NCBI RefSeq assembly: GCF_947631165.1
Contig: NZ_CANRKH010000015.1
Coordinates: 1-64,000 of the forward strand
Length of the DNA stretch: 64,000 bases
Reading direction: 5' to 3'
Source of the DNA: an uncultured Dysosmobacter sp.
GTDB taxonomy: Bacteria; Bacillota; Clostridia; Oscillospirales; Oscillospiraceae
The translations under genes were made by a program, and so were the position numbers. The notes below the pieces were generated by a model. It saw only the letters and a program-made list of their open reading frames with translations. It was not told the origin of the DNA and searched no databases. Shown in pieces: positions 1 through 64,000 of the stretch (its first letter is position 1; each line of letters starts with the position of its first letter).

Positions 1-2
1 TC

Positions 3-77
3 TACCTGGGCTTCGACCCCAAGAAGATCAACATTTTCGACACCAACAGCGAAAACCTCATCAAGTACTGCATCTGA
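3..77 (+). CDS. C-terminal fragment of ABC sugar transporter ATP-binding protein (MsmX/UgpC-like)
   Basis: Open frame from window start ending ...YLGFDPKKINIFDTNSENLIKYCI*; tail typical of MsmK/UgpC ATPases. Confidence 0.6.
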   Translation, partial: YLGFDPKKINIFDTNSENLIKYCI

Positions 78-104
78 TAAAATTAAGATGGGAGAATATC
101 TGCT

Positions 105-881
105 ATGTTAACAACAGTTTTATTCGACATGGGTGGAACGCTTGAAAATATCTGGCATAATGAGAAAACCCAGCAGCAGGCACTCCAGCGTGTGTGGGAT
201 ACACTGCGGTTTCACGGTTTGGAGCCGGGAGTAGATTTTGTGCAGTTCCAGAGACTGGTCATGGCAGGCATACGAGACTATAAAAAATGGTGCGATATTG
301 GATTCCGCGAGAAAAAGCCTGAGGAGATCTGGCCGGAGTATTATTTGAGGGCATTTGATTTTGACCGGGATAAGCTGTATGGGATCTGTGAAGAACTGGC
401 CAATATGTGGGAATGTACGTATTTCCATCGTGAGCTTCGCACCGGCGTAAAAGAGATGCTGGAACAGCTGAAGGAGCGGGACTATCACATTGGTGTTATT
501 TCCAACAATGCCTCCCTCTATAATGTATTCAATGTTCTGGATGATTACGGAATACGGACGTATATGGAGGATGTAGAGGTATCCAGTATTACAGGCTATC
601 GGAAGCCGCATCCTGAGATTTTCCGTATTTCCATGCGGCAAATGCAGGAAAAACCGGAAAACTGCGTCTATGTGGGCGATACGCTGTCCAGAGATGTGAT
701 CGGCTCCAAAAGTTTTGGATTTGCCAAAGCTGTATACATCAAGTCATTTCTCTCGCCCCAAAAGGATGAGGGCGTGTCCTCTGATATTCGTCCAGATATT
801 GTTATTGAGGACATGGCAGCGCTGGTACCATGGTTAGACACGATAAATCCTGAAAAAGCTCTGAGACCATGCCGAATGTAA
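105..881 (+). CDS. HAD family hydrolase
   Basis: FDMGGTLEN motif I near N-terminus; YVGDTLSRDVIGSK motif near C-terminus. Confidence 0.88.
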   Translation: MLTTVLFDMGGTLENIWHNEKTQQQALQRVWDTLRFHGLEPGVDFVQFQRLVMAGIRDYKKWCDIGFREKKPEEIWPEYYLRAFDFDRDKLYGICEELANMWECTYFHRELRTGVKEMLEQLKERDYHIGVISNNASLYNVFNVLDDYGIRTYMEDVEVSSITGYRKPHPEIFRISMRQMQEKPENCVYVGDTLSRDVIGSKSFGFAKAVYIKSFLSPQKDEGVSSDIRPDIVIEDMAALVPWLDTINPEKALRPCRM

Positions 882-898
882 AAGAGGGAGTGAATCGA

Positions 899-1789
899 AT
901 GAAAAGTTATGATACCTTTATCATAGGTGAGCTTTGCATCGACGAAGTCGTAGGTTTTGATGGGAGGAGTGAATGGTCTATAGGAGGCGCGGTCGTATAC
1001 GCCTCCTATTCCGCGTTGGCTGGTGGAAATCATACCGGTATTCTAATCAAGTCCAGCGCAAGGGATAAGATGATCCCATATGTCCTTCCTATCCATAACA
1101 ATGATATTTATTGGAGGGAGTCAGCCAGCGGGACGTCCTCCATTCGCAATGTTTTTTTGGATGAAAAACGTGAACGGCGCACTACAACGGCGCTTGCCCA
1201 AGGAGCGCAGATCACAGCGGCAGAGATCCCGGACGATGTGCAGGCAAAGGTTTTCCATCTCGCGGGTCTGATGAATGGCGATTATGAAAACGCTATCATT
1301 CCTCTGCTGGCCAAGCGCGGAAAAGTTGCCTTGGACATGCAATGCTATCTGCGGACACCAGATCCTTTGACCGGAGATATGGTGTATAGTGACTGGCCCT
1401 GCAAAAAGGAATTTTTCCCGTATATAACCTATTTAAAAACAGATGCCGCGGAGGCAGAGATCCTAACGGGTACAGCTGACCGCCGGGAAGCGGCTCGTTT
1501 GATGGTGGAGTGGGGCGTAAGAGAGGCACTTATAACCCATAATACAGAGGTGCTGGTGTATGACGGGAAAGATTATTATACCTGTCCGTTGAAACCCAGA
1601 GGGATGGATGGCCGGACGGGGCGGGGGGATACAACATTTTCCGCCTATATCACAGAACGGGAGCGTGCATCTATTCCTGAGGCGCTGGAGTATGCATCTG
1701 CGCTGGTCTCTCTGAAAATGGAGACACCAGGGCCTTTCAAGGGCAAGCGAAACGATGTGGAGAAATTTATTCGCGCGTATTACCGCTGA
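899..1789 (+). CDS. PfkB family carbohydrate kinase
   Basis: GRGDTTFSAYI (PfkB signature 2-like), GELCIDEVVGF N-terminus; start trimmed to ATG (or GTG 890) behind AGAGGGAG. Confidence 0.85.
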   Translation: MKSYDTFIIGELCIDEVVGFDGRSEWSIGGAVVYASYSALAGGNHTGILIKSSARDKMIPYVLPIHNNDIYWRESASGTSSIRNVFLDEKRERRTTTALAQGAQITAAEIPDDVQAKVFHLAGLMNGDYENAIIPLLAKRGKVALDMQCYLRTPDPLTGDMVYSDWPCKKEFFPYITYLKTDAAEAEILTGTADRREAARLMVEWGVREALITHNTEVLVYDGKDYYTCPLKPRGMDGRTGRGDTTFSAYITERERASIPEALEYASALVSLKMETPGPFKGKRNDVEKFIRAYYR

Positions 1790-1806
1790 GGGCAGGACGC
1801 TCGAAC

Positions 1807-2679
1807 ATGAATGGACTTCATATTCTGCGCGTGGGCAGAGCCGACTGCACGGTGATACTTTTGGATACCCTGCAGGGCCGAAGAAGTATTGTGATAGATG
1901 CCGGTGGCTGCACTTATCAGGGAAGAACGCCGCTGCTGTCATTTTTGAAGGCAAACAGAGTCGGCAAAATTGATTTGGCAGTTTTGACACACCTTCACCA
2001 AGATCACTTTGGCGGTTTCTTTCAACTGATCGGTCAGATTCCAATTGAAAAGATGGCAGTTCCTTGTGGCGATCTGGTTTTTGACAAACGGGTCTACCCT
2101 CTGTTTGGGGATCGGGAATACTATAGAGAATATCACCAGATATTCTCTTATTTAGCGGATTGCAAAACGAAGCTCCTTTTTCCTGACGACTATGCAGGAA
2201 GGACATTTCAATTTGGAGAGTTTGGGCTGCGGTGCCTGTTTACCAAGGCGTCCACGCAGATGGAATCCGTCCTCTGCGCAAAACTTCTTTGTCGGAGGGG
2301 GCTAAGCGATAGCGAGATCGCAGAGCTTTTGGAGAGGCATAAGCAAGCCTGCAACGCAGACAGCAGCATCTGGGGCCTATGGCACGGCGGAGAGGACGTC
2401 GCACTGTTGAGCGGCGACAGCACCGATGACAATATGCGGAGGATACTCGATCAAACCGGGACGCTTCGTCCTATCGTACAAAAGCTTTCACATCATGGCC
2501 TTGGCGACGGATATTTTTCCATGGAGACACAGGCGCGCCTTTCTCCGAAAATATTGGTGGTAAGCACAGATCCTTTACATTGTGATGAGACGGTGAAGAA
2601 ACGAATTTCCGCTCTGTCCAAGGCCGGGAATTCCAAGCTGTATTACACCTGTCAGGGAGATTTCTCGTATGTGTTTTAA
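1807..2679 (+). CDS. MBL-fold metallo-hydrolase (ComEC/Rec2 C-terminal-like)
   Basis: LTHLHQDHFGG (HxHxDH) and KLSHHGLGDGY motifs. Confidence 0.85.
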   Translation: MNGLHILRVGRADCTVILLDTLQGRRSIVIDAGGCTYQGRTPLLSFLKANRVGKIDLAVLTHLHQDHFGGFFQLIGQIPIEKMAVPCGDLVFDKRVYPLFGDREYYREYHQIFSYLADCKTKLLFPDDYAGRTFQFGEFGLRCLFTKASTQMESVLCAKLLCRRGLSDSEIAELLERHKQACNADSSIWGLWHGGEDVALLSGDSTDDNMRRILDQTGTLRPIVQKLSHHGLGDGYFSMETQARLSPKILVVSTDPLHCDETVKKRISALSKAGNSKLYYTCQGDFSYVF

Positions 2680-2712
2680 ACATGTATAAAAAATCATTTT
2701 GGAGCAGGACAG

Positions 2713-2753
2713 CAAAGGACAGGCGGGAAACATTTCGTTTCCCATCTGTCCTT
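2713..2753. terminator. Stem-loop after the HAD-PfkB-MBL genes
   Basis: AAAGGACAGgcGGGAAAC...GTTTCCCatCTGTCCTTT inverted repeat. Confidence 0.6.
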
Positions 2754-3003
2754 TGAACTTGTTCCATGTACAAAGATACCTTAGAATCCCGCCTTTCTGC
2801 ATGGAAATATGTTTTCGGATTTCCACAAGATCAGCAACATGCAAAGTCCGGTGAGTTTGCACGCTATATTGTGGTGGACAAGGCGCTTTTCAAATCATCC
2901 GCCCTCTCTGTTCCGCGGCTTTGAAAATGGGAAGCAATACCTCTCTTGCGCTTTCCCCCTTTTTTTGTTATACTGCCCACAATGAGAAAGGGGAGAGCTC
3001 CGT

Positions 3004-3738
3004 ATGGAACAAGTCGCTTTAGTTACCGGCGCATCCCGCGGGATCGGCCGTGCCATTGCCGCCGAGCTGGCGGCGGAGGGCTGGGCCGTCTGCGTCAACT
3101 ATCTGGAACAGCGTGCGGCGGCGGAAGATCTTGTGCACCGCCTGCGGACCGATGGCTGCGCGGCCATCGCCGTTCAGGCGGACGTGGCGGACCGGCAGGC
3201 GGTAAGATCCATGGTCCGCCTTGCCGAAGCGGAGCTAGGACCCGTGGAGCTGCTGGTGAACAACGCGGGCATCTCCCAGTACGGTCTGTTTCAGGACACC
3301 GGCGACGAACTGTGGGACCGTTTGCTGGCAGTGAACCTCACTGGCGCCCGAAACGCCGCCATGGCCGTTCTTCCTCACATGCTGGCGGAAAAACGGGGCT
3401 GCATCATCAACATTTCCTCCATTTGGGGCCTGCGGGGCGCTAGCTGCGAGGTGGCCTACGCCTGCTCCAAGGCGGGCATCGTGGGCCTGACCCGTTCCCT
3501 GGCGCTGGAGTTGGCGCCCTCCGGCATCCGGGTGAACTGCGTGGCCCCCGGCTGCATCGAAACGGACATGATGCGGACCCTGGGGGAAGAGACCCGGGCC
3601 ATGCTGGTGGAGGAGACTCCTCTGGGCCGTCTGGGGACCCCGGAGGACATTGCCCACGCGGTGGCCTTTCTGGCCTCGGACCGCGCCTCCTTCATCACCG
3701 GTCAGGTGCTGGGCGCCGAAGGCGGCTTCATCGTCTGA
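3004..3738 (+). CDS. SDR family NAD(P)-dependent oxidoreductase (FabG-like)
   Basis: TGASRGIGRAIA, NNAG, YACSKAG active-site motif. Confidence 0.93.
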   Translation: MEQVALVTGASRGIGRAIAAELAAEGWAVCVNYLEQRAAAEDLVHRLRTDGCAAIAVQADVADRQAVRSMVRLAEAELGPVELLVNNAGISQYGLFQDTGDELWDRLLAVNLTGARNAAMAVLPHMLAEKRGCIINISSIWGLRGASCEVAYACSKAGIVGLTRSLALELAPSGIRVNCVAPGCIETDMMRTLGEETRAMLVEETPLGRLGTPEDIAHAVAFLASDRASFITGQVLGAEGGFIV

Positions 3739-3837
3739 GGCGGCATGCGGTCCCCCGCGGATCTTTAGGGATTTTACCCAAAAACGCCGCCGCATCTTGA
3801 TGAGACAGCTAAATTTTTTGAAAAAGCCGGGAAATGC

Positions 3838-3866
3838 TTGACAAGCACGGAAAATTTTTGTATAAA
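3838..3866 (+). promoter_or_regulatory. sigmaA-type promoter TTGACA-N17-TATAAA of the lacI-type operon
   Basis: Consensus -35 at 3838-3843, -10 at 3861-3866, 17-bp spacer. Confidence 0.85.
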
Positions 3867-3876
3867 GTAATTAAAT

Positions 3877-3888
3877 GAGAACGTTCTC
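3877..3888. promoter_or_regulatory. LacI/GalR-family operator candidate O1 (GAGAACGTTCTC)
   Basis: Perfect 12-bp palindrome with central CG, just downstream of the -10. Confidence 0.75.
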
Positions 3889-3956
3889 TTTTCTGCTCGC
3901 TTGCTTGTGTTATTGTCAAATAGCCCGCTTTCGGGTCCTTTTTTTAACACAGCGTG

Positions 3957-3972
3957 ATGAGAACGTGCTCAT
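3957..3972. promoter_or_regulatory. LacI/GalR-family operator candidate O2 (ATGAGAACGTGCTCAT)
   Basis: Near-perfect palindrome sharing GAGAACGT with O1. Confidence 0.65.
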
Positions 3973-3986
3973 TTGGAGGAGATCAC

Positions 3987-4982
3987 ATGGCCGCAACGAT
4001 TTTAGACGTCGCAAAGCTCTGCGGATATTCCAAGACGACGGTATCCCGCGCGTTTGCCAGCCCGGAGCTGGTAACGGAAAAGACCCGGGAGAAGATCTAC
4101 CGGGCTGCCAAAGCCCTGAACTACACGCCGGACGCCATTGCCCGCGCCATGGTGCGGGGGAGAACCGACAACATCGGCTTCATTATTTATGAAAAGCAGT
4201 ATCCCGTCGTCCTAAATCCTTTTTACTCCCCGATTTTTGAAAGCGTGCTGCAAACGTGTAGCCAAAAGGGATACAGTCTGTTTATCTCCTCGGACCGGGA
4301 GCTGCGGCTGCCCAATGGGCAGGCCTGTGTGAAAAAACAGATGGACGGCGTCATTCTGGCGGGCCACTCTGATGAACAGATCGTTACGGATCTGCGCCGG
4401 CAGAACATGCCGGTGGTGCTGCTGAACAATGCGCTGGATATGGAGGACCTCCTCTGCGTTACCACGGACCAATACGGCGGCGCTGCGCTGGCGGTGGAGC
4501 ATCTGGTGGAGCGCGGACACCGGCGGATCGGGCTTTTGGCCGGCAACTTCTCTCCCCACGTCTACCTCTCCCGTTACAGCGGATACTGCGATGTGCTGCA
4601 AAAACACGGCCTGAAGATAGACGGCCGTCTGATCCGCTCCATTGAACCTACCGTAGAGCAGGCTATCGCGGGGGCGGCGGAGCTGCTGTCTATGGAGGAC
4701 CGGCCCACGGCGCTGTTCTGCACCAATGACACCATTGCTATCGGCGCTATGAAGGCCGCTATCCGGGCGGGCCTGCGGATCCCGGCCGACCTTGCTATCG
4801 TGGGATATGACGACAGTGAGAACAGCCGGATGATCGAGCCGGAGCTGACCACCGTGCGGGTCGACAAGACCGCCATGGGCGCTATCGCCGCGGAGCATCT
4901 CATTGCCCAGATCGAGGGCGAGCCACCTCGCAAAGAGGTGATCCAGACCGCCGTGGAGCTGGTGGTCCGGGAGACCACCTGA
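3987..4982 (+). CDS. LacI family transcriptional regulator
   Basis: N-terminal HTH ILDVAKLCGYSKTTVSRAF; periplasmic-binding-like domain; start trimmed to ATG after TTTGGAGGAG. Confidence 0.93.
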   Translation: MAATILDVAKLCGYSKTTVSRAFASPELVTEKTREKIYRAAKALNYTPDAIARAMVRGRTDNIGFIIYEKQYPVVLNPFYSPIFESVLQTCSQKGYSLFISSDRELRLPNGQACVKKQMDGVILAGHSDEQIVTDLRRQNMPVVLLNNALDMEDLLCVTTDQYGGAALAVEHLVERGHRRIGLLAGNFSPHVYLSRYSGYCDVLQKHGLKIDGRLIRSIEPTVEQAIAGAAELLSMEDRPTALFCTNDTIAIGAMKAAIRAGLRIPADLAIVGYDDSENSRMIEPELTTVRVDKTAMGAIAAEHLIAQIEGEPPRKEVIQTAVELVVRETT

Positions 4983-5067
4983 GGCAGGCGCATTTTACAG
5001 GCGTTTTACCAGCCTGCGATAGCGAGATTTACAGGAAACGACATAAACTGAGAAAGGAGAGGATGCC

Positions 5068-6072
5068 ATGCGGGTCACGTTTATCAACGTCGGCTATGGG
5101 GACGCCGTCTTATTTCAGGCGGAGAGCGGCTACACTGCTTTGCTGGACGGCGGAAGTGCTCTGCCGGCGGAATTTGCTGGAGACCCCTATCGCATTCCCG
5201 CCGCAGAGTACTTGAAGTCCCAGGGGATCAGCCATATCGACGACCTAATGATCTCCCACATCCACGAGGATCACGTCTGCGGCCTGGAGCCGATCCTGGA
5301 GCAGACCACCGTAGGCAGGCTTTTTGTGCCTTACCCGACGGAGCCGTTTCTGGGGGGGCAGGAGCTGCATCCAGGCCCCCAGGCGCCCCGCAGCGTACCG
5401 CTGTACACCAATGCTCTCAACGCCTATCGCCGCATCCTGCTGCGGGCCGTGGACCAGTCCGTCCCGGTGACGGTCCTTCATGCTGGAGATGCTCTGGAAC
5501 TGACTGAGGGGCTGACAGTGCGGGTCCTGGCTCCCAAGCCCGCTTCTATCCAGAGCTATATAGAGCTGGTGGAGAATGCCTACAAGACGGTTGGCGGCCC
5601 GGACCGGACCACTGCGCTGCTGGGCCAATTGGACGGCATGTCGAACCACACCAGCTTGCTGCTGCGGTTTGAGCTGGAACAGACGGTGCTGCTGGCGGCA
5701 GCGGACAGCTGTCCCCGCCAGTGGAATGAGGTCCCTGATTTTTTGCTCGAAAATGTGAACGTTCTCAAATTACCGCATCACGGGCAAATCGACTCGATCA
5801 GCGAACATTTTATGGCAAAAATGCCCCTTTCCCATGTGATCACCACCGCCTCTTCCGACCGGCGGTACAACAGCGCCAACCCGGCGGTGTATGAGCGGCT
5901 GAGCGCCATGGCCCCAGCGGGAAGGGCCCCCAGCTTTCTGTTTACGGACGAGCGGGAATATCCGCCCTACTTCTCCCAGCCTGAAGGTTTTCAGGCCATC
6001 ACTCTTGTAATGGATTCCGGCGGGATACGGACGGAATTTATTAAAATCAATAAAAAGGAGAATTCAAGATGA
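5068..6072 (+). CDS. MBL-fold metallo-hydrolase (ComEC/Rec2-like)
   Basis: ISHIHEDHVCGLE and KLPHHGQIDS motifs. Confidence 0.85.
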   Translation: MRVTFINVGYGDAVLFQAESGYTALLDGGSALPAEFAGDPYRIPAAEYLKSQGISHIDDLMISHIHEDHVCGLEPILEQTTVGRLFVPYPTEPFLGGQELHPGPQAPRSVPLYTNALNAYRRILLRAVDQSVPVTVLHAGDALELTEGLTVRVLAPKPASIQSYIELVENAYKTVGGPDRTTALLGQLDGMSNHTSLLLRFELEQTVLLAAADSCPRQWNEVPDFLLENVNVLKLPHHGQIDSISEHFMAKMPLSHVITTASSDRRYNSANPAVYERLSAMAPAGRAPSFLFTDEREYPPYFSQPEGFQAITLVMDSGGIRTEFIKINKKENSR

Positions 6073-7085
6073 AAAAGCTACTGTCTCTGCTCCTCGCACT
6101 CGTCATGGTCATGAGTCTGGCTGCCTGCGGTGCTAAGGAGACCCCCGCACCTGATAAGGAAGAGTCTAAGACTGAGGCCCCTGCGGAAAAGCCTGCTTCC
6201 AACTGGCCTGAGAAGGAGATCACCATTATCCAGCCCTGGAGCCTGGGCGGCGGCCCTGACGTGATAACCCGTCAGATCGCCTCTTACAGCGACAAGATCC
6301 TGGGCGTTCCCATGATCGTGGAGAACCACACCGGCGGCTCCGGCACCATCGGCATGCACGACTTCCTGGACGCCGAGGACGACGGATATACCCTGTTCTG
6401 CTGCAACGGCCCCCTGTTTTCTCTGACTCCCAGCTTCATCGATGTGGATTACACCATTGAAGACATCACTCCGCTGGTGGGCATCCGCATCACCGAGTTC
6501 GTCATCCTGACCAACGCCTCCAGCAACATCACCAACATCCAGGAGCTGGTGGATTACGCCAACGCCGGCCACACCATCAAGTACGCCACCACCGGCGGCC
6601 CCGGCAACGACAGCTACACCATGATCTCCGCCCTGTTCGCTATCCTGGACATCCCCTGCGAAGCTGTTCCCTATGACGGCGGCCAGGAGGCCATCAACGC
6701 CCTGGTGGGCGGCCATGTGGACGTAGCCATCGGTTCTCCCCCGACCTATCGTGACTATGTCATCAACGGCGAACTGAACTGCCTTGGCACCTTTATCCCC
6801 GAGGGCCTGGACGTGGAAGGCATCGGCCATATCGATTCCTTCAAGGACCAGGGCATCGACGTGGAGTTCACCGGTATGGACTACTTTGCCGTTCGTTCCA
6901 CTGTGGACGCTGAGAAGCAGGAGATCCTCCGTGACTTCGTGCTGCAGGTCTACGCCGACCCCGAGTTCCAGGAGTTCATGAAGGGCATGGGCATGGCAGC
7001 TTGGGACTCTGACGGCGAGCAGATCTTGGACATGGTCGCCTCCCAGACCGAAGCTATGACCAAGTACATCCCCCTGGTGCAGTGA
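6069..7085 (+). CDS. Tripartite tricarboxylate transporter substrate-binding protein (TctC family)
   Basis: Lipoprotein signal LAACGAKE; TctC fold motifs; followed by TctB and TctA. Confidence 0.93.
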   Translation: MKKLLSLLLALVMVMSLAACGAKETPAPDKEESKTEAPAEKPASNWPEKEITIIQPWSLGGGPDVITRQIASYSDKILGVPMIVENHTGGSGTIGMHDFLDAEDDGYTLFCCNGPLFSLTPSFIDVDYTIEDITPLVGIRITEFVILTNASSNITNIQELVDYANAGHTIKYATTGGPGNDSYTMISALFAILDIPCEAVPYDGGQEAINALVGGHVDVAIGSPPTYRDYVINGELNCLGTFIPEGLDVEGIGHIDSFKDQGIDVEFTGMDYFAVRSTVDAEKQEILRDFVLQVYADPEFQEFMKGMGMAAWDSDGEQILDMVASQTEAMTKYIPLVQ

Positions 7086-7154
7086 TCTATCGGCGCCCCG
7101 TGCCTGCCCTTGCGGCATGGGGCGCCTCCACTCTCAAACACGAGGTACGCCATT

Positions 7155-7619
7155 ATGAAGATAAAATATAATTCTGAGATCATATCCGGCGCTATCTTTT
7201 CCATCGTCGGCGCCATTCTGTGGGTCCTGATCCCCACGCAGATCAAGACCATGGAGAAATCAGCCATCAACGCCCAGACCCTTCCCAAAATCGCTATCGG
7301 TGGAATGTTTATCTTCGCCGTGGGCCTTTTGTTGGAGGGTATCTTCGCAAGAGAGAAAAAAGAACTGGTGGTCACGAAGGAGAGCTTCCGCTCCGTGGGC
7401 TTTAAGAAGGAAATGCGCTCCATCCTGTATGCACTGTTCCTGGTGGCATATTGCTTCATGGTCCAGCCCTTGGGCTTTGTGGTCTCCACGGTGATCCTGG
7501 TGCTGGCCATCATGCTCTATTACGGCGCCCGCAAATGGTACTACTACGCCATCCCCCTGGCGATGGTGGGCATCGTGTACTATGTGTTCCGGGTCATGCT
7601 CCACGTTTCGCTGCCCTGA
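7155..7619 (+). CDS. Tripartite tricarboxylate transporter TctB family protein
   Basis: Small multi-TM protein between tctC and tctA; start trimmed to MKIKYNSEI. Confidence 0.88.
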   Translation: MKIKYNSEIISGAIFSIVGAILWVLIPTQIKTMEKSAINAQTLPKIAIGGMFIFAVGLLLEGIFAREKKELVVTKESFRSVGFKKEMRSILYALFLVAYCFMVQPLGFVVSTVILVLAIMLYYGARKWYYYAIPLAMVGIVYYVFRVMLHVSLP

Positions 7620-7640
7620 CGATCAGAAAGGAGAACGCAT

Positions 7641-9146
7641 ATGGAACAATTTTTAGGCGGACTGCAGATCCTGGCGCAGTGGCAGAACTTTCTGATCATC
7701 CCTCTGGGCCTTGCCATCGGCATCGTGGTGGGGGCGATTCCCGGTCTGACCTCTGATCTGGGCATCATCCTCTGCATCCCCCTTACCTATGGCATGGACC
7801 CCACCATGGCCATCCTGATGCTGCTGGCCATCTACTGCGGCGGCACCTACGGCGGCTCTATCACCGCAATTCTTATCAACACCCCCGGCACCTCGGCCAA
7901 CGCGGCCACACTGTTTGACGGCTACCCCATGACAGTGAAGGGCAAAGCCTTTAAAGCTCTGCAAATGGCCCTGTTTGCCTCCACCATCGGCGGCCTTATC
8001 AGTGCTTTTGCACTGCTGTTCCTGGCACCCCTGATCGCCAAGATCACCCTGCTGTTCGGGCCTGCCGAATACTTTGCCCTGGCGGTCTTTGGCCTGTCGG
8101 TCATCGCCGGCGTTTCCAACAACAGCATTTTCAAGGGACTTATCGGCGCATGTATCGGCCTGTTCATGGCCACCATCGGCGTGGACTCCATCAGCGGCAC
8201 GGCCCGGTTCATCTTCGGCCAGCGGAAGCTGATGGCAGGCATCGACCTCATCATCGCCCTTATCGGCCTTTTCGCCATCTCCGAGATCCTGATGAAGTCC
8301 AAGTACGATCCCAAAACAGATCACAAGACCATCAGCGCCTCGGCCATCACCAAGGATAAGATCACCAAAGACGAATACCGCCGCTGCCGCAAGCCCATTG
8401 CACTGGGTTCCCTCATCGGTGTTATCATCGGCGCGACCCCCGGCACCGGCGGCGGTCTGGCGGCCTTCATCGCCTATAATCAGACCAAGCAGGCGTCCAA
8501 GCACCCCGAGACCTTTGGCCACGGCGAGATCGAGGGCGTGGCAGCCTCCGAATCCGCCAACAACGGCGCATGCGGAGCTACCATGATCCCCATGCTGACT
8601 CTGGGTGTTCCCGGCGACGGCGCCACCGCCATCCTGATGGGCGCCTTCATGCTCCACGGCATGGTCCCCGGCCCCACGTTGTTTGCGGAGCAAGGCAATG
8701 TGCTGTATGCCATCATGATCGGCCTGATCGTGGTCAATATTTTCATGTACATCATCGGCAACGTATTTACCAGGTTCTACGCTCACATCACCCGCATTCC
8801 CTATGAGATCCTGGCTCCTATCGTGCTGACCTTCTGCATCGCCGGTTCTTATTCCACCAACAACCGCGTGTATGACATCTATATCATCCTGATTTTCGGC
8901 ATCGTGTCCTACTTCCTGCGGCGCATGGACTTCCAGCTGGTCCCCATTCTGCTGGGCATCGTTCTTGGCCCCTTGGCCGAAAAGAATTTCCGCCGGGCCA
9001 TGGTCATTTCCGAGGGCAGCTTCAAGATCTTCTTCACCCGTCCCATCAGCTGTGCGTTCATCGTCATCGCGGTGGCCTCCGTGCTGATCTTCGCGTGGAA
9101 GAACTACAAGTCCAACAAGCTGGCAAAGGAAAATGCCGCCAAATAA
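7641..9146 (+). CDS. Tripartite tricarboxylate transporter permease (TctA family)
   Basis: GAIPGLTSDLGI, YGGSITAILINTPGT, TPGTGGGLAAFIAYNQTK; large membrane protein. Confidence 0.95.
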   Translation: MEQFLGGLQILAQWQNFLIIPLGLAIGIVVGAIPGLTSDLGIILCIPLTYGMDPTMAILMLLAIYCGGTYGGSITAILINTPGTSANAATLFDGYPMTVKGKAFKALQMALFASTIGGLISAFALLFLAPLIAKITLLFGPAEYFALAVFGLSVIAGVSNNSIFKGLIGACIGLFMATIGVDSISGTARFIFGQRKLMAGIDLIIALIGLFAISEILMKSKYDPKTDHKTISASAITKDKITKDEYRRCRKPIALGSLIGVIIGATPGTGGGLAAFIAYNQTKQASKHPETFGHGEIEGVAASESANNGACGATMIPMLTLGVPGDGATAILMGAFMLHGMVPGPTLFAEQGNVLYAIMIGLIVVNIFMYIIGNVFTRFYAHITRIPYEILAPIVLTFCIAGSYSTNNRVYDIYIILIFGIVSYFLRRMDFQLVPILLGIVLGPLAEKNFRRAMVISEGSFKIFFTRPISCAFIVIAVASVLIFAWKNYKSNKLAKENAAK

Positions 9147-9170
9147 TATCTACCGCCAAATCGACTGTCA

Positions 9171-9206
9171 AAAACCGCCCATGCCTCTCAGCATGGGCGG
9201 TTTTTT
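9171..9206 (+). terminator. Intrinsic terminator after tctA
   Basis: AAAACCGCCCATGC-ctctca-GCATGGGCGGTTTTTT. Confidence 0.9.
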
Positions 9207-9261
9207 GCGGCTGCCGCGCGGAGGGCGGACGGCAGGGAGCCGCTTCCGCTGGGCATGCCAA

Positions 9262-9870
9262 TCAGCGGACCGGCATTCCGCTGTATGGGGCCATTTCCAG
9301 CCGGATGAAGAAGCCCTGATCGTGGTCGCAGACGGGGCAGGTCTTGGGGGCCTCCAATCCCTCCTGGATGTGGCCGCAGTTCAGGCACATCCAGGCGCAC
9401 TTCACATCGGAGACGAACAGCTTTCCGCTCTCCAGCAGGTCTGCCAGATGGCCAAAGCGGTCTCCGTGGGTCTGCTCGATCCGGGCGATCTGCTGGAAGG
9501 ACCCGGCGATCTTGGGGAAGCCCTCGGAGCGGGCGGTATCGGCAAAGGACTTGTATACCGGGTCAAACTCCTCATACTCATTGTGCTGGGCGGCCCGCAG
9601 CAGTTTTGCCGCGTCATTGGTGATGTCCACAGGGTAGCCGCCGTCGATGTGGATCGTCTCCCCGGCCAGCTCCTTCATGTGGTTGTAAAAGATCTCCGCG
9701 TGCTCCTTTTCCTGGTCGGCGGTGAACCGGAACGCCGCCTCCAGCACGTGCAGCTTCTGCTGTTTGCATAGAGAGGCGGCAAAGGTGTAGCGGTTGCGTG
9801 CCTGACTTTCCCCTGCAAAGGCCCGCATCAGATTTTTCAGCGTCTCGCTGTCCTTCAGTTCTATGGACAT
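9262..9870 (-). CDS. Rubrerythrin
   Basis: Ferritin-like ExxR/EKEHAE motifs plus C-terminal rubredoxin-like CLNCGHI..CPVCDH; start trimmed from long ORF to MSIELKDSETLKNL. Confidence 0.95.
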   Translation of the reverse strand: MSIELKDSETLKNLMRAFAGESQARNRYTFAASLCKQQKLHVLEAAFRFTADQEKEHAEIFYNHMKELAGETIHIDGGYPVDITNDAAKLLRAAQHNEYEEFDPVYKSFADTARSEGFPKIAGSFQQIARIEQTHGDRFGHLADLLESGKLFVSDVKCAWMCLNCGHIQEGLEAPKTCPVCDHDQGFFIRLEMAPYSGMPVR

Positions 9871-10014
9871 GTCGAATTCCCCCTTATGCTGATGTTTGGC
9901 AGACATCGGTGCGTCCCAAAGCGCCCTGAAAGGCCATCCGCCCTCTGTCCGCTGTGGATATGGGTATTTTAGCCTGATCCGGCGGATACTATACCTGGAA
10001 AAGGAGGAAAGCCT

Positions 10015-10920
10015 ATGGAATATGACACGCTTATCATCGGCGGCGGACCGGCAGGCTGCACGGCGGCCCTGTACGCCGCCCGGGCCGGGTTGCAAACACC
10101 GCTGCTGACAGGGCCGGAACTGGGCGGACAGCTTGCCTCCGCCGGGACGGTGGAAAACTGCCCGGGCAGCGCTCCCTCCAGCGGCCCGGATCTGGCGGCC
10201 GCCATGCTGGAACAGGCCCGAAAGGCAGGGGCGGAGCTGCGGGGAGAGACCGCCGTGTCGCTGGACCTGTCCCGGCGAACCGTCCGGACCTCCGCCGGGA
10301 CATATCAGGGAAGGACTGTGATCTACGCCGCCGGGGCCAGGCCCCGCACTCTGGACGTGCCGGGAGCGGAGACCCTGCGCGGGCGCGGCGTCAGCTTCTG
10401 CGCCGCTTGTGACGGCCCGCTTTTCCGGGGCCGGGACGCGGCGGTGGTGGGCGGCGGCAATTCCGCCGTGGGGGAGGCCCTGGACCTGTCCCGGCTGTGC
10501 CGCCGGGTCTGGCTGGTCCACCGGCGGAACGCCCTGCGGGCGGAGCGCCGCGAGCTGGAACGGCTGGAGGCGGCGGAAAACATCATGCCAATATGGAACG
10601 CGGAGATCACCGCGATCCTGGGCCGTGACCGTGTGACCGGTCTGTCCTACCGGGACATTTCCACGGGGGAACTGCGGCAGTTGGCGTGCGACGGCGTTTT
10701 CGTCGCCATCGGCCGCCTTCCCAACACCGAGCCGCTCCGGGGACAGCTCCATTTGGACGCGGCCGGCTACGTTCCGGCGGGGGAGGATACCCGGACGGAG
10801 CTGCCCGGGGTGTTTGCCGCCGGAGACGTGCGGCAAAAATCCCTGCGTCAGATTGTCACCGCGGCGGCGGACGGCGCCATGGCCGCCCATATGGCCGCTG
10901 ACTGGCTGGGACATCAATGA
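10015..10920 (+). CDS. trxB: NAD(P)/FAD-dependent oxidoreductase, thioredoxin reductase
   Basis: GGGPAGCTAALYAARAGL; CAACDG redox motif; GGGNSAVGEAL; FAAGDV. Confidence 0.9.
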   Translation: MEYDTLIIGGGPAGCTAALYAARAGLQTPLLTGPELGGQLASAGTVENCPGSAPSSGPDLAAAMLEQARKAGAELRGETAVSLDLSRRTVRTSAGTYQGRTVIYAAGARPRTLDVPGAETLRGRGVSFCAACDGPLFRGRDAAVVGGGNSAVGEALDLSRLCRRVWLVHRRNALRAERRELERLEAAENIMPIWNAEITAILGRDRVTGLSYRDISTGELRQLACDGVFVAIGRLPNTEPLRGQLHLDAAGYVPAGEDTRTELPGVFAAGDVRQKSLRQIVTAAADGAMAAHMAADWLGHQ

Positions 10921-10924
10921 CGGC

Positions 10925-10964
10925 AAAAAGCCCTCTGCCGCGCACGGCGCGGCAGAGGGCTTTT
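10925..10964. terminator. Bidirectional intrinsic terminator between convergent genes
   Basis: AAAAAGCCCTCTGCCGCGC...GCGGCAGAGGGCTTTT. Confidence 0.9.
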
Positions 10965-10970
10965 CTGGGA

Positions 10971-12716
10971 TTATGCCTGAGGCAGGTGATATTTTTCCAG
11001 ATCGCCGTCCAGACTGGCGGCAAAGCCGCCGCCGCCCTTCAGGTCGTGGATGTAGGCGTGGCGGCCCTGGATGCCCCGCTCCTCCATCACCGATACGGCG
11101 ATGTTGGAGCAGTGGTCGCTGACCCGCTCGAAATTGGTCAGCAGGTCGCTGAGGACGAAGCCCAATTGGATGGTGCAGTCTCCGGTCTGGAGCCGCCGGA
11201 TGTGGCGGGAGCGGATCTCTTCGATCAGCTGGTCGATGGTCTCCTCCAGAGGCTCCACCTCCCGGGCCGCCGCGGCGTCGTCCGCCAGGAAGCAGCCGAA
11301 GGCCTTGCCCATGATGTCCTCCAGAGCCGCGACCAGCACCTGCAGTTCCGCCCGCGCACCCTCGGAAAAGCGCAGCTCCTTCTCCCGCAGCTCCCGGGCG
11401 GACTCCTGCAGATTCAGGGCATGGTCGCCGATGCGCTCAAAGTCTCCGATGGCATGGAGCAGCCGCGAGACGGTGCGGATATCGTCCATGGACACGCCGT
11501 GCTGGGAGATAGTCACCAGATAATTCCCCAGACGGTCCTCGTAGAGATCCAGCTTGTCCTCATTTTGTAAAATAAGGGTCTCCCGCTCCTCACTGTAATC
11601 TGACAGCTGCCGGATGGCCAGCAGCAGGTTCTCGTGGGCCAGCTGGCCCATGCTGCCTGTCATAGCTGTGCACTCGCTGATGGCAACACCGGGCGTCCGC
11701 AGCAGCCGGGGGTCCAGAAAGGCGAACTGCTGGGCAGGGTCCTCGCTGCGAACCAGTCTCCGCGCCAGCTTTTCCAGCTGGCGGGAGAAGGGCAGCAAAA
11801 GCGCGGTGGTGAGCACGTTGAAAATGGTGTGGCACAGGGCGATGCCCACAGCTCCCACGGTCATGCCCATAAAGCTGAAATGGAACACCGCATTGCCGCC
11901 GTAGAACAGCACCAGACACACCACAGTGCCGATGATGTTGAAGGAGATGTGGATCACCGCGACCCGCTTGGCGTTCCGGTTCACGCCGATGGAAGAGAGC
12001 AGAGCGGTGACGCAGGTGCCGATATTTTGGCCCATGATGATGGGGATGGCCATGCCGTAGGTAATGGAGCCGGTGAGGGCCAGGGCCTGCAAAATGCCCA
12101 CCGACGCGGCGGAGGACTGGATGACGCCGGTGAACACCGCGCCCACCAGAACGCCCAGCAGGGGATTGTTGAAGGCGGTCAGCAGATCGGAGAAGCCGGG
12201 CAGCTCCGCCAGAGGGCTGACGGCCTCCTTCATCAGCTCCATGCCGTACATCAATATGGAGAAGCCCACCAGGATGCGGCCGATGTCTCGCCGCCGCTGC
12301 TTCTTGGATCCCATGATGAGGATGATGCCCGCCAGAGCCATCACCGGCGAAAAATTTTCCGGCTTCAGCAGATTGACAAACACATTCTCGCTCTCGATCC
12401 CGGTGAGAGACAGGATCCACGCCGTCAGGGTCGTGCCGATGTTGGATCCCATAATGACGCCGATGGTCTGCCCCAGCTCCATGACGCCGGAATTTACCAG
12501 CCCCACCAGCATCACCGTCATGGCGGAGGAGGACTGGATGGCGATGGTGATGCCGGCGCCCAGCAGCAGGCTTTTCAGGGGACTGGAGGTCATGCGCTTC
12601 AGAGTTCGCTCCAGCTTGCCGCCCGCCATCTTTTCCAGGCTCTTGGACATGGTAGTCATGCCGTAAAGAAAAAAGGCCAGGCCGCCGCAGAGGGTCAAAA
12701 GGGAAAAAATGTCCAT
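10971..12716 (-). CDS. Na/Pi cotransporter family protein with PhoU-like C-terminal domain
   Basis: Repeated QSSSAMTVMLVGLVNSG / QSSAASVGILQALA motifs; C-terminal PhoU-like helices. Confidence 0.93.
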   Translation of the reverse strand: MDIFSLLTLCGGLAFFLYGMTTMSKSLEKMAGGKLERTLKRMTSSPLKSLLLGAGITIAIQSSSAMTVMLVGLVNSGVMELGQTIGVIMGSNIGTTLTAWILSLTGIESENVFVNLLKPENFSPVMALAGIILIMGSKKQRRRDIGRILVGFSILMYGMELMKEAVSPLAELPGFSDLLTAFNNPLLGVLVGAVFTGVIQSSAASVGILQALALTGSITYGMAIPIIMGQNIGTCVTALLSSIGVNRNAKRVAVIHISFNIIGTVVCLVLFYGGNAVFHFSFMGMTVGAVGIALCHTIFNVLTTALLLPFSRQLEKLARRLVRSEDPAQQFAFLDPRLLRTPGVAISECTAMTGSMGQLAHENLLLAIRQLSDYSEERETLILQNEDKLDLYEDRLGNYLVTISQHGVSMDDIRTVSRLLHAIGDFERIGDHALNLQESARELREKELRFSEGARAELQVLVAALEDIMGKAFGCFLADDAAAAREVEPLEETIDQLIEEIRSRHIRRLQTGDCTIQLGFVLSDLLTNFERVSDHCSNIAVSVMEERGIQGRHAYIHDLKGGGGFAASLDGDLEKYHLPQA

Positions 12717-12912
12717 ACGCTTGCTCCTTTATGGATTCTCCGGCCTTCGGGCCGGACAGAGTACCTTATGTCTCCAGTTTATTATATATGTAAAACAAGC
12801 GATTGAACAGCTGGCGGAATAACCAAATGCAAAATTTGCGGAATAAACTGCTGGATTTGCTGATATTACGTACAAATTTTGTAGAAATCGCCGAATTTCA
12901 AACGATTGCACA

Positions 12913-12944
12913 AAGAGGGCGGCGCTGAAAACAGCGCCGCCCTT
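12913..12944 (-). terminator. Stem-loop downstream of patatin-like gene
   Basis: AGGGCGGCGCTG-aaaa-CAGCGCCGCCCTT. Confidence 0.75.
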
Positions 12945-12953
12945 CGGTGGAAC

Positions 12954-13817
12954 TCACAGGGTTTCTTTTGTCCAGAATGACCGGACAGCCTCAGCAGAGC
13001 GGCGTCCGGCAAAATAGCCTTCCTGCCACAAGGCCCGCAGGACCTCGCCGTCCCGCTCTGTCCGGGAGCAGCCCAGGGTATCCTCCGGAGCGATGACCAG
13101 GAGCTTTCCGGATGCTTCCAGCTCAAACAGCTCCTGCCGGCAGTCGTTGTACCGCCGGGTCCTGGCGGCCATGGTCTCCAGAAACGCGGGATAGCTGCGG
13201 AACCTCCGCCGGAGCAGGGCTGTGGAGGCGCTGTCTTCCTTCCGGTAGTCCCGCTCTCGGGTCAGGACCACTACGACCCGGTCACAGCCTGCTTCAAAGG
13301 CCCGCCGCCAGGGAATGGGGTCAGCGCAGCCGCCGTCCAGATAGGGTTGGCCGCTGATCTCAATCACCGGGAACATCAGCGGGATGGCGCAGGAGGCCTC
13401 CAGCAGAAGGTTGGGGCTGTCCCGCCGGGGAACCGGTAAGTAGTCGGCTTTGCCAGTGTTGAGGTTGGTGACCACCGCCTCCGCCGTGCCGGGGTAAGCC
13501 TCAAAGGCATCATAGTCAAAGGGCAGGAGCCGGTTGGGAATAGTCTCATAGGCAAATTTCAGGCCGAAGTAGGAGCGGTTTTTGGGATCCAGCCAGTTCC
13601 GCAGGCCCATATAGCGGCGGTCGTCGGCATAGGTGGTCACCAGCTTCAGATTCCTGCGGCTTTGGCGGGACAGATAACTGACGCCGTAGGCGATGCCGGC
13701 GGAGACGCCTACTGTATAGTCCGGCAGGGGCAGATCCGCATCCAGAAACGCGTCACACACGCCGGAGGAGAAAATTGTTCGCAGAGCCCCGCCCTCCAGA
13801 ACCAGACCGGTTTTCAT
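12954..13817 (-). CDS. Patatin-like phospholipase family protein
   Basis: LEGGALRTIFSSGV, GVSAGI (GxSxG), DGGCADPIP (DGG); start trimmed to MKTGLVLEGG. Confidence 0.92.
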   Translation of the reverse strand: MKTGLVLEGGALRTIFSSGVCDAFLDADLPLPDYTVGVSAGIAYGVSYLSRQSRRNLKLVTTYADDRRYMGLRNWLDPKNRSYFGLKFAYETIPNRLLPFDYDAFEAYPGTAEAVVTNLNTGKADYLPVPRRDSPNLLLEASCAIPLMFPVIEISGQPYLDGGCADPIPWRRAFEAGCDRVVVVLTRERDYRKEDSASTALLRRRFRSYPAFLETMAARTRRYNDCRQELFELEASGKLLVIAPEDTLGCSRTERDGEVLRALWQEGYFAGRRSAEAVRSFWTKETL

Positions 13818-14079
13818 AGAGGTCACTTCCTTCAAAAATGTTATCCTCCCCAATTTGCCGCGGGAGTATAGGCGCGATGTGGCGGCGGCCCGCCCATCGT
13901 TTTGACTTTATGGAGGTAGTTTAATACAAAACTACAGCAAAATCAATGCGGGCATCAAAAAATACTGTTGGTTCCCGAGAAAAAAGCGCGCTCCGGGACA
14001 TCGGTCCAGAACGTGCTTTCTTATCATAACAAAACCGGCAGAGAGCAGAGATAGCCCGCCCAGGCCATTGTGTTCAGGC

Positions 14080-14973
14080 CTACTTTGCCAGGAGCCGCCG
14101 GGTCTCCTTCGCGTCGGCGGTGATTTGGGCTTTCAGGGCGTCCAGGGAGTCAAAGCGGATCTCGTCCCGGATGTGGTGGAAGAACTCCACCCGGACGGTC
14201 TGACCGTACAGGTCGCCGTCGAAGTCCAGCAGCCAGGATTCCACGGTGACGTCAGTGCCGTTGTTCACTGTGGGGCGGGTCCCCACATTGGTAACGGCGG
14301 GGCAGCGGGAGCCGTCCGGCAGATGGACCATGGTGGCGTAAACGCCGTGGCTGGGGACCAGTACATGAGGCGGCACCGTCAGGTTCACCGTGGGGATGCC
14401 GATGGTGTGGCCGATGCGGCGGCCGTGGCGGACGGTCTGGGTCAGAACATGAGGGTGGCCCAGAAATTGGGCGGCCCGTTCCACCTGTCCCAGTTCTACC
14501 AGGCGGCGGATGTAGGTGGAGCTGACGGTGACGCCGCCCACCTCCACCTTGGGGATGATGTCGCAGCCTAGGCCCAGCTCGGCGCACTTCTGAGCCAGCA
14601 GCTCCGGGGAGCCTTGATTCTTGTGGCCGAAGTGGTGGTCGTGGCCCGCCACCAGATGGACGGCATGATACCGCTTCACCAGGATCTCCGTGATAAAATC
14701 CTCCCAAGTGGTGGTCATCATCTCATGATCAAAGGGGACCATGATAACCTCCCGGATGCCGTACAGACGCTCCACCAGGTCCCGGCGGTCCTCCGGGGAG
14801 TTGATGAGAGGGCAGGAAATACCGGTGACTACCTCCTTCGGGACCCGGTCGAAGGTGAATACCGCCGGGACCGCGCCCCGTTGGGCTGCCTCCTCCGCCG
14901 TGCGGCGCAGAAGGGCTGCGTGGCCCAGGTGGACTCCGTCAAAGAAGCCCAGGGCAATGACTCGTTCTTTCAT
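14080..14973 (-). CDS. ribF: Bifunctional riboflavin kinase/FAD synthetase
   Basis: ALGFFDGVHLGH, GRRIGHTIGIPTVNL; adjacent to truB. Confidence 0.95.
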   Translation of the reverse strand: MKERVIALGFFDGVHLGHAALLRRTAEEAAQRGAVPAVFTFDRVPKEVVTGISCPLINSPEDRRDLVERLYGIREVIMVPFDHEMMTTTWEDFITEILVKRYHAVHLVAGHDHHFGHKNQGSPELLAQKCAELGLGCDIIPKVEVGGVTVSSTYIRRLVELGQVERAAQFLGHPHVLTQTVRHGRRIGHTIGIPTVNLTVPPHVLVPSHGVYATMVHLPDGSRCPAVTNVGTRPTVNNGTDVTVESWLLDFDGDLYGQTVRVEFFHHIRDEIRFDSLDALKAQITADAKETRRLLAK

Positions 14974-14978
14974 GGCTG

Positions 14979-15845
14979 TTACGCTCCAAAGAAGTTCTTG
15001 ATGGAGGTCAGGGTGCCGCCTTCCGCCCGGGAGAGGCAGAGAAAGGCACCGTCCTGACCGTAGACACGGTAGACGCCGTCCGGCAGGCCGGGATCTGTGA
15101 CGGGGTTGCCGTTGAGGACCCGTTTTTCTGTTTTGTCGGATCGCAGCAGCAGTATGGGGTGCTGGGCAAACAGGCTGTCGGCGGGGAGAAGCAGGGCTTC
15201 GCCCTGTTTCTGTACGTCTTCCAGCGTGACGGCATCCGCCAGAGTGAAGCCCGCCGCCATGGTGCGGCGGAGACTGTACAGCGTGCCGCCGCAGCCAAGG
15301 GCCTGCCCGATGTCGTGGCAGAGGGTGCGGATGTACGTTCCCTTGGAGCAGACGCAGCGGAGCAGGTACTCCGCCTCACCGGTCTGTTCCAGCAGCTCCA
15401 GCTCGTAGATGGTGACGGCTCGGGGCTTCCTGGCTACCTCCCTGCCCTTTCGGGCCAGGTCATAGAGCTTTTGCCCGTTGATCTTGATGGCGGAGTACAT
15501 GGGCGGGATTTGTTGGATCTCCCCGGTAAAGCGGGCCAGCACGGCCTCCACGCCGCCCTGGGACACAGCCACAGGCCGGATCTCCAGGGTGGTTCCGGTG
15601 ACGTCCTGGGTATCCGTGATCTGCCCCAGGCGGAGACCAGCCACATACTCCTTCCGGCTGTTTTCCGAGAACTCCACGGCCCGGGTCGCCTGGCCCACGA
15701 ACACCGGCAAAACGCCGGTGGCCATGGGGTCCAGGGTCCCGCCGTGGCCGACCCGCTTTTCGTGAAAGATCCCCCGGAGTTTGGCGCAGACGTCCATGCT
15801 GGTCCAGCCGGCGGGCTTGTCGATGATGATGATCCCATTAGGCAT
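14979..15845 (-). CDS. truB: tRNA pseudouridine(55) synthase
   Basis: GIIIIDKPAGWTSMDV, GHGGTLDPMATGVLPV; start trimmed to MPNGIIII. Confidence 0.96.
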   Translation of the reverse strand: MPNGIIIIDKPAGWTSMDVCAKLRGIFHEKRVGHGGTLDPMATGVLPVFVGQATRAVEFSENSRKEYVAGLRLGQITDTQDVTGTTLEIRPVAVSQGGVEAVLARFTGEIQQIPPMYSAIKINGQKLYDLARKGREVARKPRAVTIYELELLEQTGEAEYLLRCVCSKGTYIRTLCHDIGQALGCGGTLYSLRRTMAAGFTLADAVTLEDVQKQGEALLLPADSLFAQHPILLLRSDKTEKRVLNGNPVTDPGLPDGVYRVYGQDGAFLCLSRAEGGTLTSIKNFFGA

Positions 15846-15853
15846 TTTGATCA

Positions 15854-15940
15854 ATGAGAAATTAGGAATGAGGAATGAGAAATTCCTTTCTCGATTCCAA
15901 CCAAATTCCTAATTCCTAACTCCTGATTCCTAATTTTTGA
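15854..15940. repeat. AT-rich degenerate heptamer repeat with inverted arms (ATTAGGA/ATGAGGA ... TCCTAAT)
   Basis: AATTAGGAATGAGGAATGAGAAATT ... AAATTCCTAATTCCTAACTCCTGATTCCTAATTTT. Confidence 0.8.
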
Positions 15941-16225
15941 TGATCTTACCAGTCAGGATGGCGGTCCTGCTGGTCAGGCGGCAGCATTTCTCCTCGCCGC
16001 AGTGGGGGGCAGTAGAGGGGCATACGGAGGCCCTTGGCGCGAATCAGGCAGCCGCAGTGTGGTTCAGGGCCTGGATGACGTCCAGGGCCAGGAACGCAAA
16101 GGTCAGCACTCCGCAGACGATAGATCCCGACTGCTCGGTGATCCAGTACAGCACCAGCGCAATGACGATCAGGACCCCGCTCACCTTTCAGCTTGTCCAG
16201 CAGCTCATAGGGAAGCCTCCTTCTG
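15940..16225 (-). pseudogene. Two small ORFs apparently split by frameshifts (small membrane protein; CPxCG zinc-ribbon-like peptide)
   Basis: Minus strand reads VSGVLIVIALVLYWITEQSGSIVCGVLTFAFLALDVIQALNHTAAA* and, across a 6-base homopolymer, MPLYCP/PHCGEEKCCRLTSRTAILTGKIIKN*. Confidence 0.4.
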
Positions 16226-16289
16226 ATGTGTTTCGGGAAACCGCCGGCCAATGTGGACACCGGATCCTGCGGCGGCAGAACAGCTGATG

Positions 16290-17246
16290 TCACCGGGCGA
16301 AATCCGGGACCTTTTGGGCGATGCAGTCCAGGACCCGGTCCCGACAGACAGCCCAGGGGCCTTCGATGGTGGCCCCCGCCGCCGCCGCGTGGCCGCCGCC
16401 GCCCATCAGGCGGCAGACCTCTGTGGCATTGACCCGGGCCCCGGTCCGCAGAGAAAGCTTCCACACGTTTGGCCGCAGCTCCCGCATGGTGACGGCGCAG
16501 TCCACGCCCTGGATCTGCCCGCCCAGAGCGGACAGGTCCTCAGCATCGCTCTCAGTGGCCTGGACCCGCTCCATCAGAGACAGGGGGACGGACAGCACCG
16601 CGACCCGGTCCCGGTCGTAAAATGCGCAGTCGTTCAGCATGGCGCCCTCCAGCAGCATCCGCTTGCGGGATTTGGTGCGGAAGAACACCTTGTTGACGGT
16701 TTGGTAGTCGATGCCGGCGGACATCAGCGCCGCCGCTACGGCATGGGTATGAGCGGTGGTGTTGGCATAGGCGAAACAGCCGGTGTCGGTGGATACCGCC
16801 ACATACAGCGGCAGGGCCAGCTCGGGCGTGATGGGGCCCAGGGCGGCCAAAATGTCATACAGCAATTCACCGCAGGCGGCGGCTTCCGGACGGACGATGT
16901 TGGTCCGGCCAAAGTGCTCGAAGGAGGGATGGTGGTCAATGGCCAGGTCGACGCGGTCCGCATAGGGCCTGGCGTTTTCCGGGAACAGGGCCGTGGTGGC
17001 GATGTCGGTAGAGACCACTTTCTCCGGCACAAAGCCGGCTGGGGCGGCGTAGGGGGCAAAATAGGGGGCGGTGGTCTCCGTCAGCTCCGGATTGGGCAGG
17101 AGCCAGGCGGTCTTGCCCAAGGCCCGGAGGCCCGCGCACAGGGCGGCGGCGCAGCCCACGGTATCCCCGTCGGGACGGACGTGGGTCAGGATCAGAATGT
17201 TGTCAAAGGTCCGCAGCAGGGAGGCGGCTTCCTGGACAGTCAGCAT
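16290..17246 (-). CDS. nrnA: DHH family phosphoesterase (NrnA-like oligoribonuclease/pAp phosphatase)
   Basis: THVRPDGDTVGCAAAL, AIDHHPS, GGGGHAAAAGATI. Confidence 0.93.
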   Translation of the reverse strand: MLTVQEAASLLRTFDNILILTHVRPDGDTVGCAAALCAGLRALGKTAWLLPNPELTETTAPYFAPYAAPAGFVPEKVVSTDIATTALFPENARPYADRVDLAIDHHPSFEHFGRTNIVRPEAAACGELLYDILAALGPITPELALPLYVAVSTDTGCFAYANTTAHTHAVAAALMSAGIDYQTVNKVFFRTKSRKRMLLEGAMLNDCAFYDRDRVAVLSVPLSLMERVQATESDAEDLSALGGQIQGVDCAVTMRELRPNVWKLSLRTGARVNATEVCRLMGGGGHAAAAGATIEGPWAVCRDRVLDCIAQKVPDFAR

Positions 17247-17249
17247 GGT

Positions 17250-17645
17250 TCACTCCTCCCCGTCTGAAAGGACGGCGTCGTTTTCGGGATTGACGGGCTT
17301 CACCTTGTCCGGGTCCCGCAGCAGCTCCAGAATGTGAGCGCCGTGCTGAATGGAGTCGTCGCCGATGAATTGCAGCTCCGGAGTGTAGCGCAATTGCAGG
17401 GCACGGCCCAGCTCCCGGCGCAGGAAGCCGGAGGCAGACTTCAGCCCCTTCAGCACGTCCTTTTCCTGGGACTTGTCCAGAACGCTGATATAGACTCGGG
17501 CGTAGCGCAGGTCGCCGGTGGTGTCGACCCGGGTCACGGAGACCATACCGACCTGGGAGACCCGGGGGTCCTTCAGGCGGCGGAGTTGATCGCTCAGCTC
17601 CCGCTGGATCTCTTCATTGATACGGCCGATTCGATTACTGGGCAT
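17250..17645 (-). CDS. rbfA: 30S ribosome-binding factor A
   Basis: RIGRINEEIQRELSDQLRRLKDPRV; upstream of nrnA; start trimmed to MPSNRIG. Confidence 0.94.
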   Translation of the reverse strand: MPSNRIGRINEEIQRELSDQLRRLKDPRVSQVGMVSVTRVDTTGDLRYARVYISVLDKSQEKDVLKGLKSASGFLRRELGRALQLRYTPELQFIGDDSIQHGAHILELLRDPDKVKPVNPENDAVLSDGEE

Positions 17646-17733
17646 GGGATTCCTCCTTTTGATATAATCACCGCTGTTGAAAGAAAACCAAGTTCTGTTT
17701 AACCGGCGGGGCGATGGCCTGCCAATGCGAATC

Positions 17734-17868
17734 TCACGATCTTCGCAAATGAAAACCGGTCCCGCAGACGCGGCATTTGCATGGGGCAGTCCGTTCCGCT
17801 GCAAAAAGTTTGCCCCGTTGGCGCGGATGTACTCTGCCGAACGGCAGGCAAAATGGCGGGGCCTTCAT
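17734..17868 (-). CDS. Possible 44-aa Cys-containing small ORF
   Basis: MKAPPFCLPFGRVHPRQRGKLFAAERTAPCKCRVCGTGFHLRRS*, CxC..CG pattern; shorter than ORF-track cutoff. Confidence 0.25.
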   Translation of the reverse strand: MKAPPFCLPFGRVHPRQRGKLFAAERTAPCKCRVCGTGFHLRRS

Positions 17869-17987
17869 AGAGTTTCCATCCCCGCCCGCCCCGATCCATG
17901 GGAAAGGCGGCACTCATATGGCCCTTGTATGGTTGATGATTCCTCTCTCAAATTTTGGGGCAGTAACGAAAGCGGAAAGCTGTCAAA

Positions 17988-18251
17988 TTACCAGCGTGTA
18001 ATCACGCTTTGATAATCAAATACAACCATGCCGCATGGCTTGCAGATCCATTCATGGAAATCAGACGATGCAAAAGACTTTTTTGCAATCATTACATCCT
18101 CACCATCCTTCGGATTCAATGACAGTTTATGCCTCTGCCTGTTGAATGCAAGCCGATTACCTGTTTGTCCGTCCTTCATTTCACGGCCGCATTTGGGGCA
18201 GTTCCTATGCGCACTTCCTGCAATTCCACTTTGTCGTGTCGGTCCTATCAT
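17988..18251 (-). CDS. Small zinc-ribbon protein resembling the DUF6487 family
   Basis: CPKCGREMKDG...KHKLSLNP...CKPCGMVVFDYQ; start uncertain. Confidence 0.55.
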   Translation of the reverse strand: MIGPTRQSGIAGSAHRNCPKCGREMKDGQTGNRLAFNRQRHKLSLNPKDGEDVMIAKKSFASSDFHEWICKPCGMVVFDYQSVITRW

Positions 18252-18323
18252 AGCCGGTTCCAGGCGCCAGCGTGCAATTAGCAGTAAAAGCCCTGAATGT
18301 ATGGCAGGACCTGCTCCAATGAC

Positions 18324-18354
18324 GCAGGGGCGGCGGCACTGCCGCCGCCCCTGC
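18324..18354 (-). terminator. Strong stem-loop immediately downstream of infB
   Basis: GCAGGGGCGGCGGC-act-GCCGCCGCCCCTGC. Confidence 0.65.
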
Positions 18355-18364
18355 AATATGCGAC

Positions 18365-20758
<2,394 letters not shown>

Positions 20759-20800
20759 CCGGGAGGTTGGGGAAATTTTTCAAAGATGCTGTCGGAACCG

Positions 20801-21481
20801 TCAGCCTTCCTTTTTGCGGAAGGAGCCTTTGCCCTTTTTCACCGGGCGGCTGTGGGCGTAGGGTCCGGCCTTTTTTCCGGGACGGAGCCTGCCGCCGCTG
20901 TGGCCTCCGTCCCTGCGGCCCGGCGGACCGGCAGTGGACCGGCGGAGCCCGGCGCTTCTGCGGGGCGGGGCCTTGCGGGGGCGTTCGCCGTCTGCGGACG
21001 CCCGTTTGCGAGACGGCTCCAGCGCGGGGGGCTGATCGGGAGGAGCCTTTTGGGACTTCCGTTTTCCAGTCCGCCGGTTCTTTTCATGGGCCAGCTGCTC
21101 GGAACGGCGCTCTGCGGCCCGCTGGGCTTTCAGCTCCAGGCGGTCTGCCGCCTTGCCGTACTGGACGGGGTCCAGAGCGGCCAATTTGCGGACCGCTGCG
21201 TTGGCAAGGCCGATATCCGTCACGGCCACCAGGGCCACGGCGGTGCGGCCGGTGGCGCGGCCCAGCTCCGCCTTGGTAAAGGGGAGCCGCAGCCACAGGC
21301 ACTGGCCTGCCTCGGCGAAGTGCGCCGTCCGGCGGCGGGTGTTCTCCGCCGCGTCGGCGGCCAGCAGCAAGACCCGGGCGTCCCGGGCGCGGGCTGCGGC
21401 CTCCACCGGCTCCTCGCCGACGGCCAGATTGCCGCCCCGCAGGGCCAGCCCCAGCAGAGGGAGGAGGTTGTTACTGTCCAT
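20801..21481 (-). CDS. L7Ae/L30e/S12e-family ribosomal-type protein (YlxQ-like) with long basic C-terminal tail
   Basis: Between ylxR and infB; LLPLLGLALRGGNLAVGEEPVEAA; start trimmed to MDSNNLLPL. Confidence 0.8.
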   Translation of the reverse strand: MDSNNLLPLLGLALRGGNLAVGEEPVEAAARARDARVLLLAADAAENTRRRTAHFAEAGQCLWLRLPFTKAELGRATGRTAVALVAVTDIGLANAAVRKLAALDPVQYGKAADRLELKAQRAAERRSEQLAHEKNRRTGKRKSQKAPPDQPPALEPSRKRASADGERPRKAPPRRSAGLRRSTAGPPGRRDGGHSGGRLRPGKKAGPYAHSRPVKKGKGSFRKKEG

Positions 21482-21749
21482 CGGTGCCTCCCAATTCCGC
21501 TTCCATGGCGTCGTAGACCTCAGGGGGGATGGCGGTCTCGAAGGCCCGCTCCAAGGCCCGGGACTTTCTGGCCCGCCGGAGGCAGGCCACGTCGTGGCAC
21601 ACATAGGCGCCCCGGCCCGGCTTTTTGCCGCTGAAGTCCAGGCTCACGTCACCCTCCGGGGATTTGACGACCCGAAGCAGCGCTTTTTTATCTTTCATTT
21701 CCCGGCAGCCCACACACTGCCGCTGGGGGATCTTTTTCACTTTCGGCAT
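21471..21749 (-). CDS. rnpM: YlxR family RNA-binding protein (RNase P modulator RnpM)
   Basis: RQCVGCREMKDKKALLRVV; GRGAYVCHD. Confidence 0.93.
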   Translation of the reverse strand: MPKVKKIPQRQCVGCREMKDKKALLRVVKSPEGDVSLDFSGKKPGRGAYVCHDVACLRRARKSRALERAFETAIPPEVYDAMEAELGGTDGQ

Positions 21750-21771
21750 TTGTCAGGCCGCCTTTCCTTGC

Positions 21772-22914
21772 TTATTCTTCTTCCGGTTCGTCGGCGATCT
21801 CGATCAGCTCATCCGGGTCCTCGTCCCGGTAGCTGGCGGGCTTGATGTCGATCTTATAGCCCGTGAGCCGGGCGGCCAGGCGGGCGTTCTGGCCCTCCTT
21901 GCCGATGGCCAGGGACAGCTGATCGTCAGGCACGATGCAGCGGCAGGCCTTGCCTTCGCCGGTCATCCACACGTCCACCACGTCGGCGGGCGCCAGGGCG
22001 GCTGCGATGAAGGCGGCGGGATCGTCGTCCCACTTGATGATGTCGATCTTCTCGCCCCGCAGTTCCTCCACGATGTTGGCGACCCGCTGGCCCTTGGGGC
22101 CTACGCAGGCGCCGATGGGATCCACGTTGCCGTCGTTGCTCCAGACCGCCATCTTGGTGCGGCTGCCGGCCTCCCGGGCGATGGAGCGGACCTCCACGGT
22201 GCCGTCATAGATCTCAGGCACCTCCAGCTCGAACAGGCGCTTCACCAGGCCGGGGTGTGTCCGGGAGATCAGGATCTGGGGCCCCCGGGTGGAGCGGCGC
22301 ACATCCACCACATAGACCTTGACGTGCATCCCCTCGGTCAGTTCCTCGCCGGGGACCTGTTCGCCGGCCATCAGCAGCGCCTCGGTGGATTCAGTGCCGG
22401 TGCCGATGCGCAGGGACACATTGCCGTTGCGGGGGTCCACGCGGGTCACTACGCCGGTGAGGATCTCATGCTGCTTGGAGTTGAATTCGTCATAGACCTG
22501 TCCACGTTCGGCTTCCCGCAGACCCTGGATGATGACCTGCTTGCCGTTTCCGGCGGCGATGCGGCCAAACTCCATCTTGTCCACGGGAATGTTGACCACG
22601 TCGCCGATCTCATATTTGGCAGAGAGGGCCTTGGCCTCGGCCAGAGGCATCTCGTTGAAGGGGTCCACGTAGTCCTCCTCGTCCACTACATTCTTTTGGA
22701 CGTACATCTTCAGGTCCTGATGGGCCTCGTCCACATCCACGATGACGTTCTCCACGCCAGCGTGGTCCCGCTTGTAGGCGGTGGTGATGGCCTGGATGAT
22801 CTTCTCCATCATGAAGGATTGAGGGATGTTGCGCTCCTTTTCCAGCAGCGCCAGGGCGGCGAAGATCTCCGCGGGATTCATACCTGCGGGTTCTTTCTGC
22901 TTTTTGCCTTTCAT
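21772..22914 (-). CDS. nusA: Transcription termination/antitermination protein NusA
   Basis: KH/S1 motifs: GACVGPKGQRVANIVEELRGEKIDII; ALSLAIGKEGQNARLAARLTGYKIDI-type C-terminus. Confidence 0.97.
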   Translation of the reverse strand: MKGKKQKEPAGMNPAEIFAALALLEKERNIPQSFMMEKIIQAITTAYKRDHAGVENVIVDVDEAHQDLKMYVQKNVVDEEDYVDPFNEMPLAEAKALSAKYEIGDVVNIPVDKMEFGRIAAGNGKQVIIQGLREAERGQVYDEFNSKQHEILTGVVTRVDPRNGNVSLRIGTGTESTEALLMAGEQVPGEELTEGMHVKVYVVDVRRSTRGPQILISRTHPGLVKRLFELEVPEIYDGTVEVRSIAREAGSRTKMAVWSNDGNVDPIGACVGPKGQRVANIVEELRGEKIDIIKWDDDPAAFIAAALAPADVVDVWMTGEGKACRCIVPDDQLSLAIGKEGQNARLAARLTGYKIDIKPASYRDEDPDELIEIADEPEEE

Positions 22915-22941
22915 CGGTGATTCTCCTTACTGTTGTTTCGT

Positions 22942-23213
22942 TACCCTCAGTAGACAAAGGGCAATACGCCTGCCAGCGGCTAAAATCAACGCTGGCTGCG
23001 TCATCGTCCTAGGTGGGCGTCGGCCCACCGTCGTCCTCTTCCTTGCCAGCGCCGGTTTTTTCTCGCTGGCAGGTCTTTAGAGTTTTTCGGGAGCAGATTT
23101 AGTGGCTGGCAAGGCAGCCGAGGCCGCCGGGCTGGCGCCCGGCAACGAGGATAACGCAGTCAGCTGCTCAAGATGCCCCGAAAAACCGTATTGCCCTTTG
23201 TCCACTGAGGGTA
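22942..23213. mobile_element. MITE-like element with 25-bp terminal inverted repeats and TA flanks
   Basis: TACCCTCAGTAGACAAAGGGCAATACG (22942-22968) vs inverted CGTATTGCCCTTTGTCCACTGAGGGTA (23187-23213), one mismatch. Confidence 0.8.
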
Positions 23214-23307
23214 TCATGAATTGATAAAAATTTTACACCATTAGGAATTTAGACGGCTGAGGGGAAAGCTCTCATCCCCATATGGGCGGCTTTTGAGACA
23301 GTATGTC

Positions 23308-23769
23308 TCAAAACTCGACTCGAAGCCGCACCAGGGCCACGTCTTTTTTCTCGAAGGTCCGCCGCTGGCCGCCTTCCATGATGGTAACGGCGCCGGTGGC
23401 CTCGTCGTAATCCTCCAGAATGCCGGGAAATTCCTTGCGGCCGTCCTGATTGCGGTACAGCTTCACCAGCACGGGACAGTTCAGGAATCGCCGGAAGTCA
23501 GCGGGCCGCTTCAGCGCCCGCTCTGCCCCGGCGGAGCCGACCTCCAGAGTGTAGCTGCCTTCGATGGGGTCCGCTTCGTCCAGCAGGTCCGAAAGCTTGC
23601 GGGAGACGGCCTCGCAGTCCAGAATGTCCACGCCGCCCTCCTTGTCCAGCAGGACCCGGAGATACCAGGTGCCGGCTTCCTTGACGTACTCCACGTCCCA
23701 GAGGGTGCAGCCCTGCTCCGCAATGGCGGGGGCCGCCAGCTCGGCGGTGAGTTCGGTGATTTTTTTCAT
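23308..23769 (-). CDS. rimP: Ribosome maturation factor RimP
   Basis: MKKITELTAELAAPAIAEQGCTLWDVEYVKE; DCEAVSRKLSDLLDE; upstream of nusA. Confidence 0.95.
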   Translation of the reverse strand: MKKITELTAELAAPAIAEQGCTLWDVEYVKEAGTWYLRVLLDKEGGVDILDCEAVSRKLSDLLDEADPIEGSYTLEVGSAGAERALKRPADFRRFLNCPVLVKLYRNQDGRKEFPGILEDYDEATGAVTIMEGGQRRTFEKKDVALVRLRVEF

Positions 23770-24123
23770 GAAGGACCTCCCTTTTGTTGGCGGATTTCGG
23801 AAATTTTGGGACCTTAAAAAGTCCAAAGAAAAGAGCGGACCGTTGGTCCACTCCATACCTTACATACTCTAACATACGTTAATATACCACAAATGATAGA
23901 GGAGTGCAAGTGTTTTCTTCTCCGCGGGTATAAAGCGCGGGTATAAAGCTCAAGTATCATTTTGAGCTGGGCGCGGGCGCGGACAGCTTTGTGTGGGAAT
24001 GATCCTGTCCTTCTGCCGGGCGGTCTCGATATGAGCCCGCCCGGTTTTTGCCGTTTTCTCCGCATGGAGGGCGGATTTTTTAGGGAAGGGAAAACAGAAC
24101 GGCCCGGCGGACCGGCCAGCGCT

Positions 24124-24933
24124 TCACCGCCGGAGGGCCGAGAACAGGCAGGCGGCCAGGAACACAGCCAGATCCACGCACACCACCGACGCGCCCACTG
24201 GTGTGGAGAGGGTGAAGGATGCTGTCAATCCCACGCAGAAGCAGGCCACCGAGGTGACGGCGGCAGAAAGGATGACGCCCCGGAAGCTGCGGAAGAGCCG
24301 CATGGCCGTCAGGGCGGGGAAGATCACCAGGGAGGAGATGAGCATGGCCCCCATCATCCGCATCCCCAGCACGATGGTAAGGGCGGTCAGCACCGCCAGC
24401 AGGGTGTTGTAGCGGTCCGCCTTCAAACCGGTGGCCCGGGAGAAGCTCTCATCAAAGGTGACGGCGAAGAGCCTGTGGTAATTCAGGGCGAACAGCGCCA
24501 GCACCGCGGCGCACAGCAGCACCGACAGCCCCACGTCTGCCTTGCTCATGGCCAGAACGCTGCCGAACATGTAGCTGTCCACGTCGGTGGTCATGCCGGT
24601 GGTGCGGGAGATGACCAGGATGCCGATGGCCAGAGCGGAGGCGCTCATGACGGCCACGGCGGCGTCGCTGTTCCAGCGGGGATGGTCCGCGACCCGCAGC
24701 AGAAGAAAGGCTGCCAAAATCACCACGGGGATGGAGAAGTACAGCGGCGTGACGCCCAGGGCCACGGCAATGGCCAGGGCGCCAAAGGAGACGTGGCTCA
24801 GGCCGTCGCCGATCATGGAGTACCGCTTCAGCACCAGGGGGACCCCCAGCAGGGCGGCGCACAGGCTCACCAGGACCCCGGCGACCAGGGCGCGCTGCAT
24901 GAAGGGCCAGGAAAACATGAGCAGGATATTCAT
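24124..24933 (-). CDS. Metal ABC transporter permease (ZnuB/MntB-like)
   Basis: Multi-TM ABC-3 family permease; IGDGLSHVSFGALA; adjacent to ATPase and Fur regulator. Confidence 0.92.
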   Translation of the reverse strand: MNILLMFSWPFMQRALVAGVLVSLCAALLGVPLVLKRYSMIGDGLSHVSFGALAIAVALGVTPLYFSIPVVILAAFLLLRVADHPRWNSDAAVAVMSASALAIGILVISRTTGMTTDVDSYMFGSVLAMSKADVGLSVLLCAAVLALFALNYHRLFAVTFDESFSRATGLKADRYNTLLAVLTALTIVLGMRMMGAMLISSLVIFPALTAMRLFRSFRGVILSAAVTSVACFCVGLTASFTLSTPVGASVVCVDLAVFLAACLFSALRR

Positions 24934-25643
24934 AGGTCCGCCTCCCGAAAACGCCGCCCCTGGGGGGAGGCCAGATAATCCGCCGCCGTGCCGAGGAAGA
25001 AGCCGTCCCGGCCGATGTGCAGGACCCGGCGGGCTCCACGGAGGGCAGCTTTCAGATCGTGGGTCACCATGACCACCGCCATACCCTCCTTTTCATGGAG
25101 GTAGGCAAGGGTCTTATACAGGTCCTGGGCGGCGGCAGGATCCAGGCCGGTGATGGGCTCGTCCAGGATCAGCAGGCGGCTGGCAGCGCACAGCGCCCGG
25201 GCCAGCAGGACCCGCTGCTGCTGGCCGCCGGACAGGTCCCGATAGCTCTTGTCCTTCAGCTCCAGAACGCCCAGTTTGCCCATGTTCATCAGAGCCTGGG
25301 ATTTCTGGGCGGCAGTGTAGAAAAAGCGGAAGCTTCCCTGGTTCAAGCAGCCGGAGAGCACCACCTCGTACACGGTGGCGGGAAAATCCCGCTGGGCCTG
25401 GGTCTGCTGGGGCAGATAGCCCACAGCCCCCTTTTCCAGCTCCGGCGCCCGCTGGATGCTGCCGGACTGGGGCGTCAGCAGACCCAGAAGGCCCCGCAGC
25501 AGGGTCGATTTACCGGAGCCGTTGTCGCCTACAATGCACAGGTAATCTCCCGCCTGGATGGTCAGGTCCAGGTGGGCGAGGACGCTGCGGCCCTCATAGC
25601 CCAGGGAGACATCCCGGCAGACGATCAGCTCATTTGCTTTCAC
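24930..25643 (-). CDS. Metal ABC transporter ATP-binding protein (ZnuC-like)
   Basis: Walker A GDNGSGKSTLL, LSGGQQQRVLLARAL, LILDEP. Confidence 0.95.
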   Translation of the reverse strand: MKANELIVCRDVSLGYEGRSVLAHLDLTIQAGDYLCIVGDNGSGKSTLLRGLLGLLTPQSGSIQRAPELEKGAVGYLPQQTQAQRDFPATVYEVVLSGCLNQGSFRFFYTAAQKSQALMNMGKLGVLELKDKSYRDLSGGQQQRVLLARALCAASRLLILDEPITGLDPAAAQDLYKTLAYLHEKEGMAVVMVTHDLKAALRGARRVLHIGRDGFFLGTAADYLASPQGRRFREADL

Positions 25644-26046
25644 AGGCTGCCTCCTTTTCTCCGCAGGCGGCGCACAGGCCTGTCAGCACGGTGCGGCGGG
25701 GATCGACGCGGAAGTGGTGCTCCGCCTCCAGATGGCCGCACAACTCCCGCAGATGGTCGCAGTCCAGGTGGACGATGCGGCCGCAGCCCTCGCACCGCAG
25801 AAGGAAGCAGTCGTGAGCGGGGGAGGGATCTGGGCAATACTGGTACAGGGCGCCCTCTTCCGTGGCGATCTTGTGGATGCGGCCCGCCTGCTCCAGCTTT
25901 TCCAGCTGGCGGTAGATGGTGGCCAGGCCCACGCTCTGGCCCTCCCGGCGCAGATCCTCCGCCAGATCGGCGGCGGTGAGAGCCTCGGACCGGCGCTGGG
26001 ACAGGCAGCGGAGCACGGCCTGACGCTGTTTGGTGGTATAGGGCAT
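25630..26046 (-). CDS. Fur family transcriptional regulator (Zur-like)
   Basis: Fur-type winged helix; CEGCGRIVHLDC and C-terminal CAACGEKEAAC Zn motifs. Confidence 0.9.
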   Translation of the reverse strand: MPYTTKQRQAVLRCLSQRRSEALTAADLAEDLRREGQSVGLATIYRQLEKLEQAGRIHKIATEEGALYQYCPDPSPAHDCFLLRCEGCGRIVHLDCDHLRELCGHLEAEHHFRVDPRRTVLTGLCAACGEKEAACESK

Positions 26047-26070
26047 AGCAGTCCCTCCAAAAAAATGAGA

Positions 26071-26093
26071 ATGAGAATCATTTTCATATTATA
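26071..26093 (-). promoter_or_regulatory. Fur/Zur-box-like operator abutting a TATAAT -10
   Basis: ATGAGAATCATTTTCAT at 26071-26087; ATTATA (TATAAT on minus) at 26088-26093. Confidence 0.75.
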
Positions 26094-26229
26094 GGCGCTG
26101 GTCCAAAAAAGTCAAGAGGGACTGCAAAATGCCGGAAGACAGGGTTGCAAAACGCTGGAAAACACGATATGATATTTACATAAAACACCGCGGGAAACTG
26201 TGCGGTATGGTGCATAGGAGAGCAGACAC

Positions 26230-27147
26230 ATGAAAATTTCGTTGGTCATCATGGCGGCGGGCCTCGGCTCCCGATACGGCAGCAGCAAGCAGGTGGACGG
26301 CATCGGTCCGCACCATGAGATTTTGATGGAATACTCCATTTACGACGCCCTGCGGGCAGGCTTCAACAAGATCGTGTTCATCATCAAGCCGGAGATGGAG
26401 GAGATGATGGAGCGGCTGTGCGGCGGCTATCTGCGGCGAAAGACCGCCAGAGACGGAAGCCCTGTGGAGGTAGCCTACGCCTTCCAGGATTTTTCCTCAG
26501 TACCATCGTTTTATGCCATCCCGGCGGAGCGGACCAAGCCCTTTGGCACGGTCCACGCCCTGCTGTGCGCGGCGGATGTGGTGGACGGTCCCTGCTGCGT
26601 CATCAACGCCGACGATTACTATGGCATCGACGCCTACCGGACCATCTATGAGGAGCTGGTGAAGCTGCCCGCAGACGGGCGGGCCGCCATGGTGGGCTAT
26701 TTGCTGAAAAATACCGCCAGCCTCCATGGTACGGTGTCCCGAGGGGTGTGTACCGTGGAAGGGGGCCGCCTGCGGTCTGTGCGGGAGGCATTGAAGATTC
26801 AGCTTTACCCCGACGGCTCCCTGCGGGACCTGGCGGAGGGCCAGGATCTGGCGCCGGACACGGTGGTGTCCATGAACTTCTGGGGCTTTGCCCCCTCTAT
26901 CTTCCCGGCGCTGCGGGACTATTTTGAGGAGTTCCTGCGCTATGAGGCGGGGGATGACATCAAGGCGGAGTGTCTGCTGCCGGTGATGGTGGATCACCAG
27001 ATGCGGGCGGGAAAGCTGGAGGTATCCGTGCTCAGTTCTGCCGACCGCTGGTTCGGCATGACCTATCAGCAGGACCGGGAGGTGGTGGCGGAGGAGCTGA
27101 AAAAGCTCCATGCCGCCGGGGCCTATCCGGAAGACCTGCGGAAATGA
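26230..27147 (+). CDS. Nucleotidyltransferase family protein (sugar-phosphate NTP transferase-like)
   Basis: VIMAAGLGSRYGSSKQ signature; CVINADDYYG. Confidence 0.85.
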   Translation: MKISLVIMAAGLGSRYGSSKQVDGIGPHHEILMEYSIYDALRAGFNKIVFIIKPEMEEMMERLCGGYLRRKTARDGSPVEVAYAFQDFSSVPSFYAIPAERTKPFGTVHALLCAADVVDGPCCVINADDYYGIDAYRTIYEELVKLPADGRAAMVGYLLKNTASLHGTVSRGVCTVEGGRLRSVREALKIQLYPDGSLRDLAEGQDLAPDTVVSMNFWGFAPSIFPALRDYFEEFLRYEAGDDIKAECLLPVMVDHQMRAGKLEVSVLSSADRWFGMTYQQDREVVAEELKKLHAAGAYPEDLRK

Positions 27148-27304
27148 GGGCAGCAGTCCCGGGAAGCACTGAAAAAGTAACAAAATCCTGAGAAATTGAT
27201 ACCGTTTTTTAACCGGTTTGTTCCGACTTTTACCGGGGTCCTTCGTCTATAATAGTAGATAGAGACAAACGGCGGAGAGACTGGTGTGAAGGAACAGGGG
27301 ATAC

Positions 27305-28147
27305 ATGGTGGGAAAGAGAGAAAAACAGAGAAAAAACAGGCTGCGTCTGCCGGGAGCGCTGCTGGCGCTGACGGCGGCGGTGCTCCTGCTGTCCTCCGGA
27401 CGGCCCAGCGGCGTGGCAGCGGATTCTCCGGCAGAAGCGCCGGAGCCGGCGCGGCAGATGGTCCCGGCAGCCGCGATTCTGGCGGAGCCGGAGGCGGAAC
27501 AGCCGCCGGAGGAGCAGCCGTCTGCCCAGGAACAGCCTTGGGCGCCGGTGCCGGAGAGCGAGGCGGTGGAGGATACATATTTTGACGACGTGGTGTTTCT
27601 GGGGGACTCCCGGACAGACGGCTTCCGGCTGTACAGCGGCCTGGAGACCGGCACCTATCTCTGCGCCACCGGGGCCACAGTGGAGTCGGTGTTCACCAAG
27701 GCAGTGGAGACGGGCCAGGGGAAGCTGCCCCTGCTGGATGCCCTGGCGGAAACGCCCTGCGGCAAGATCTATGTGATGCTGGGGGTCAACGAGCTGGGCT
27801 GGAATGGGACGGACATCTTCCGGGATCAGTGCGGCAGGATGATCGACCGCATCCGGTCGGACCATCCGGAGGCGGTGCTGGTGCTGCAGTCCATCATTCC
27901 GGTCAGCCGGAAGCAGGACGAAAAGGGCACCTATGTGAACAACGCCCGGGTCGACGCCTACAACACCGTTCTGCGGGAGCTGGCAGAGGAAAAGGACTGC
28001 CCCTTCGTCAATGTGGCGGAGGCCGTGACCGACGGAGACGGCTTCCTGCGGGCGGATTGGAACTTTGACGGCGTCCATCTGAATCAGGCAGGATGCCGGG
28101 CATGGCTGAGCTATCTGCGGACCCATCCTGTGACGGCGGAGAACTGA
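27305..28147 (+). CDS. SGNH/GDSL-type hydrolase, membrane-anchored
   Basis: N-terminal TM segment, FLGDSRTDG (GDS), GVNELGWN, WNFDGVHLNQAG (DxxH). Confidence 0.87.
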   Translation: MVGKREKQRKNRLRLPGALLALTAAVLLLSSGRPSGVAADSPAEAPEPARQMVPAAAILAEPEAEQPPEEQPSAQEQPWAPVPESEAVEDTYFDDVVFLGDSRTDGFRLYSGLETGTYLCATGATVESVFTKAVETGQGKLPLLDALAETPCGKIYVMLGVNELGWNGTDIFRDQCGRMIDRIRSDHPEAVLVLQSIIPVSRKQDEKGTYVNNARVDAYNTVLRELAEEKDCPFVNVAEAVTDGDGFLRADWNFDGVHLNQAGCRAWLSYLRTHPVTAEN

Positions 28148-28169
28148 ATATCCATAGCTCTATATACAG

Positions 28170-28206
28170 AAGAGCGGCACGGTGGCCGACCGTGCCGCTC
28201 TATTTT
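28170..28206. terminator. Intrinsic terminator between convergent genes
   Basis: GAGCGGCACGGT-ggcc-GACCGTGCCGCTC then TATTTTT. Confidence 0.88.
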
Positions 28207-28227
28207 TGCCCATTTTTCAGTGCTTCT

Positions 28228-28644
28228 TTAAAAGTGCGCTTCGAAGAAATACCAGCCGGGGGAGATCAGGCGCGTTGTCCCATGGTTATCCCCCTCCCCC
28301 TGCCAGCACCAGCCGCCATCAGAGGGGACAAGGGGGACGCCGGTGTTTTGAAAGGCCAGGGGGACTTGGTCGGGGGAGTAGTAGAAGCCGTAATAGCCGC
28401 CCGGAGTCGTGAACAGCAGATACTCTATCATGGGGTGCTGGCCGGGCCAGTCGTTGGCGGTTTGGATATCGCCTCCGTAGGACAGGTGCTGTCCACGGAG
28501 AAAATAGTCGTCCACGGCGGTTTGCAGCTCCGCTTGATGAGCCTCTACATATCGGACGACCCGTTTTTCCGGCGCGGTCCGGCCAAGGATCAGCCAGAGG
28601 GCGAGAAGCAGGCAGAGAACGGTGGGAAGCAGGACTTTTTTCAT
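28228..28644 (-). CDS. Hypothetical exported/membrane-anchored protein
   Basis: N-terminal hydrophobic signal MKKVLLPTVLCLLLALWLIL; GWCWQGEGDNHGTTRLISPGWYFFEAHF. Confidence 0.65.
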   Translation of the reverse strand: MKKVLLPTVLCLLLALWLILGRTAPEKRVVRYVEAHQAELQTAVDDYFLRGQHLSYGGDIQTANDWPGQHPMIEYLLFTTPGGYYGFYYSPDQVPLAFQNTGVPLVPSDGGWCWQGEGDNHGTTRLISPGWYFFEAHF

Positions 28645-28659
28645 CAGAGAGGCCTCCTG

Positions 28660-29157
28660 TCAGGTGTCGAATTCACAGCAGCAGAGCGTATGGCTGTCAG
28701 TATCATACAGAGCCAGAGTGAGGTTGAAGGAAGCCCGGTCCAGCAGGCCATGATCGCTGTGGGGGTCTGTGCTTTCACTGTGGCGGTCCTCAAAGTAGTA
28801 ATAGCCGTGTTCCACAGTTGGGAGGAGGCAGTTGCCGTCCTCTCCGGTGAGATACGGCCCATTGCTGAAAGCGCCGTTCGAGATGCCGTAGGCCAGAATC
28901 GTCAGATTCCCGCTGAGGGGCAGGGGACGCCAGGGATTTTCCCGGGGCACTGGAGCGTCCTCTGGAAAAGCCAGCTCCCAATAGGCCAGCCCGTCGCCGT
29001 TGCCGCTGTGGGTATCGGAGGCGGCCGTGACTACGGCGGCTTCCGTGTCGAGACCGGGCAGGTCTGGCGGAACGTTTTCCGCTCCGCCGCAGGCAGCCAG
29101 AAGCAAAATGGGAAGAGCGGCGACGGACAGCCGCCGGAGAATGTGGATCAAATTCAT
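28660..29157 (-). CDS. Hypothetical lipoprotein
   Basis: Lipobox LLLAACGG; Cys-rich C-terminus TLCCCEFDT. Confidence 0.68.
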   Translation of the reverse strand: MNLIHILRRLSVAALPILLLAACGGAENVPPDLPGLDTEAAVVTAASDTHSGNGDGLAYWELAFPEDAPVPRENPWRPLPLSGNLTILAYGISNGAFSNGPYLTGEDGNCLLPTVEHGYYYFEDRHSESTDPHSDHGLLDRASFNLTLALYDTDSHTLCCCEFDT

Positions 29158-29191
29158 GAGCAAGACTCCTTTCAAGCCTCCGGGCAGAGGT

Positions 29192-30709
29192 TCAATTGCC
29201 GCCTCCGGCGGCCAGCCACGCGGAGAGGGACCAGGTGCGCCAGTCGGCGCACTCGACCTGGGCATCGGCGCGGCGGGCGGCGAGCAGGATGTCCAGCCGC
29301 TGATAACCGCCGCCGCTACGGCAGATCAGGCTGCCGTCCAGTCGCTCCAGCTGGGAGAGAGTGTCATAGGACAGGCCATAGAGCAGATACCCTGTGTCGA
29401 TGACGGCGCTCTCACCGCTGAGATAGTGGTCCACCTGGTTTTTTGCCACCAGATAGTCCACCGGGACGCAGTGAATCACCAGCCATCCCGCCAGGGCCAG
29501 GGGGAAGGCCAAGCGGCAGAAACCAAAGTCCGGGCGGAGGACCTTCCACAGCGCCGCCAGCAGGAACAGGGCCATCATCACCATGCCCCAGTAAGTCATG
29601 CAGCGCTTGAAGGAGAGGCCGTATGCGCTGACATACAGGGTCATCCGCCAGGCGGCGGAGGCCAGCAGCACCAGGCTCTCCCCCACCAGCAGGGCGGCGA
29701 GGACCCGCAAAGCGGCCCAGCTCCGCCCGGTCCGCCGGGACAGGGACAGCGCCGTCATAACGACAGCCAGGTTCACCACGGTAACGCCTACCATCTGGAA
29801 AAAGCCGCTGCGGGCCCACTCGGCGTAGCTGATGTTCTTTTGGGCCAGATAGTCCGGCCCGCCGAAAAGCCCGGCGGACTGGACTGCCAGAAACAGAAGA
29901 TACAGCGCGTCCAGCACCGCCAGCACAAGCAGGAACAGCAGCGCGTCGGCGGCGGGAAGGGCGGGAGCGGCGGCAGACTTCAGGGGCTTGGGATGCCGGA
30001 GGCTGTACAGCAGGCCGAAGAGGAAGGGGGTCAGGATCAGTCCCCAGAACAGTTTCCAAAGAGCGATGGAGAGATGGCGCTGGAGCCAGGTCTGGAGGTC
30101 CGCCGTGGCGGCGGCGAACAGCGCGTCGGCAGAGGCCAGGATGGGCAGCAGGACCGCCAGCAGGGCCAGGGCGCAGACAGCGCCCGCCAGAAGGGACGGG
30201 ACCCAGCGGCGCTTTTCTCCCCGGGGATCGGCCAGGGCGGCGAAAGCGGCCCCCAGCCGGCCGAAAAGGCCGGACAGCAGCAGGCACAGCCGCTCCCACA
30301 GCATCATGGGGCGGTACCAAGGCAGGCGGGGCGCGCCGGACAGGCCCACGGCGTGGACCGGCAGCAGCACCAGCAGGGCCAGCAGGTCCCACAGGCGGAA
30401 GTACCAGTTGGAGCCAAGGGCCAAAGTCAGGGCCAGGAACAGATCAGCCAGCAGCAGGATGCGGTTTGGGCGGGCCAGCAGCGGTCTGGAGCCGGTGAAG
30501 GAAAGCACCAGGGCGTACCACACAAAGACTGCGGCGGTGAGACCGGCGGTGGGGCCGTAGGTGAAGAGGGTGTTCACCAGCAGCACACAGAACGCCAGCG
30601 TGCAGGGAAGGAGCAGCCGCTCCTTTCGGGTTATTTCGTAATTCTGTGCAGGATTTTGGACAGGCTTCGCCGAGCCCCCCGCCGGGAGGGCATTTTCAAA
30701 AGGTTCCAT
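29192..30709 (-). CDS. DUF4173/DUF4153-like polytopic membrane protein
   Basis: Many TM segments plus short C-terminal soluble part; start trimmed to MEPFENALPAGG. Confidence 0.7.
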   Translation of the reverse strand: MEPFENALPAGGSAKPVQNPAQNYEITRKERLLLPCTLAFCVLLVNTLFTYGPTAGLTAAVFVWYALVLSFTGSRPLLARPNRILLLADLFLALTLALGSNWYFRLWDLLALLVLLPVHAVGLSGAPRLPWYRPMMLWERLCLLLSGLFGRLGAAFAALADPRGEKRRWVPSLLAGAVCALALLAVLLPILASADALFAAATADLQTWLQRHLSIALWKLFWGLILTPFLFGLLYSLRHPKPLKSAAAPALPAADALLFLLVLAVLDALYLLFLAVQSAGLFGGPDYLAQKNISYAEWARSGFFQMVGVTVVNLAVVMTALSLSRRTGRSWAALRVLAALLVGESLVLLASAAWRMTLYVSAYGLSFKRCMTYWGMVMMALFLLAALWKVLRPDFGFCRLAFPLALAGWLVIHCVPVDYLVAKNQVDHYLSGESAVIDTGYLLYGLSYDTLSQLERLDGSLICRSGGGYQRLDILLAARRADAQVECADWRTWSLSAWLAAGGGN

Positions 30710-30761
30710 ATCAAATTCTCCTATCGCATTTGTCCGCCAATGACGGACGATTTCCCAATTA

Positions 30762-31118
30762 TTAGGCCCACTCGTATTCCACGCGGCTGACGGTGCCGTT
30801 TTCGTGGAGATAGATGACCATATACTCCGGGAACCACTCCAGGCTCCGTCCGCTGCCGATCCAGTAGCAGCGGCGTGATTCTCCCCGCCAGGTCTCCGTA
30901 TCCACATGGCCCAGCAGTGCGTCCAAAGCCGCTTCGTCCAGCCCTGCCAGCCCATCATATTGCCGCAGCAGGCTGCCCACCAGATTGCCCCGGTCATGCA
31001 GTGCCGCCCAGCGGGAGGGGGTAAAGTGGTGGCGGTACCAGAAAGCGCCGCCCAGCAGAGGGACCAGGCAGAGCAGCAACGTTCCGCGGCGGCGGGCAGA
31101 TAAGCGTGATAAACTCAT
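30762..31118 (-). CDS. Hypothetical membrane-anchored protein
   Basis: Basic N-terminus + single TM, continuous ORF, overlaps downstream end of XRE gene by 4 nt. Confidence 0.62.
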   Translation of the reverse strand: MSLSRLSARRRGTLLLCLVPLLGGAFWYRHHFTPSRWAALHDRGNLVGSLLRQYDGLAGLDEAALDALLGHVDTETWRGESRRCYWIGSGRSLEWFPEYMVIYLHENGTVSRVEYEWA

Positions 31119-31336
31119 GGCGTATCCTCTCCGTCCGGCACGAATTCCAGGATGTCTCCCGGCTGGCAGTTTAGGGCGGCGCAGATGGCCTCCAGGGTGG
31201 AGAAGCGCACCGCCTTGGCCTTGTTGTTTTTTAGGATGGACAGGTTGGCCAGGGTGATGTCCACCTTCTCCGAAAGCTGGTTCAGGGACATCTTCCGCTT
31301 TGCCATCATCACGTCCAGATTGACGATAATTGCCAT
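31115..31336 (-). CDS. Small helix-turn-helix (Cro/C1, YozG-like) regulator
   Basis: MAIIVNLDVMMAKRKMSLNQLSEKVDITLANLSILKNNKAKAVRFSTLEAICAALNCQPGDILEF. Confidence 0.9.
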   Translation of the reverse strand: MAIIVNLDVMMAKRKMSLNQLSEKVDITLANLSILKNNKAKAVRFSTLEAICAALNCQPGDILEFVPDGEDTP

Positions 31337-31353
31337 CGTGCAGCGCCTCCTCC

Positions 31354-31893
31354 TCAGATCGTCAGGTCGTTTTCCGCCTTCAGCTCCGCCGCCTGGCGAA
31401 ACAGGGCGGACATCACCAGGCACAGCAGGCCGAACATGGCGAACAGGGGCACGAACAGAGCGTTGTAGGTGGCCAGGGGAGCGGCAGAGCGGTACCAGCA
31501 GACGCTGAACACAACCCGGGCCAGGGCCGCGGCGGCGATGAGAAAGGCGCAGGCGGCGGCCCGGTTCAGGGAAAGGGCGTTCTCCATAGAAAACGGCTCC
31601 CCCCGCAGAATGGTGTTCAGGACCCGACGGGCCTGCCGGAGGATGACGGCGGTGCAGACGCCGGAGAACAGCAGAAACAGGGTCAGAACAGCCAAATAGG
31701 CGTCGCCCCAGACACCGGTCCAGGCCAGCAGGAAATAGCGGGGGGAAACGTGGAACAGTTGGTGCGTCCGCGCCTGCGGCGACGCGAAAACCACGCCGGG
31801 AACGAGAAAGAGGGCGATCAGGTTGCAGATGAACGTGATCAGCACCAAGATGTTCAAAACTTTGGCAATTTTTTGCACGGCGGTCGATTCCAT
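31354..31893 (-). CDS. DUF2975-like membrane protein
   Basis: Four predicted TM segments; next to YozG-like HTH; start trimmed to MESTAVQKIAKVL. Confidence 0.78.
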   Translation of the reverse strand: MESTAVQKIAKVLNILVLITFICNLIALFLVPGVVFASPQARTHQLFHVSPRYFLLAWTGVWGDAYLAVLTLFLLFSGVCTAVILRQARRVLNTILRGEPFSMENALSLNRAAACAFLIAAAALARVVFSVCWYRSAAPLATYNALFVPLFAMFGLLCLVMSALFRQAAELKAENDLTI

Positions 31894-31910
31894 AGATGGT
31901 TTCCTCCTTC

Positions 31911-32087
31911 TCACATGCGGGTTATGAATTCCATCAGCACAGCGTAGCCAACTGCCAGAAGCAGCAGCATAGCGGCAGCAGCGCACAGCCGGGCCAGACT
32001 TTTCCGGCGGACGCCCTGGACCAGCAGAACGACGGCCAGGATGAACAGCAGCAGGGCGATGGGTGTCAAAAATGTGGTGAGTCCCAT
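31911..32087 (-). CDS. 58-aa two-TM small membrane protein (absent from ORF track)
   Basis: MGLTTFLTPIALLLFILAVVLLVQGVRRKSLARLCAAAAMLLLLAVGYAVLMEFITRM*, RBS GGAGG upstream. Confidence 0.65.
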   Translation of the reverse strand: MGLTTFLTPIALLLFILAVVLLVQGVRRKSLARLCAAAAMLLLLAVGYAVLMEFITRM

Positions 32088-32246
32088 AAGAGATACCTCC
32101 GGCAGAGCGAGAAATAGCAGGCTGTGGGCCTGCCGTGGCTCTTTGAGGGCATCTTAACATGAGACTTATTGATTGTCAATGATTATTTATTGATTTTCGA
32201 TAAAATTAAAAAAGGATAGGCATATCCTCAGTGGACAACGAGCAGT

Positions 32247-32350
32247 AAAAAAGACAGAACGCGGGCGGCCCACAGGGCCGCCCGCGTTCTGGTTTGATAT
32301 AGAGAAAGGAGAGGGAAAATGGTGTGTGTCGGTCAAGCTTCCCGCTTGAC
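32247..32350 (-). ncRNA. Candidate trans-acting small RNA (~100 nt)
   Basis: Minus-strand TTGACA (32380-32385) N17 TATGAT (32357-32362); 5' hairpin GTCAAGC-gggaa-GCTTGAC; unstructured C/U-rich CCATTTTCCCTCTCCTTTCTC; terminator stem 32256-32290 followed by U6. Confidence 0.6.
32256..32290 (-). terminator. Intrinsic terminator of candidate sRNA
   Basis: AGAACGCGGGCGGCCC-aca-GGGCCGCCCGCGTTCT, A6 on + strand adjoining (U6 on minus). Confidence 0.88.
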
Positions 32351-32553
32351 GGTTTCATCATATCGGGCCGCCGGTGAATTGTCAACAGGGAATCCAGAAT
32401 CTTCATAATTTGTTTACAACCCTCTGGATATCCACGATTTTTGTTTACAAAACGTTCAAAAAATATCAACATTTTGCATATTGACTGCCTGCGGCGGGCA
32501 TGCTAGTATTTAGTACACTAACTTTTAGCACACTAAATATTTAGAAAAGGAGG

Positions 32554-33000
32554 ATGGGTATGGACCATCCCAATGCTTTGGGACCTGTGCTGGGCTGCTG
32601 CGCCCATTTGGCGAAAGAGCGGATGGACGCGCGGCTGTCCGGCTACGACGTGACCCCCGCCCAGACCCACGCCCTGCTGTATCTCCACCACCACGGGGGC
32701 AGCGCGCCTCAGTGCGAGCTGACGGCCTTTTGGAAGGTGAAGCCTTCCACGGCCAACGGCATTTTGGACCGGATGGAGGAGAAGGGCCTGGTGCGGCGGA
32801 CCGTCATTGGCAGCGACGCCCGAAAGCGCTTGATAACCCTGACGGAAAAGGGCGAGGAGCGGCAGCTGCTGTTCCGGGAGCGGTTCATGGACACGGAGCG
32901 GGCGCTGCTCCGGGGCTTCACCCTGGAGGAGGAGCAGACGCTACGGAGCCTTTTGGACAGGATCATCCGTAATCTGGAGGAGGACCGGAAACTATGCTGA
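32554..33000 (+). CDS. MarR family transcriptional regulator
   Basis: Winged-helix; VKPSTANGILDRMEEKGLVRRTVIGSDARKRLITLTEKG. Confidence 0.93.
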   Translation: MGMDHPNALGPVLGCCAHLAKERMDARLSGYDVTPAQTHALLYLHHHGGSAPQCELTAFWKVKPSTANGILDRMEEKGLVRRTVIGSDARKRLITLTEKGEERQLLFRERFMDTERALLRGFTLEEEQTLRSLLDRIIRNLEEDRKLC

Positions 33001-34757
33001 AAAAACTGTGGCCTCATGCGCAGCCCTATACCCTGTGGATCGTGACGGGCGTGGGATGCAGCGCCGCCGAGGCGATCTTTGAGCTGCTGATCCCTCTGGT
33101 GATGAGCGATATCGTGGATATCGGCATCGCCAATGGGGACCAGAATTTTATTTTGAGAAAAGGCCTGCTGATGGTGGTGATGGCGGTGGTTTCCCTGGCC
33201 TTCGGCGTAGGGGCGGCCATCTGCTCCTCTGTGGCTGGCCAGGGCTTCGGCGCCAATCTGCGGAAGGCGGAGTACGACCACATCCAGACCTTTGCCTTTT
33301 CCAACATCGAGCGGTTCTCCACCGCCTCCCTGGTGACCCGGCTGACCAACGATGTGAACAACATGCAGATGACGCTGATGTTCAGCATGCGGCTGCTGGT
33401 GCGGGCGCCGGTGATGCTGGTGAGCGCTCTGGTGCTGTCCGTCCGCATCAGTATGGAACTGAGCGGCGTGTTCCTGGTGGCGATTCCCCTGCTGGCGGTG
33501 GTGGTGAGTGTGATCCTGGTGAAGGCAGGACCCATGTTCCGCTCCCTTCAGGAGCGGACCGACGCGCTGAACCTGGTGGTCCAGGAGGACCTGACCGGCA
33601 TCCGGGTCGTCAAATCCTTCGTGCGCCAAGACCATGAGCAGGAGAAGTTCGCCAAGCGGAACCAGGCGCTGAAGAGCGCCTCGGAGCGGGCCTTCGGCGT
33701 GGTGGTGGTGAACATGCCCATCATGATGCTGATCGTCTACGGCACCATCATCGCCGTCATGTGGTTCGGCGGACAGATGGTCTACGGCGGGACGCTGGAG
33801 GCTGGCAAGCTCATCACATTTTTCACCTACATCACCCAGATCATGATGTCGCTGATGATGGTGTCCATGACCTTCATGATGCTGACCCGGTCTGTGGCCT
33901 GCGCCAAGCGCATCGTGGAGGTGCTGGAAGAGCGGCCTGCCATTGACGACAGCGAGGCGGAGCTGGATGTGAACGATGCGGAATGCGAGCGGCCGGCGGC
34001 GGTGAAGGACGGCTCCATCGACTTTGACCATGTGTCCTTCAAGTACAGTGCCGACAGTCCGGAGTGGGTCCTGCGGGATATCGACCTGCACATCCGCTCC
34101 GGCCAGACAGTGGGCATCCTGGGCGGCACCGGCAGCGGCAAGACCAGCCTGGTGGCCCTGATTCCCCGGCTGTACGAGGCGGACGAGGGTACGGTGTCCG
34201 TGGGAGGCCGTCCCGTGAGAGCCTATACCATGGAGCACCTGCGGGACGCGGTCTCCGTGGTGCTGCAGAAAAATACCTTGTTCTCCGGCACCATCCGGGA
34301 AAATCTGCTGTGGGGCGATCCCAACGCCACGGAGGAGCAGCTGTGGGCCGCCTGCCGCGCCGCCTGCGCCGACGAGTTTTTGGAGCGGATGCCCGACGGA
34401 TTGGACACGGACCTGGGCCAGGGGGGCGTCAACGTCTCCGGCGGCCAGAAGCAGCGGCTGTGCATCGCCCGGGCCATTTTGAAGCGGCCCAAGGTACTGA
34501 TCCTGGACGACTCCACCAGCGCTGTGGATACCGCCACCGACGCGAAGATCCGCAGCGCCTTCGTCAATGAGCTGCGGGACACCACCAAGCTCATCATCAC
34601 CCAGCGGGTCACCTCCGTGATGGACGCGGACCTGATCCTGGTGATGGACGGAGGCCGTGTGGCGGCCCAGGGGACCCACAGCGAATTGATGGAGACCTGT
34701 GAGATCTACCGCGAGGTCTATCACTCCCAGCAGGAAGGGGTTGGTATCGATGGCTGA
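32994..34757 (+). CDS. ABC transporter ATP-binding protein/permease (exporter half 1)
   Basis: N-terminal TM domain, GGTGSGKTSL, VSGGQKQRLCIARAIL, LILDDSTSAVD. Confidence 0.95.
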   Translation: MLKKLWPHAQPYTLWIVTGVGCSAAEAIFELLIPLVMSDIVDIGIANGDQNFILRKGLLMVVMAVVSLAFGVGAAICSSVAGQGFGANLRKAEYDHIQTFAFSNIERFSTASLVTRLTNDVNNMQMTLMFSMRLLVRAPVMLVSALVLSVRISMELSGVFLVAIPLLAVVVSVILVKAGPMFRSLQERTDALNLVVQEDLTGIRVVKSFVRQDHEQEKFAKRNQALKSASERAFGVVVVNMPIMMLIVYGTIIAVMWFGGQMVYGGTLEAGKLITFFTYITQIMMSLMMVSMTFMMLTRSVACAKRIVEVLEERPAIDDSEAELDVNDAECERPAAVKDGSIDFDHVSFKYSADSPEWVLRDIDLHIRSGQTVGILGGTGSGKTSLVALIPRLYEADEGTVSVGGRPVRAYTMEHLRDAVSVVLQKNTLFSGTIRENLLWGDPNATEEQLWAACRAACADEFLERMPDGLDTDLGQGGVNVSGGQKQRLCIARAILKRPKVLILDDSTSAVDTATDAKIRSAFVNELRDTTKLIITQRVTSVMDADLILVMDGGRVAAQGTHSELMETCEIYREVYHSQQEGVGIDG

Positions 34758-36639
34758 GAACAGAAACGCGCACCCCGGCCGGCCGGGACACGGCCCCAAG
34801 GGCGGCTTCCGCAAGCCCAAGGACATGTGGGGAACACTGCGGAAGCTGATGGCCTATCTGGGCCGGTATAAAGCCTACTTGGCGGTGGTGGTGGCGCTGC
34901 TGGTGATCTCCTCCGCCTGCACTGTGGGCGGGTCCTATATCATCTCTCCCCTCATCGACGACTATATTCTGCCCGGCGATTTTCCGGGGCTGGCGCGGAT
35001 GCTGGGGGTCATGGCGGCGGTGTATATCACCGGCGCGGCCTGCTCCTTCGGCTATGCCCGCATCATGGTCCATGTGTCTCAGAACACGGTGGCAAGGATC
35101 CGGGAGGACCTGTTTGCCCGGATGCAGAAGCTGCCCCTGCAATACTTTGACACCCACACCCACGGCGAACTGATGAGCCGGTATACCAACGACATCGAAA
35201 CGGTGTCCGAGGCGCTGAACAACAGCTTCGGCAGCCTGGTGTCCTGTGCGCTGAACTTCACCGGCACTATCATTATGATGCTGGTGCTCAGCCCGTCGCT
35301 GACCCTCATCACCTTCGCCATGCTGGCGGTGATGCTCTGGGTCGTCAAGACCATCGGGGGCCGCAGCCGCCGCTACTTCGCTGCGCAGCAGAAGGCCGTG
35401 GGCGAGGTGAACGGCTATATCGAGGAGATGATCGAGGGGCAGAAGGTCATCAAGGTATTCAACCACGAGCACGCCGCCATGGCGGGCTTCGCGGAGCGGA
35501 ACGAGACCTACCGCCAGGCAGGGACCCGCGCCCAGATCTACGCCGGCATGATGATGCCGGTGATGGGCAACCTCAGCTACGTCAATTACGCTATCACCTG
35601 CTGCGTGGGAGCGATCCTGGCTGTGGGCGGCGGAGGCTTCGATCTGGGAGACCTGGCGGCATTTCTGCTGTATGCCAAGCAGGTGAGCCAGCCTATCACA
35701 CAGATCTCCCAGCAGATGAATACCATCCTCTCCGCCGTGGCTGGTGCGGAGCGCATCTTTGAGGTGATGGAGGTCCAGCCGGAGACCGACGAGGGCCAGG
35801 TGGCTCTGGTCCGGGTCACGGAGGACCGGGCGGGCCGTCTGACAGAGGCCGGATTCGACACCGGCTCCTGGGCCTGGAAGCATCCGGATGGCACGCTGAC
35901 GCCTCTGCGGGGAGACGTGCGGTTCGACCATGTGGTGTTCGGCTACGATGAGCGGAAGGTCATTCTTCACGATATCTCCCTGTTTGCAAAGCCCGGGCAG
36001 AAGATCGCCTTTGTCGGCTCCACCGGCGCGGGCAAGACCACTATCACCAGCCTCATCAACCGGTTCTACGAGATCCAGAGCGGCACCATTACCTACGACG
36101 GCATCGACGTGCGGGACATCGAGAAGGACTCTTTGCGCCGCTCCCTCGGCGTGGTGCTGCAGGACACCCACCTGTTCACCGGCACCGTGGCGGACAATAT
36201 CCGCTACGGCCGTCTGGACGCCTCCGACGAGGAGGTGGAGGCCGCCGCCCGGCTGGCGGGGGCGGACACCTTCATCCGGCACTTGCCCCGTGGCTATGCC
36301 ACTGTGCTCTCTGGCGACGGCGGCAGCCTGAGCCAGGGGGAGCGGCAGCTGCTGAACATTGCCCGGGCGGCCTGCGCCAATCCGCCGGTGCTGATCCTGG
36401 ACGAGGCCACCAGCTCCATCGATACCCGCACCGAAAAGCTCATCGAAAAGGGCATGGACCGGCTGATGGCGGGGAGGACCGTGTTCGTCATTGCCCACCG
36501 GCTGTCCACCGTCCGCAACGCCAAGGCCATCATGGTGCTGGAGCAGGGCGAGATCATCGAGCGGGGCGACCACGACGACCTGCTGGAGCAGCGGGGGCGG
36601 TATTACCAGCTGTACACAGGCCGGGCGGAGCTTGACTGA
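34750..36639 (+). CDS. ABC transporter ATP-binding protein/permease (exporter half 2)
   Basis: GSTGAGKTTI, LSQGERQLLNIARAA, LILDEATSSID; start trimmed to MAENRNAHPG. Confidence 0.95.
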   Translation: MAENRNAHPGRPGHGPKGGFRKPKDMWGTLRKLMAYLGRYKAYLAVVVALLVISSACTVGGSYIISPLIDDYILPGDFPGLARMLGVMAAVYITGAACSFGYARIMVHVSQNTVARIREDLFARMQKLPLQYFDTHTHGELMSRYTNDIETVSEALNNSFGSLVSCALNFTGTIIMMLVLSPSLTLITFAMLAVMLWVVKTIGGRSRRYFAAQQKAVGEVNGYIEEMIEGQKVIKVFNHEHAAMAGFAERNETYRQAGTRAQIYAGMMMPVMGNLSYVNYAITCCVGAILAVGGGGFDLGDLAAFLLYAKQVSQPITQISQQMNTILSAVAGAERIFEVMEVQPETDEGQVALVRVTEDRAGRLTEAGFDTGSWAWKHPDGTLTPLRGDVRFDHVVFGYDERKVILHDISLFAKPGQKIAFVGSTGAGKTTITSLINRFYEIQSGTITYDGIDVRDIEKDSLRRSLGVVLQDTHLFTGTVADNIRYGRLDASDEEVEAAARLAGADTFIRHLPRGYATVLSGDGGSLSQGERQLLNIARAACANPPVLILDEATSSIDTRTEKLIEKGMDRLMAGRTVFVIAHRLSTVRNAKAIMVLEQGEIIERGDHDDLLEQRGRYYQLYTGRAELD

Positions 36640-36674
36640 GAAGGCGGGAACGCACTGTCAGCGTTTTTCCGAAT

Positions 36675-36996
36675 GGCAGGCCATGTCCATCTGGCCTGCC
36701 GCCGGCCCTGTGTTCCGGCAGGGCGGCCGGATCGGCGAAAAAACAGCCGTCCGGGCATTTGCCCGGACGGCTCAGCATGTCAAAAAGTCTCATGGAGTTC
36801 GCGCCTACAGGCGCGAAAAAAGTTGGATTGATGTTTCCCGGCGACATGTGCGTCGGGAAACATACCTCTCGGCCCGCAAGTGTGCGAGTTGGCTGCGGCC
36901 AACGAGTGCGCGCGGCGGGCTGTGGTCTTTTGCCGGAAAGCCCCGCAGGGACTCTCCGGCAGTTTTAGCCGTCCGGGCATTTGCCCAGACGGCCGT
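36675..36996. repeat. Dense hairpin cluster; 26-bp hairpin duplicated at 36745-36771 and 36969-36994
   Basis: GCCGTCCGGGCATTTGCCC[GA]GACGGC at both ends; internal stems TTCGCGCCTacAGGCGCGAA, GTTTCCCGGCG..CGTCGGGAAAC, GTTGGCtgcgGCCAAC, TGCCGGA..TCCGGCA. Confidence 0.75.
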
Positions 36997-36998
36997 TT

Positions 36999-38363
36999 CT
37001 ATGCCAGATGCTCCTGCCGCAGGCGGCGGGAGGTCCTGACGAAGTACAGGACCTCCGCAGCACCGGTGATGGTCCAGGAGAAGATGTACAGAAGATACAG
37101 CGACGGCACTGTGCGGAAGTGGGCGAACACGGTGCAGACCCACACGACCCGGAACACACAGGAGCCTAAGATGACCAGCACCATGGGGACCAGGCTTTTG
37201 CCCAGACCCCGGGAGGCGGCGATGGAATTGTCCATAAAGGCGGAGAAACCGTAGGAGAGGCCCATGATGGTCAGCCGGGCCATGCCGGCCTCCACCACCT
37301 CCGGCTCCCGGGTAAAGAGGGAGAGGAACTGGGGACCGAAAGCCAGCAGAAGAAGGCCCAGCGTCAGGCCTGCGCCGAAGGCGTAGACAGTGCAGAGCAG
37401 GTAGCTGCGGCGGATGCGGTCCCACCGCCCGGCGCCGAAGTTTTGGCCGATAAAGCTGCTGCAGGCGGTGTAGACGGCGGCCATGACGTCATAGATGAGG
37501 CCGTCAGCGTTGGCGGCTGCGGAGTTGCCCTCCACCATAGTGGCGGAGAAGGAGTTGACACCCATCTGGATGAACAGATTGGCCAAGGCGAAGATGCCGT
37601 GCTGAAAGGCAGAGGGGATGCCCAGGGCCAGGATGGTCTGGCTGCGGCTTTTGTACAGCCGGAGGGCCGAAAGGCGGAGACCGTGGCCTTCCCGGCAGCG
37701 AAAGAGGGCGATGGTCATCAGCGCGGCGGAGATATATTGGGAAATGACGCTGGCTGCCGCCACGCCCGCCACGTCCATCCCGCAGACGATGACGAAGAAC
37801 AGGTTCAGCGCGATATTCACCGCTCCGGCGATGGAGAGGTAGCACAGGGGACGCCGGGTGTCGCCCACAGCGCTGAACACCGCGTTGCCGAAATTATAGA
37901 TCCCCAGGGCGGGCATCCCCAGAAAATAGATGCGGAGATACAGCGCTGCGCCGTCGATCAGCTCCTCCTTGGTGCGGAGCAGGGACAGGATGTCCCGGGC
38001 GAACACCGTGCCTACCAGCAAAAGCAGCAGCCCTGCCAGGGTGCACAGGATAGCGGCGGAGTGGACCGTTTCCGACAGCTCCTTTTTGCTGCGGGCACCG
38101 AAGTGGAGGGCCGTCAGCACGTTGACGCCGCTGGACAGGCCGATGAGCAGCCCGGTGAACAGAGAAACCAAAATGGTGGTGGAGCCTACGGAGCCAAGGG
38201 CCAGCGGTCCGGCGAACTGGCCCACCACCGCCACATCCGCCATGTTGAAGAGGACCTGAAGAACATTGGAGAGGATCAGGGGAACGCTGAAGAAAAAGAT
38301 CTGCTTTGCCAGAGGACCCTGGGTCAGGTCCTGGGACGCGGAACGCCGCGCGGCTGTTTTCAT
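36999..38363 (-). CDS. MATE family efflux transporter
   Basis: 12-TM MatE-like; LNLFFVIVCGMDVAGVAAASVISQYISA; ASRGLGKSLVPM. Confidence 0.94.
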   Translation of the reverse strand: MKTAARRSASQDLTQGPLAKQIFFFSVPLILSNVLQVLFNMADVAVVGQFAGPLALGSVGSTTILVSLFTGLLIGLSSGVNVLTALHFGARSKKELSETVHSAAILCTLAGLLLLLVGTVFARDILSLLRTKEELIDGAALYLRIYFLGMPALGIYNFGNAVFSAVGDTRRPLCYLSIAGAVNIALNLFFVIVCGMDVAGVAAASVISQYISAALMTIALFRCREGHGLRLSALRLYKSRSQTILALGIPSAFQHGIFALANLFIQMGVNSFSATMVEGNSAAANADGLIYDVMAAVYTACSSFIGQNFGAGRWDRIRRSYLLCTVYAFGAGLTLGLLLLAFGPQFLSLFTREPEVVEAGMARLTIMGLSYGFSAFMDNSIAASRGLGKSLVPMVLVILGSCVFRVVWVCTVFAHFRTVPSLYLLYIFSWTITGAAEVLYFVRTSRRLRQEHLA

Positions 38364-38633
38364 GAGAACGCCTCCTATCGTGCGCTGACCACTCTACCAC
38401 ACCGGGGGGCGGGACTCAATAGCTGTTTTCAACAATTTTCCCGTCCAAAATTGCTGGCCCATGGGTTCCGGCCCCGCAGAGGGACGGCTCTCCGTCCTGC
38501 CCCGGCGGATTTTCCGGAGCGTTCCCCGGCGCTTTCTGCCGTTTCGGCGGAGGAATATGGGAAACTGCGGGATTGCCCCTTGCGGACCCATAGAAATCAT
38601 GATAAAATCTCTCCGGAAAAGGAGAGATGTGTT

Positions 38634-39290
38634 ATGTATCATTACATCTTTTTCGACTTGGACGGGACGCTGACGGATTCCAAAGAGGGCATCCTCAACA
38701 GCCTGCGCTACGCGTTTGACAAAATGGGAAGGCCCGCGCCGGCGGAGGCGACGCTGCTGAATTTCATCGGCCCGCCGCTGCAGGATTCCTTTGTCCGGTT
38801 CTGCGGCTTTTCTCCGGCGGAGGCGGCGGAGGGCATCCGGCTGTTCCGGGAGCGGTATGTCCCCATCGGCAAATTCGAGAACCAGCCCGCGCCGGGCATG
38901 GCGGAGCTGTGCGGCCGCCTGCGGGACCGGGGCTATGTGCTGGCGCTGTCCTCCAGTAAGCCGGAGGAGTTGTGTGTGCCGATCTGTGATAAATTCGGCT
39001 TTGCCCCCGCTATGGAGACCATTGTGGGCAGTCCGCCGGTGGCGGACTGGGAGAAGGCGGACGTGATCCGGGAGACGATGCGCCGCCTGGACCTGACGGA
39101 TGCGGACAAGCCCGCCATCCTGATGGTGGGGGACCGGAAGTTCGATGTGCTGGGGGCCAGGAACTGCGGCATCGACTGCGTGGGCGTGGAGTTCTTCGGC
39201 TATGCTGCCCCCGGCGAGCTGGCGGAGGCCGGCGCCGTGGCGGTGGTCCGGACCGCCGGGGAGCTGGAGGAGTTCATCTTGAACCACTGA
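38634..39290 (+). CDS. HAD hydrolase, phosphoglycolate phosphatase-like
   Basis: FFDLDGTLTDSKEGI, LSSSKPEE, MVGDRKFDVLGA; start trimmed to MYHYIFF. Confidence 0.93.
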   Translation: MYHYIFFDLDGTLTDSKEGILNSLRYAFDKMGRPAPAEATLLNFIGPPLQDSFVRFCGFSPAEAAEGIRLFRERYVPIGKFENQPAPGMAELCGRLRDRGYVLALSSSKPEELCVPICDKFGFAPAMETIVGSPPVADWEKADVIRETMRRLDLTDADKPAILMVGDRKFDVLGARNCGIDCVGVEFFGYAAPGELAEAGAVAVVRTAGELEEFILNH

Positions 39291-39298
39291 GGGTATCA

Positions 39299-39332
39299 AA
39301 AAAGAACGTCCCTGGGGGACGTCCTTTTTTTG
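39299..39332. terminator. Intrinsic terminator between convergent genes
   Basis: AAAAGAACGTCCctgggGGACGTCCTTTTTTT. Confidence 0.8.
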
Positions 39333-39338
39333 TGCTTA

Positions 39339-40640
39339 TCATTTCTGGGCACTCTCGTCATTCTTGACAGCTTCCGTCTTTGCTACCTCCGCCAGCGTCT
39401 GGCCCTGAATGGTAAGGTCGGCCTCCATCACCGGGTCCACCGGCACTGCCAGATACATATTGTTGCCATAGGTATAGGCGCCGGTGGTGACGGCCACCAC
39501 CTGGCCGTAGACGTTCAGCAGGGCGCCGCCGCTGCTGCCTTTGGAGATGTCGGCGGTGTTCATGATACAGGGGAGAGCGTAGCTGTCCACCTTCCGGTCC
39601 GTGGCGCTGATGATGCCGGAGCTGACCGCCAGACCCAGGCCCAGGGGATTGCCCAGGGTATAGACCGTGTCGCCGCGGCGGGCGTCGGCTACGCCCACCA
39701 GGTCCAGGAAGGCAAAGGCGGAGGTGGTCTTGTTGGCGGTGGAGGTCCGGGAGACCCGGAGCACGGCGATGTCGATGTCCGGATCGTAGCAGATGACCCG
39801 CTCCACCGGATAGGTCTCGCCGGTGACCAGGGTCACGGTGGCCAGGATGGCGTCCTCAATAGAGTGGTAGTTGGTGACGGCCAGACCGTCGGCGGAGATG
39901 AAGAAGCCGCTGGCGTTGGCGGACGGATCTCCCTTGTCGGCCTGCTCCTGTTTTTCATATGTATCCAGGCAGAACACGGCGGCCATGAGGCGGTCCGCCG
40001 CCTGCCGGGCCGTCAGCGTCTCGGACAGCAGCCCCAGGGCGTTGGCCGCAGCCCTGACAGAAGCGCTCTGACCGGCCAGATGGGCCGCAATGGAGCCGGT
40101 GCCGTCTTTTCGGGGGAAGGTGAGGGCATCCCGGGCGATCTCATAGAGCTGGCCGTGGGTCAGGGGACCGTCGTAGCCTCGGGCCGTCAGGCCCAGGCGC
40201 TGGGCAAAGGCCGCGGCGTCAGACACAGTGAAGTCACCGTTCTTGTCACTGTAGCCCAGCATCCGCAGCAGCATGGCGCACCAGGCGTTGGCGGTGACGG
40301 CGCCGTTGGGGCTGAACCGGGTCAGGGAAGTGCCGGAGACCCAGCCTTGGTGGGCGGCATAGGTGACGGCGGTGGCGGCCCAGGCGGGAACGTCTGTAAA
40401 GCCGGAGATCCACAGGTCCTTGGCGGCGGCTTGCTCCGCACCTGCCAGACGAACCAGCAGCACGGCGGCCTGGGCGCGGGCCGCGGGCTTGTCCAAATCA
40501 TAATTTCCAGCATCGATCAACCCCAGAGCGGCCAGGGTGTCCGCTGCCCGCAAAGTTTCGCCCTCCAGGGCCGCGGCGGCGGGAACAGCACCCAGCAGCA
40601 ATGTCAGGGCGCAGAAGAACGCAAAGATTCGCTTTTTCAT
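39339..40640 (-). CDS. Secreted trypsin-like serine protease with N-terminal S-layer-homology-like region
   Basis: Signal peptide; SLH-like AADTLAALGLID..AVTANAWCAMLLRMLGY; trypsin-like DIDIAVLRV and SKGSSGGALLN. Confidence 0.85.
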   Translation of the reverse strand: MKKRIFAFFCALTLLLGAVPAAAALEGETLRAADTLAALGLIDAGNYDLDKPAARAQAAVLLVRLAGAEQAAAKDLWISGFTDVPAWAATAVTYAAHQGWVSGTSLTRFSPNGAVTANAWCAMLLRMLGYSDKNGDFTVSDAAAFAQRLGLTARGYDGPLTHGQLYEIARDALTFPRKDGTGSIAAHLAGQSASVRAAANALGLLSETLTARQAADRLMAAVFCLDTYEKQEQADKGDPSANASGFFISADGLAVTNYHSIEDAILATVTLVTGETYPVERVICYDPDIDIAVLRVSRTSTANKTTSAFAFLDLVGVADARRGDTVYTLGNPLGLGLAVSSGIISATDRKVDSYALPCIMNTADISKGSSGGALLNVYGQVVAVTTGAYTYGNNMYLAVPVDPVMEADLTIQGQTLAEVAKTEAVKNDESAQK

Positions 40641-40701
40641 GAGCATGCCTCCGAAATCTTGAATTGAAATCATTGTCCACTGAGGGTAATGTACTGCGGG
40701 T

Positions 40702-40730
40702 ATTGTAGCACCTGAGCGGGAGATTGGCAA
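40702..40730 (-). promoter_or_regulatory. sigmaA-like promoter TTGCCA-N17-TACAAT upstream of SLH-protease
   Basis: + strand TGGCAA 40725-40730, ATTGTA 40702-40707. Confidence 0.6.
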
Positions 40731-40782
40731 GGGCAGCCTTCCGCATGGATGCGGACATAGCCGCAGCGGCAGGGGCGGCGGT

Positions 40783-40820
40783 AAAAAAAATCGGGCTGTC
40801 CGCCGTTGGACAGCCCGATA
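40783..40820 (-). terminator. Intrinsic terminator (minus strand)
   Basis: AAAAAAAA then TCGGGCTGTCC-gccgt-TGGACAGCCCGA. Confidence 0.85.
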
Positions 40821-40909
40821 TAGTCAACACACTTGAAAATCAGCAAAAGCAGATTTTCAACCAGCGGTAATAACCGCTGAACGGGCAAAGCACGTGTGTG
40901 TCGACTATA
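40819..40909. repeat. ~90-bp palindromic interspersed repeat, copy 1
   Basis: TATAGTCAACACAC...GTGTGTCGACTATA ends; internal GAAAATCagcaaaagcaGATTTTC. Confidence 0.65.
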
Positions 40910-41131
40910 GACCGGAAGTGATCGGAGGCTTGAAGAAATTCCCCGTTCCCACCCTCGCGGCCGCAGTCAATGTCTGGTGATAACGATGCTCTGTTACGGT
41001 GCCTGTGTACGCGGTCGGAGCATAACGATGCTTGGGGGATCGAACCCCGCGCCTGCTCTTCGGCGCGACCCAATTGCGACTTGCGCTGTCGCCGCGTGAC
41101 ATTCACCCTGCTTCCGCTACCAGCGCGTGCG

Positions 41132-41587
41132 CTACTCGATCAGGTCAGTGTTCCAGTTGCACGCTTGCAGCTTGTTGTCCAGCAGGCGCAGCTCCTTGGA
41201 CATTGCGTCGATCTCCGCCTGCCACTTCCCCACGGCGATGGCCGGCTTTATTTTGATCTCTGTGCCTCTCGCCCGGTAGGAGGTCTGGCTGGCGGTATAG
41301 GCGATCTCCTTGTAAGCGCTGAGCTTCAGGGAAAGGGCGTCTTTTTCCGCGATCAGCTCCGTCAGCGTCTGCCCGCCGATCTTGGTCTCGCAGTTTGTCA
41401 GGTTGATGCGGGAGATCAGGTAAGCCAGCCGCTGGATAGAATCGTCCAATTCCCGCTTCAGCCGTTCGGGTTTCTCCGCGGTCTGTTCGCCCTCCTGCAC
41501 CAGTACGTTGTTGTTCAGACGGCTTTTCAGCTGCTCGATGTTCCGGTTGATGTCCGCCCGCTCCTGAAGCGCCTCGGCAAGTTTCAT
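41132..41587 (-). CDS. DIP1984 family protein
   Basis: MKLAEALQERADINRNIEQLKSRL..; full-length family-like N-terminus and C-terminus. Confidence 0.85.
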   Translation of the reverse strand: MKLAEALQERADINRNIEQLKSRLNNNVLVQEGEQTAEKPERLKRELDDSIQRLAYLISRINLTNCETKIGGQTLTELIAEKDALSLKLSAYKEIAYTASQTSYRARGTEIKIKPAIAVGKWQAEIDAMSKELRLLDNKLQACNWNTDLIE

Positions 41588-41620
41588 GGTATGCTCCTCC
41601 GATCTCTTTACAAATTCTGT

Positions 41621-42190
41621 TCAGCGATTTATTTTTTGCCCGATCTGTTCCTTAAGTTCTTCGAAATATGGCCCGCCCCTGTCTTTTATGATCTCCTGGA
41701 CCTCACGATAGTAGCCCATGCCGCACAACAGCTTACAAGTATGGTAGTGCAGGACGGGTGCGGCGGAATACTTCTGGGCCTCGCCCGACAAAAGCATCTT
41801 TACAAAGCGCTCTTTTGTGCCGATGAGATCAAAAAATGCCAGGGCGGAGCGGACAGCCGCCGCGGCATCCTGCTTGACCGCGGACAGATCGTGAGCATCT
41901 ATCGTGAAGATATCCCCTTCATGAGCAGCCCTGCGCCTGAGCTGGCAGTGGTACTCTTTGAACGTTTTGTTCTTCAGCGTGGGATCCGCCTCGATATAGA
42001 CACCGTAATTGATGAAGAAACCGCAGCTTTCAGCTGTGTTCCACCTTGATCTCTGAAAGTTGATGATCTGGCCGAGGCCGTCATCGTGTACAAGCCTGAA
42101 ATTGCTGCCCTGCTTTTTCCAGCCCCTGGGCTTGAGAAGTTCTCTATGTATTTGGTCCAGCAATTCCTGAAAGGAATCGTTCACGTTCAT
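41621..42190 (-). CDS. DUF4304-like domain-containing protein
   Basis: LLKPRGWKKQGSNFRLVHDDGLGQIINFQRSRWN. Confidence 0.72.
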   Translation of the reverse strand: MNVNDSFQELLDQIHRELLKPRGWKKQGSNFRLVHDDGLGQIINFQRSRWNTAESCGFFINYGVYIEADPTLKNKTFKEYHCQLRRRAAHEGDIFTIDAHDLSAVKQDAAAAVRSALAFFDLIGTKERFVKMLLSGEAQKYSAAPVLHYHTCKLLCGMGYYREVQEIIKDRGGPYFEELKEQIGQKINR

Positions 42191-42223
42191 CGCCCCGGCC
42201 TCCTGTGCATCAGCCGCATCACA

Positions 42224-42310
42224 TTAGTTAATGAACTTGAAAAATCGCAGACGATTTTTCAGGGGGGCTGTGCCCGCCATACGCAAAAAGCGTGCGGTTA
42301 TTGACTATGA
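42224..42310. repeat. ~90-bp palindromic interspersed repeat, copy 2
   Basis: ACTTGAAAAATCGCAGACGATTTTTCA core and CGCAAAAAGCGTGCGGTTATTGACTATG end related to 40819-40909. Confidence 0.55.
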
Positions 42311-42363
42311 AATCCAAATCAAAGCCGCAAACTGCGGCCTGTCACAGCGCCTGTGCTGCGGCA

Positions 42364-42397
42364 CTTGAAAAGTGGCTTTACCACTTTTCAAGTGATT
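42364..42397. terminator. Perfect stem-loop between divergent genes
   Basis: CACTTGAAAAGTGG-cttta-CCACTTTTCAAGTG. Confidence 0.6.
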
Positions 42398-42579
42398 TGA
42401 TTATACCACAGCAAGCCTGGAGCTTCAAGGTGCGAGCCCTCAAAAGCGGCGGCATGGCTTTGGCAGTGGAAGAACAGGTGGGGGAATGGAAGGAGCATTT
42501 GCGGTTTCCGAAGAAGTGTGGTATGCTGAAAACAGATGAAATTGCCCTTGCAAAGTCAAATAAAGGAGCGCGTTGAAAT

Positions 42580-43236
42580 ATGGAACTGAAAGAGATCCTG
42601 AGCAAGTGCGACCACACCCTGCTGGCCCAAACGGCCACCTGGGCGGAGATCAAGGCCGTCTGCGACGACGGCATCAAGTATGGCTGCGCCAGCGTGTGTA
42701 TCCCGGCCAGCTTCGTGAAGCAGGCGGCATCATACACGGCGGGGCGGCTGCCTATCTGCACCGTCATCGGCTTCCCCAACGGCTACGACACCACAGCGGC
42801 CAAGTGCTTCATGGCTGCCGATGCGGTGGACAACGGCGCCGACGAGGTGGATATGGTCATCAACATCGGCTGGGCCAAGGACGGCCGGTGGGAGGACCTG
42901 CTGGCGGAGATCCAGGCGGTGAAGGCTGCCTGCAAGGGGAAGCTGCTGAAGGTCATCATCGAGTGCTGCTTCCTCACCGACGAAGAGAAGATCAAGCTGT
43001 GCGGGATCGTCACCGCCTCCGGGGCGGACTTCATCAAGACCTCCACCGGCTTCGGCGGCGGCGGAGCGACCCGGGAGGACGTAGCGCTGTTCGCGAAACA
43101 TGTGGGGTCCGGCGTGAAGATCAAGGCGGCGGGCGGTATCGCAGATCTGAAGGACGCGGAGGACTTTATCCGTCTGGGCGCGTCCCGCCTCGGCACCAGC
43201 CGGGTCGTGAAAGCGGTCAAGGCTATGGAAAAGTAA
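42580..43236 (+). CDS. deoC: Deoxyribose-phosphate aldolase
   Basis: [41 protein letters not shown]. Confidence 0.96.
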
Positions 43237-43304
43237 ATACAAATAGTTATAAATGTGTCGAAAAAGCCCCTTCGTTGTCAAAACGAAGAGGCTTTTTCCG
43301 CCTT

Positions 43305-44231
43305 TTAGGCCAGGGCGTACCCGGCCAGCAAAGCTGCCAGCAGAGCGGACAGCAGGCCGTGGAGCAGCTTCCCCAGCACGCAGGGGGTCAGGGGCAGGTC
43401 CTCTACCACGGCGGCGGTCTGGCACAGCACCGACAGCCCGCCCCATCCGGCGCAGCCCGCCGCCAGAACAAAGCCCAGGTGGTCCGGCGGCAGCAGCGGC
43501 GTCAAGGAGAACAGCTCCACAGCGCCCACCAGGACGGGGCCAAGGCGGGGCCCCAGCTCTTTCAGGGGCGCTGCCAGCACGTAGAAGAACACCACGAACG
43601 CACAGACCGACAGCATCCCGGCGGCGCTGTCTCGGACGGCGGAGACAAAGGCGGCGGACAGGGAGGACGGCTGACAAGGAAGAGACCTTGCCGGTCCCTG
43701 GTCTCTGGCCGTTCCGCCGGTTCCTCGGCACAGCAGACCGGTCAGCAGGGCGGCGGCCACGTGGATGAGCCAAAGCCAGACCCCTGCCCGGACGCTGCCG
43801 AATACCCCAACGCCCAGAACGCTGATGAGAAAAACGGGATTGGAATTGTTGCAGAAGGTCAGCAGGCGGACGGTCTCCCCCCGGGTCAGCAGGTTTTTGC
43901 GGTACAGCTCCGCCGCCGTCTGGGCGCCGATAGGGTAGCCCCCCACCAGCCCCAGCAGCAGGGCGCTGCTGCTCAGCCCCGGCAGACGGAAAAGGGAAGT
44001 CATCAGGCCGGAGAAGAGGGGGGAGACCCACTGGCTGAAGCCCATGACCACCAGCAGGCGGGACACGATCAAAAAGGGAAATAGGGCGGGGATCACGGAC
44101 CCGGCGCACAGCGCCAGCGCCTCCGCCGCCGCCTGCCGGACCCGGACGGCATCCGCCAGGAACCAGACGAGAACGCCGCACAGAACCAGGCAGGCGTCGG
44201 CCCGCCAGCGGTTTTTCATACACATCACCAC
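43305..44231 (-). CDS. Sporulation integral membrane protein YlbJ-like (nucleoside-recognition domain)
   Basis: GSVIPALFPFLIVSRLL, GLVGGYPIGAQTAAELY, LTFCNNSNPVFLIS. Confidence 0.85.
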   Translation of the reverse strand: MVMCMKNRWRADACLVLCGVLVWFLADAVRVRQAAAEALALCAGSVIPALFPFLIVSRLLVVMGFSQWVSPLFSGLMTSLFRLPGLSSSALLLGLVGGYPIGAQTAAELYRKNLLTRGETVRLLTFCNNSNPVFLISVLGVGVFGSVRAGVWLWLIHVAAALLTGLLCRGTGGTARDQGPARSLPCQPSSLSAAFVSAVRDSAAGMLSVCAFVVFFYVLAAPLKELGPRLGPVLVGAVELFSLTPLLPPDHLGFVLAAGCAGWGGLSVLCQTAAVVEDLPLTPCVLGKLLHGLLSALLAALLAGYALA

Positions 44232-44308
44232 AGGACCTTATGCGGCGTCGGCCCATGACATGCAAGTTTTGGGCCGGAGGCTCATACAGTCGGAAGGAGG
44301 TGAAGCGT

Positions 44309-44605
44309 ATGGAACGTAATCGACAGCCGCGGGAGGGCGGCATCCTCAGCACCGTGGCGGAGCTGTTCGATCTGCCCGCGGATGTGGTGGCGGGACTGCC
44401 CCGTCTGGAGATGGTGGGGAACCGCCAGCTGTATCTGGAGCACCACACCGGCATCCTGGCGTACAGCGAGACCCAGATCGACGCCAACACTGCCGCCGGG
44501 GTCCTGCGGGTCCGTGGCCAGCGGTTGACCCTGCTGGCTATGACGGCGGGAGAACTGCGGATCGGCGGGCGCATCGCCGCAGTGGAATGGGCCGGGCCAT
44601 GCTGA
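44309..44605 (+). CDS. yqfC: Sporulation protein YqfC-like
   Basis: LFDLPADVVAGLPRLEMVGNRQLYLEHHTGILAYS; directly upstream of yqfD. Confidence 0.9.
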   Translation: MERNRQPREGGILSTVAELFDLPADVVAGLPRLEMVGNRQLYLEHHTGILAYSETQIDANTAAGVLRVRGQRLTLLAMTAGELRIGGRIAAVEWAGPC

Positions 44606-45792
44606 GCGGGGCTGTCAACCGCCTGCGGGGGCAGGTCCACATCCGGGCGGAAAGCCCGTTTCCGGAGCGGGTATTGAATCTGTGCGGTGCTCGGGACCTG
44701 GCCTTCTGGGACCTGGAGTGGGAAAGCCCCACCGCCTTTACCTGCCGCCTTAGCCGCCGGGACTGGCGGGTCCTGCAGCAGGCGGCAGAGCCGCTGGACT
44801 GCGCCCTGACAGTGGTGCGGCGGGAGGGCGCGCCCTATTTCCTGAGCCGGTTCCGCCACCGGCAGGCACTGGTGACGGGACTGGTCGCCTGCGGCCTGTG
44901 TTTGTTTTTGAGCAGCTTTTTCGTGTGGGACTTTCAGGTGGAGGGCAACGAGACCGTCCCCACGGAGAAGATCCTGCGGGCACTGGAGGACTGCGGCGTG
45001 GGCCTGGGCAGCTTCGGCCTGTCGCTGGACGGGGAGGACATCCGCAACCATGTGCTGCTGGAGGTCCCGGAACTGAGCTGGATCGCTGTCAACGTCTCCG
45101 GCTGCCGGGCCAGCGTACAGGTGCGGGAACGTGTCGAACCGCCGGAGATCGTAGGCCGGCAGCCCCCGGCCAATATTGTGGCCCGGCGGGCGGGATTGGT
45201 GCTGCGGGTCCAGGCGCTGGACGGCGTGGCCGCCGTGCTGCCCGGCACCGCCGTGACGGAGGGCCAGCTCCTCATTTCCGGCGTGGAGGACACGGAGACC
45301 TTTGGCGCCCGGGTCCTGGCGGGCATGGGGGCTGTCCAGGCCCGGACCTGGTATGCCCTCACCGCCCGGATCCCCCTCACCGGGGCGGAAAAGCGGTATA
45401 CCGGCAGGGAAAAAACCGGTGTCAGCTTGATTTTTGGAAAACAGCGGGTAAAATTCTTCTCAAACAGTAGCATTGAGACGGCAAAATATGATAAAATGAT
45501 AAACAGACATTCCCTGACCCTGCTGGGGATCCCGCTGCCGGTGACGGTGGTGACGGAGACATACCGCTTTTACGAGACTGCTCCGGTGGAGCGGACCGCC
45601 GCCCAGGCGGAAAAAGCGGCGGAGGCGGTCCTGACGGAGCAGCTCCACGCTATGGTGGACCCCCACGGCACGGTGACGTCGACCCTGTGCGCTTCCAAAC
45701 GGCGGGGAGACGATCTGATCGTGACCTTGTCGGCGGAGTGTGTGGAACAGATCGGCCGGAGCGTGCCGATCATTACGGAAGAACCGGGCTGA
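44587..45792 (+). CDS. yqfD: Sporulation protein YqfD
   Basis: Gene order yqfC-yqfD-phoH-ybeY; WDFQVEGNETVPTEKILRALEDCGVGLGSF. Confidence 0.9.
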   Translation: MGRAMLSGAVNRLRGQVHIRAESPFPERVLNLCGARDLAFWDLEWESPTAFTCRLSRRDWRVLQQAAEPLDCALTVVRREGAPYFLSRFRHRQALVTGLVACGLCLFLSSFFVWDFQVEGNETVPTEKILRALEDCGVGLGSFGLSLDGEDIRNHVLLEVPELSWIAVNVSGCRASVQVRERVEPPEIVGRQPPANIVARRAGLVLRVQALDGVAAVLPGTAVTEGQLLISGVEDTETFGARVLAGMGAVQARTWYALTARIPLTGAEKRYTGREKTGVSLIFGKQRVKFFSNSSIETAKYDKMINRHSLTLLGIPLPVTVVTETYRFYETAPVERTAAQAEKAAEAVLTEQLHAMVDPHGTVTSTLCASKRRGDDLIVTLSAECVEQIGRSVPIITEEPG

Positions 45793-45810
45793 AGCCCGAA
45801 GGAATACGGA

Positions 45811-46793
<983 letters not shown>

Positions 46794-46794
<1 letters not shown>

Positions 46795-47288
46795 TGGCAA
46801 AGCGGCATTATATTCCCATCACCGCCGACATGCCGGGGGCGGCCAATGAGCGGAACTGCGCTTTGATCCGAAAGGTCATCCGCACGGCCCTGGCAGCGGA
46901 GGGCATGGACCTGCCCTGCGAGGTGGATGTGCTGCTGACCGGCGACGAGAACATCCACCAGATCAACCGGGACATGCGGCAGGTGGACCGTGCCACCGAC
47001 GTGCTGAGCTTTCCGGAGTTTGACCTGCGGCCCGGTGAGCTGCCGGGGGAGGAGGATGCGGACCCCGGCACCGGCCTGATCCCCCTGGGGGACATGGTGA
47101 TCTCCATGGAGCGCGTGGCGGCCCAGGCCAAGGAATACGGGCACTCCAACCGCCGGGAGCTGGCGTATCTGGTGACGCATTCTATCCTGCACCTGCTGGG
47201 CTACGACCACCTGGACGAGGGGCCGGAGAAGGCCCGTATGCGGGCGCGGGAGGAGGCTGTCCTGGCGTCCCTCAGCATCATCCGTTGA
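46794..47288 (+). CDS. ybeY: rRNA maturation RNase YbeY
   Basis: THSILHLLGYDHL (HGxLHLxGYDH-type) motif; VDRATDVLSFPEF. Confidence 0.95.
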
Positions 47289-47493
47289 GTCCCGGCAGGC
47301 CCCGCCCGGTCCGCAGGCCCAGCAGAAAGGCGTGGATGGCGGTGAATTCCAGCGCTTTTTCATAACACTCCCGGGCGTGAGGGTCCAATACGTTGCGGAC
47401 CAGGTCCAGCGGGGCCTCGTACTCTTCCTGGGGCGCTGCCGCCAGCTGGGGCTTGATATAGCTGGTATAGAGGAATTTCATGAAGTCGGACAT
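47278..47493 (-). CDS. Hypothetical 71-aa protein
   Basis: RBS AAAGGTGG, divergent from XRE gene. Confidence 0.6.
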   Translation of the reverse strand: MSDFMKFLYTSYIKPQLAAAPQEEYEAPLDLVRNVLDPHARECYEKALEFTAIHAFLLGLRTGRGLPGLNG

Positions 47494-47513
47494 ATTGTAC
47501 CACCTTTCATAAA

Positions 47514-47565
47514 CACGTAATTTTCGTTGTGGCCAATACTATGATAACACAACAAAAATTATGTG
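47514..47565. promoter_or_regulatory. 18-bp inverted repeat flanking -10 TATGAT in divergent intergenic region (candidate XRE operator)
   Basis: CACGTAATTTTCGTTGTG (47514-47531) / CACAACAAAAATTATGTG (47548-47565), 16/18 symmetric. Confidence 0.65.
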
Positions 47566-47581
47566 TCAAGAGGAGAGAACG

Positions 47582-47788
47582 ATGATTTTTAAAGAGAGAG
47601 TCCGGGAATTGCGGAAGGAAAGAGGCGAGACGCAAGTCCAGGTGGCGGAGGCTATTGGAATTGCAGAACAGCACTATCAACGGTTTGAAAGGGGAGCGAA
47701 TCTCCCCAACATAGAAAACGCCTGGAAGCTGGCGGACCACTTCGGCGTATCCATCGACTATCTGGTGGGACGGACGGAGGAGCGGTAG
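47582..47788 (+). CDS. XRE family helix-turn-helix regulator
   Basis: IFKERVRELRKERGETQVQVAEAIGIAEQHYQRFERGANLPNIENAWKLADHFGVSIDYL. Confidence 0.93.
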   Translation: MIFKERVRELRKERGETQVQVAEAIGIAEQHYQRFERGANLPNIENAWKLADHFGVSIDYLVGRTEER

Positions 47789-47892
47789 AGGCGCTGGCGG
47801 GGCGAAAAATCCCCCGTCCCCGGCCCGTGACCGGTCTCCGCCGCGGGGATCGGCACTCCGTCCAACCCTCCGGCATACACTGTCCCGAGGTG

Positions 47893-48267
47893 ATGGAAAT
47901 GCTGCTTTTACAGGACGGCGTCATTGCGTTTCTCTCCGCCGTGGGCCTGACCACGCTGGGCTGGCTTCTGGCGGGAGCGATCCTTCACACGGGCCGTCCC
48001 GCTATTCCCGGCCTGCTGCTGGTGCTGCCCCTTCAGGGAGAGGCCCTGGCCATGGAGGCGGACGTGCGGGAGCTGCGGCGGGTCCAGGGGCGATTGCCGG
48101 GGGCGAAGATCCTGCTGGCGGACTGCGGACTGACGGAGGACGCCCGGGGCCTGGCCCAGTACCTGGCGGACCGGGAGAAAAACGCGGAGCTGATCGACGC
48201 AAAAGAATTTTACTTGGGGCAAAGATCCCTGAAAGAGGAAGTCCATGGAAGAGCTGACCGCCCGTGA
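47893..48267 (+). CDS. Hypothetical membrane protein
   Basis: Single TM segment then conserved-looking cytosolic region; overlaps recD2 start. Confidence 0.6.
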   Translation: MEMLLLQDGVIAFLSAVGLTTLGWLLAGAILHTGRPAIPGLLLVLPLQGEALAMEADVRELRRVQGRLPGAKILLADCGLTEDARGLAQYLADREKNAELIDAKEFYLGQRSLKEEVHGRADRP

Positions 48268-50449
48268 GGGCACCGTACATAGCGTCATTTTTCAAAACGC
48301 CGAGAACGGCTATACGGTCCTTCGCCTCCTGACGGAGGAGGGAGAGGTCATCACGGTGGTGGGGTGCATCCCCTGCGTGGCGCCGGGGGAGCATTTGACG
48401 GTGAGCGGCGTGTGGGAGCAGCACCCCCAGCACGGGGAGCAGCTGCGGGCCGTGGAGCTGGAGCGGACGCTGCCGGAGGACGAGGAGGAGATCTTCGCCT
48501 ATCTGTCCTCCGGCGTCTGCAAGGGCGTTGGCCCGGCCACCGCCCGGCGCATCGTGGACCGCTTCGGCGTGGAGACCCTGGACATCCTGGAGCGGGAACC
48601 GGAGCGGCTGAACCTCATCAAGGGCGTCACGGCGAGAAAGGCCCAGGAGATCGCTGAGAGCTTTCGCCATCACATGGGGCTGCGGCGGCTGATGGCCTTT
48701 CTGGCCCAGTACCAGCTCCCCCCGGTGCTGGCCATGCAGCTGCGGCAGCGGTACGGCGACGGGGCGCTGGAGATGGTGCGGGAAAATCCCTATCTGTTGT
48801 CCGGCGACGACTGCGGTGTGGAATTCTCCGTCACCGACGGGATCGCCATGCAGATGGGCATCGCCGCGGACAGTGATGAGCGGCTCCAGGCGGCGGTGAC
48901 CTTTGAGTTGAGCCACAACGAGAACAACGGCCACGTGTTCCTGCCCCGGGGCAAGCTGATAGCCGCCACCTGCCAGCTTTTGGACTGCGGTGCGGAGCTG
49001 GTGGAGCGGGCGCTGGACGGTCTCATTGACCGGCGGGCGGTGGTTCAGGAGCAGGTGGCCAACGTGGAGGCCTGCTATCTCCGGCGGCTGTGGGAGGCGG
49101 AGGTTTCCGCCTGTGCCCGCCTGAGCGCGCTTTTGGTGGCGGAGGCCGACGAGAGCCGTCAGGCGGAGCGGACCGTGGCGGAGATCGAGGCAGAGCAGGG
49201 CATCACCTATGCCGCCCAGCAGCGGCAGGCGGTGGCCCTGGCGGCCCGGACGGGGGTCCTGATCCTCACCGGCGGCCCCGGCACCGGCAAGACCACCACC
49301 GTGCGGGGCATCGTGGCCCTGTTCCGGAAGATGGGACTGGACATCCTGCTGGCGGCCCCCACCGGCCGGGCGGCCAAGCGCATGAGCGAGCTGACGGGCA
49401 TGGAGGCCCAGACCGTCCACCGGCTGCTGGGCATGAGCTGGAATGAGGCGACCCGCCAGGTGACTTTCACCAAATCAGAGCAGGAGCCGCTGGAGGCGGA
49501 TGCGGTGATCGTGGACGAGATGTCCATGGTGGACCTGACGCTGTTTTCCGCCCTGCTGCGGGCATTGCGCCCAGGGACCCGGCTGGTGCTGGTGGGCGAC
49601 GCGGACCAGCTCCCCTCTGTGGGAGCCGGGAACGTGTTCTCCGACCTCATCCGCAGCGGAAAAGTGGAGACGGTGTTTCTGCGGGAAGTGTTCCGGCAGG
49701 CGGAGCGGTCTGCCATCATCCGCAACGCCCACGCGGTGAACCGGGGCGACGCGCCCCAGCTCAGCAACGACCAGGGGGACTTTTTCTTCCTGTGCCGCCG
49801 GGACGGCGAGCGGGTCGTTTCCACCGTGGTGGAGCTGTGCGGAAAGCGGCTGCCGGACAACATGGGCATCCCGGCGGACCAGATCCAGGTGCTGACGCCG
49901 ACCCGCAAGGGGGCCGCCGGCACCATCTATCTGAATCGTTGCCTCCAGGAGGCGCTGAATCCCCAACAGCCGGACAAGCGGGAGCTGCAATGGGGCGACC
50001 GCCTCTTCCGGGAGGGAGACCGCATCATGCAGACCCGGAACGATTACGATGCGGTGTGGTGCCGGGAGGACGGAACGGCCGGCACCGGTATTTTCAACGG
50101 CGATGTGGGAAAAATTTTGCAGATCGACCCCTCCGGCGAGTGGCTGGCGGTGGATTTCGACGGGCGGACCGCCACCTACGGCGTGGAGATGCTGAACGAG
50201 GTAGATCTGGCCTATGCCATGACCGTCCACAAGGCCCAGGGCAGCGAATACCGCTGCGTGGTGCTGGCGGCGACGCCCGCCGCACCGTCCCTGATGGTGC
50301 GGGGCGTGCTCTACACGGCTCTGACCCGGGCGCGGGAGCTGCTGGTGGCGGTGGGCGACGACGCGGTCATCCGGGCCATGGCCGCCAATGACAAACAGCA
50401 GCGGCGCTATTCCGGCCTGCGTTGGCGGCTGGCTCACAGCGGGGAATGA
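48245..50449 (+). CDS. recD2: ATP-dependent RecD2-like DNA helicase
   Basis: HhH-like N-terminus; GGPGTGKTTTVRGI, DEMSMVDLTLFSALL, VHKAQGSEY. Confidence 0.95.
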   Translation: MEELTAREGTVHSVIFQNAENGYTVLRLLTEEGEVITVVGCIPCVAPGEHLTVSGVWEQHPQHGEQLRAVELERTLPEDEEEIFAYLSSGVCKGVGPATARRIVDRFGVETLDILEREPERLNLIKGVTARKAQEIAESFRHHMGLRRLMAFLAQYQLPPVLAMQLRQRYGDGALEMVRENPYLLSGDDCGVEFSVTDGIAMQMGIAADSDERLQAAVTFELSHNENNGHVFLPRGKLIAATCQLLDCGAELVERALDGLIDRRAVVQEQVANVEACYLRRLWEAEVSACARLSALLVAEADESRQAERTVAEIEAEQGITYAAQQRQAVALAARTGVLILTGGPGTGKTTTVRGIVALFRKMGLDILLAAPTGRAAKRMSELTGMEAQTVHRLLGMSWNEATRQVTFTKSEQEPLEADAVIVDEMSMVDLTLFSALLRALRPGTRLVLVGDADQLPSVGAGNVFSDLIRSGKVETVFLREVFRQAERSAIIRNAHAVNRGDAPQLSNDQGDFFFLCRRDGERVVSTVVELCGKRLPDNMGIPADQIQVLTPTRKGAAGTIYLNRCLQEALNPQQPDKRELQWGDRLFREGDRIMQTRNDYDAVWCREDGTAGTGIFNGDVGKILQIDPSGEWLAVDFDGRTATYGVEMLNEVDLAYAMTVHKAQGSEYRCVVLAATPAAPSLMVRGVLYTALTRARELLVAVGDDAVIRAMAANDKQQRRYSGLRWRLAHSGE

Positions 50450-50451
50450 GA

Positions 50452-50990
50452 TTTTTTCTCTTTGCCAGAGAGGCGGAGATTGTGCCGCTTTGCGGCACGA
50501 GAATGAACCCCCATTTTCTTTTCCTCTTGCGGAAAAGAAAACGGTCGTTCACGGTCAAAAGGAAAGACGCTTTGGCGGCCAGAAATTTTCCCGTAGGGAA
50601 AATTTGGCCGAAGTGCGGGGGTCGTGCGAATTGCGTTTGGAAAAACCCTGCCGGGCATTATCCGGCTGCGCTGTGCGCTGGCGTCCATCAGCGTGTTTAT
50701 GCCGCAGATTGATACATGGGTGCAAACTTTGCTGGAAGTCCCGGACAGGTTTTCCTTCTCTTTTCGCTGCCGCTCCGCCGGCGGCCCCCAGGGAGGGAAG
50801 TCCAGAGGGGAGGGGCTCCTCCTCTCTGTGTCGGTTCAAGGGGTGGTGCGGAGGGGGAAATCGAAATCCCCCTCCGTAGTCTCTCTTTGACCGGGCGCGG
50901 CCGTTTCTATCTGTTAGAGAGAAATGGGGGCGTATTCCCGTGCCGCAAAGCGGCACATTCCATGCTCCTCTCTCTTTAAAGAGAAACTGA
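50452..50990. repeat. ~540-bp intergenic element with long imperfect terminal inverted repeats
   Basis: GTGCCGCTTTGCGGCACGAGAATGAACCCCCATTTTCT (50482-) vs inverted GAGAAATGGGGGCGTATTCCCGTGCCGCAAAGCGGCAC (-50956). Confidence 0.7.
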
Positions 50991-51018
50991 GTTGGAATCC
51001 ACAGGTGCCTACAAAAGT

Positions 51019-51087
51019 GGACCAAAACTGGTCCCATTAAAAATCTACGGCTCCATACAATAAGGCAAAACGGACCCAAAACGGTCC
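51019..51087. promoter_or_regulatory. Paired GGACC-N6-GGTCC inverted repeats around TACAAT -10 (candidate autoregulatory operators)
   Basis: GGACCAAAACTGGTCC 51019-51034 and GGACCCAAAACGGTCC 51072-51087. Confidence 0.6.
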
Positions 51088-51103
51088 TTTTGCGGAGGCT
51101 TGT

Positions 51104-51349
51104 ATGGAAGAGCAGAAGATCAAACAGGATATCCACATCGGCGCCAATATCCGGCGGATCCGCAAGAGTCGGAATATCGGCCAGACGGAACTGGTCCGTC
51201 TGCTGCAATTGGACGGGGTGGAAATGACCCGGGAGACCCTGGTGAAGATCGAGCGGGGAACACGGCATATACAGGCTACCCAGCTGCGGGGCATCCGTGA
51301 CGCGCTCCATACCACGTATGATGCGCTCTTGGAGGCGCAGGCGGAATGA
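51104..51349 (+). CDS. XRE family helix-turn-helix regulator
   Basis: IGANIRRIRKSRNIGQTELVRLLQLDGVEMTRETLVKIERG. Confidence 0.9.
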   Translation: MEEQKIKQDIHIGANIRRIRKSRNIGQTELVRLLQLDGVEMTRETLVKIERGTRHIQATQLRGIRDALHTTYDALLEAQAE

Positions 51350-52005
51350 GGAAGTGGCTGGCGACCGTTTTAGACCTCCTCTTCCCACCCAAATGCCCCT
51401 TCTGCAAAAAGGTCCTGGACCGTCCGGGAATCTGCCCGGCCTGCCGGAAGGCGCTGCCCTGGACGGAGGGGAACGAGACGCTGCGGGAGGGACCCGGCGG
51501 CCTGCGGTGCGCCGCGCCGCTGTGGTACGAGGACCTGGCCCGGGACGGCATCCTGCGCTACAAGTTCCAGGGCTCTTCCAGTCTGGCGGAGCCGCTGGGG
51601 GAGCTGATCGCCCAGTGCGTGGCAGAGCAGTTTTCCGGGGAGTTCGACACTGTGACCTGGGTCCCCGTCAGTGCCGGACGGCTGCGGAAGCGGGGCTACG
51701 ACCAGGCGGAGCTGCTGGCCCGCGCCGCCTGCCGGGCGTGGGACACGGAGCCGGTGCGCCTGCTGGAAAAGACGGTCCACAATCCCGCACAGTCCGGCAT
51801 CCGCGATGCTGCGGCCCGCCGGGCCAATGTTCTGGGGGTCTACGAACCGGTTGAGCTGGAGCGCATCCGGGGAAAGCGTATTTTGCTGATCGACGACATC
51901 TGCACCACCGGCGCCACACTGACAGAGTGCGTCCGGGTCCTGCGGGACGCCGGGGCGGAGTCTGTGGCCTGCGCCGCCGCGGCGCTGACCCGGGAGAAAA
52001 AATAA
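51346..52005 (+). CDS. comF: ComF family protein (phosphoribosyltransferase)
   Basis: N-terminal CPFCKK..CPACRKALPW; PRTase motif ILLIDDICTTGATLTEC. Confidence 0.95.
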   Translation: MRKWLATVLDLLFPPKCPFCKKVLDRPGICPACRKALPWTEGNETLREGPGGLRCAAPLWYEDLARDGILRYKFQGSSSLAEPLGELIAQCVAEQFSGEFDTVTWVPVSAGRLRKRGYDQAELLARAACRAWDTEPVRLLEKTVHNPAQSGIRDAAARRANVLGVYEPVELERIRGKRILLIDDICTTGATLTECVRVLRDAGAESVACAAAALTREKK

Positions 52006-52190
52006 ACTTTTGTAAACTTTTCGCCCACAGCCGTCTGCGGGCGGCGTATCAGGCCGCATATGGGGGTTAAAGTGCGGAAAATGACAAAGAATAGGGTTGC
52101 AATCGGTAAACTCTGCCGGTATAATAACCCTATGTGATTGTTTGCGGAAAAACCGTTCATAATAAACAGAAAGATCAATGAGGTGGAAGT

Positions 52191-53216
52191 ATGTCCATGG
52201 CTAAGGATATCGGTATCGATCTGGGTACCGCTTCGGTTTTGGTATATGTGAAGGGCAAGGGCATCGTGCTGAATGAGCCGTCCGTGGTGGCGCTGGATAA
52301 GAACACCGGCAAGCTGCTGAAGGTGGGCACCGAGGCCCAGGCCATGCTGGGCCGCACCCCCGGCAACATTGTGGCCATCCGTCCCCTGCGGGAGGGCGTC
52401 ATCTCCGATTATGACATGACCGAGCGGATGCTGCGGGAATTCATCCACAAGGTGGCCGGGGTCTCTTTCTTCAAGCCCCGGGTCATCATCTGCGTTCCCT
52501 CCGGCATCACGGAAGTGGAAGAGCGCGCCGTGATTGACGCGGGCATCCAGGCCGGCGCCCGGAAGGTGTATCTCATCGAGGAGCCGGTGGCCGCCGCCAT
52601 CGGCGCGGGCATCGACATTGCCAAGCCCGACGGCCACATGGTGGTGGATATCGGCGGCGGCACCGCGGATATCGCCGTCATTTCCCTCTCCGGCGTGGTG
52701 GAGAGCGCCTCCATCAAGATTGCCGGCGACCAGCTGAACGAGGCCGTGGTGAAGTATATGCGCCGCACCCACAACCTGCTGGTGGGCGAGCGCACCGCCG
52801 AGGAGATGAAAAAGCAGATCGGCTGCGTGTTCCCCAAGGACGAGGAGGAGACCATGGATGTGAAGGGCCGCTGCCTGCTGACCGGCCTGCCCAAGGTGGT
52901 CACCGTCAGCTCCACGGAGATGATGGATGCCTTTGAGGAGCCGGTGGAGCGCATCATGGAGGCCATCCACTCCGTGCTGGAGCGGACGCCCCCGGAGCTG
53001 GTGGCGGACATCTCCACCAACGGCATCGTCATGACCGGCGGCGGCAGCCTGGTGGCCGGCTTTGACAAGCTGGTTACCGCCCGTACCGGCATCCACACCA
53101 TGATCGCCGAGGATGCCATCAGCTGCGTGGCCCTGGGTACCGGCAAGAGCCTGGACTCCCTGGGAAATATGCAGGACGGCACCATGAATCTGAGCCGGAG
53201 ACGGCAGATGAACTGA
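52191..53216 (+). CDS. mreB: Rod shape-determining protein MreB/Mbl
   Basis: IGIDLGTASVLVYVKGKGIVLNEPSVVA; VDIGGGTADIAVIS. Confidence 0.95.
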   Translation: MSMAKDIGIDLGTASVLVYVKGKGIVLNEPSVVALDKNTGKLLKVGTEAQAMLGRTPGNIVAIRPLREGVISDYDMTERMLREFIHKVAGVSFFKPRVIICVPSGITEVEERAVIDAGIQAGARKVYLIEEPVAAAIGAGIDIAKPDGHMVVDIGGGTADIAVISLSGVVESASIKIAGDQLNEAVVKYMRRTHNLLVGERTAEEMKKQIGCVFPKDEEETMDVKGRCLLTGLPKVVTVSSTEMMDAFEEPVERIMEAIHSVLERTPPELVADISTNGIVMTGGGSLVAGFDKLVTARTGIHTMIAEDAISCVALGTGKSLDSLGNMQDGTMNLSRRRQMN

Positions 53217-53249
53217 TATGCAGAGAGGCTGAGCTTCCTGAGAGATGAG

Positions 53250-53280
53250 AAAAGGTCCGGGCCTTTGGCCCGGACCTTTT
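53250..53280. terminator. Bidirectional intrinsic terminator
   Basis: AAAAGGTCCGGGCCTTTGGCCCGGACCTTTT. Confidence 0.9.
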
Positions 53281-53925
53281 TCAGTTCTGATCCTGAGAAA
53301 CTGCGGCACCATATCGGCCGCCGGAGGCCTCGTATTCCCGGCGCTGGCGCTCCCAGACGGCTCGGTCCGCGTCTGTGAGAGTGCGGAGGACCCGGCAGGG
53401 GCTTCCAGCGGCAAGAACGCCGGCGGGGATATCCCTGGTGACCACAGAGCCGGCGGCGATGATGGAGCCGCTGCCGATGGTGACGCCGGGGCAGACGACA
53501 GCGCGGCCTCCCAGCCAGACATCGCTTTCCAACGTGATGGGACGGCCAAACTCCAGCCCAGAGGCCCGGATCTCCGGGTCCAGAGGGTGGCTGGCGGTGT
53601 ACAGGCCCGCCTGAGGGGCGATCAGCACCCGGTCACCGATGGTGATAGGGGCCACGTCCAGAAAGACGCAGTCATAGTTGATGAATACGCCGTTGCCCAG
53701 AGTGATGTTGGAGCCATAGTCGCAGCGGAAGGACGGCTCGATCCAACTGTCCTTCCCGAGGCGGCCAAGCAGCTCCTGCAGGAGGGCGGTTCGTCCGTTC
53801 CAGTCCGCGGGGTCCATTTGGTTATAGCGCCAGGTGAGGCGCTTGGCCTGGTCCCGGGCGGCGGATAGGGCCTCATTTCCGGCGTAGTACAGCTGGCCGG
53901 CGTGCATACGGTCTTGTTCAGTCAT
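53281..53925 (-). CDS. Sugar O-acetyltransferase (maltose/galactoside acetyltransferase-like)
   Basis: Left-handed beta-helix hexapeptide repeats; NYDCVFLDVAPITIGDRVLIAPQAGLYTASHPLD; start trimmed to MTEQDRM. Confidence 0.93.
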   Translation of the reverse strand: MTEQDRMHAGQLYYAGNEALSAARDQAKRLTWRYNQMDPADWNGRTALLQELLGRLGKDSWIEPSFRCDYGSNITLGNGVFINYDCVFLDVAPITIGDRVLIAPQAGLYTASHPLDPEIRASGLEFGRPITLESDVWLGGRAVVCPGVTIGSGSIIAAGSVVTRDIPAGVLAAGSPCRVLRTLTDADRAVWERQRREYEASGGRYGAAVSQDQN

Positions 53926-53953
53926 AAAGGAGCCTCCTCTGTTCACTGCGGGT

Positions 53954-53982
53954 ATCATACAATACTTTTCTAATGGATGCAA
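53954..53982 (-). promoter_or_regulatory. sigmaA promoter TTGCAT-N17-TATGAT
   Basis: + strand ATGCAA 53977-53982, ATCATA 53954-53959. Confidence 0.65.
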
Positions 53983-54143
53983 GCTCTGCCGGGAGGGGGC
54001 ACTCTGACAGAGATGGGGGCTTGCATTTTTCTTTGGATTTAAGTATAGTGGATACCAGCCGTGCCGGAAGGCCCGGCTGTGTTGCGAAAGCGACTGCGAT
54101 CTTCAGGATTTGGCGGATACTGTTTGGGGCATGATAAGAAAAC

Positions 54144-54165
54144 GGCGCGGCCTTCTGGCCGCGCC
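54144..54165 (-). terminator. Intrinsic terminator after NSS transporter
   Basis: GGCGCGGCC-ttct-GGCCGCGCC with A-run on + strand. Confidence 0.8.
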
Positions 54166-54179
54166 ATCAGAAAAGCGGA

Positions 54180-55640
54180 TCAAACGAAGATGCCCAGGTG
54201 GAAGAAGGTGTCGATCTGGCCCACCAGGATCAGGATCATGGCCAGCGGCACCACGAATTTGATGCAGAAGGAGAAGAAGCCGTTGATCTTGGCGGTGCTG
54301 CCGGTGTTGATCTCGTCCAGCAGCGTTTTGGGCTTGATCTCCCAGCCGATCATGATGCTGGTCAGCAGCGCGCCCAGCGGCATGGCGATGCCCTCGGACA
54401 GGGCGTCCATGAAGTCCAGCCAGCAGTCGTTGAACTCGCCGATGACGCCGAAGGTGTTTCGGAAGGGGATCCACATGTCGTTGCTGCCCAGGCCGTCCAG
54501 CGCCACGATGGCGGCCTCCACCATGATGGCGGCGCACACCCAGAAGGCGATCTTGTGCCGGTTGCCGTTCTTGCCCTTGGCGGCGGCGTGGTCCATGAAG
54601 TAGGTGATGATGACCTCGATCAGAGCGATGGCGGAGGAGATGGCCGCGATCAGCACCAGCAGGTAGAAGATCACGCCGAACAGGGGGCCGATGGGACCCA
54701 TGGCGTGGAACACGTCCTGCAGGGTCACGAACAGCAGGCTGGGGCCGCCCAGCTTGATCTGATCCAGAGGGATGCCGCTCTGGATGCCGTTGGCCACGGC
54801 GGCGGGGATCACAGCCAGACCGGCCATGATGGCCACGATGGTATCGGCAGTGACGACGATGCAGGAGTTCTGCACCAGATTCTGGCTCTTTTTCAGATAG
54901 GAGCCGTAGGTGATGGTGATGCCCATGGCCAGGGACAGGGAGAAGAACATCTGTCCGCCGGCGGTGGCCAGCACGGTGGTCCAGTGGGGCGCTTTTTCGA
55001 TAAAGCCCGCCTGGACGGCGTAGCCGGGCAGGAACATGAACTTCAGACCCTCCACAGCGCCCTCCATGGTGACGGCACGGATGATGATAATGACCAGCAT
55101 CACGAACAGGGCGGGCATGCCCACCTTGTTGAACTTCTCGATGCCGCCGGCAATGCCGCCCCGGTTGATGAGGAAGCAGATGATCATGAACAGCAGCGTG
55201 AACATTACGCAGCCGAACTGGTTGGTCAGCATGGAGCTGAACAGGTCCGCGCCGGTCTGAATCTCAGCGCCAGCAAAAGCCAGATTGCTCAGGTTCAGGG
55301 ACATATACTCGATGCAGTAGCCGCCCAGGACCGAGTAAAAGCTCATGATGACAAAGGGAGAAAAAACGGCCAGCCAGCCGACCCATTTGAAGCGCTTGCT
55401 CAATCCCTGGTAGGCACCGACGGTGCCCTGACCGGTCTTGCGGCCCATGGACAGCTCCGCCATCATAATGATGAAGCCCACAAAGACCGCCAGCAGCAGG
55501 TAGATCAGCAGGAAGGCGAAGCCTCCCGATTTACCCATTTTGTACGGAAAGCCCCAGATATTGCCCAGGCCAACGGCGGAGCCGATGGCTGCCATCAGAA
55601 AGCCGAAATTGCTTCCCCAATTTCCTCTCTCATTCTGCAA
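54180..55640 (-). CDS. Sodium-dependent (NSS/SNF family) transporter
   Basis: WGSNFGFLMAAIGSAVGLGNIWGFPYKMGKSGG. Confidence 0.95.
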   Translation of the reverse strand: MQNERGNWGSNFGFLMAAIGSAVGLGNIWGFPYKMGKSGGFAFLLIYLLLAVFVGFIIMMAELSMGRKTGQGTVGAYQGLSKRFKWVGWLAVFSPFVIMSFYSVLGGYCIEYMSLNLSNLAFAGAEIQTGADLFSSMLTNQFGCVMFTLLFMIICFLINRGGIAGGIEKFNKVGMPALFVMLVIIIIRAVTMEGAVEGLKFMFLPGYAVQAGFIEKAPHWTTVLATAGGQMFFSLSLAMGITITYGSYLKKSQNLVQNSCIVVTADTIVAIMAGLAVIPAAVANGIQSGIPLDQIKLGGPSLLFVTLQDVFHAMGPIGPLFGVIFYLLVLIAAISSAIALIEVIITYFMDHAAAKGKNGNRHKIAFWVCAAIMVEAAIVALDGLGSNDMWIPFRNTFGVIGEFNDCWLDFMDALSEGIAMPLGALLTSIMIGWEIKPKTLLDEINTGSTAKINGFFSFCIKFVVPLAMILILVGQIDTFFHLGIFV

Positions 55641-55805
55641 AATGATTCCCTTCTTTCTTATAACGTTTTTTCATGCCGACTATTAGAAGTGTGCATACTA
55701 CAATACTACATTTTGTCCAGCCAGTCAAGCATATGTGCGCGAATAGGCGACATTTGTATGAGAATCGGGCGTTTTCCCTAAGACGACCAGAAAAAGGATG
55801 ATATT

Positions 55806-57209
55806 ATGTGTCAATTTAAACCAGTGACGAAACAGGATGCCAGCAGGCTGAGAAAGTATTACAAGACCTGCCAGTATGGGCTGTGTGAGTATTCCGTCGG
55901 CACCAAGCTGATGTGGCGGAATACCCTGCACCCCGCCTGGGCGGAGATTGCCGGGTGCCTGGTGGTGCGGAACACCATCGACGGCCAGACGGTGTTCGAC
56001 TATCCCGTGGCGGGACCGGAGGGCGACGAGGACGCCGCTCTGGACGCCATTGAGGCCTACTGCCTGGAAAGAGGCGTGCCGCCGGTGATTTCCGTGGTGC
56101 CGGAGTGCAAGGCCCCGCGGCTGCTGGCCCGCTATCCATACGCCCGGGTCAGCAACATCCGCACCTGGCGGGACTACGTGTACTATCGGGAGGACCTGCA
56201 GCTTTTTGCGGGGCGGCGGTATTCCGGCCAGCGGAACCACATCAAAAAGTTCCGGACCCAGTGGCCGGACGCGGAGTTCCGGCGGCTGACGGCGGCGGAC
56301 GAGCCGGTCATCCAACAGTTCTGGCAGGACTATGAGGCGGAGTTCCCCAAGGGGGACAATGCCAAGGCCCGGGACGAGCTGGGGCTGGCCAAGCGGATGC
56401 TGCGGATGGTGGACAAGCCCTGGTTCCTGGCCGGCGGCATGTTCGACGGAGAGAGGCTGGTTGCCCTGTCCCTGGCGGAAAGATGCGGAGACACCCTCAT
56501 CATCCACATCGAAAAGGCGCTGTACTCCTACACCGGCGTGTACCCCACGCTGGTCCAGACCTTTGCCAACGCCTTCGGCGACGGCTGCCAGTGGATCAAC
56601 CGGGAGGACGACGCGGCGGACCGGGGGCTGCGGACCTCCAAATTGCAGTACGGCCCGGCGAAGCTGGCTCCCAAATACCGCTTCCAGCCACAGAATGAGC
56701 TGCTGCAGCATGTGGACGCCATTCCGGCGCTGCAAACGGAGCGGCTGACCCTGACCGCCCTCACCGAGGCGGACATCCCCGCCTACAACGCTCTGGTGCT
56801 GGACGGGGAGCGGAACCGCTGGTGGGGCTATGACGACGTGGGCGGCCTGGGCGGCCCGGTGGAGGAGCGGAGCTTCTTCGACGTGGCCCGGCGGGACTTC
56901 GAGGCCCGGCAGGCGGTGAATTTTGCCGTGCGGCTGGATGGGAAGCTCATCGGCGAGGCGGTGCTGTACCGCTTTGACTGCCGGGGCGGCGCTGAGCTGG
57001 GCTGCCGCATCGACAGCGCTTACGCCGGCCATGGCTACGGCACGGAGGCCTTTGCGGCCGTGGCAGACTGGGCGCTGTACAAGGTCCATCTCAGCCGGGT
57101 CGTGGCCAAGTGCTTCAAGGAAAATCAGGCGTCCTACAAAATGCTGTCCGCCTGTATGCGGAAGCACGGCGAGGACGAGACCTTCTTCTATTTTGAAAAG
57201 CTGGTGTAA
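55806..57209 (+). CDS. DUF2156 (LPG_synthase-like) - GNAT acetyltransferase fusion protein
   Basis: N-terminal DUF2156-like (YSGQRNHIKKF, YTGVYPTLVQTFANAFGDGCQWINREDD) plus C-terminal RimJ/RimL-type GNAT (AGHGYGTEAFAAVADWAL). Confidence 0.82.
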   Translation: MCQFKPVTKQDASRLRKYYKTCQYGLCEYSVGTKLMWRNTLHPAWAEIAGCLVVRNTIDGQTVFDYPVAGPEGDEDAALDAIEAYCLERGVPPVISVVPECKAPRLLARYPYARVSNIRTWRDYVYYREDLQLFAGRRYSGQRNHIKKFRTQWPDAEFRRLTAADEPVIQQFWQDYEAEFPKGDNAKARDELGLAKRMLRMVDKPWFLAGGMFDGERLVALSLAERCGDTLIIHIEKALYSYTGVYPTLVQTFANAFGDGCQWINREDDAADRGLRTSKLQYGPAKLAPKYRFQPQNELLQHVDAIPALQTERLTLTALTEADIPAYNALVLDGERNRWWGYDDVGGLGGPVEERSFFDVARRDFEARQAVNFAVRLDGKLIGEAVLYRFDCRGGAELGCRIDSAYAGHGYGTEAFAAVADWALYKVHLSRVVAKCFKENQASYKMLSACMRKHGEDETFFYFEKLV

Positions 57210-57212
57210 AAA

Positions 57213-57243
57213 GGCACGGCGCTCCGGTCAGAGCGCCGTGCTT
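57213..57243. terminator. Intrinsic terminator
   Basis: GGCACGGCGCTC-cggtca-GAGCGCCGTGCTTTT. Confidence 0.85.
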
Positions 57244-57251
57244 TTGAATTT

Positions 57252-57482
57252 TTATCGTCTGAAAATTTTGCGGATAATGACAGGGATCGCGCCTGCGGCC
57301 AGCCCAACCGCCAGAGCGATCAGGCTTTTTACAAGGGCCATGTATTTGATGCTCTTGATAAAATATGTCATGGGATCGGCCTCCAGCTTGATGCGCCAGC
57401 CCGGGATACCGTAGCAGCAGTGCCAATACGCGGCGGCAAAGGCGGTGAGGAACAGCGCAATGGATAGCCCCGCTTTTTTCAT
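57252..57482 (-). CDS. Hypothetical small membrane protein (76 aa)
   Basis: Two hydrophobic segments; start trimmed to MKKAGLSIALF. Confidence 0.6.
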   Translation of the reverse strand: MKKAGLSIALFLTAFAAAYWHCCYGIPGWRIKLEADPMTYFIKSIKYMALVKSLIALAVGLAAGAIPVIIRKIFRR

Positions 57483-57577
57483 GTTATGTGCCTCCCTTGA
57501 AAATGACGGCCTGTGATGGATGCGCCGCACGCAGCCATTTGCTTCAGGGCGCGGTGGAGCGCCGTGCCGCCGTTTCT

Positions 57578-57985
57578 TCACATGTTGGCCTCATGGCTGA
57601 GGTGGTCCGGGCCGAAGCTGTGGGGCAGCAGCTCCGGCAGGGTGAAGGTGCGGGACTCCCCCGCGCCGTTGAGGCAGATGATCTCCAGCTCCGGGGCAAA
57701 TTCCCGCATCACCTGGCGGCACACGCCGCAGGGGACGCAGAAGTCCGCCCCCCGTCCGGCGATGACGATGCGGATGAAAGCAGTATGACCTTCGCTGACG
57801 GCGTGGAAGATGGCGTTCCGCTCGGCGCAGATGCCGGCGGGGTAAGCGGCGTTTTCCACATTACAGCCGGTGAACACCGCGCCATCGGCGCACTCCAGTG
57901 CCGCTCCCACGGGAAAGTGGGAATAAGGGCAGTAGGCCTGGTCCAGCATGGAGACGGCCAACGCCTTCAGTTCGTCAAGAGTCAT
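57578..57985 (-). CDS. cdd: Cytidine deaminase
   Basis: NAAYPAGICAERNAIFHAV (CxAE) and PCGVCRQVMREF. Confidence 0.95.
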   Translation of the reverse strand: MTLDELKALAVSMLDQAYCPYSHFPVGAALECADGAVFTGCNVENAAYPAGICAERNAIFHAVSEGHTAFIRIVIAGRGADFCVPCGVCRQVMREFAPELEIICLNGAGESRTFTLPELLPHSFGPDHLSHEANM

Positions 57986-58000
57986 AAGAAAACCTCTTTC

Positions 58001-58140
58001 CAATTAGGGATTAAACTAATTAGGGATTAGGAGTTAGGAATTACCGGCTTTGCCGGTCACTTTATTCCAGCTCCTCAAGGGGGAGCTGCCGCCGCAGGCG
58101 GCTGAAGGGGAATTTTTCATTCCGAACCCCTCATTCCTCA
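58001..58140. repeat. Interspersed repeat: ATTAGGR heptamers plus short hairpins, related to 15854-15940
   Basis: AATTAGGGATTAGGAGTTAGGAATT ... ACCGGCtttGCCGGT, GCTCCtcaaggGGGAGC, GCCGCcgcaGGCGGC ... CATTCCGAACCCCTCATTCCTCA. Confidence 0.7.
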
Positions 58141-59403
58141 ATGTTTCGGCGTCCAGCGGACCTCCCGCTGGGGGCGGACGTCCAGGTCGATGATGTCCCG
58201 AGCGTCGTAGAACTGCTCATACCAGCTCAGCACCTTGTCGCTGCCCCGGAGGGTGGTGCCGTCGGGGTGGAGGCGGTCACAGATCACGGCGCAGATGTCC
58301 TTTTTGATGCTGCTGTAGCTCTCGATACCCACGGAGGCAAACACCCGGAAGCCCTGACTCTGGAGATACTGGAAGATGGGACCGGTCTGGCGCACGTCAT
58401 CGCCGTCGGGCCGGGCGCCGTGAGGGTAGTACAAAATGGTGGTGGGTCCCACCAGGCTGCCCACCTCATCCAACCATTTTTGGGTGTCCGCCTGGACCAC
58501 CTCCAGGGACTTTTTGGCCAGGTTGATGTGGCCCCAGGTGTGGCTGCCGAAGGTCCAGCCGGTGCGCTTCAGCTCCGCGATGATGGGCTTGACGGCCTCC
58601 CGCTCCTTCTGGCGTTTGGCCTCGTGCTCGGCGGACTGGTCCTCCTTCTCCGTCATGGTGCGGTAGCCCAGGATGCCGCAGTAGCCCGTCAGGCTCAAAC
58701 TTCCCTTGGCACCGAAGGGGGAGAAATCCGGATGCTCCTCCACGAACTTGTCCAGGATGGGGATGGCGTCCAGGTCCCGGCTGGTGACTTCGTTGCCCGC
58801 CGGGTCCTTGCCCCAGGACCAGATTTTGCCGTCCTCTCCGATAATGAGCTTGTAGGTGAAGCCGTTCTCCAGCATATAAGGATAGTAGTTGGTGTCGTCA
58901 TAGGAAAAGATCAGGGGTTTTTTGCCCTCCGGGATATACAGGGTGTTGCGGACCATTTTGGGCTGGCCGTCCTCGCCGGTGACTTCGCTCCACACGTCGC
59001 CAATGTCCACCAGAATATAGCCTTTGTCATAGACGCTCTGGAGGATCTTGTTGTACTCGTCCACCGTTACCATATAGTCGTCGATGCCGTCGGACTGGCG
59101 GTCCCCGTCAAAGGCCAGCTCTGGATAGGCTACCACCGGGTGGAAGAACAGGTGCTCCACAATGCCGTCCCAGGCTGTGTAGGTCACGCCGTCCCGGACG
59201 CCGCCCTCCGGCAGCACCGTGGGGTCGTAAATGACGTAAGGCTCCGGTTCCGGCATTTCCGGCTCCTCCGGGACCTTCGCCTGGTCAGGGGATTCCGGCT
59301 GAGAGGGACCATCGTTCTCAGGAGCGGTGGGCGCATGGCCGCCGCAGGCGGCAAGGGAGGACAGCAGGAGCAGAGTCAGCAGCAGGGCGGGGATTCGGCG
59401 CAT
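58138..59403 (-). CDS. Polysaccharide deacetylase family lipoprotein
   Basis: Lipobox LSSLAACGG; LIFSYDDTNYY, GWTFGSHTWGHINL, LYYPHGARP. Confidence 0.87.
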   Translation of the reverse strand: MRRIPALLLTLLLLSSLAACGGHAPTAPENDGPSQPESPDQAKVPEEPEMPEPEPYVIYDPTVLPEGGVRDGVTYTAWDGIVEHLFFHPVVAYPELAFDGDRQSDGIDDYMVTVDEYNKILQSVYDKGYILVDIGDVWSEVTGEDGQPKMVRNTLYIPEGKKPLIFSYDDTNYYPYMLENGFTYKLIIGEDGKIWSWGKDPAGNEVTSRDLDAIPILDKFVEEHPDFSPFGAKGSLSLTGYCGILGYRTMTEKEDQSAEHEAKRQKEREAVKPIIAELKRTGWTFGSHTWGHINLAKKSLEVVQADTQKWLDEVGSLVGPTTILYYPHGARPDGDDVRQTGPIFQYLQSQGFRVFASVGIESYSSIKKDICAVICDRLHPDGTTLRGSDKVLSWYEQFYDARDIIDLDVRPQREVRWTPKH

Positions 59404-59490
59404 GGTGGGTCATCCTTTCTGTCGGATCGTTTGATATTTCTAGTATAACAGGTAATTTGACAAAAAGAAGCAACAAATCGGTTACAAAAT

Positions 59491-59514
59491 AAGGGAGGGC
59501 ATGCGCCCTCCCTT
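59491..59514 (-). terminator. Stem-loop at 3' end of spoVAE
   Basis: AAGGGAGGGC-atgc-GCCCTCCCTT. Confidence 0.75.
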
Positions 59515-59869
59515 ACCGCTTGTTTCCGGGTTTGAAAATAACCGCCATCAGCACAGCAAAAACCACTGCCGCCGTAATGCCGCCAGCGGCGGCGGTCAAA
59601 CCGCCGGTGAGGACGCCCAGCCAGCCCTGCTCCGACACGGCTTTTTCCACGCCTTTGGCCAGCAAATGGCCAAAGCCCGTCAGGGGGACTGTGGCCCCGG
59701 CACCGCCCCAGTCGGCGATGGGCTGGTACAGTCCCAGTGCGCTGAGCAGCACGCCCGCCACCACATAGCCTGTCAGGATGCGGGCGGGGGTCAGCTTTGT
59801 ACGGTCGATGAGGATCTGGCCAATGGCACAGAGAACGCCGCCGCAGAGGAACGCATTGAGATATTCCAT
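59513..59869 (-). CDS. spoVAE: Stage V sporulation protein AE
   Basis: AFLCGGVLCAIGQILIDRTKLTPARILTGYVVAGVLLSALGLYQP, GFGHLLAKGV. Confidence 0.92.
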   Translation of the reverse strand: MEYLNAFLCGGVLCAIGQILIDRTKLTPARILTGYVVAGVLLSALGLYQPIADWGGAGATVPLTGFGHLLAKGVEKAVSEQGWLGVLTGGLTAAAGGITAAVVFAVLMAVIFKPGNKR

Positions 59870-59984
59870 AGAGATGCCTCCTGTTTCGATTCTGCTGTCA
59901 GTGTTCCCGCGGGAGGGCGGAACTATGCGGAAGCGGAGCCGCTTACGCGGCCCCGCTTCCAGAAGGGAGAGAGAAAAAGCATGG

Positions 59985-61688
59985 TCAGTTGGCGTCCTGG
60001 AGGGCGTCGTAGCCCTGTTCGCCGGTGCGGACCTTGATGACGTTCTCTACGTTGTAGACGAAGATCTTGCCATCGCCGATGCTGCCGGTGTACAGTACCT
60101 TCCGAGCGGTGTCCACCACTTGGGAGACAGGGACCTTGCTGACCACGATGGAGACCTGGATGCTGGGCAGCATGGTAGCCTCCACCCTGGCACCCCGGAA
60201 GTAACCCTCGGTCTTGCCCCGCTGCTCGCCGCAGCCCATGACATTGATGGCGGTCATGCCAGTGATGCCGATGTCGAACATGGCCCGCTTCAGTGCATCG
60301 AACCGCTCCATCTTGCAGAGAATATCCACTTTGGTCATTTTTACGCCGCCCACAGATGCGGGATCCGCCGCAGAGGGCGCCACCTCCACAGGGACGGATT
60401 CCTGGACGGGAACGCCGCCGGAGAGGACCTCCAGGCCGTCGGGGGTATCATCATAGGTAAAGGCGAAGCCGCCGTAGGCGGAGGGCAGGCCGTGCTCGGT
60501 GATGTCCAGGCCCTTCAGCTCCTCCTCGGCACTGACCCGCAGGCCGATGGTGTGCTTGATGAACTGGAACACGATGGTGATCGTGACGGCGGCCCAGGCG
60601 GCAGTGGCCAGTACGCCCACGCACTGGATCAGGAAGAAGTGGGCACCATGGCCGTAGAACAGGCCGTCGGTGGTGGAGAGCAGGCCGGTGAGAAGGGTGC
60701 CCAGAGCGCCGCAGACGCCGTGGACGGAGACCGCGCCCACCGGGTCGTCGATCTTCAGCACGGAATCGAAGAAGTTGACGGAGATGGGGAGCACCAGGCC
60801 CGCCGCCACGCCGATGACGGCGGCGCCGGCGGGGGACACTACATCACATCCGGCGGTGATGGCAACCAGACCTGCCAGAGCGGCGTTGAGCGTCATGCCC
60901 ACATCGGGCTTCTTATAGCGCAGCCAGGTATAGATCATGGTGACGCAGCAGGCCACGGCGGGAGCCATGTTGGTGGTGACGAAAATCAGTCCGGCGCTGG
61001 CGATGGTGTCGTCCCCGGTCATGCCCACAGTGGAGCAGCCGTTGAAGCCGAACCAGCAGAACCACAGGATGAACACGCCCAAAGCGCCCAGAGACAGGTT
61101 GTGGCCCAGGATGGCCCGGGGCTTGCCGTCCTTGTCATACTTGCCGATGCGGGGACCCAGAATGGCCGCGCCGATGCAGGCGCACACGCCGCCCACCATA
61201 TGGACCGCCGTGGAGCCGGCGAAATCGTGGAAGCCCATCTGGCTCAGCCAGCCGCCGCCCCAGATCCAGTGGCCGGAGATGGGGTAGATAAAGGCGGAGA
61301 TGCAGAAGGAGTAGATGCAGTAGGAGATGAACTTGGTGCGCTCCGCCATGGAGCCGGAGACGATAGTGGCGGCAGTGGCGCAGAACACCGTTTGGAAGAT
61401 CAGGTAGGCCATTAAGGGCACGCCCTCCGGCAGAACGGCGGCGTAGTCGCCCCGGACAAAGGGGTCAAGGCCGCCAATGATCGCGCCGGACCCGGCGAAC
61501 ATGATGCCGAAGCCCAGGACCCAGTAGGTGGGGGTCCCGATGCAGAAGTCCATCAGGTTCTTCATCAGGATGTTACCGGTGTTCTTGGCCCGGGTGAAGC
61601 CCGCCTCGCACATGGCGAAGCCTGCCTGCATCAAAAAGACCAGGGCTGCACCCAACAGGACCCAAATGGTATTGACAGCTGAATACAT
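59985..61688 (-). CDS. Ammonium transporter fused to C-terminal P-II domain
   Basis: AMT signature DFAGSTAVHMVGG; C-terminal MTKVDILCKMERFDALKRAMFDIGITGMTAINVMGCGEQRG...; start trimmed to MYSAVNTIW. Confidence 0.94.
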   Translation of the reverse strand: MYSAVNTIWVLLGAALVFLMQAGFAMCEAGFTRAKNTGNILMKNLMDFCIGTPTYWVLGFGIMFAGSGAIIGGLDPFVRGDYAAVLPEGVPLMAYLIFQTVFCATAATIVSGSMAERTKFISYCIYSFCISAFIYPISGHWIWGGGWLSQMGFHDFAGSTAVHMVGGVCACIGAAILGPRIGKYDKDGKPRAILGHNLSLGALGVFILWFCWFGFNGCSTVGMTGDDTIASAGLIFVTTNMAPAVACCVTMIYTWLRYKKPDVGMTLNAALAGLVAITAGCDVVSPAGAAVIGVAAGLVLPISVNFFDSVLKIDDPVGAVSVHGVCGALGTLLTGLLSTTDGLFYGHGAHFFLIQCVGVLATAAWAAVTITIVFQFIKHTIGLRVSAEEELKGLDITEHGLPSAYGGFAFTYDDTPDGLEVLSGGVPVQESVPVEVAPSAADPASVGGVKMTKVDILCKMERFDALKRAMFDIGITGMTAINVMGCGEQRGKTEGYFRGARVEATMLPSIQVSIVVSKVPVSQVVDTARKVLYTGSIGDGKIFVYNVENVIKVRTGEQGYDALQDAN

Positions 61689-61711
61689 AAGATTCCCTCC
61701 TCTAAAACAAA

Positions 61712-61758
61712 AAGGCAAGGGCGCCGGAGAGATCTGCTCTCTCAGGCGCCCTTGCCTT
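61712..61758 (-). terminator. Terminator-type hairpin directly upstream of amt RBS (possible attenuator)
   Basis: AAGGCAAGGGCGCC / GGCGCCCTTGCCTT perfect 14-bp stem, TTTTTGTTTT on minus strand, then AGAGGAGGG RBS. Confidence 0.75.
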
Positions 61759-61872
61759 GCGATGGTATGACTTTACCACGGGAGGTCATACGTCGTCAAT
61801 GGGCGGATTTGCCAAGAAATTCACGGATTTGTCAAAAAAGTTCTCTGGTATTTATATAGATTAACTATGCCC

Positions 61873-63273
61873 TCACATTGTCCGCACCAGGTTGGTGTAG
61901 CCGATCAGGTATTCGTCTACCTCTGCGGCGGCGGCGCGGCCCTCAGCAATGGCCCACACCACCAGGGACTGGCCCCGGCGCATGTCGCCGGCGGCAAAGA
62001 CCTTTTCCACGTTGGTGGCGAAGCCTCCTTCCGCCGTGCGGACAGTGCGGTCCGCCGCCACGCCGAAGGCGGCGCAGACATCGTTTTCGCAGCCGGCAAA
62101 GCCGGTGGCGGCGATCAGCAGGGAACAGGGCAGGGTCTCGCCCGCCGTGGTGGTGACGCCGGTAAGAGCGCCGCTCTCATCCGTTACCAGGGACTGGACC
62201 TGGACGCCGAACCGGCGGGGGTCGCGGCCGGTGACGGCCAGGGCCTCCTCATGGGCATAGTCCAGGGGGAGCGCTCCATCCTTCAAATAGTCGCTCTCTG
62301 GGCGGCGGACCAGCTGGGCCACGGAGGCGGCTCCTTCCCGCAGGGCAGTGGCCACGCAGTCGCTGGCGGTGTCGCCGGTGCCGATGATGACCACATCCCG
62401 CCCCCCGGCGGCGGGGCAGGCGGCATCCGTTTTACGGAAGATGTGCCGCTCCACGGCGGCCTTCAGGTATTCGGTGCCGTAGTACACGCCGGAGACCCCG
62501 GCGGTGTCCAGACCCAGGGGACGGGGCTTGCCCGCGCCGCAGCAGAGGACCACCGCGTCATATTCCGACAGCAATCGCCGGGCGGTCTTGGGGACGGCGG
62601 CATCCACGCCGCAGACGAAGCTGACGCCCTCGTCGGTCATCAGGTCGATGCGGCGCCGCACCACGTCTTTGGGCAGCTTCATATTGGGGATGCCATAGGT
62701 CAGCAGGCCGCCGGGATGTTCCTCCCGTTCCACCACCGTGACGGAGTGGCCCCGGTGATTGAGCTGATCGGCCACTGCCAGGCCCGCAGGGCCGGAGCCC
62801 ACCACACAGACCTTTTTGCCCGACCACTGGGGCGGACGGCGGCGCTTGATGGCTTTGGAGGCGAAGGCATCCTCAATGACGCACAGCTCATTGTCCCGGA
62901 CAGTGACGGGGCTGCCGTAGATGCCGCAGATGCAGGCGTGTTCACAGGGGGCGGGGCATACCCGACCGGTGAACTCCGGGAAGTTGTTGGTTTTCAGCAG
63001 ACGGCTCAGGGCGTGGAGCCGGTTGCCTGCGAAGATCATGTCGTTCCACTCGGGGATCAGATTGTGCAGGGGACAGCCGAAGGTCTGTCCCTCCCACACC
63101 ATACCGGTCTGGCAGTAGGGCACGCCGCAGTTCATGCAGCGGCCGCCCTGCTGTTCCCGGGCAGTGTCGGGCAGGGGGATGTGAAATTCATTCCAGTCCC
63201 GGACCCGTTCCTCCGGGGGCCGGGAGGCGTCGCTTTTGCGGGTGTATTCCAAAAAACCCGTTGTCTTTCCCAT
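61873..63273 (-). CDS. gltD: Glutamate synthase small subunit
   Basis: CMNCGVPYCQTG, CEHACICG, VGSGPAGLAVADQL, ATGFAGCEND. Confidence 0.96.
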   Translation of the reverse strand: MGKTTGFLEYTRKSDASRPPEERVRDWNEFHIPLPDTAREQQGGRCMNCGVPYCQTGMVWEGQTFGCPLHNLIPEWNDMIFAGNRLHALSRLLKTNNFPEFTGRVCPAPCEHACICGIYGSPVTVRDNELCVIEDAFASKAIKRRRPPQWSGKKVCVVGSGPAGLAVADQLNHRGHSVTVVEREEHPGGLLTYGIPNMKLPKDVVRRRIDLMTDEGVSFVCGVDAAVPKTARRLLSEYDAVVLCCGAGKPRPLGLDTAGVSGVYYGTEYLKAAVERHIFRKTDAACPAAGGRDVVIIGTGDTASDCVATALREGAASVAQLVRRPESDYLKDGALPLDYAHEEALAVTGRDPRRFGVQVQSLVTDESGALTGVTTTAGETLPCSLLIAATGFAGCENDVCAAFGVAADRTVRTAEGGFATNVEKVFAAGDMRRGQSLVVWAIAEGRAAAAEVDEYLIGYTNLVRTM

Positions 63274-63291
63274 AGTATCCGGCCTCCTTTC

Positions 63292-64000
<709 letters not shown>

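Follow-up and report, generated by a model that had tools for sequence, protein, structure and literature searches.

The LhrC family of Listeria monocytogenes (LhrC1-5, Rli22 and Rli33-1) consists of RNAs of 105-121 nt that occur in several copies per genome and are built from a 5' stem-loop, a single-stranded stretch and a terminator, with UCCC or CU-rich motifs that pair with Shine-Dalgarno (SD) regions (PMC4132741, PMC8079631). Control of LhrC1-5 and Rli22 lies with the two-component regulator LisR, in the case of lhrC5 via a region upstream of -53 (PMC4132741, PMC8079631). In RoxS/RsaE of Bacillus and Staphylococcus it is C-rich regions that pair with SD sequences, expression is driven by the response regulators ResD and SrrA with a conserved site near -65, and RsaE has been described as the sole trans-acting small RNA (sRNA) besides 6S RNA that is conserved between S. 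aureus and B. subtilis (PMC4409812). FsrA, SprD and other UCCC-containing sRNAs of Firmicutes also bind SD sequences through this motif (discussed in PMC4132741). In the gut Clostridia of the GTDB family Oscillospiraceae, abundant as they are, hardly any trans-acting sRNA is known, and a literature search for sRNAs in Oscillibacter, Dysosmobacter and gut genera related to them returned nothing relevant.

We analyzed a locus from this family that resembles LhrC in its layout, with a stem-loop, a single-stranded CU stretch and a terminator within about 104 nt. It lies on the minus strand at positions 32247-32350 of the window, the 64,000-nucleotide stretch of an uncultured Dysosmobacter sp. under study here, and was delineated by homologues of the same anatomy and by two covariance models, R1, built within the genus, and R2, a cross-genus model. 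Judged from sequence comparison, the locus is an independent, conserved transcription unit with an SD-complementary core that is predicted to be exposed. The window copy matched no known Rfam RNA, neither at the gathering score nor with E values of up to 10, and 20 cross-genus loci likewise gave no match at the gathering score.

Transcription is expected to start near 32350, downstream of a -35 element TTGACA (32380-32385, minus strand) and a -10 element TATGAT (32357-32362, minus strand), both identified by promoter scan and column identity. This arrangement, TTGACA-N17-TATGAT at 32385-32357, had been pointed out in the initial annotation and is indeed present, with 11 of 12 consensus matches. 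Although six promoter-like matches were seen in the region where 1.2 were expected, we regard conservation, rather than this excess, as the decisive evidence for the unit. Two upstream boxes on the minus strand add to the earlier description. The proximal box, GTTGTAAACAAATTATGAA (reverse complement TTCAYAATTTGTTTACA), occupies 32402-32420, 16 nt upstream of the -35 element, and the distal box, TTTTGAACGTTTTGTAAACAAA, is an 11-bp direct repeat type at 32440-32461.

The predicted RNA begins with the hairpin GTCAAGC-GGGAA-GCTTGAC (32332-32350, minus strand), found exactly where it had been reported. It is followed by the single-stranded C/U core ACCAUUUUCCCUCUCCUUUCUCUAU, 25 nt in length (32299-32323, minus strand), and the unpaired C/U stretch noted previously at 32322-32296 of that strand reads CCATTTTCCCTCTCCTTTCTCTATATC. 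Its complement is AGAGAAAGGAGAGGGAAAAUGGU, an idealised SD sequence together with the start codon AUG, and the core includes both UCCC and CUCCUUUCU, the latter being the anti-SD letters at the 3' end of 16S rRNA. A terminator stem-loop (32255-32291, minus strand) completes the unit. The stem that had been given as 16 pairs comprises 17, with the 3-nt loop as described, and the letters UC sit between it and the U6 tract, which was read from the sequence at 32247-32252 of the minus strand. In the predicted fold of a 106-nt transcript (-50.0 kcal/mol) exactly these two hairpins form and the C/U stretch stays open, in agreement with the earlier assignment. Note that the U tract following the stem is poor in some relatives.

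Conservation was assessed by a BLAST search with a 161-nt region in 199 relatives. Of the 86 genomes in the genus, Oscillibacter/Dysosmobacter, 60 contain the whole unit, at one locus in each, with the best homologues being 75-87% identical, and practically no match was obtained outside the genus among the relatives searched. In the window genome it is a single copy, apart from the terminator stem, which matches itself on the opposite strand. When named genomes were scanned with the core pattern, 32 loci were obtained, every one of them the same RNA gene, that carry the labels Oscillibacter, Dysosmobacter or uncultured relatives and include O. valericigenes An860 and An890 as well as Oscillibacter sp. 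1-3. Column identities were derived from 30 loci picked by BLAST rather than by the core pattern, so that they are not conditioned on the latter. They descend in a staircase from the -10 element (0.99) and the C/U core (0.985) over the proximal box (0.93), the -35 element (0.92) and the distal box (0.86) to the hairpin and terminator (0.78-0.79), and reach low points in the promoter spacer (0.57), the 14 nt that separate the two boxes (0.54) and the region downstream of the terminator (0.38). Invariant columns number 13 of 19 in the proximal and 8 of 22 in the distal box, and 25 of the 30 loci share one and the same core, ACCATTTTCCCTCTCCTTTCTCTAT.

For the analysis of covariation we used an alignment of 33 sequences, 32 of which had been chosen by a core pattern that leaves the stems untouched. 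Standard pairs make up 99.1% of the pair cells, both sides have changed in 16 of the 21 pairs, and the 92 cells with double changes compare with 17 in shuffled alignments; none of 500 shuffles matched any of the observed covariation measures, and sliding the partners reduced pairing to 35-47%. Most of the covariation originates from the terminator, where 99.2% of cells are paired and double changes occur at 14 of 16 modelled pairs. The 5' hairpin, with 98.8% of cells paired and a loop that varies in sequence and length, adds two covarying pairs out of five modelled. The initial annotation had named a lack of conservation in relatives as grounds to abandon its reading; relatives do preserve the C/U motif as well as the two hairpins, and the covariation is strong. 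Its proposal of a small RNA of about 100 nt is thus upheld by a conserved unit with covarying hairpins. In two genus members, L070 (around 1501-1620) and L036 (around 7783-7898), the anti-AUG part of the core is gone (CGATATTTTCCC and CACCAATTTCCC) and CCCTCTCCTTTCTCT is kept, and for this reason the SD-complementary part seems to be the essential one.

Beyond the genus, R1 gave weaker matches in other genera, many of which, when read individually, consist of a 5' hairpin, a C/U tract, an ACA-rich link and a long terminator. Within the GTDB family, R2 produced matches in 242 of the 401 genomes and 67 of the 92 genera, but as this model favours pyrimidine tracts and terminators, weak matches are not to be counted individually. 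A closely similar core, CCCATTTCTCCCTCTCCTTT, is present in genus g94, and across genera the exact sequence of the tract is retained less than its C/U character. Genera g94 and g121 contain tandem pairs or a triple, one genome holds two copies back to back with their own promoter elements, and duplicated copies in other genera possess their own boxes, -10 element and terminator apiece. The tandem arrays of g94 (L275 at 145-612, L225, L240, L241, L252 and L245) comprise two or three C/U-rich sRNA genes, with a TTTACAAAAAGTTCAC-type box and a terminator belonging to each. In genome G313 we observed at least six dispersed loci (L226-L231) whose terminator stems are nearly identical, which suggests a recent amplification. 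The family-wide and multicopy nature of these RNAs goes beyond what the initial annotation had described. In other families R2 scored 50-57 bits in a few genomes; among six such matches that were read, L286 alone is plausible and L287 is ambiguous, and L282, L288, L289 and L292 were dismissed as members, as they look like terminators following a pyrimidine tract and have no boxes.

R2 contains nothing upstream of the -10 element, and the occurrence of boxes in this region is therefore a test independent of the model. The pattern TTYACA-N5-TTCAY (at least 10 of 11 positions) was found within 80 nt upstream in 55 of 70 fetched matches, compared to a mean of 0.61 (maximum 3) after shuffling and 2 of 68 control windows; the 70 matches span many genera, and include paralogues and close relatives, so that they do not represent 70 independent events. 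Upstream of the -10 element its positions peak at 37, 48 and 59 nt, an 11-bp phase. Members of genera g1, g91 and g140, and partly of g30 and g126, instead carry the box in reverse orientation, TGTAAACAAATTGTGAA, about 16 nt upstream of a normal -35 element. The TGTAAA-N5-TGTGAA-type box is conserved about 16 nt upstream of -35, and the proximal box occurs in the same orientation and with this spacing in other genera (L246, L256 and L257).

Related boxes occur at other genes, too. In seven genomes the genus-type box is found 4-13 times per genome, versus 0-2 for a backward control, and in G000 and G007 the box pattern is about tenfold above the backward control. Recurrent sites lie upstream of ctsR, hrcA and htrA and, in each of six genus genomes, of cstA, and further ones upstream of genes for NAD synthase, a CvpA-like protein and a CBS-domain protein. 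At ctsR the box precedes all 15 of 15 genes from two genera, with 10 to 12 of 12 positions matching. In these loci (L313-L327) a conserved TTCACAATTTGTTTTCA box is located some 130-155 nt ahead of the match to the CtsR domain, and adjoins on the upstream side the CtsR operator-like repeats GGTCAAAGAAAGTCAAA. In six genus genomes TTTGTGTACAATTTGTGAATAAG is conserved between a gene for a GntR/FadR-type regulator and an operon of a small protein and cstA (near locus position 1501 in L138-L141, L149 and L150).

Response regulators of the OmpR/PhoB type usually recognize direct repeats that are one helical turn apart, and the 11-bp direct repeats suggest that a putative stress regulator of this type acts on the boxes. 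Upstream of pstS-like genes (L097-L105 and L109) we observed CTTTACA-N4-CTTTACA, which is distinct from the sRNA boxes and likely constitutes the Pho box of these bacteria. Control of the sRNA by the Pho system was rejected, as the pst promoters carry this related but different CTTTACA-type repeat and the sRNA one of the TTCACA type. As phosphate control is unsupported in view of the differing pst repeat, protein, envelope or starvation stress appears to be the more likely inducing signal.

The search for targets did not settle on a specific mRNA. In G000 no target with a long complement was found, either with a 22-nt pattern that allowed up to three mismatches or with a G-U-tolerant pattern, and with a 16-nt pattern in five genomes near-full-length matches were about as frequent as in a backward control. 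For the 54 start regions predicted in the window, the median pairing energy was -13.6 kcal/mol for the C/U segment versus -13.9 kcal/mol for its reversed copy. The strongest local predictions were a metallo-beta-lactamase gene (-25.4 kcal/mol) and gltD (-25.0 kcal/mol), the latter presumed from its own sequence and not named via a family search. Complements of the C/U segment had been seen before at the ribosome-binding sites (RBS) of the metallo-beta-lactamase gene, where we located one at 5053-5070, and of tctA, and both are present; as a target, the metallo-beta-lactamase gene did not hold up, as the same RBS pattern does not precede this gene in five relatives. The sequence GAGAAAGGAGG, or a similar one, stands before the ATG of gltD in G000 and G007, and AAAGGAGAGG before an ATG was found at different genes in each of six genomes. 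With the patterns searched, in G000 and in the sets of five and six genomes, no conserved mRNA target with a long complement was thus detected.

Several readings of the locus other than a trans-acting sRNA have to be weighed against these observations. On the plus strand the core reads as a perfect RBS, AGAAAGGAGAGGGAAAATG, with an ATG and a 29-aa frame, such that this RBS of a short gene could be what is conserved. We give this next to no credence, as the encoded peptide varies between 14 and 83 aa from species to species, indels whose lengths are not divisible by three directly follow the ATG, the ATG itself is lost in L036 and L070, a covarying terminator stem lies just upstream, and the conserved -35 and -10 elements are on the minus strand. 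The 88-aa open reading frame across the locus that had been remarked upon does exist; it has no Pfam match, and relatives do not preserve its frame. The unit might also be a cis-acting leader or attenuator, or the terminator of some transcript, given that the window has a DUF2975 gene downstream of it on this strand. This gene, however, has an extended -10 promoter-like site of its own at 32179-32151, the downstream gene differs among loci, a conserved promoter belongs to the unit itself, and tandem copies elsewhere come with their own boxes, -10 element and terminator, all of which makes a leader highly improbable. On the other side of the locus a marR-family regulator gene (32554-33000, plus strand, Pfam MarR) is transcribed divergently and followed by two ABC exporter genes. 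Most of the 32 named loci retain this gene order, as does another genus (L078), and the boxes are situated in the promoter region that the two sides share, as one would expect if the RNA acted mainly on this operon. Still, pairing with the marR start region (-18.6 kcal/mol) is hardly better than that of a shuffled C/U sequence (-17.1 kcal/mol; 19 loci), and unrelated genes neighbour the RNA in other genera; we consider such a role very unlikely, and the marR-exporter neighbour is probably not part of the sRNA's function.

What these readings leave is a real, conserved and uncatalogued sRNA gene, and that the locus encodes one we regard as almost certain. Of the readings, only an independently transcribed RNA of about 105 nt fits the fixed succession of promoter, hairpin, C/U segment and terminator, the free drift between these elements, and the tandem duplications in other genera. 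The core of such an RNA could serve as a binding site for a protein, be it an RNA chaperone, an S1-like protein, PNPase or Rho, with titration or processing as the outcome in place of mRNA pairing. The 25 nt of the core are conserved far beyond the needs of SD pairing, no target with a long complement was found, and across genera the C/U character outlasts the exact sequence, as would suit a protein site. On the other hand, the exact letters are kept within the genus (25 of 30 loci), with CUCCUUUCU and mostly an anti-AUG segment at SD-like spacing, and this retention of exact letters points to base pairing; moreover, C/U-rich sRNAs that pair with SD sequences are proven in Firmicutes (PMC4132741, PMC4409812). 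We therefore hold the protein-site reading to be rather unlikely, and a trans-acting, stress-controlled anti-SD sRNA to be the probable one. The trans-acting anti-SD role we infer by analogy with the described systems.

According to this trans-acting reading, a response regulator of the OmpR/PhoB type would turn on the RNA under protein or envelope stress or in starvation, and the same regulator would appear to control ctsR, hrcA, htrA and cstA as well. The exposed C/U core, with the letters of the 16S rRNA 3' tail, could then pair with the SD and start regions of several mRNAs and block the loading of ribosomes, so that expression of these mRNAs would fall, in a mode of action like that of LhrC in Listeria or RoxS in Bacillus. 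More tentatively, the window RNA may belong to a hitherto undescribed class of stress sRNAs in Oscillospiraceae, family-wide and often multicopy, that is part of an OmpR/PhoB-type regulon together with HtrA, a protease, and two heat-shock repressors, CtsR and HrcA, and in which the C/U core would broadly slow the initiation of translation under stress, a possibility that we would not yet favour. If true, this would represent a post-transcriptional layer of the stress response in these gut bacteria, tied by a promoter element to ctsR, hrcA and htrA, and a class absent from Rfam would provide a ready model for how a single anti-SD core picks its targets.

Compared to LhrC, the window RNA has no match in sequence or, even at E up to 10, in Rfam, and the host lineages differ. 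UCCC sites are located in loop A, in the single strand and, for LhrC1-5, in the terminator loop of the Listeria RNAs, whereas the window RNA has only one, in the single strand. LhrC is multicopy, the window genome holds one copy, and other genera of the family hold several copies and tandem ones. Where LhrC is induced by LisR under envelope stress, the window RNA shares direct-repeat boxes with ctsR, hrcA and htrA. RsaE differs in possessing several C-rich regions in place of one long C/U core, again with no Rfam match between them. RoxS/RsaE have the ResD/SrrA site near -65, and the window RNA has the TGTAAA-N5-TGTGAA-type box about 16 nt upstream of the -35 element. FsrA and SprD have the UCCC motif in common with the window RNA, and differ in their control and in the lack of an Rfam match. 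With the 3' end of 16S rRNA the core has CUCCUUUCU in common and can thus compete for the same mRNA sites; unlike the 16S tail, it is part of a dedicated, terminator-ended RNA, and its complement spans the spacer and the AUG. Most likely, then, this is a new sRNA family of a known functional kind, in which the spread, the copy number and the link to heat-shock promoters are the surprising parts.
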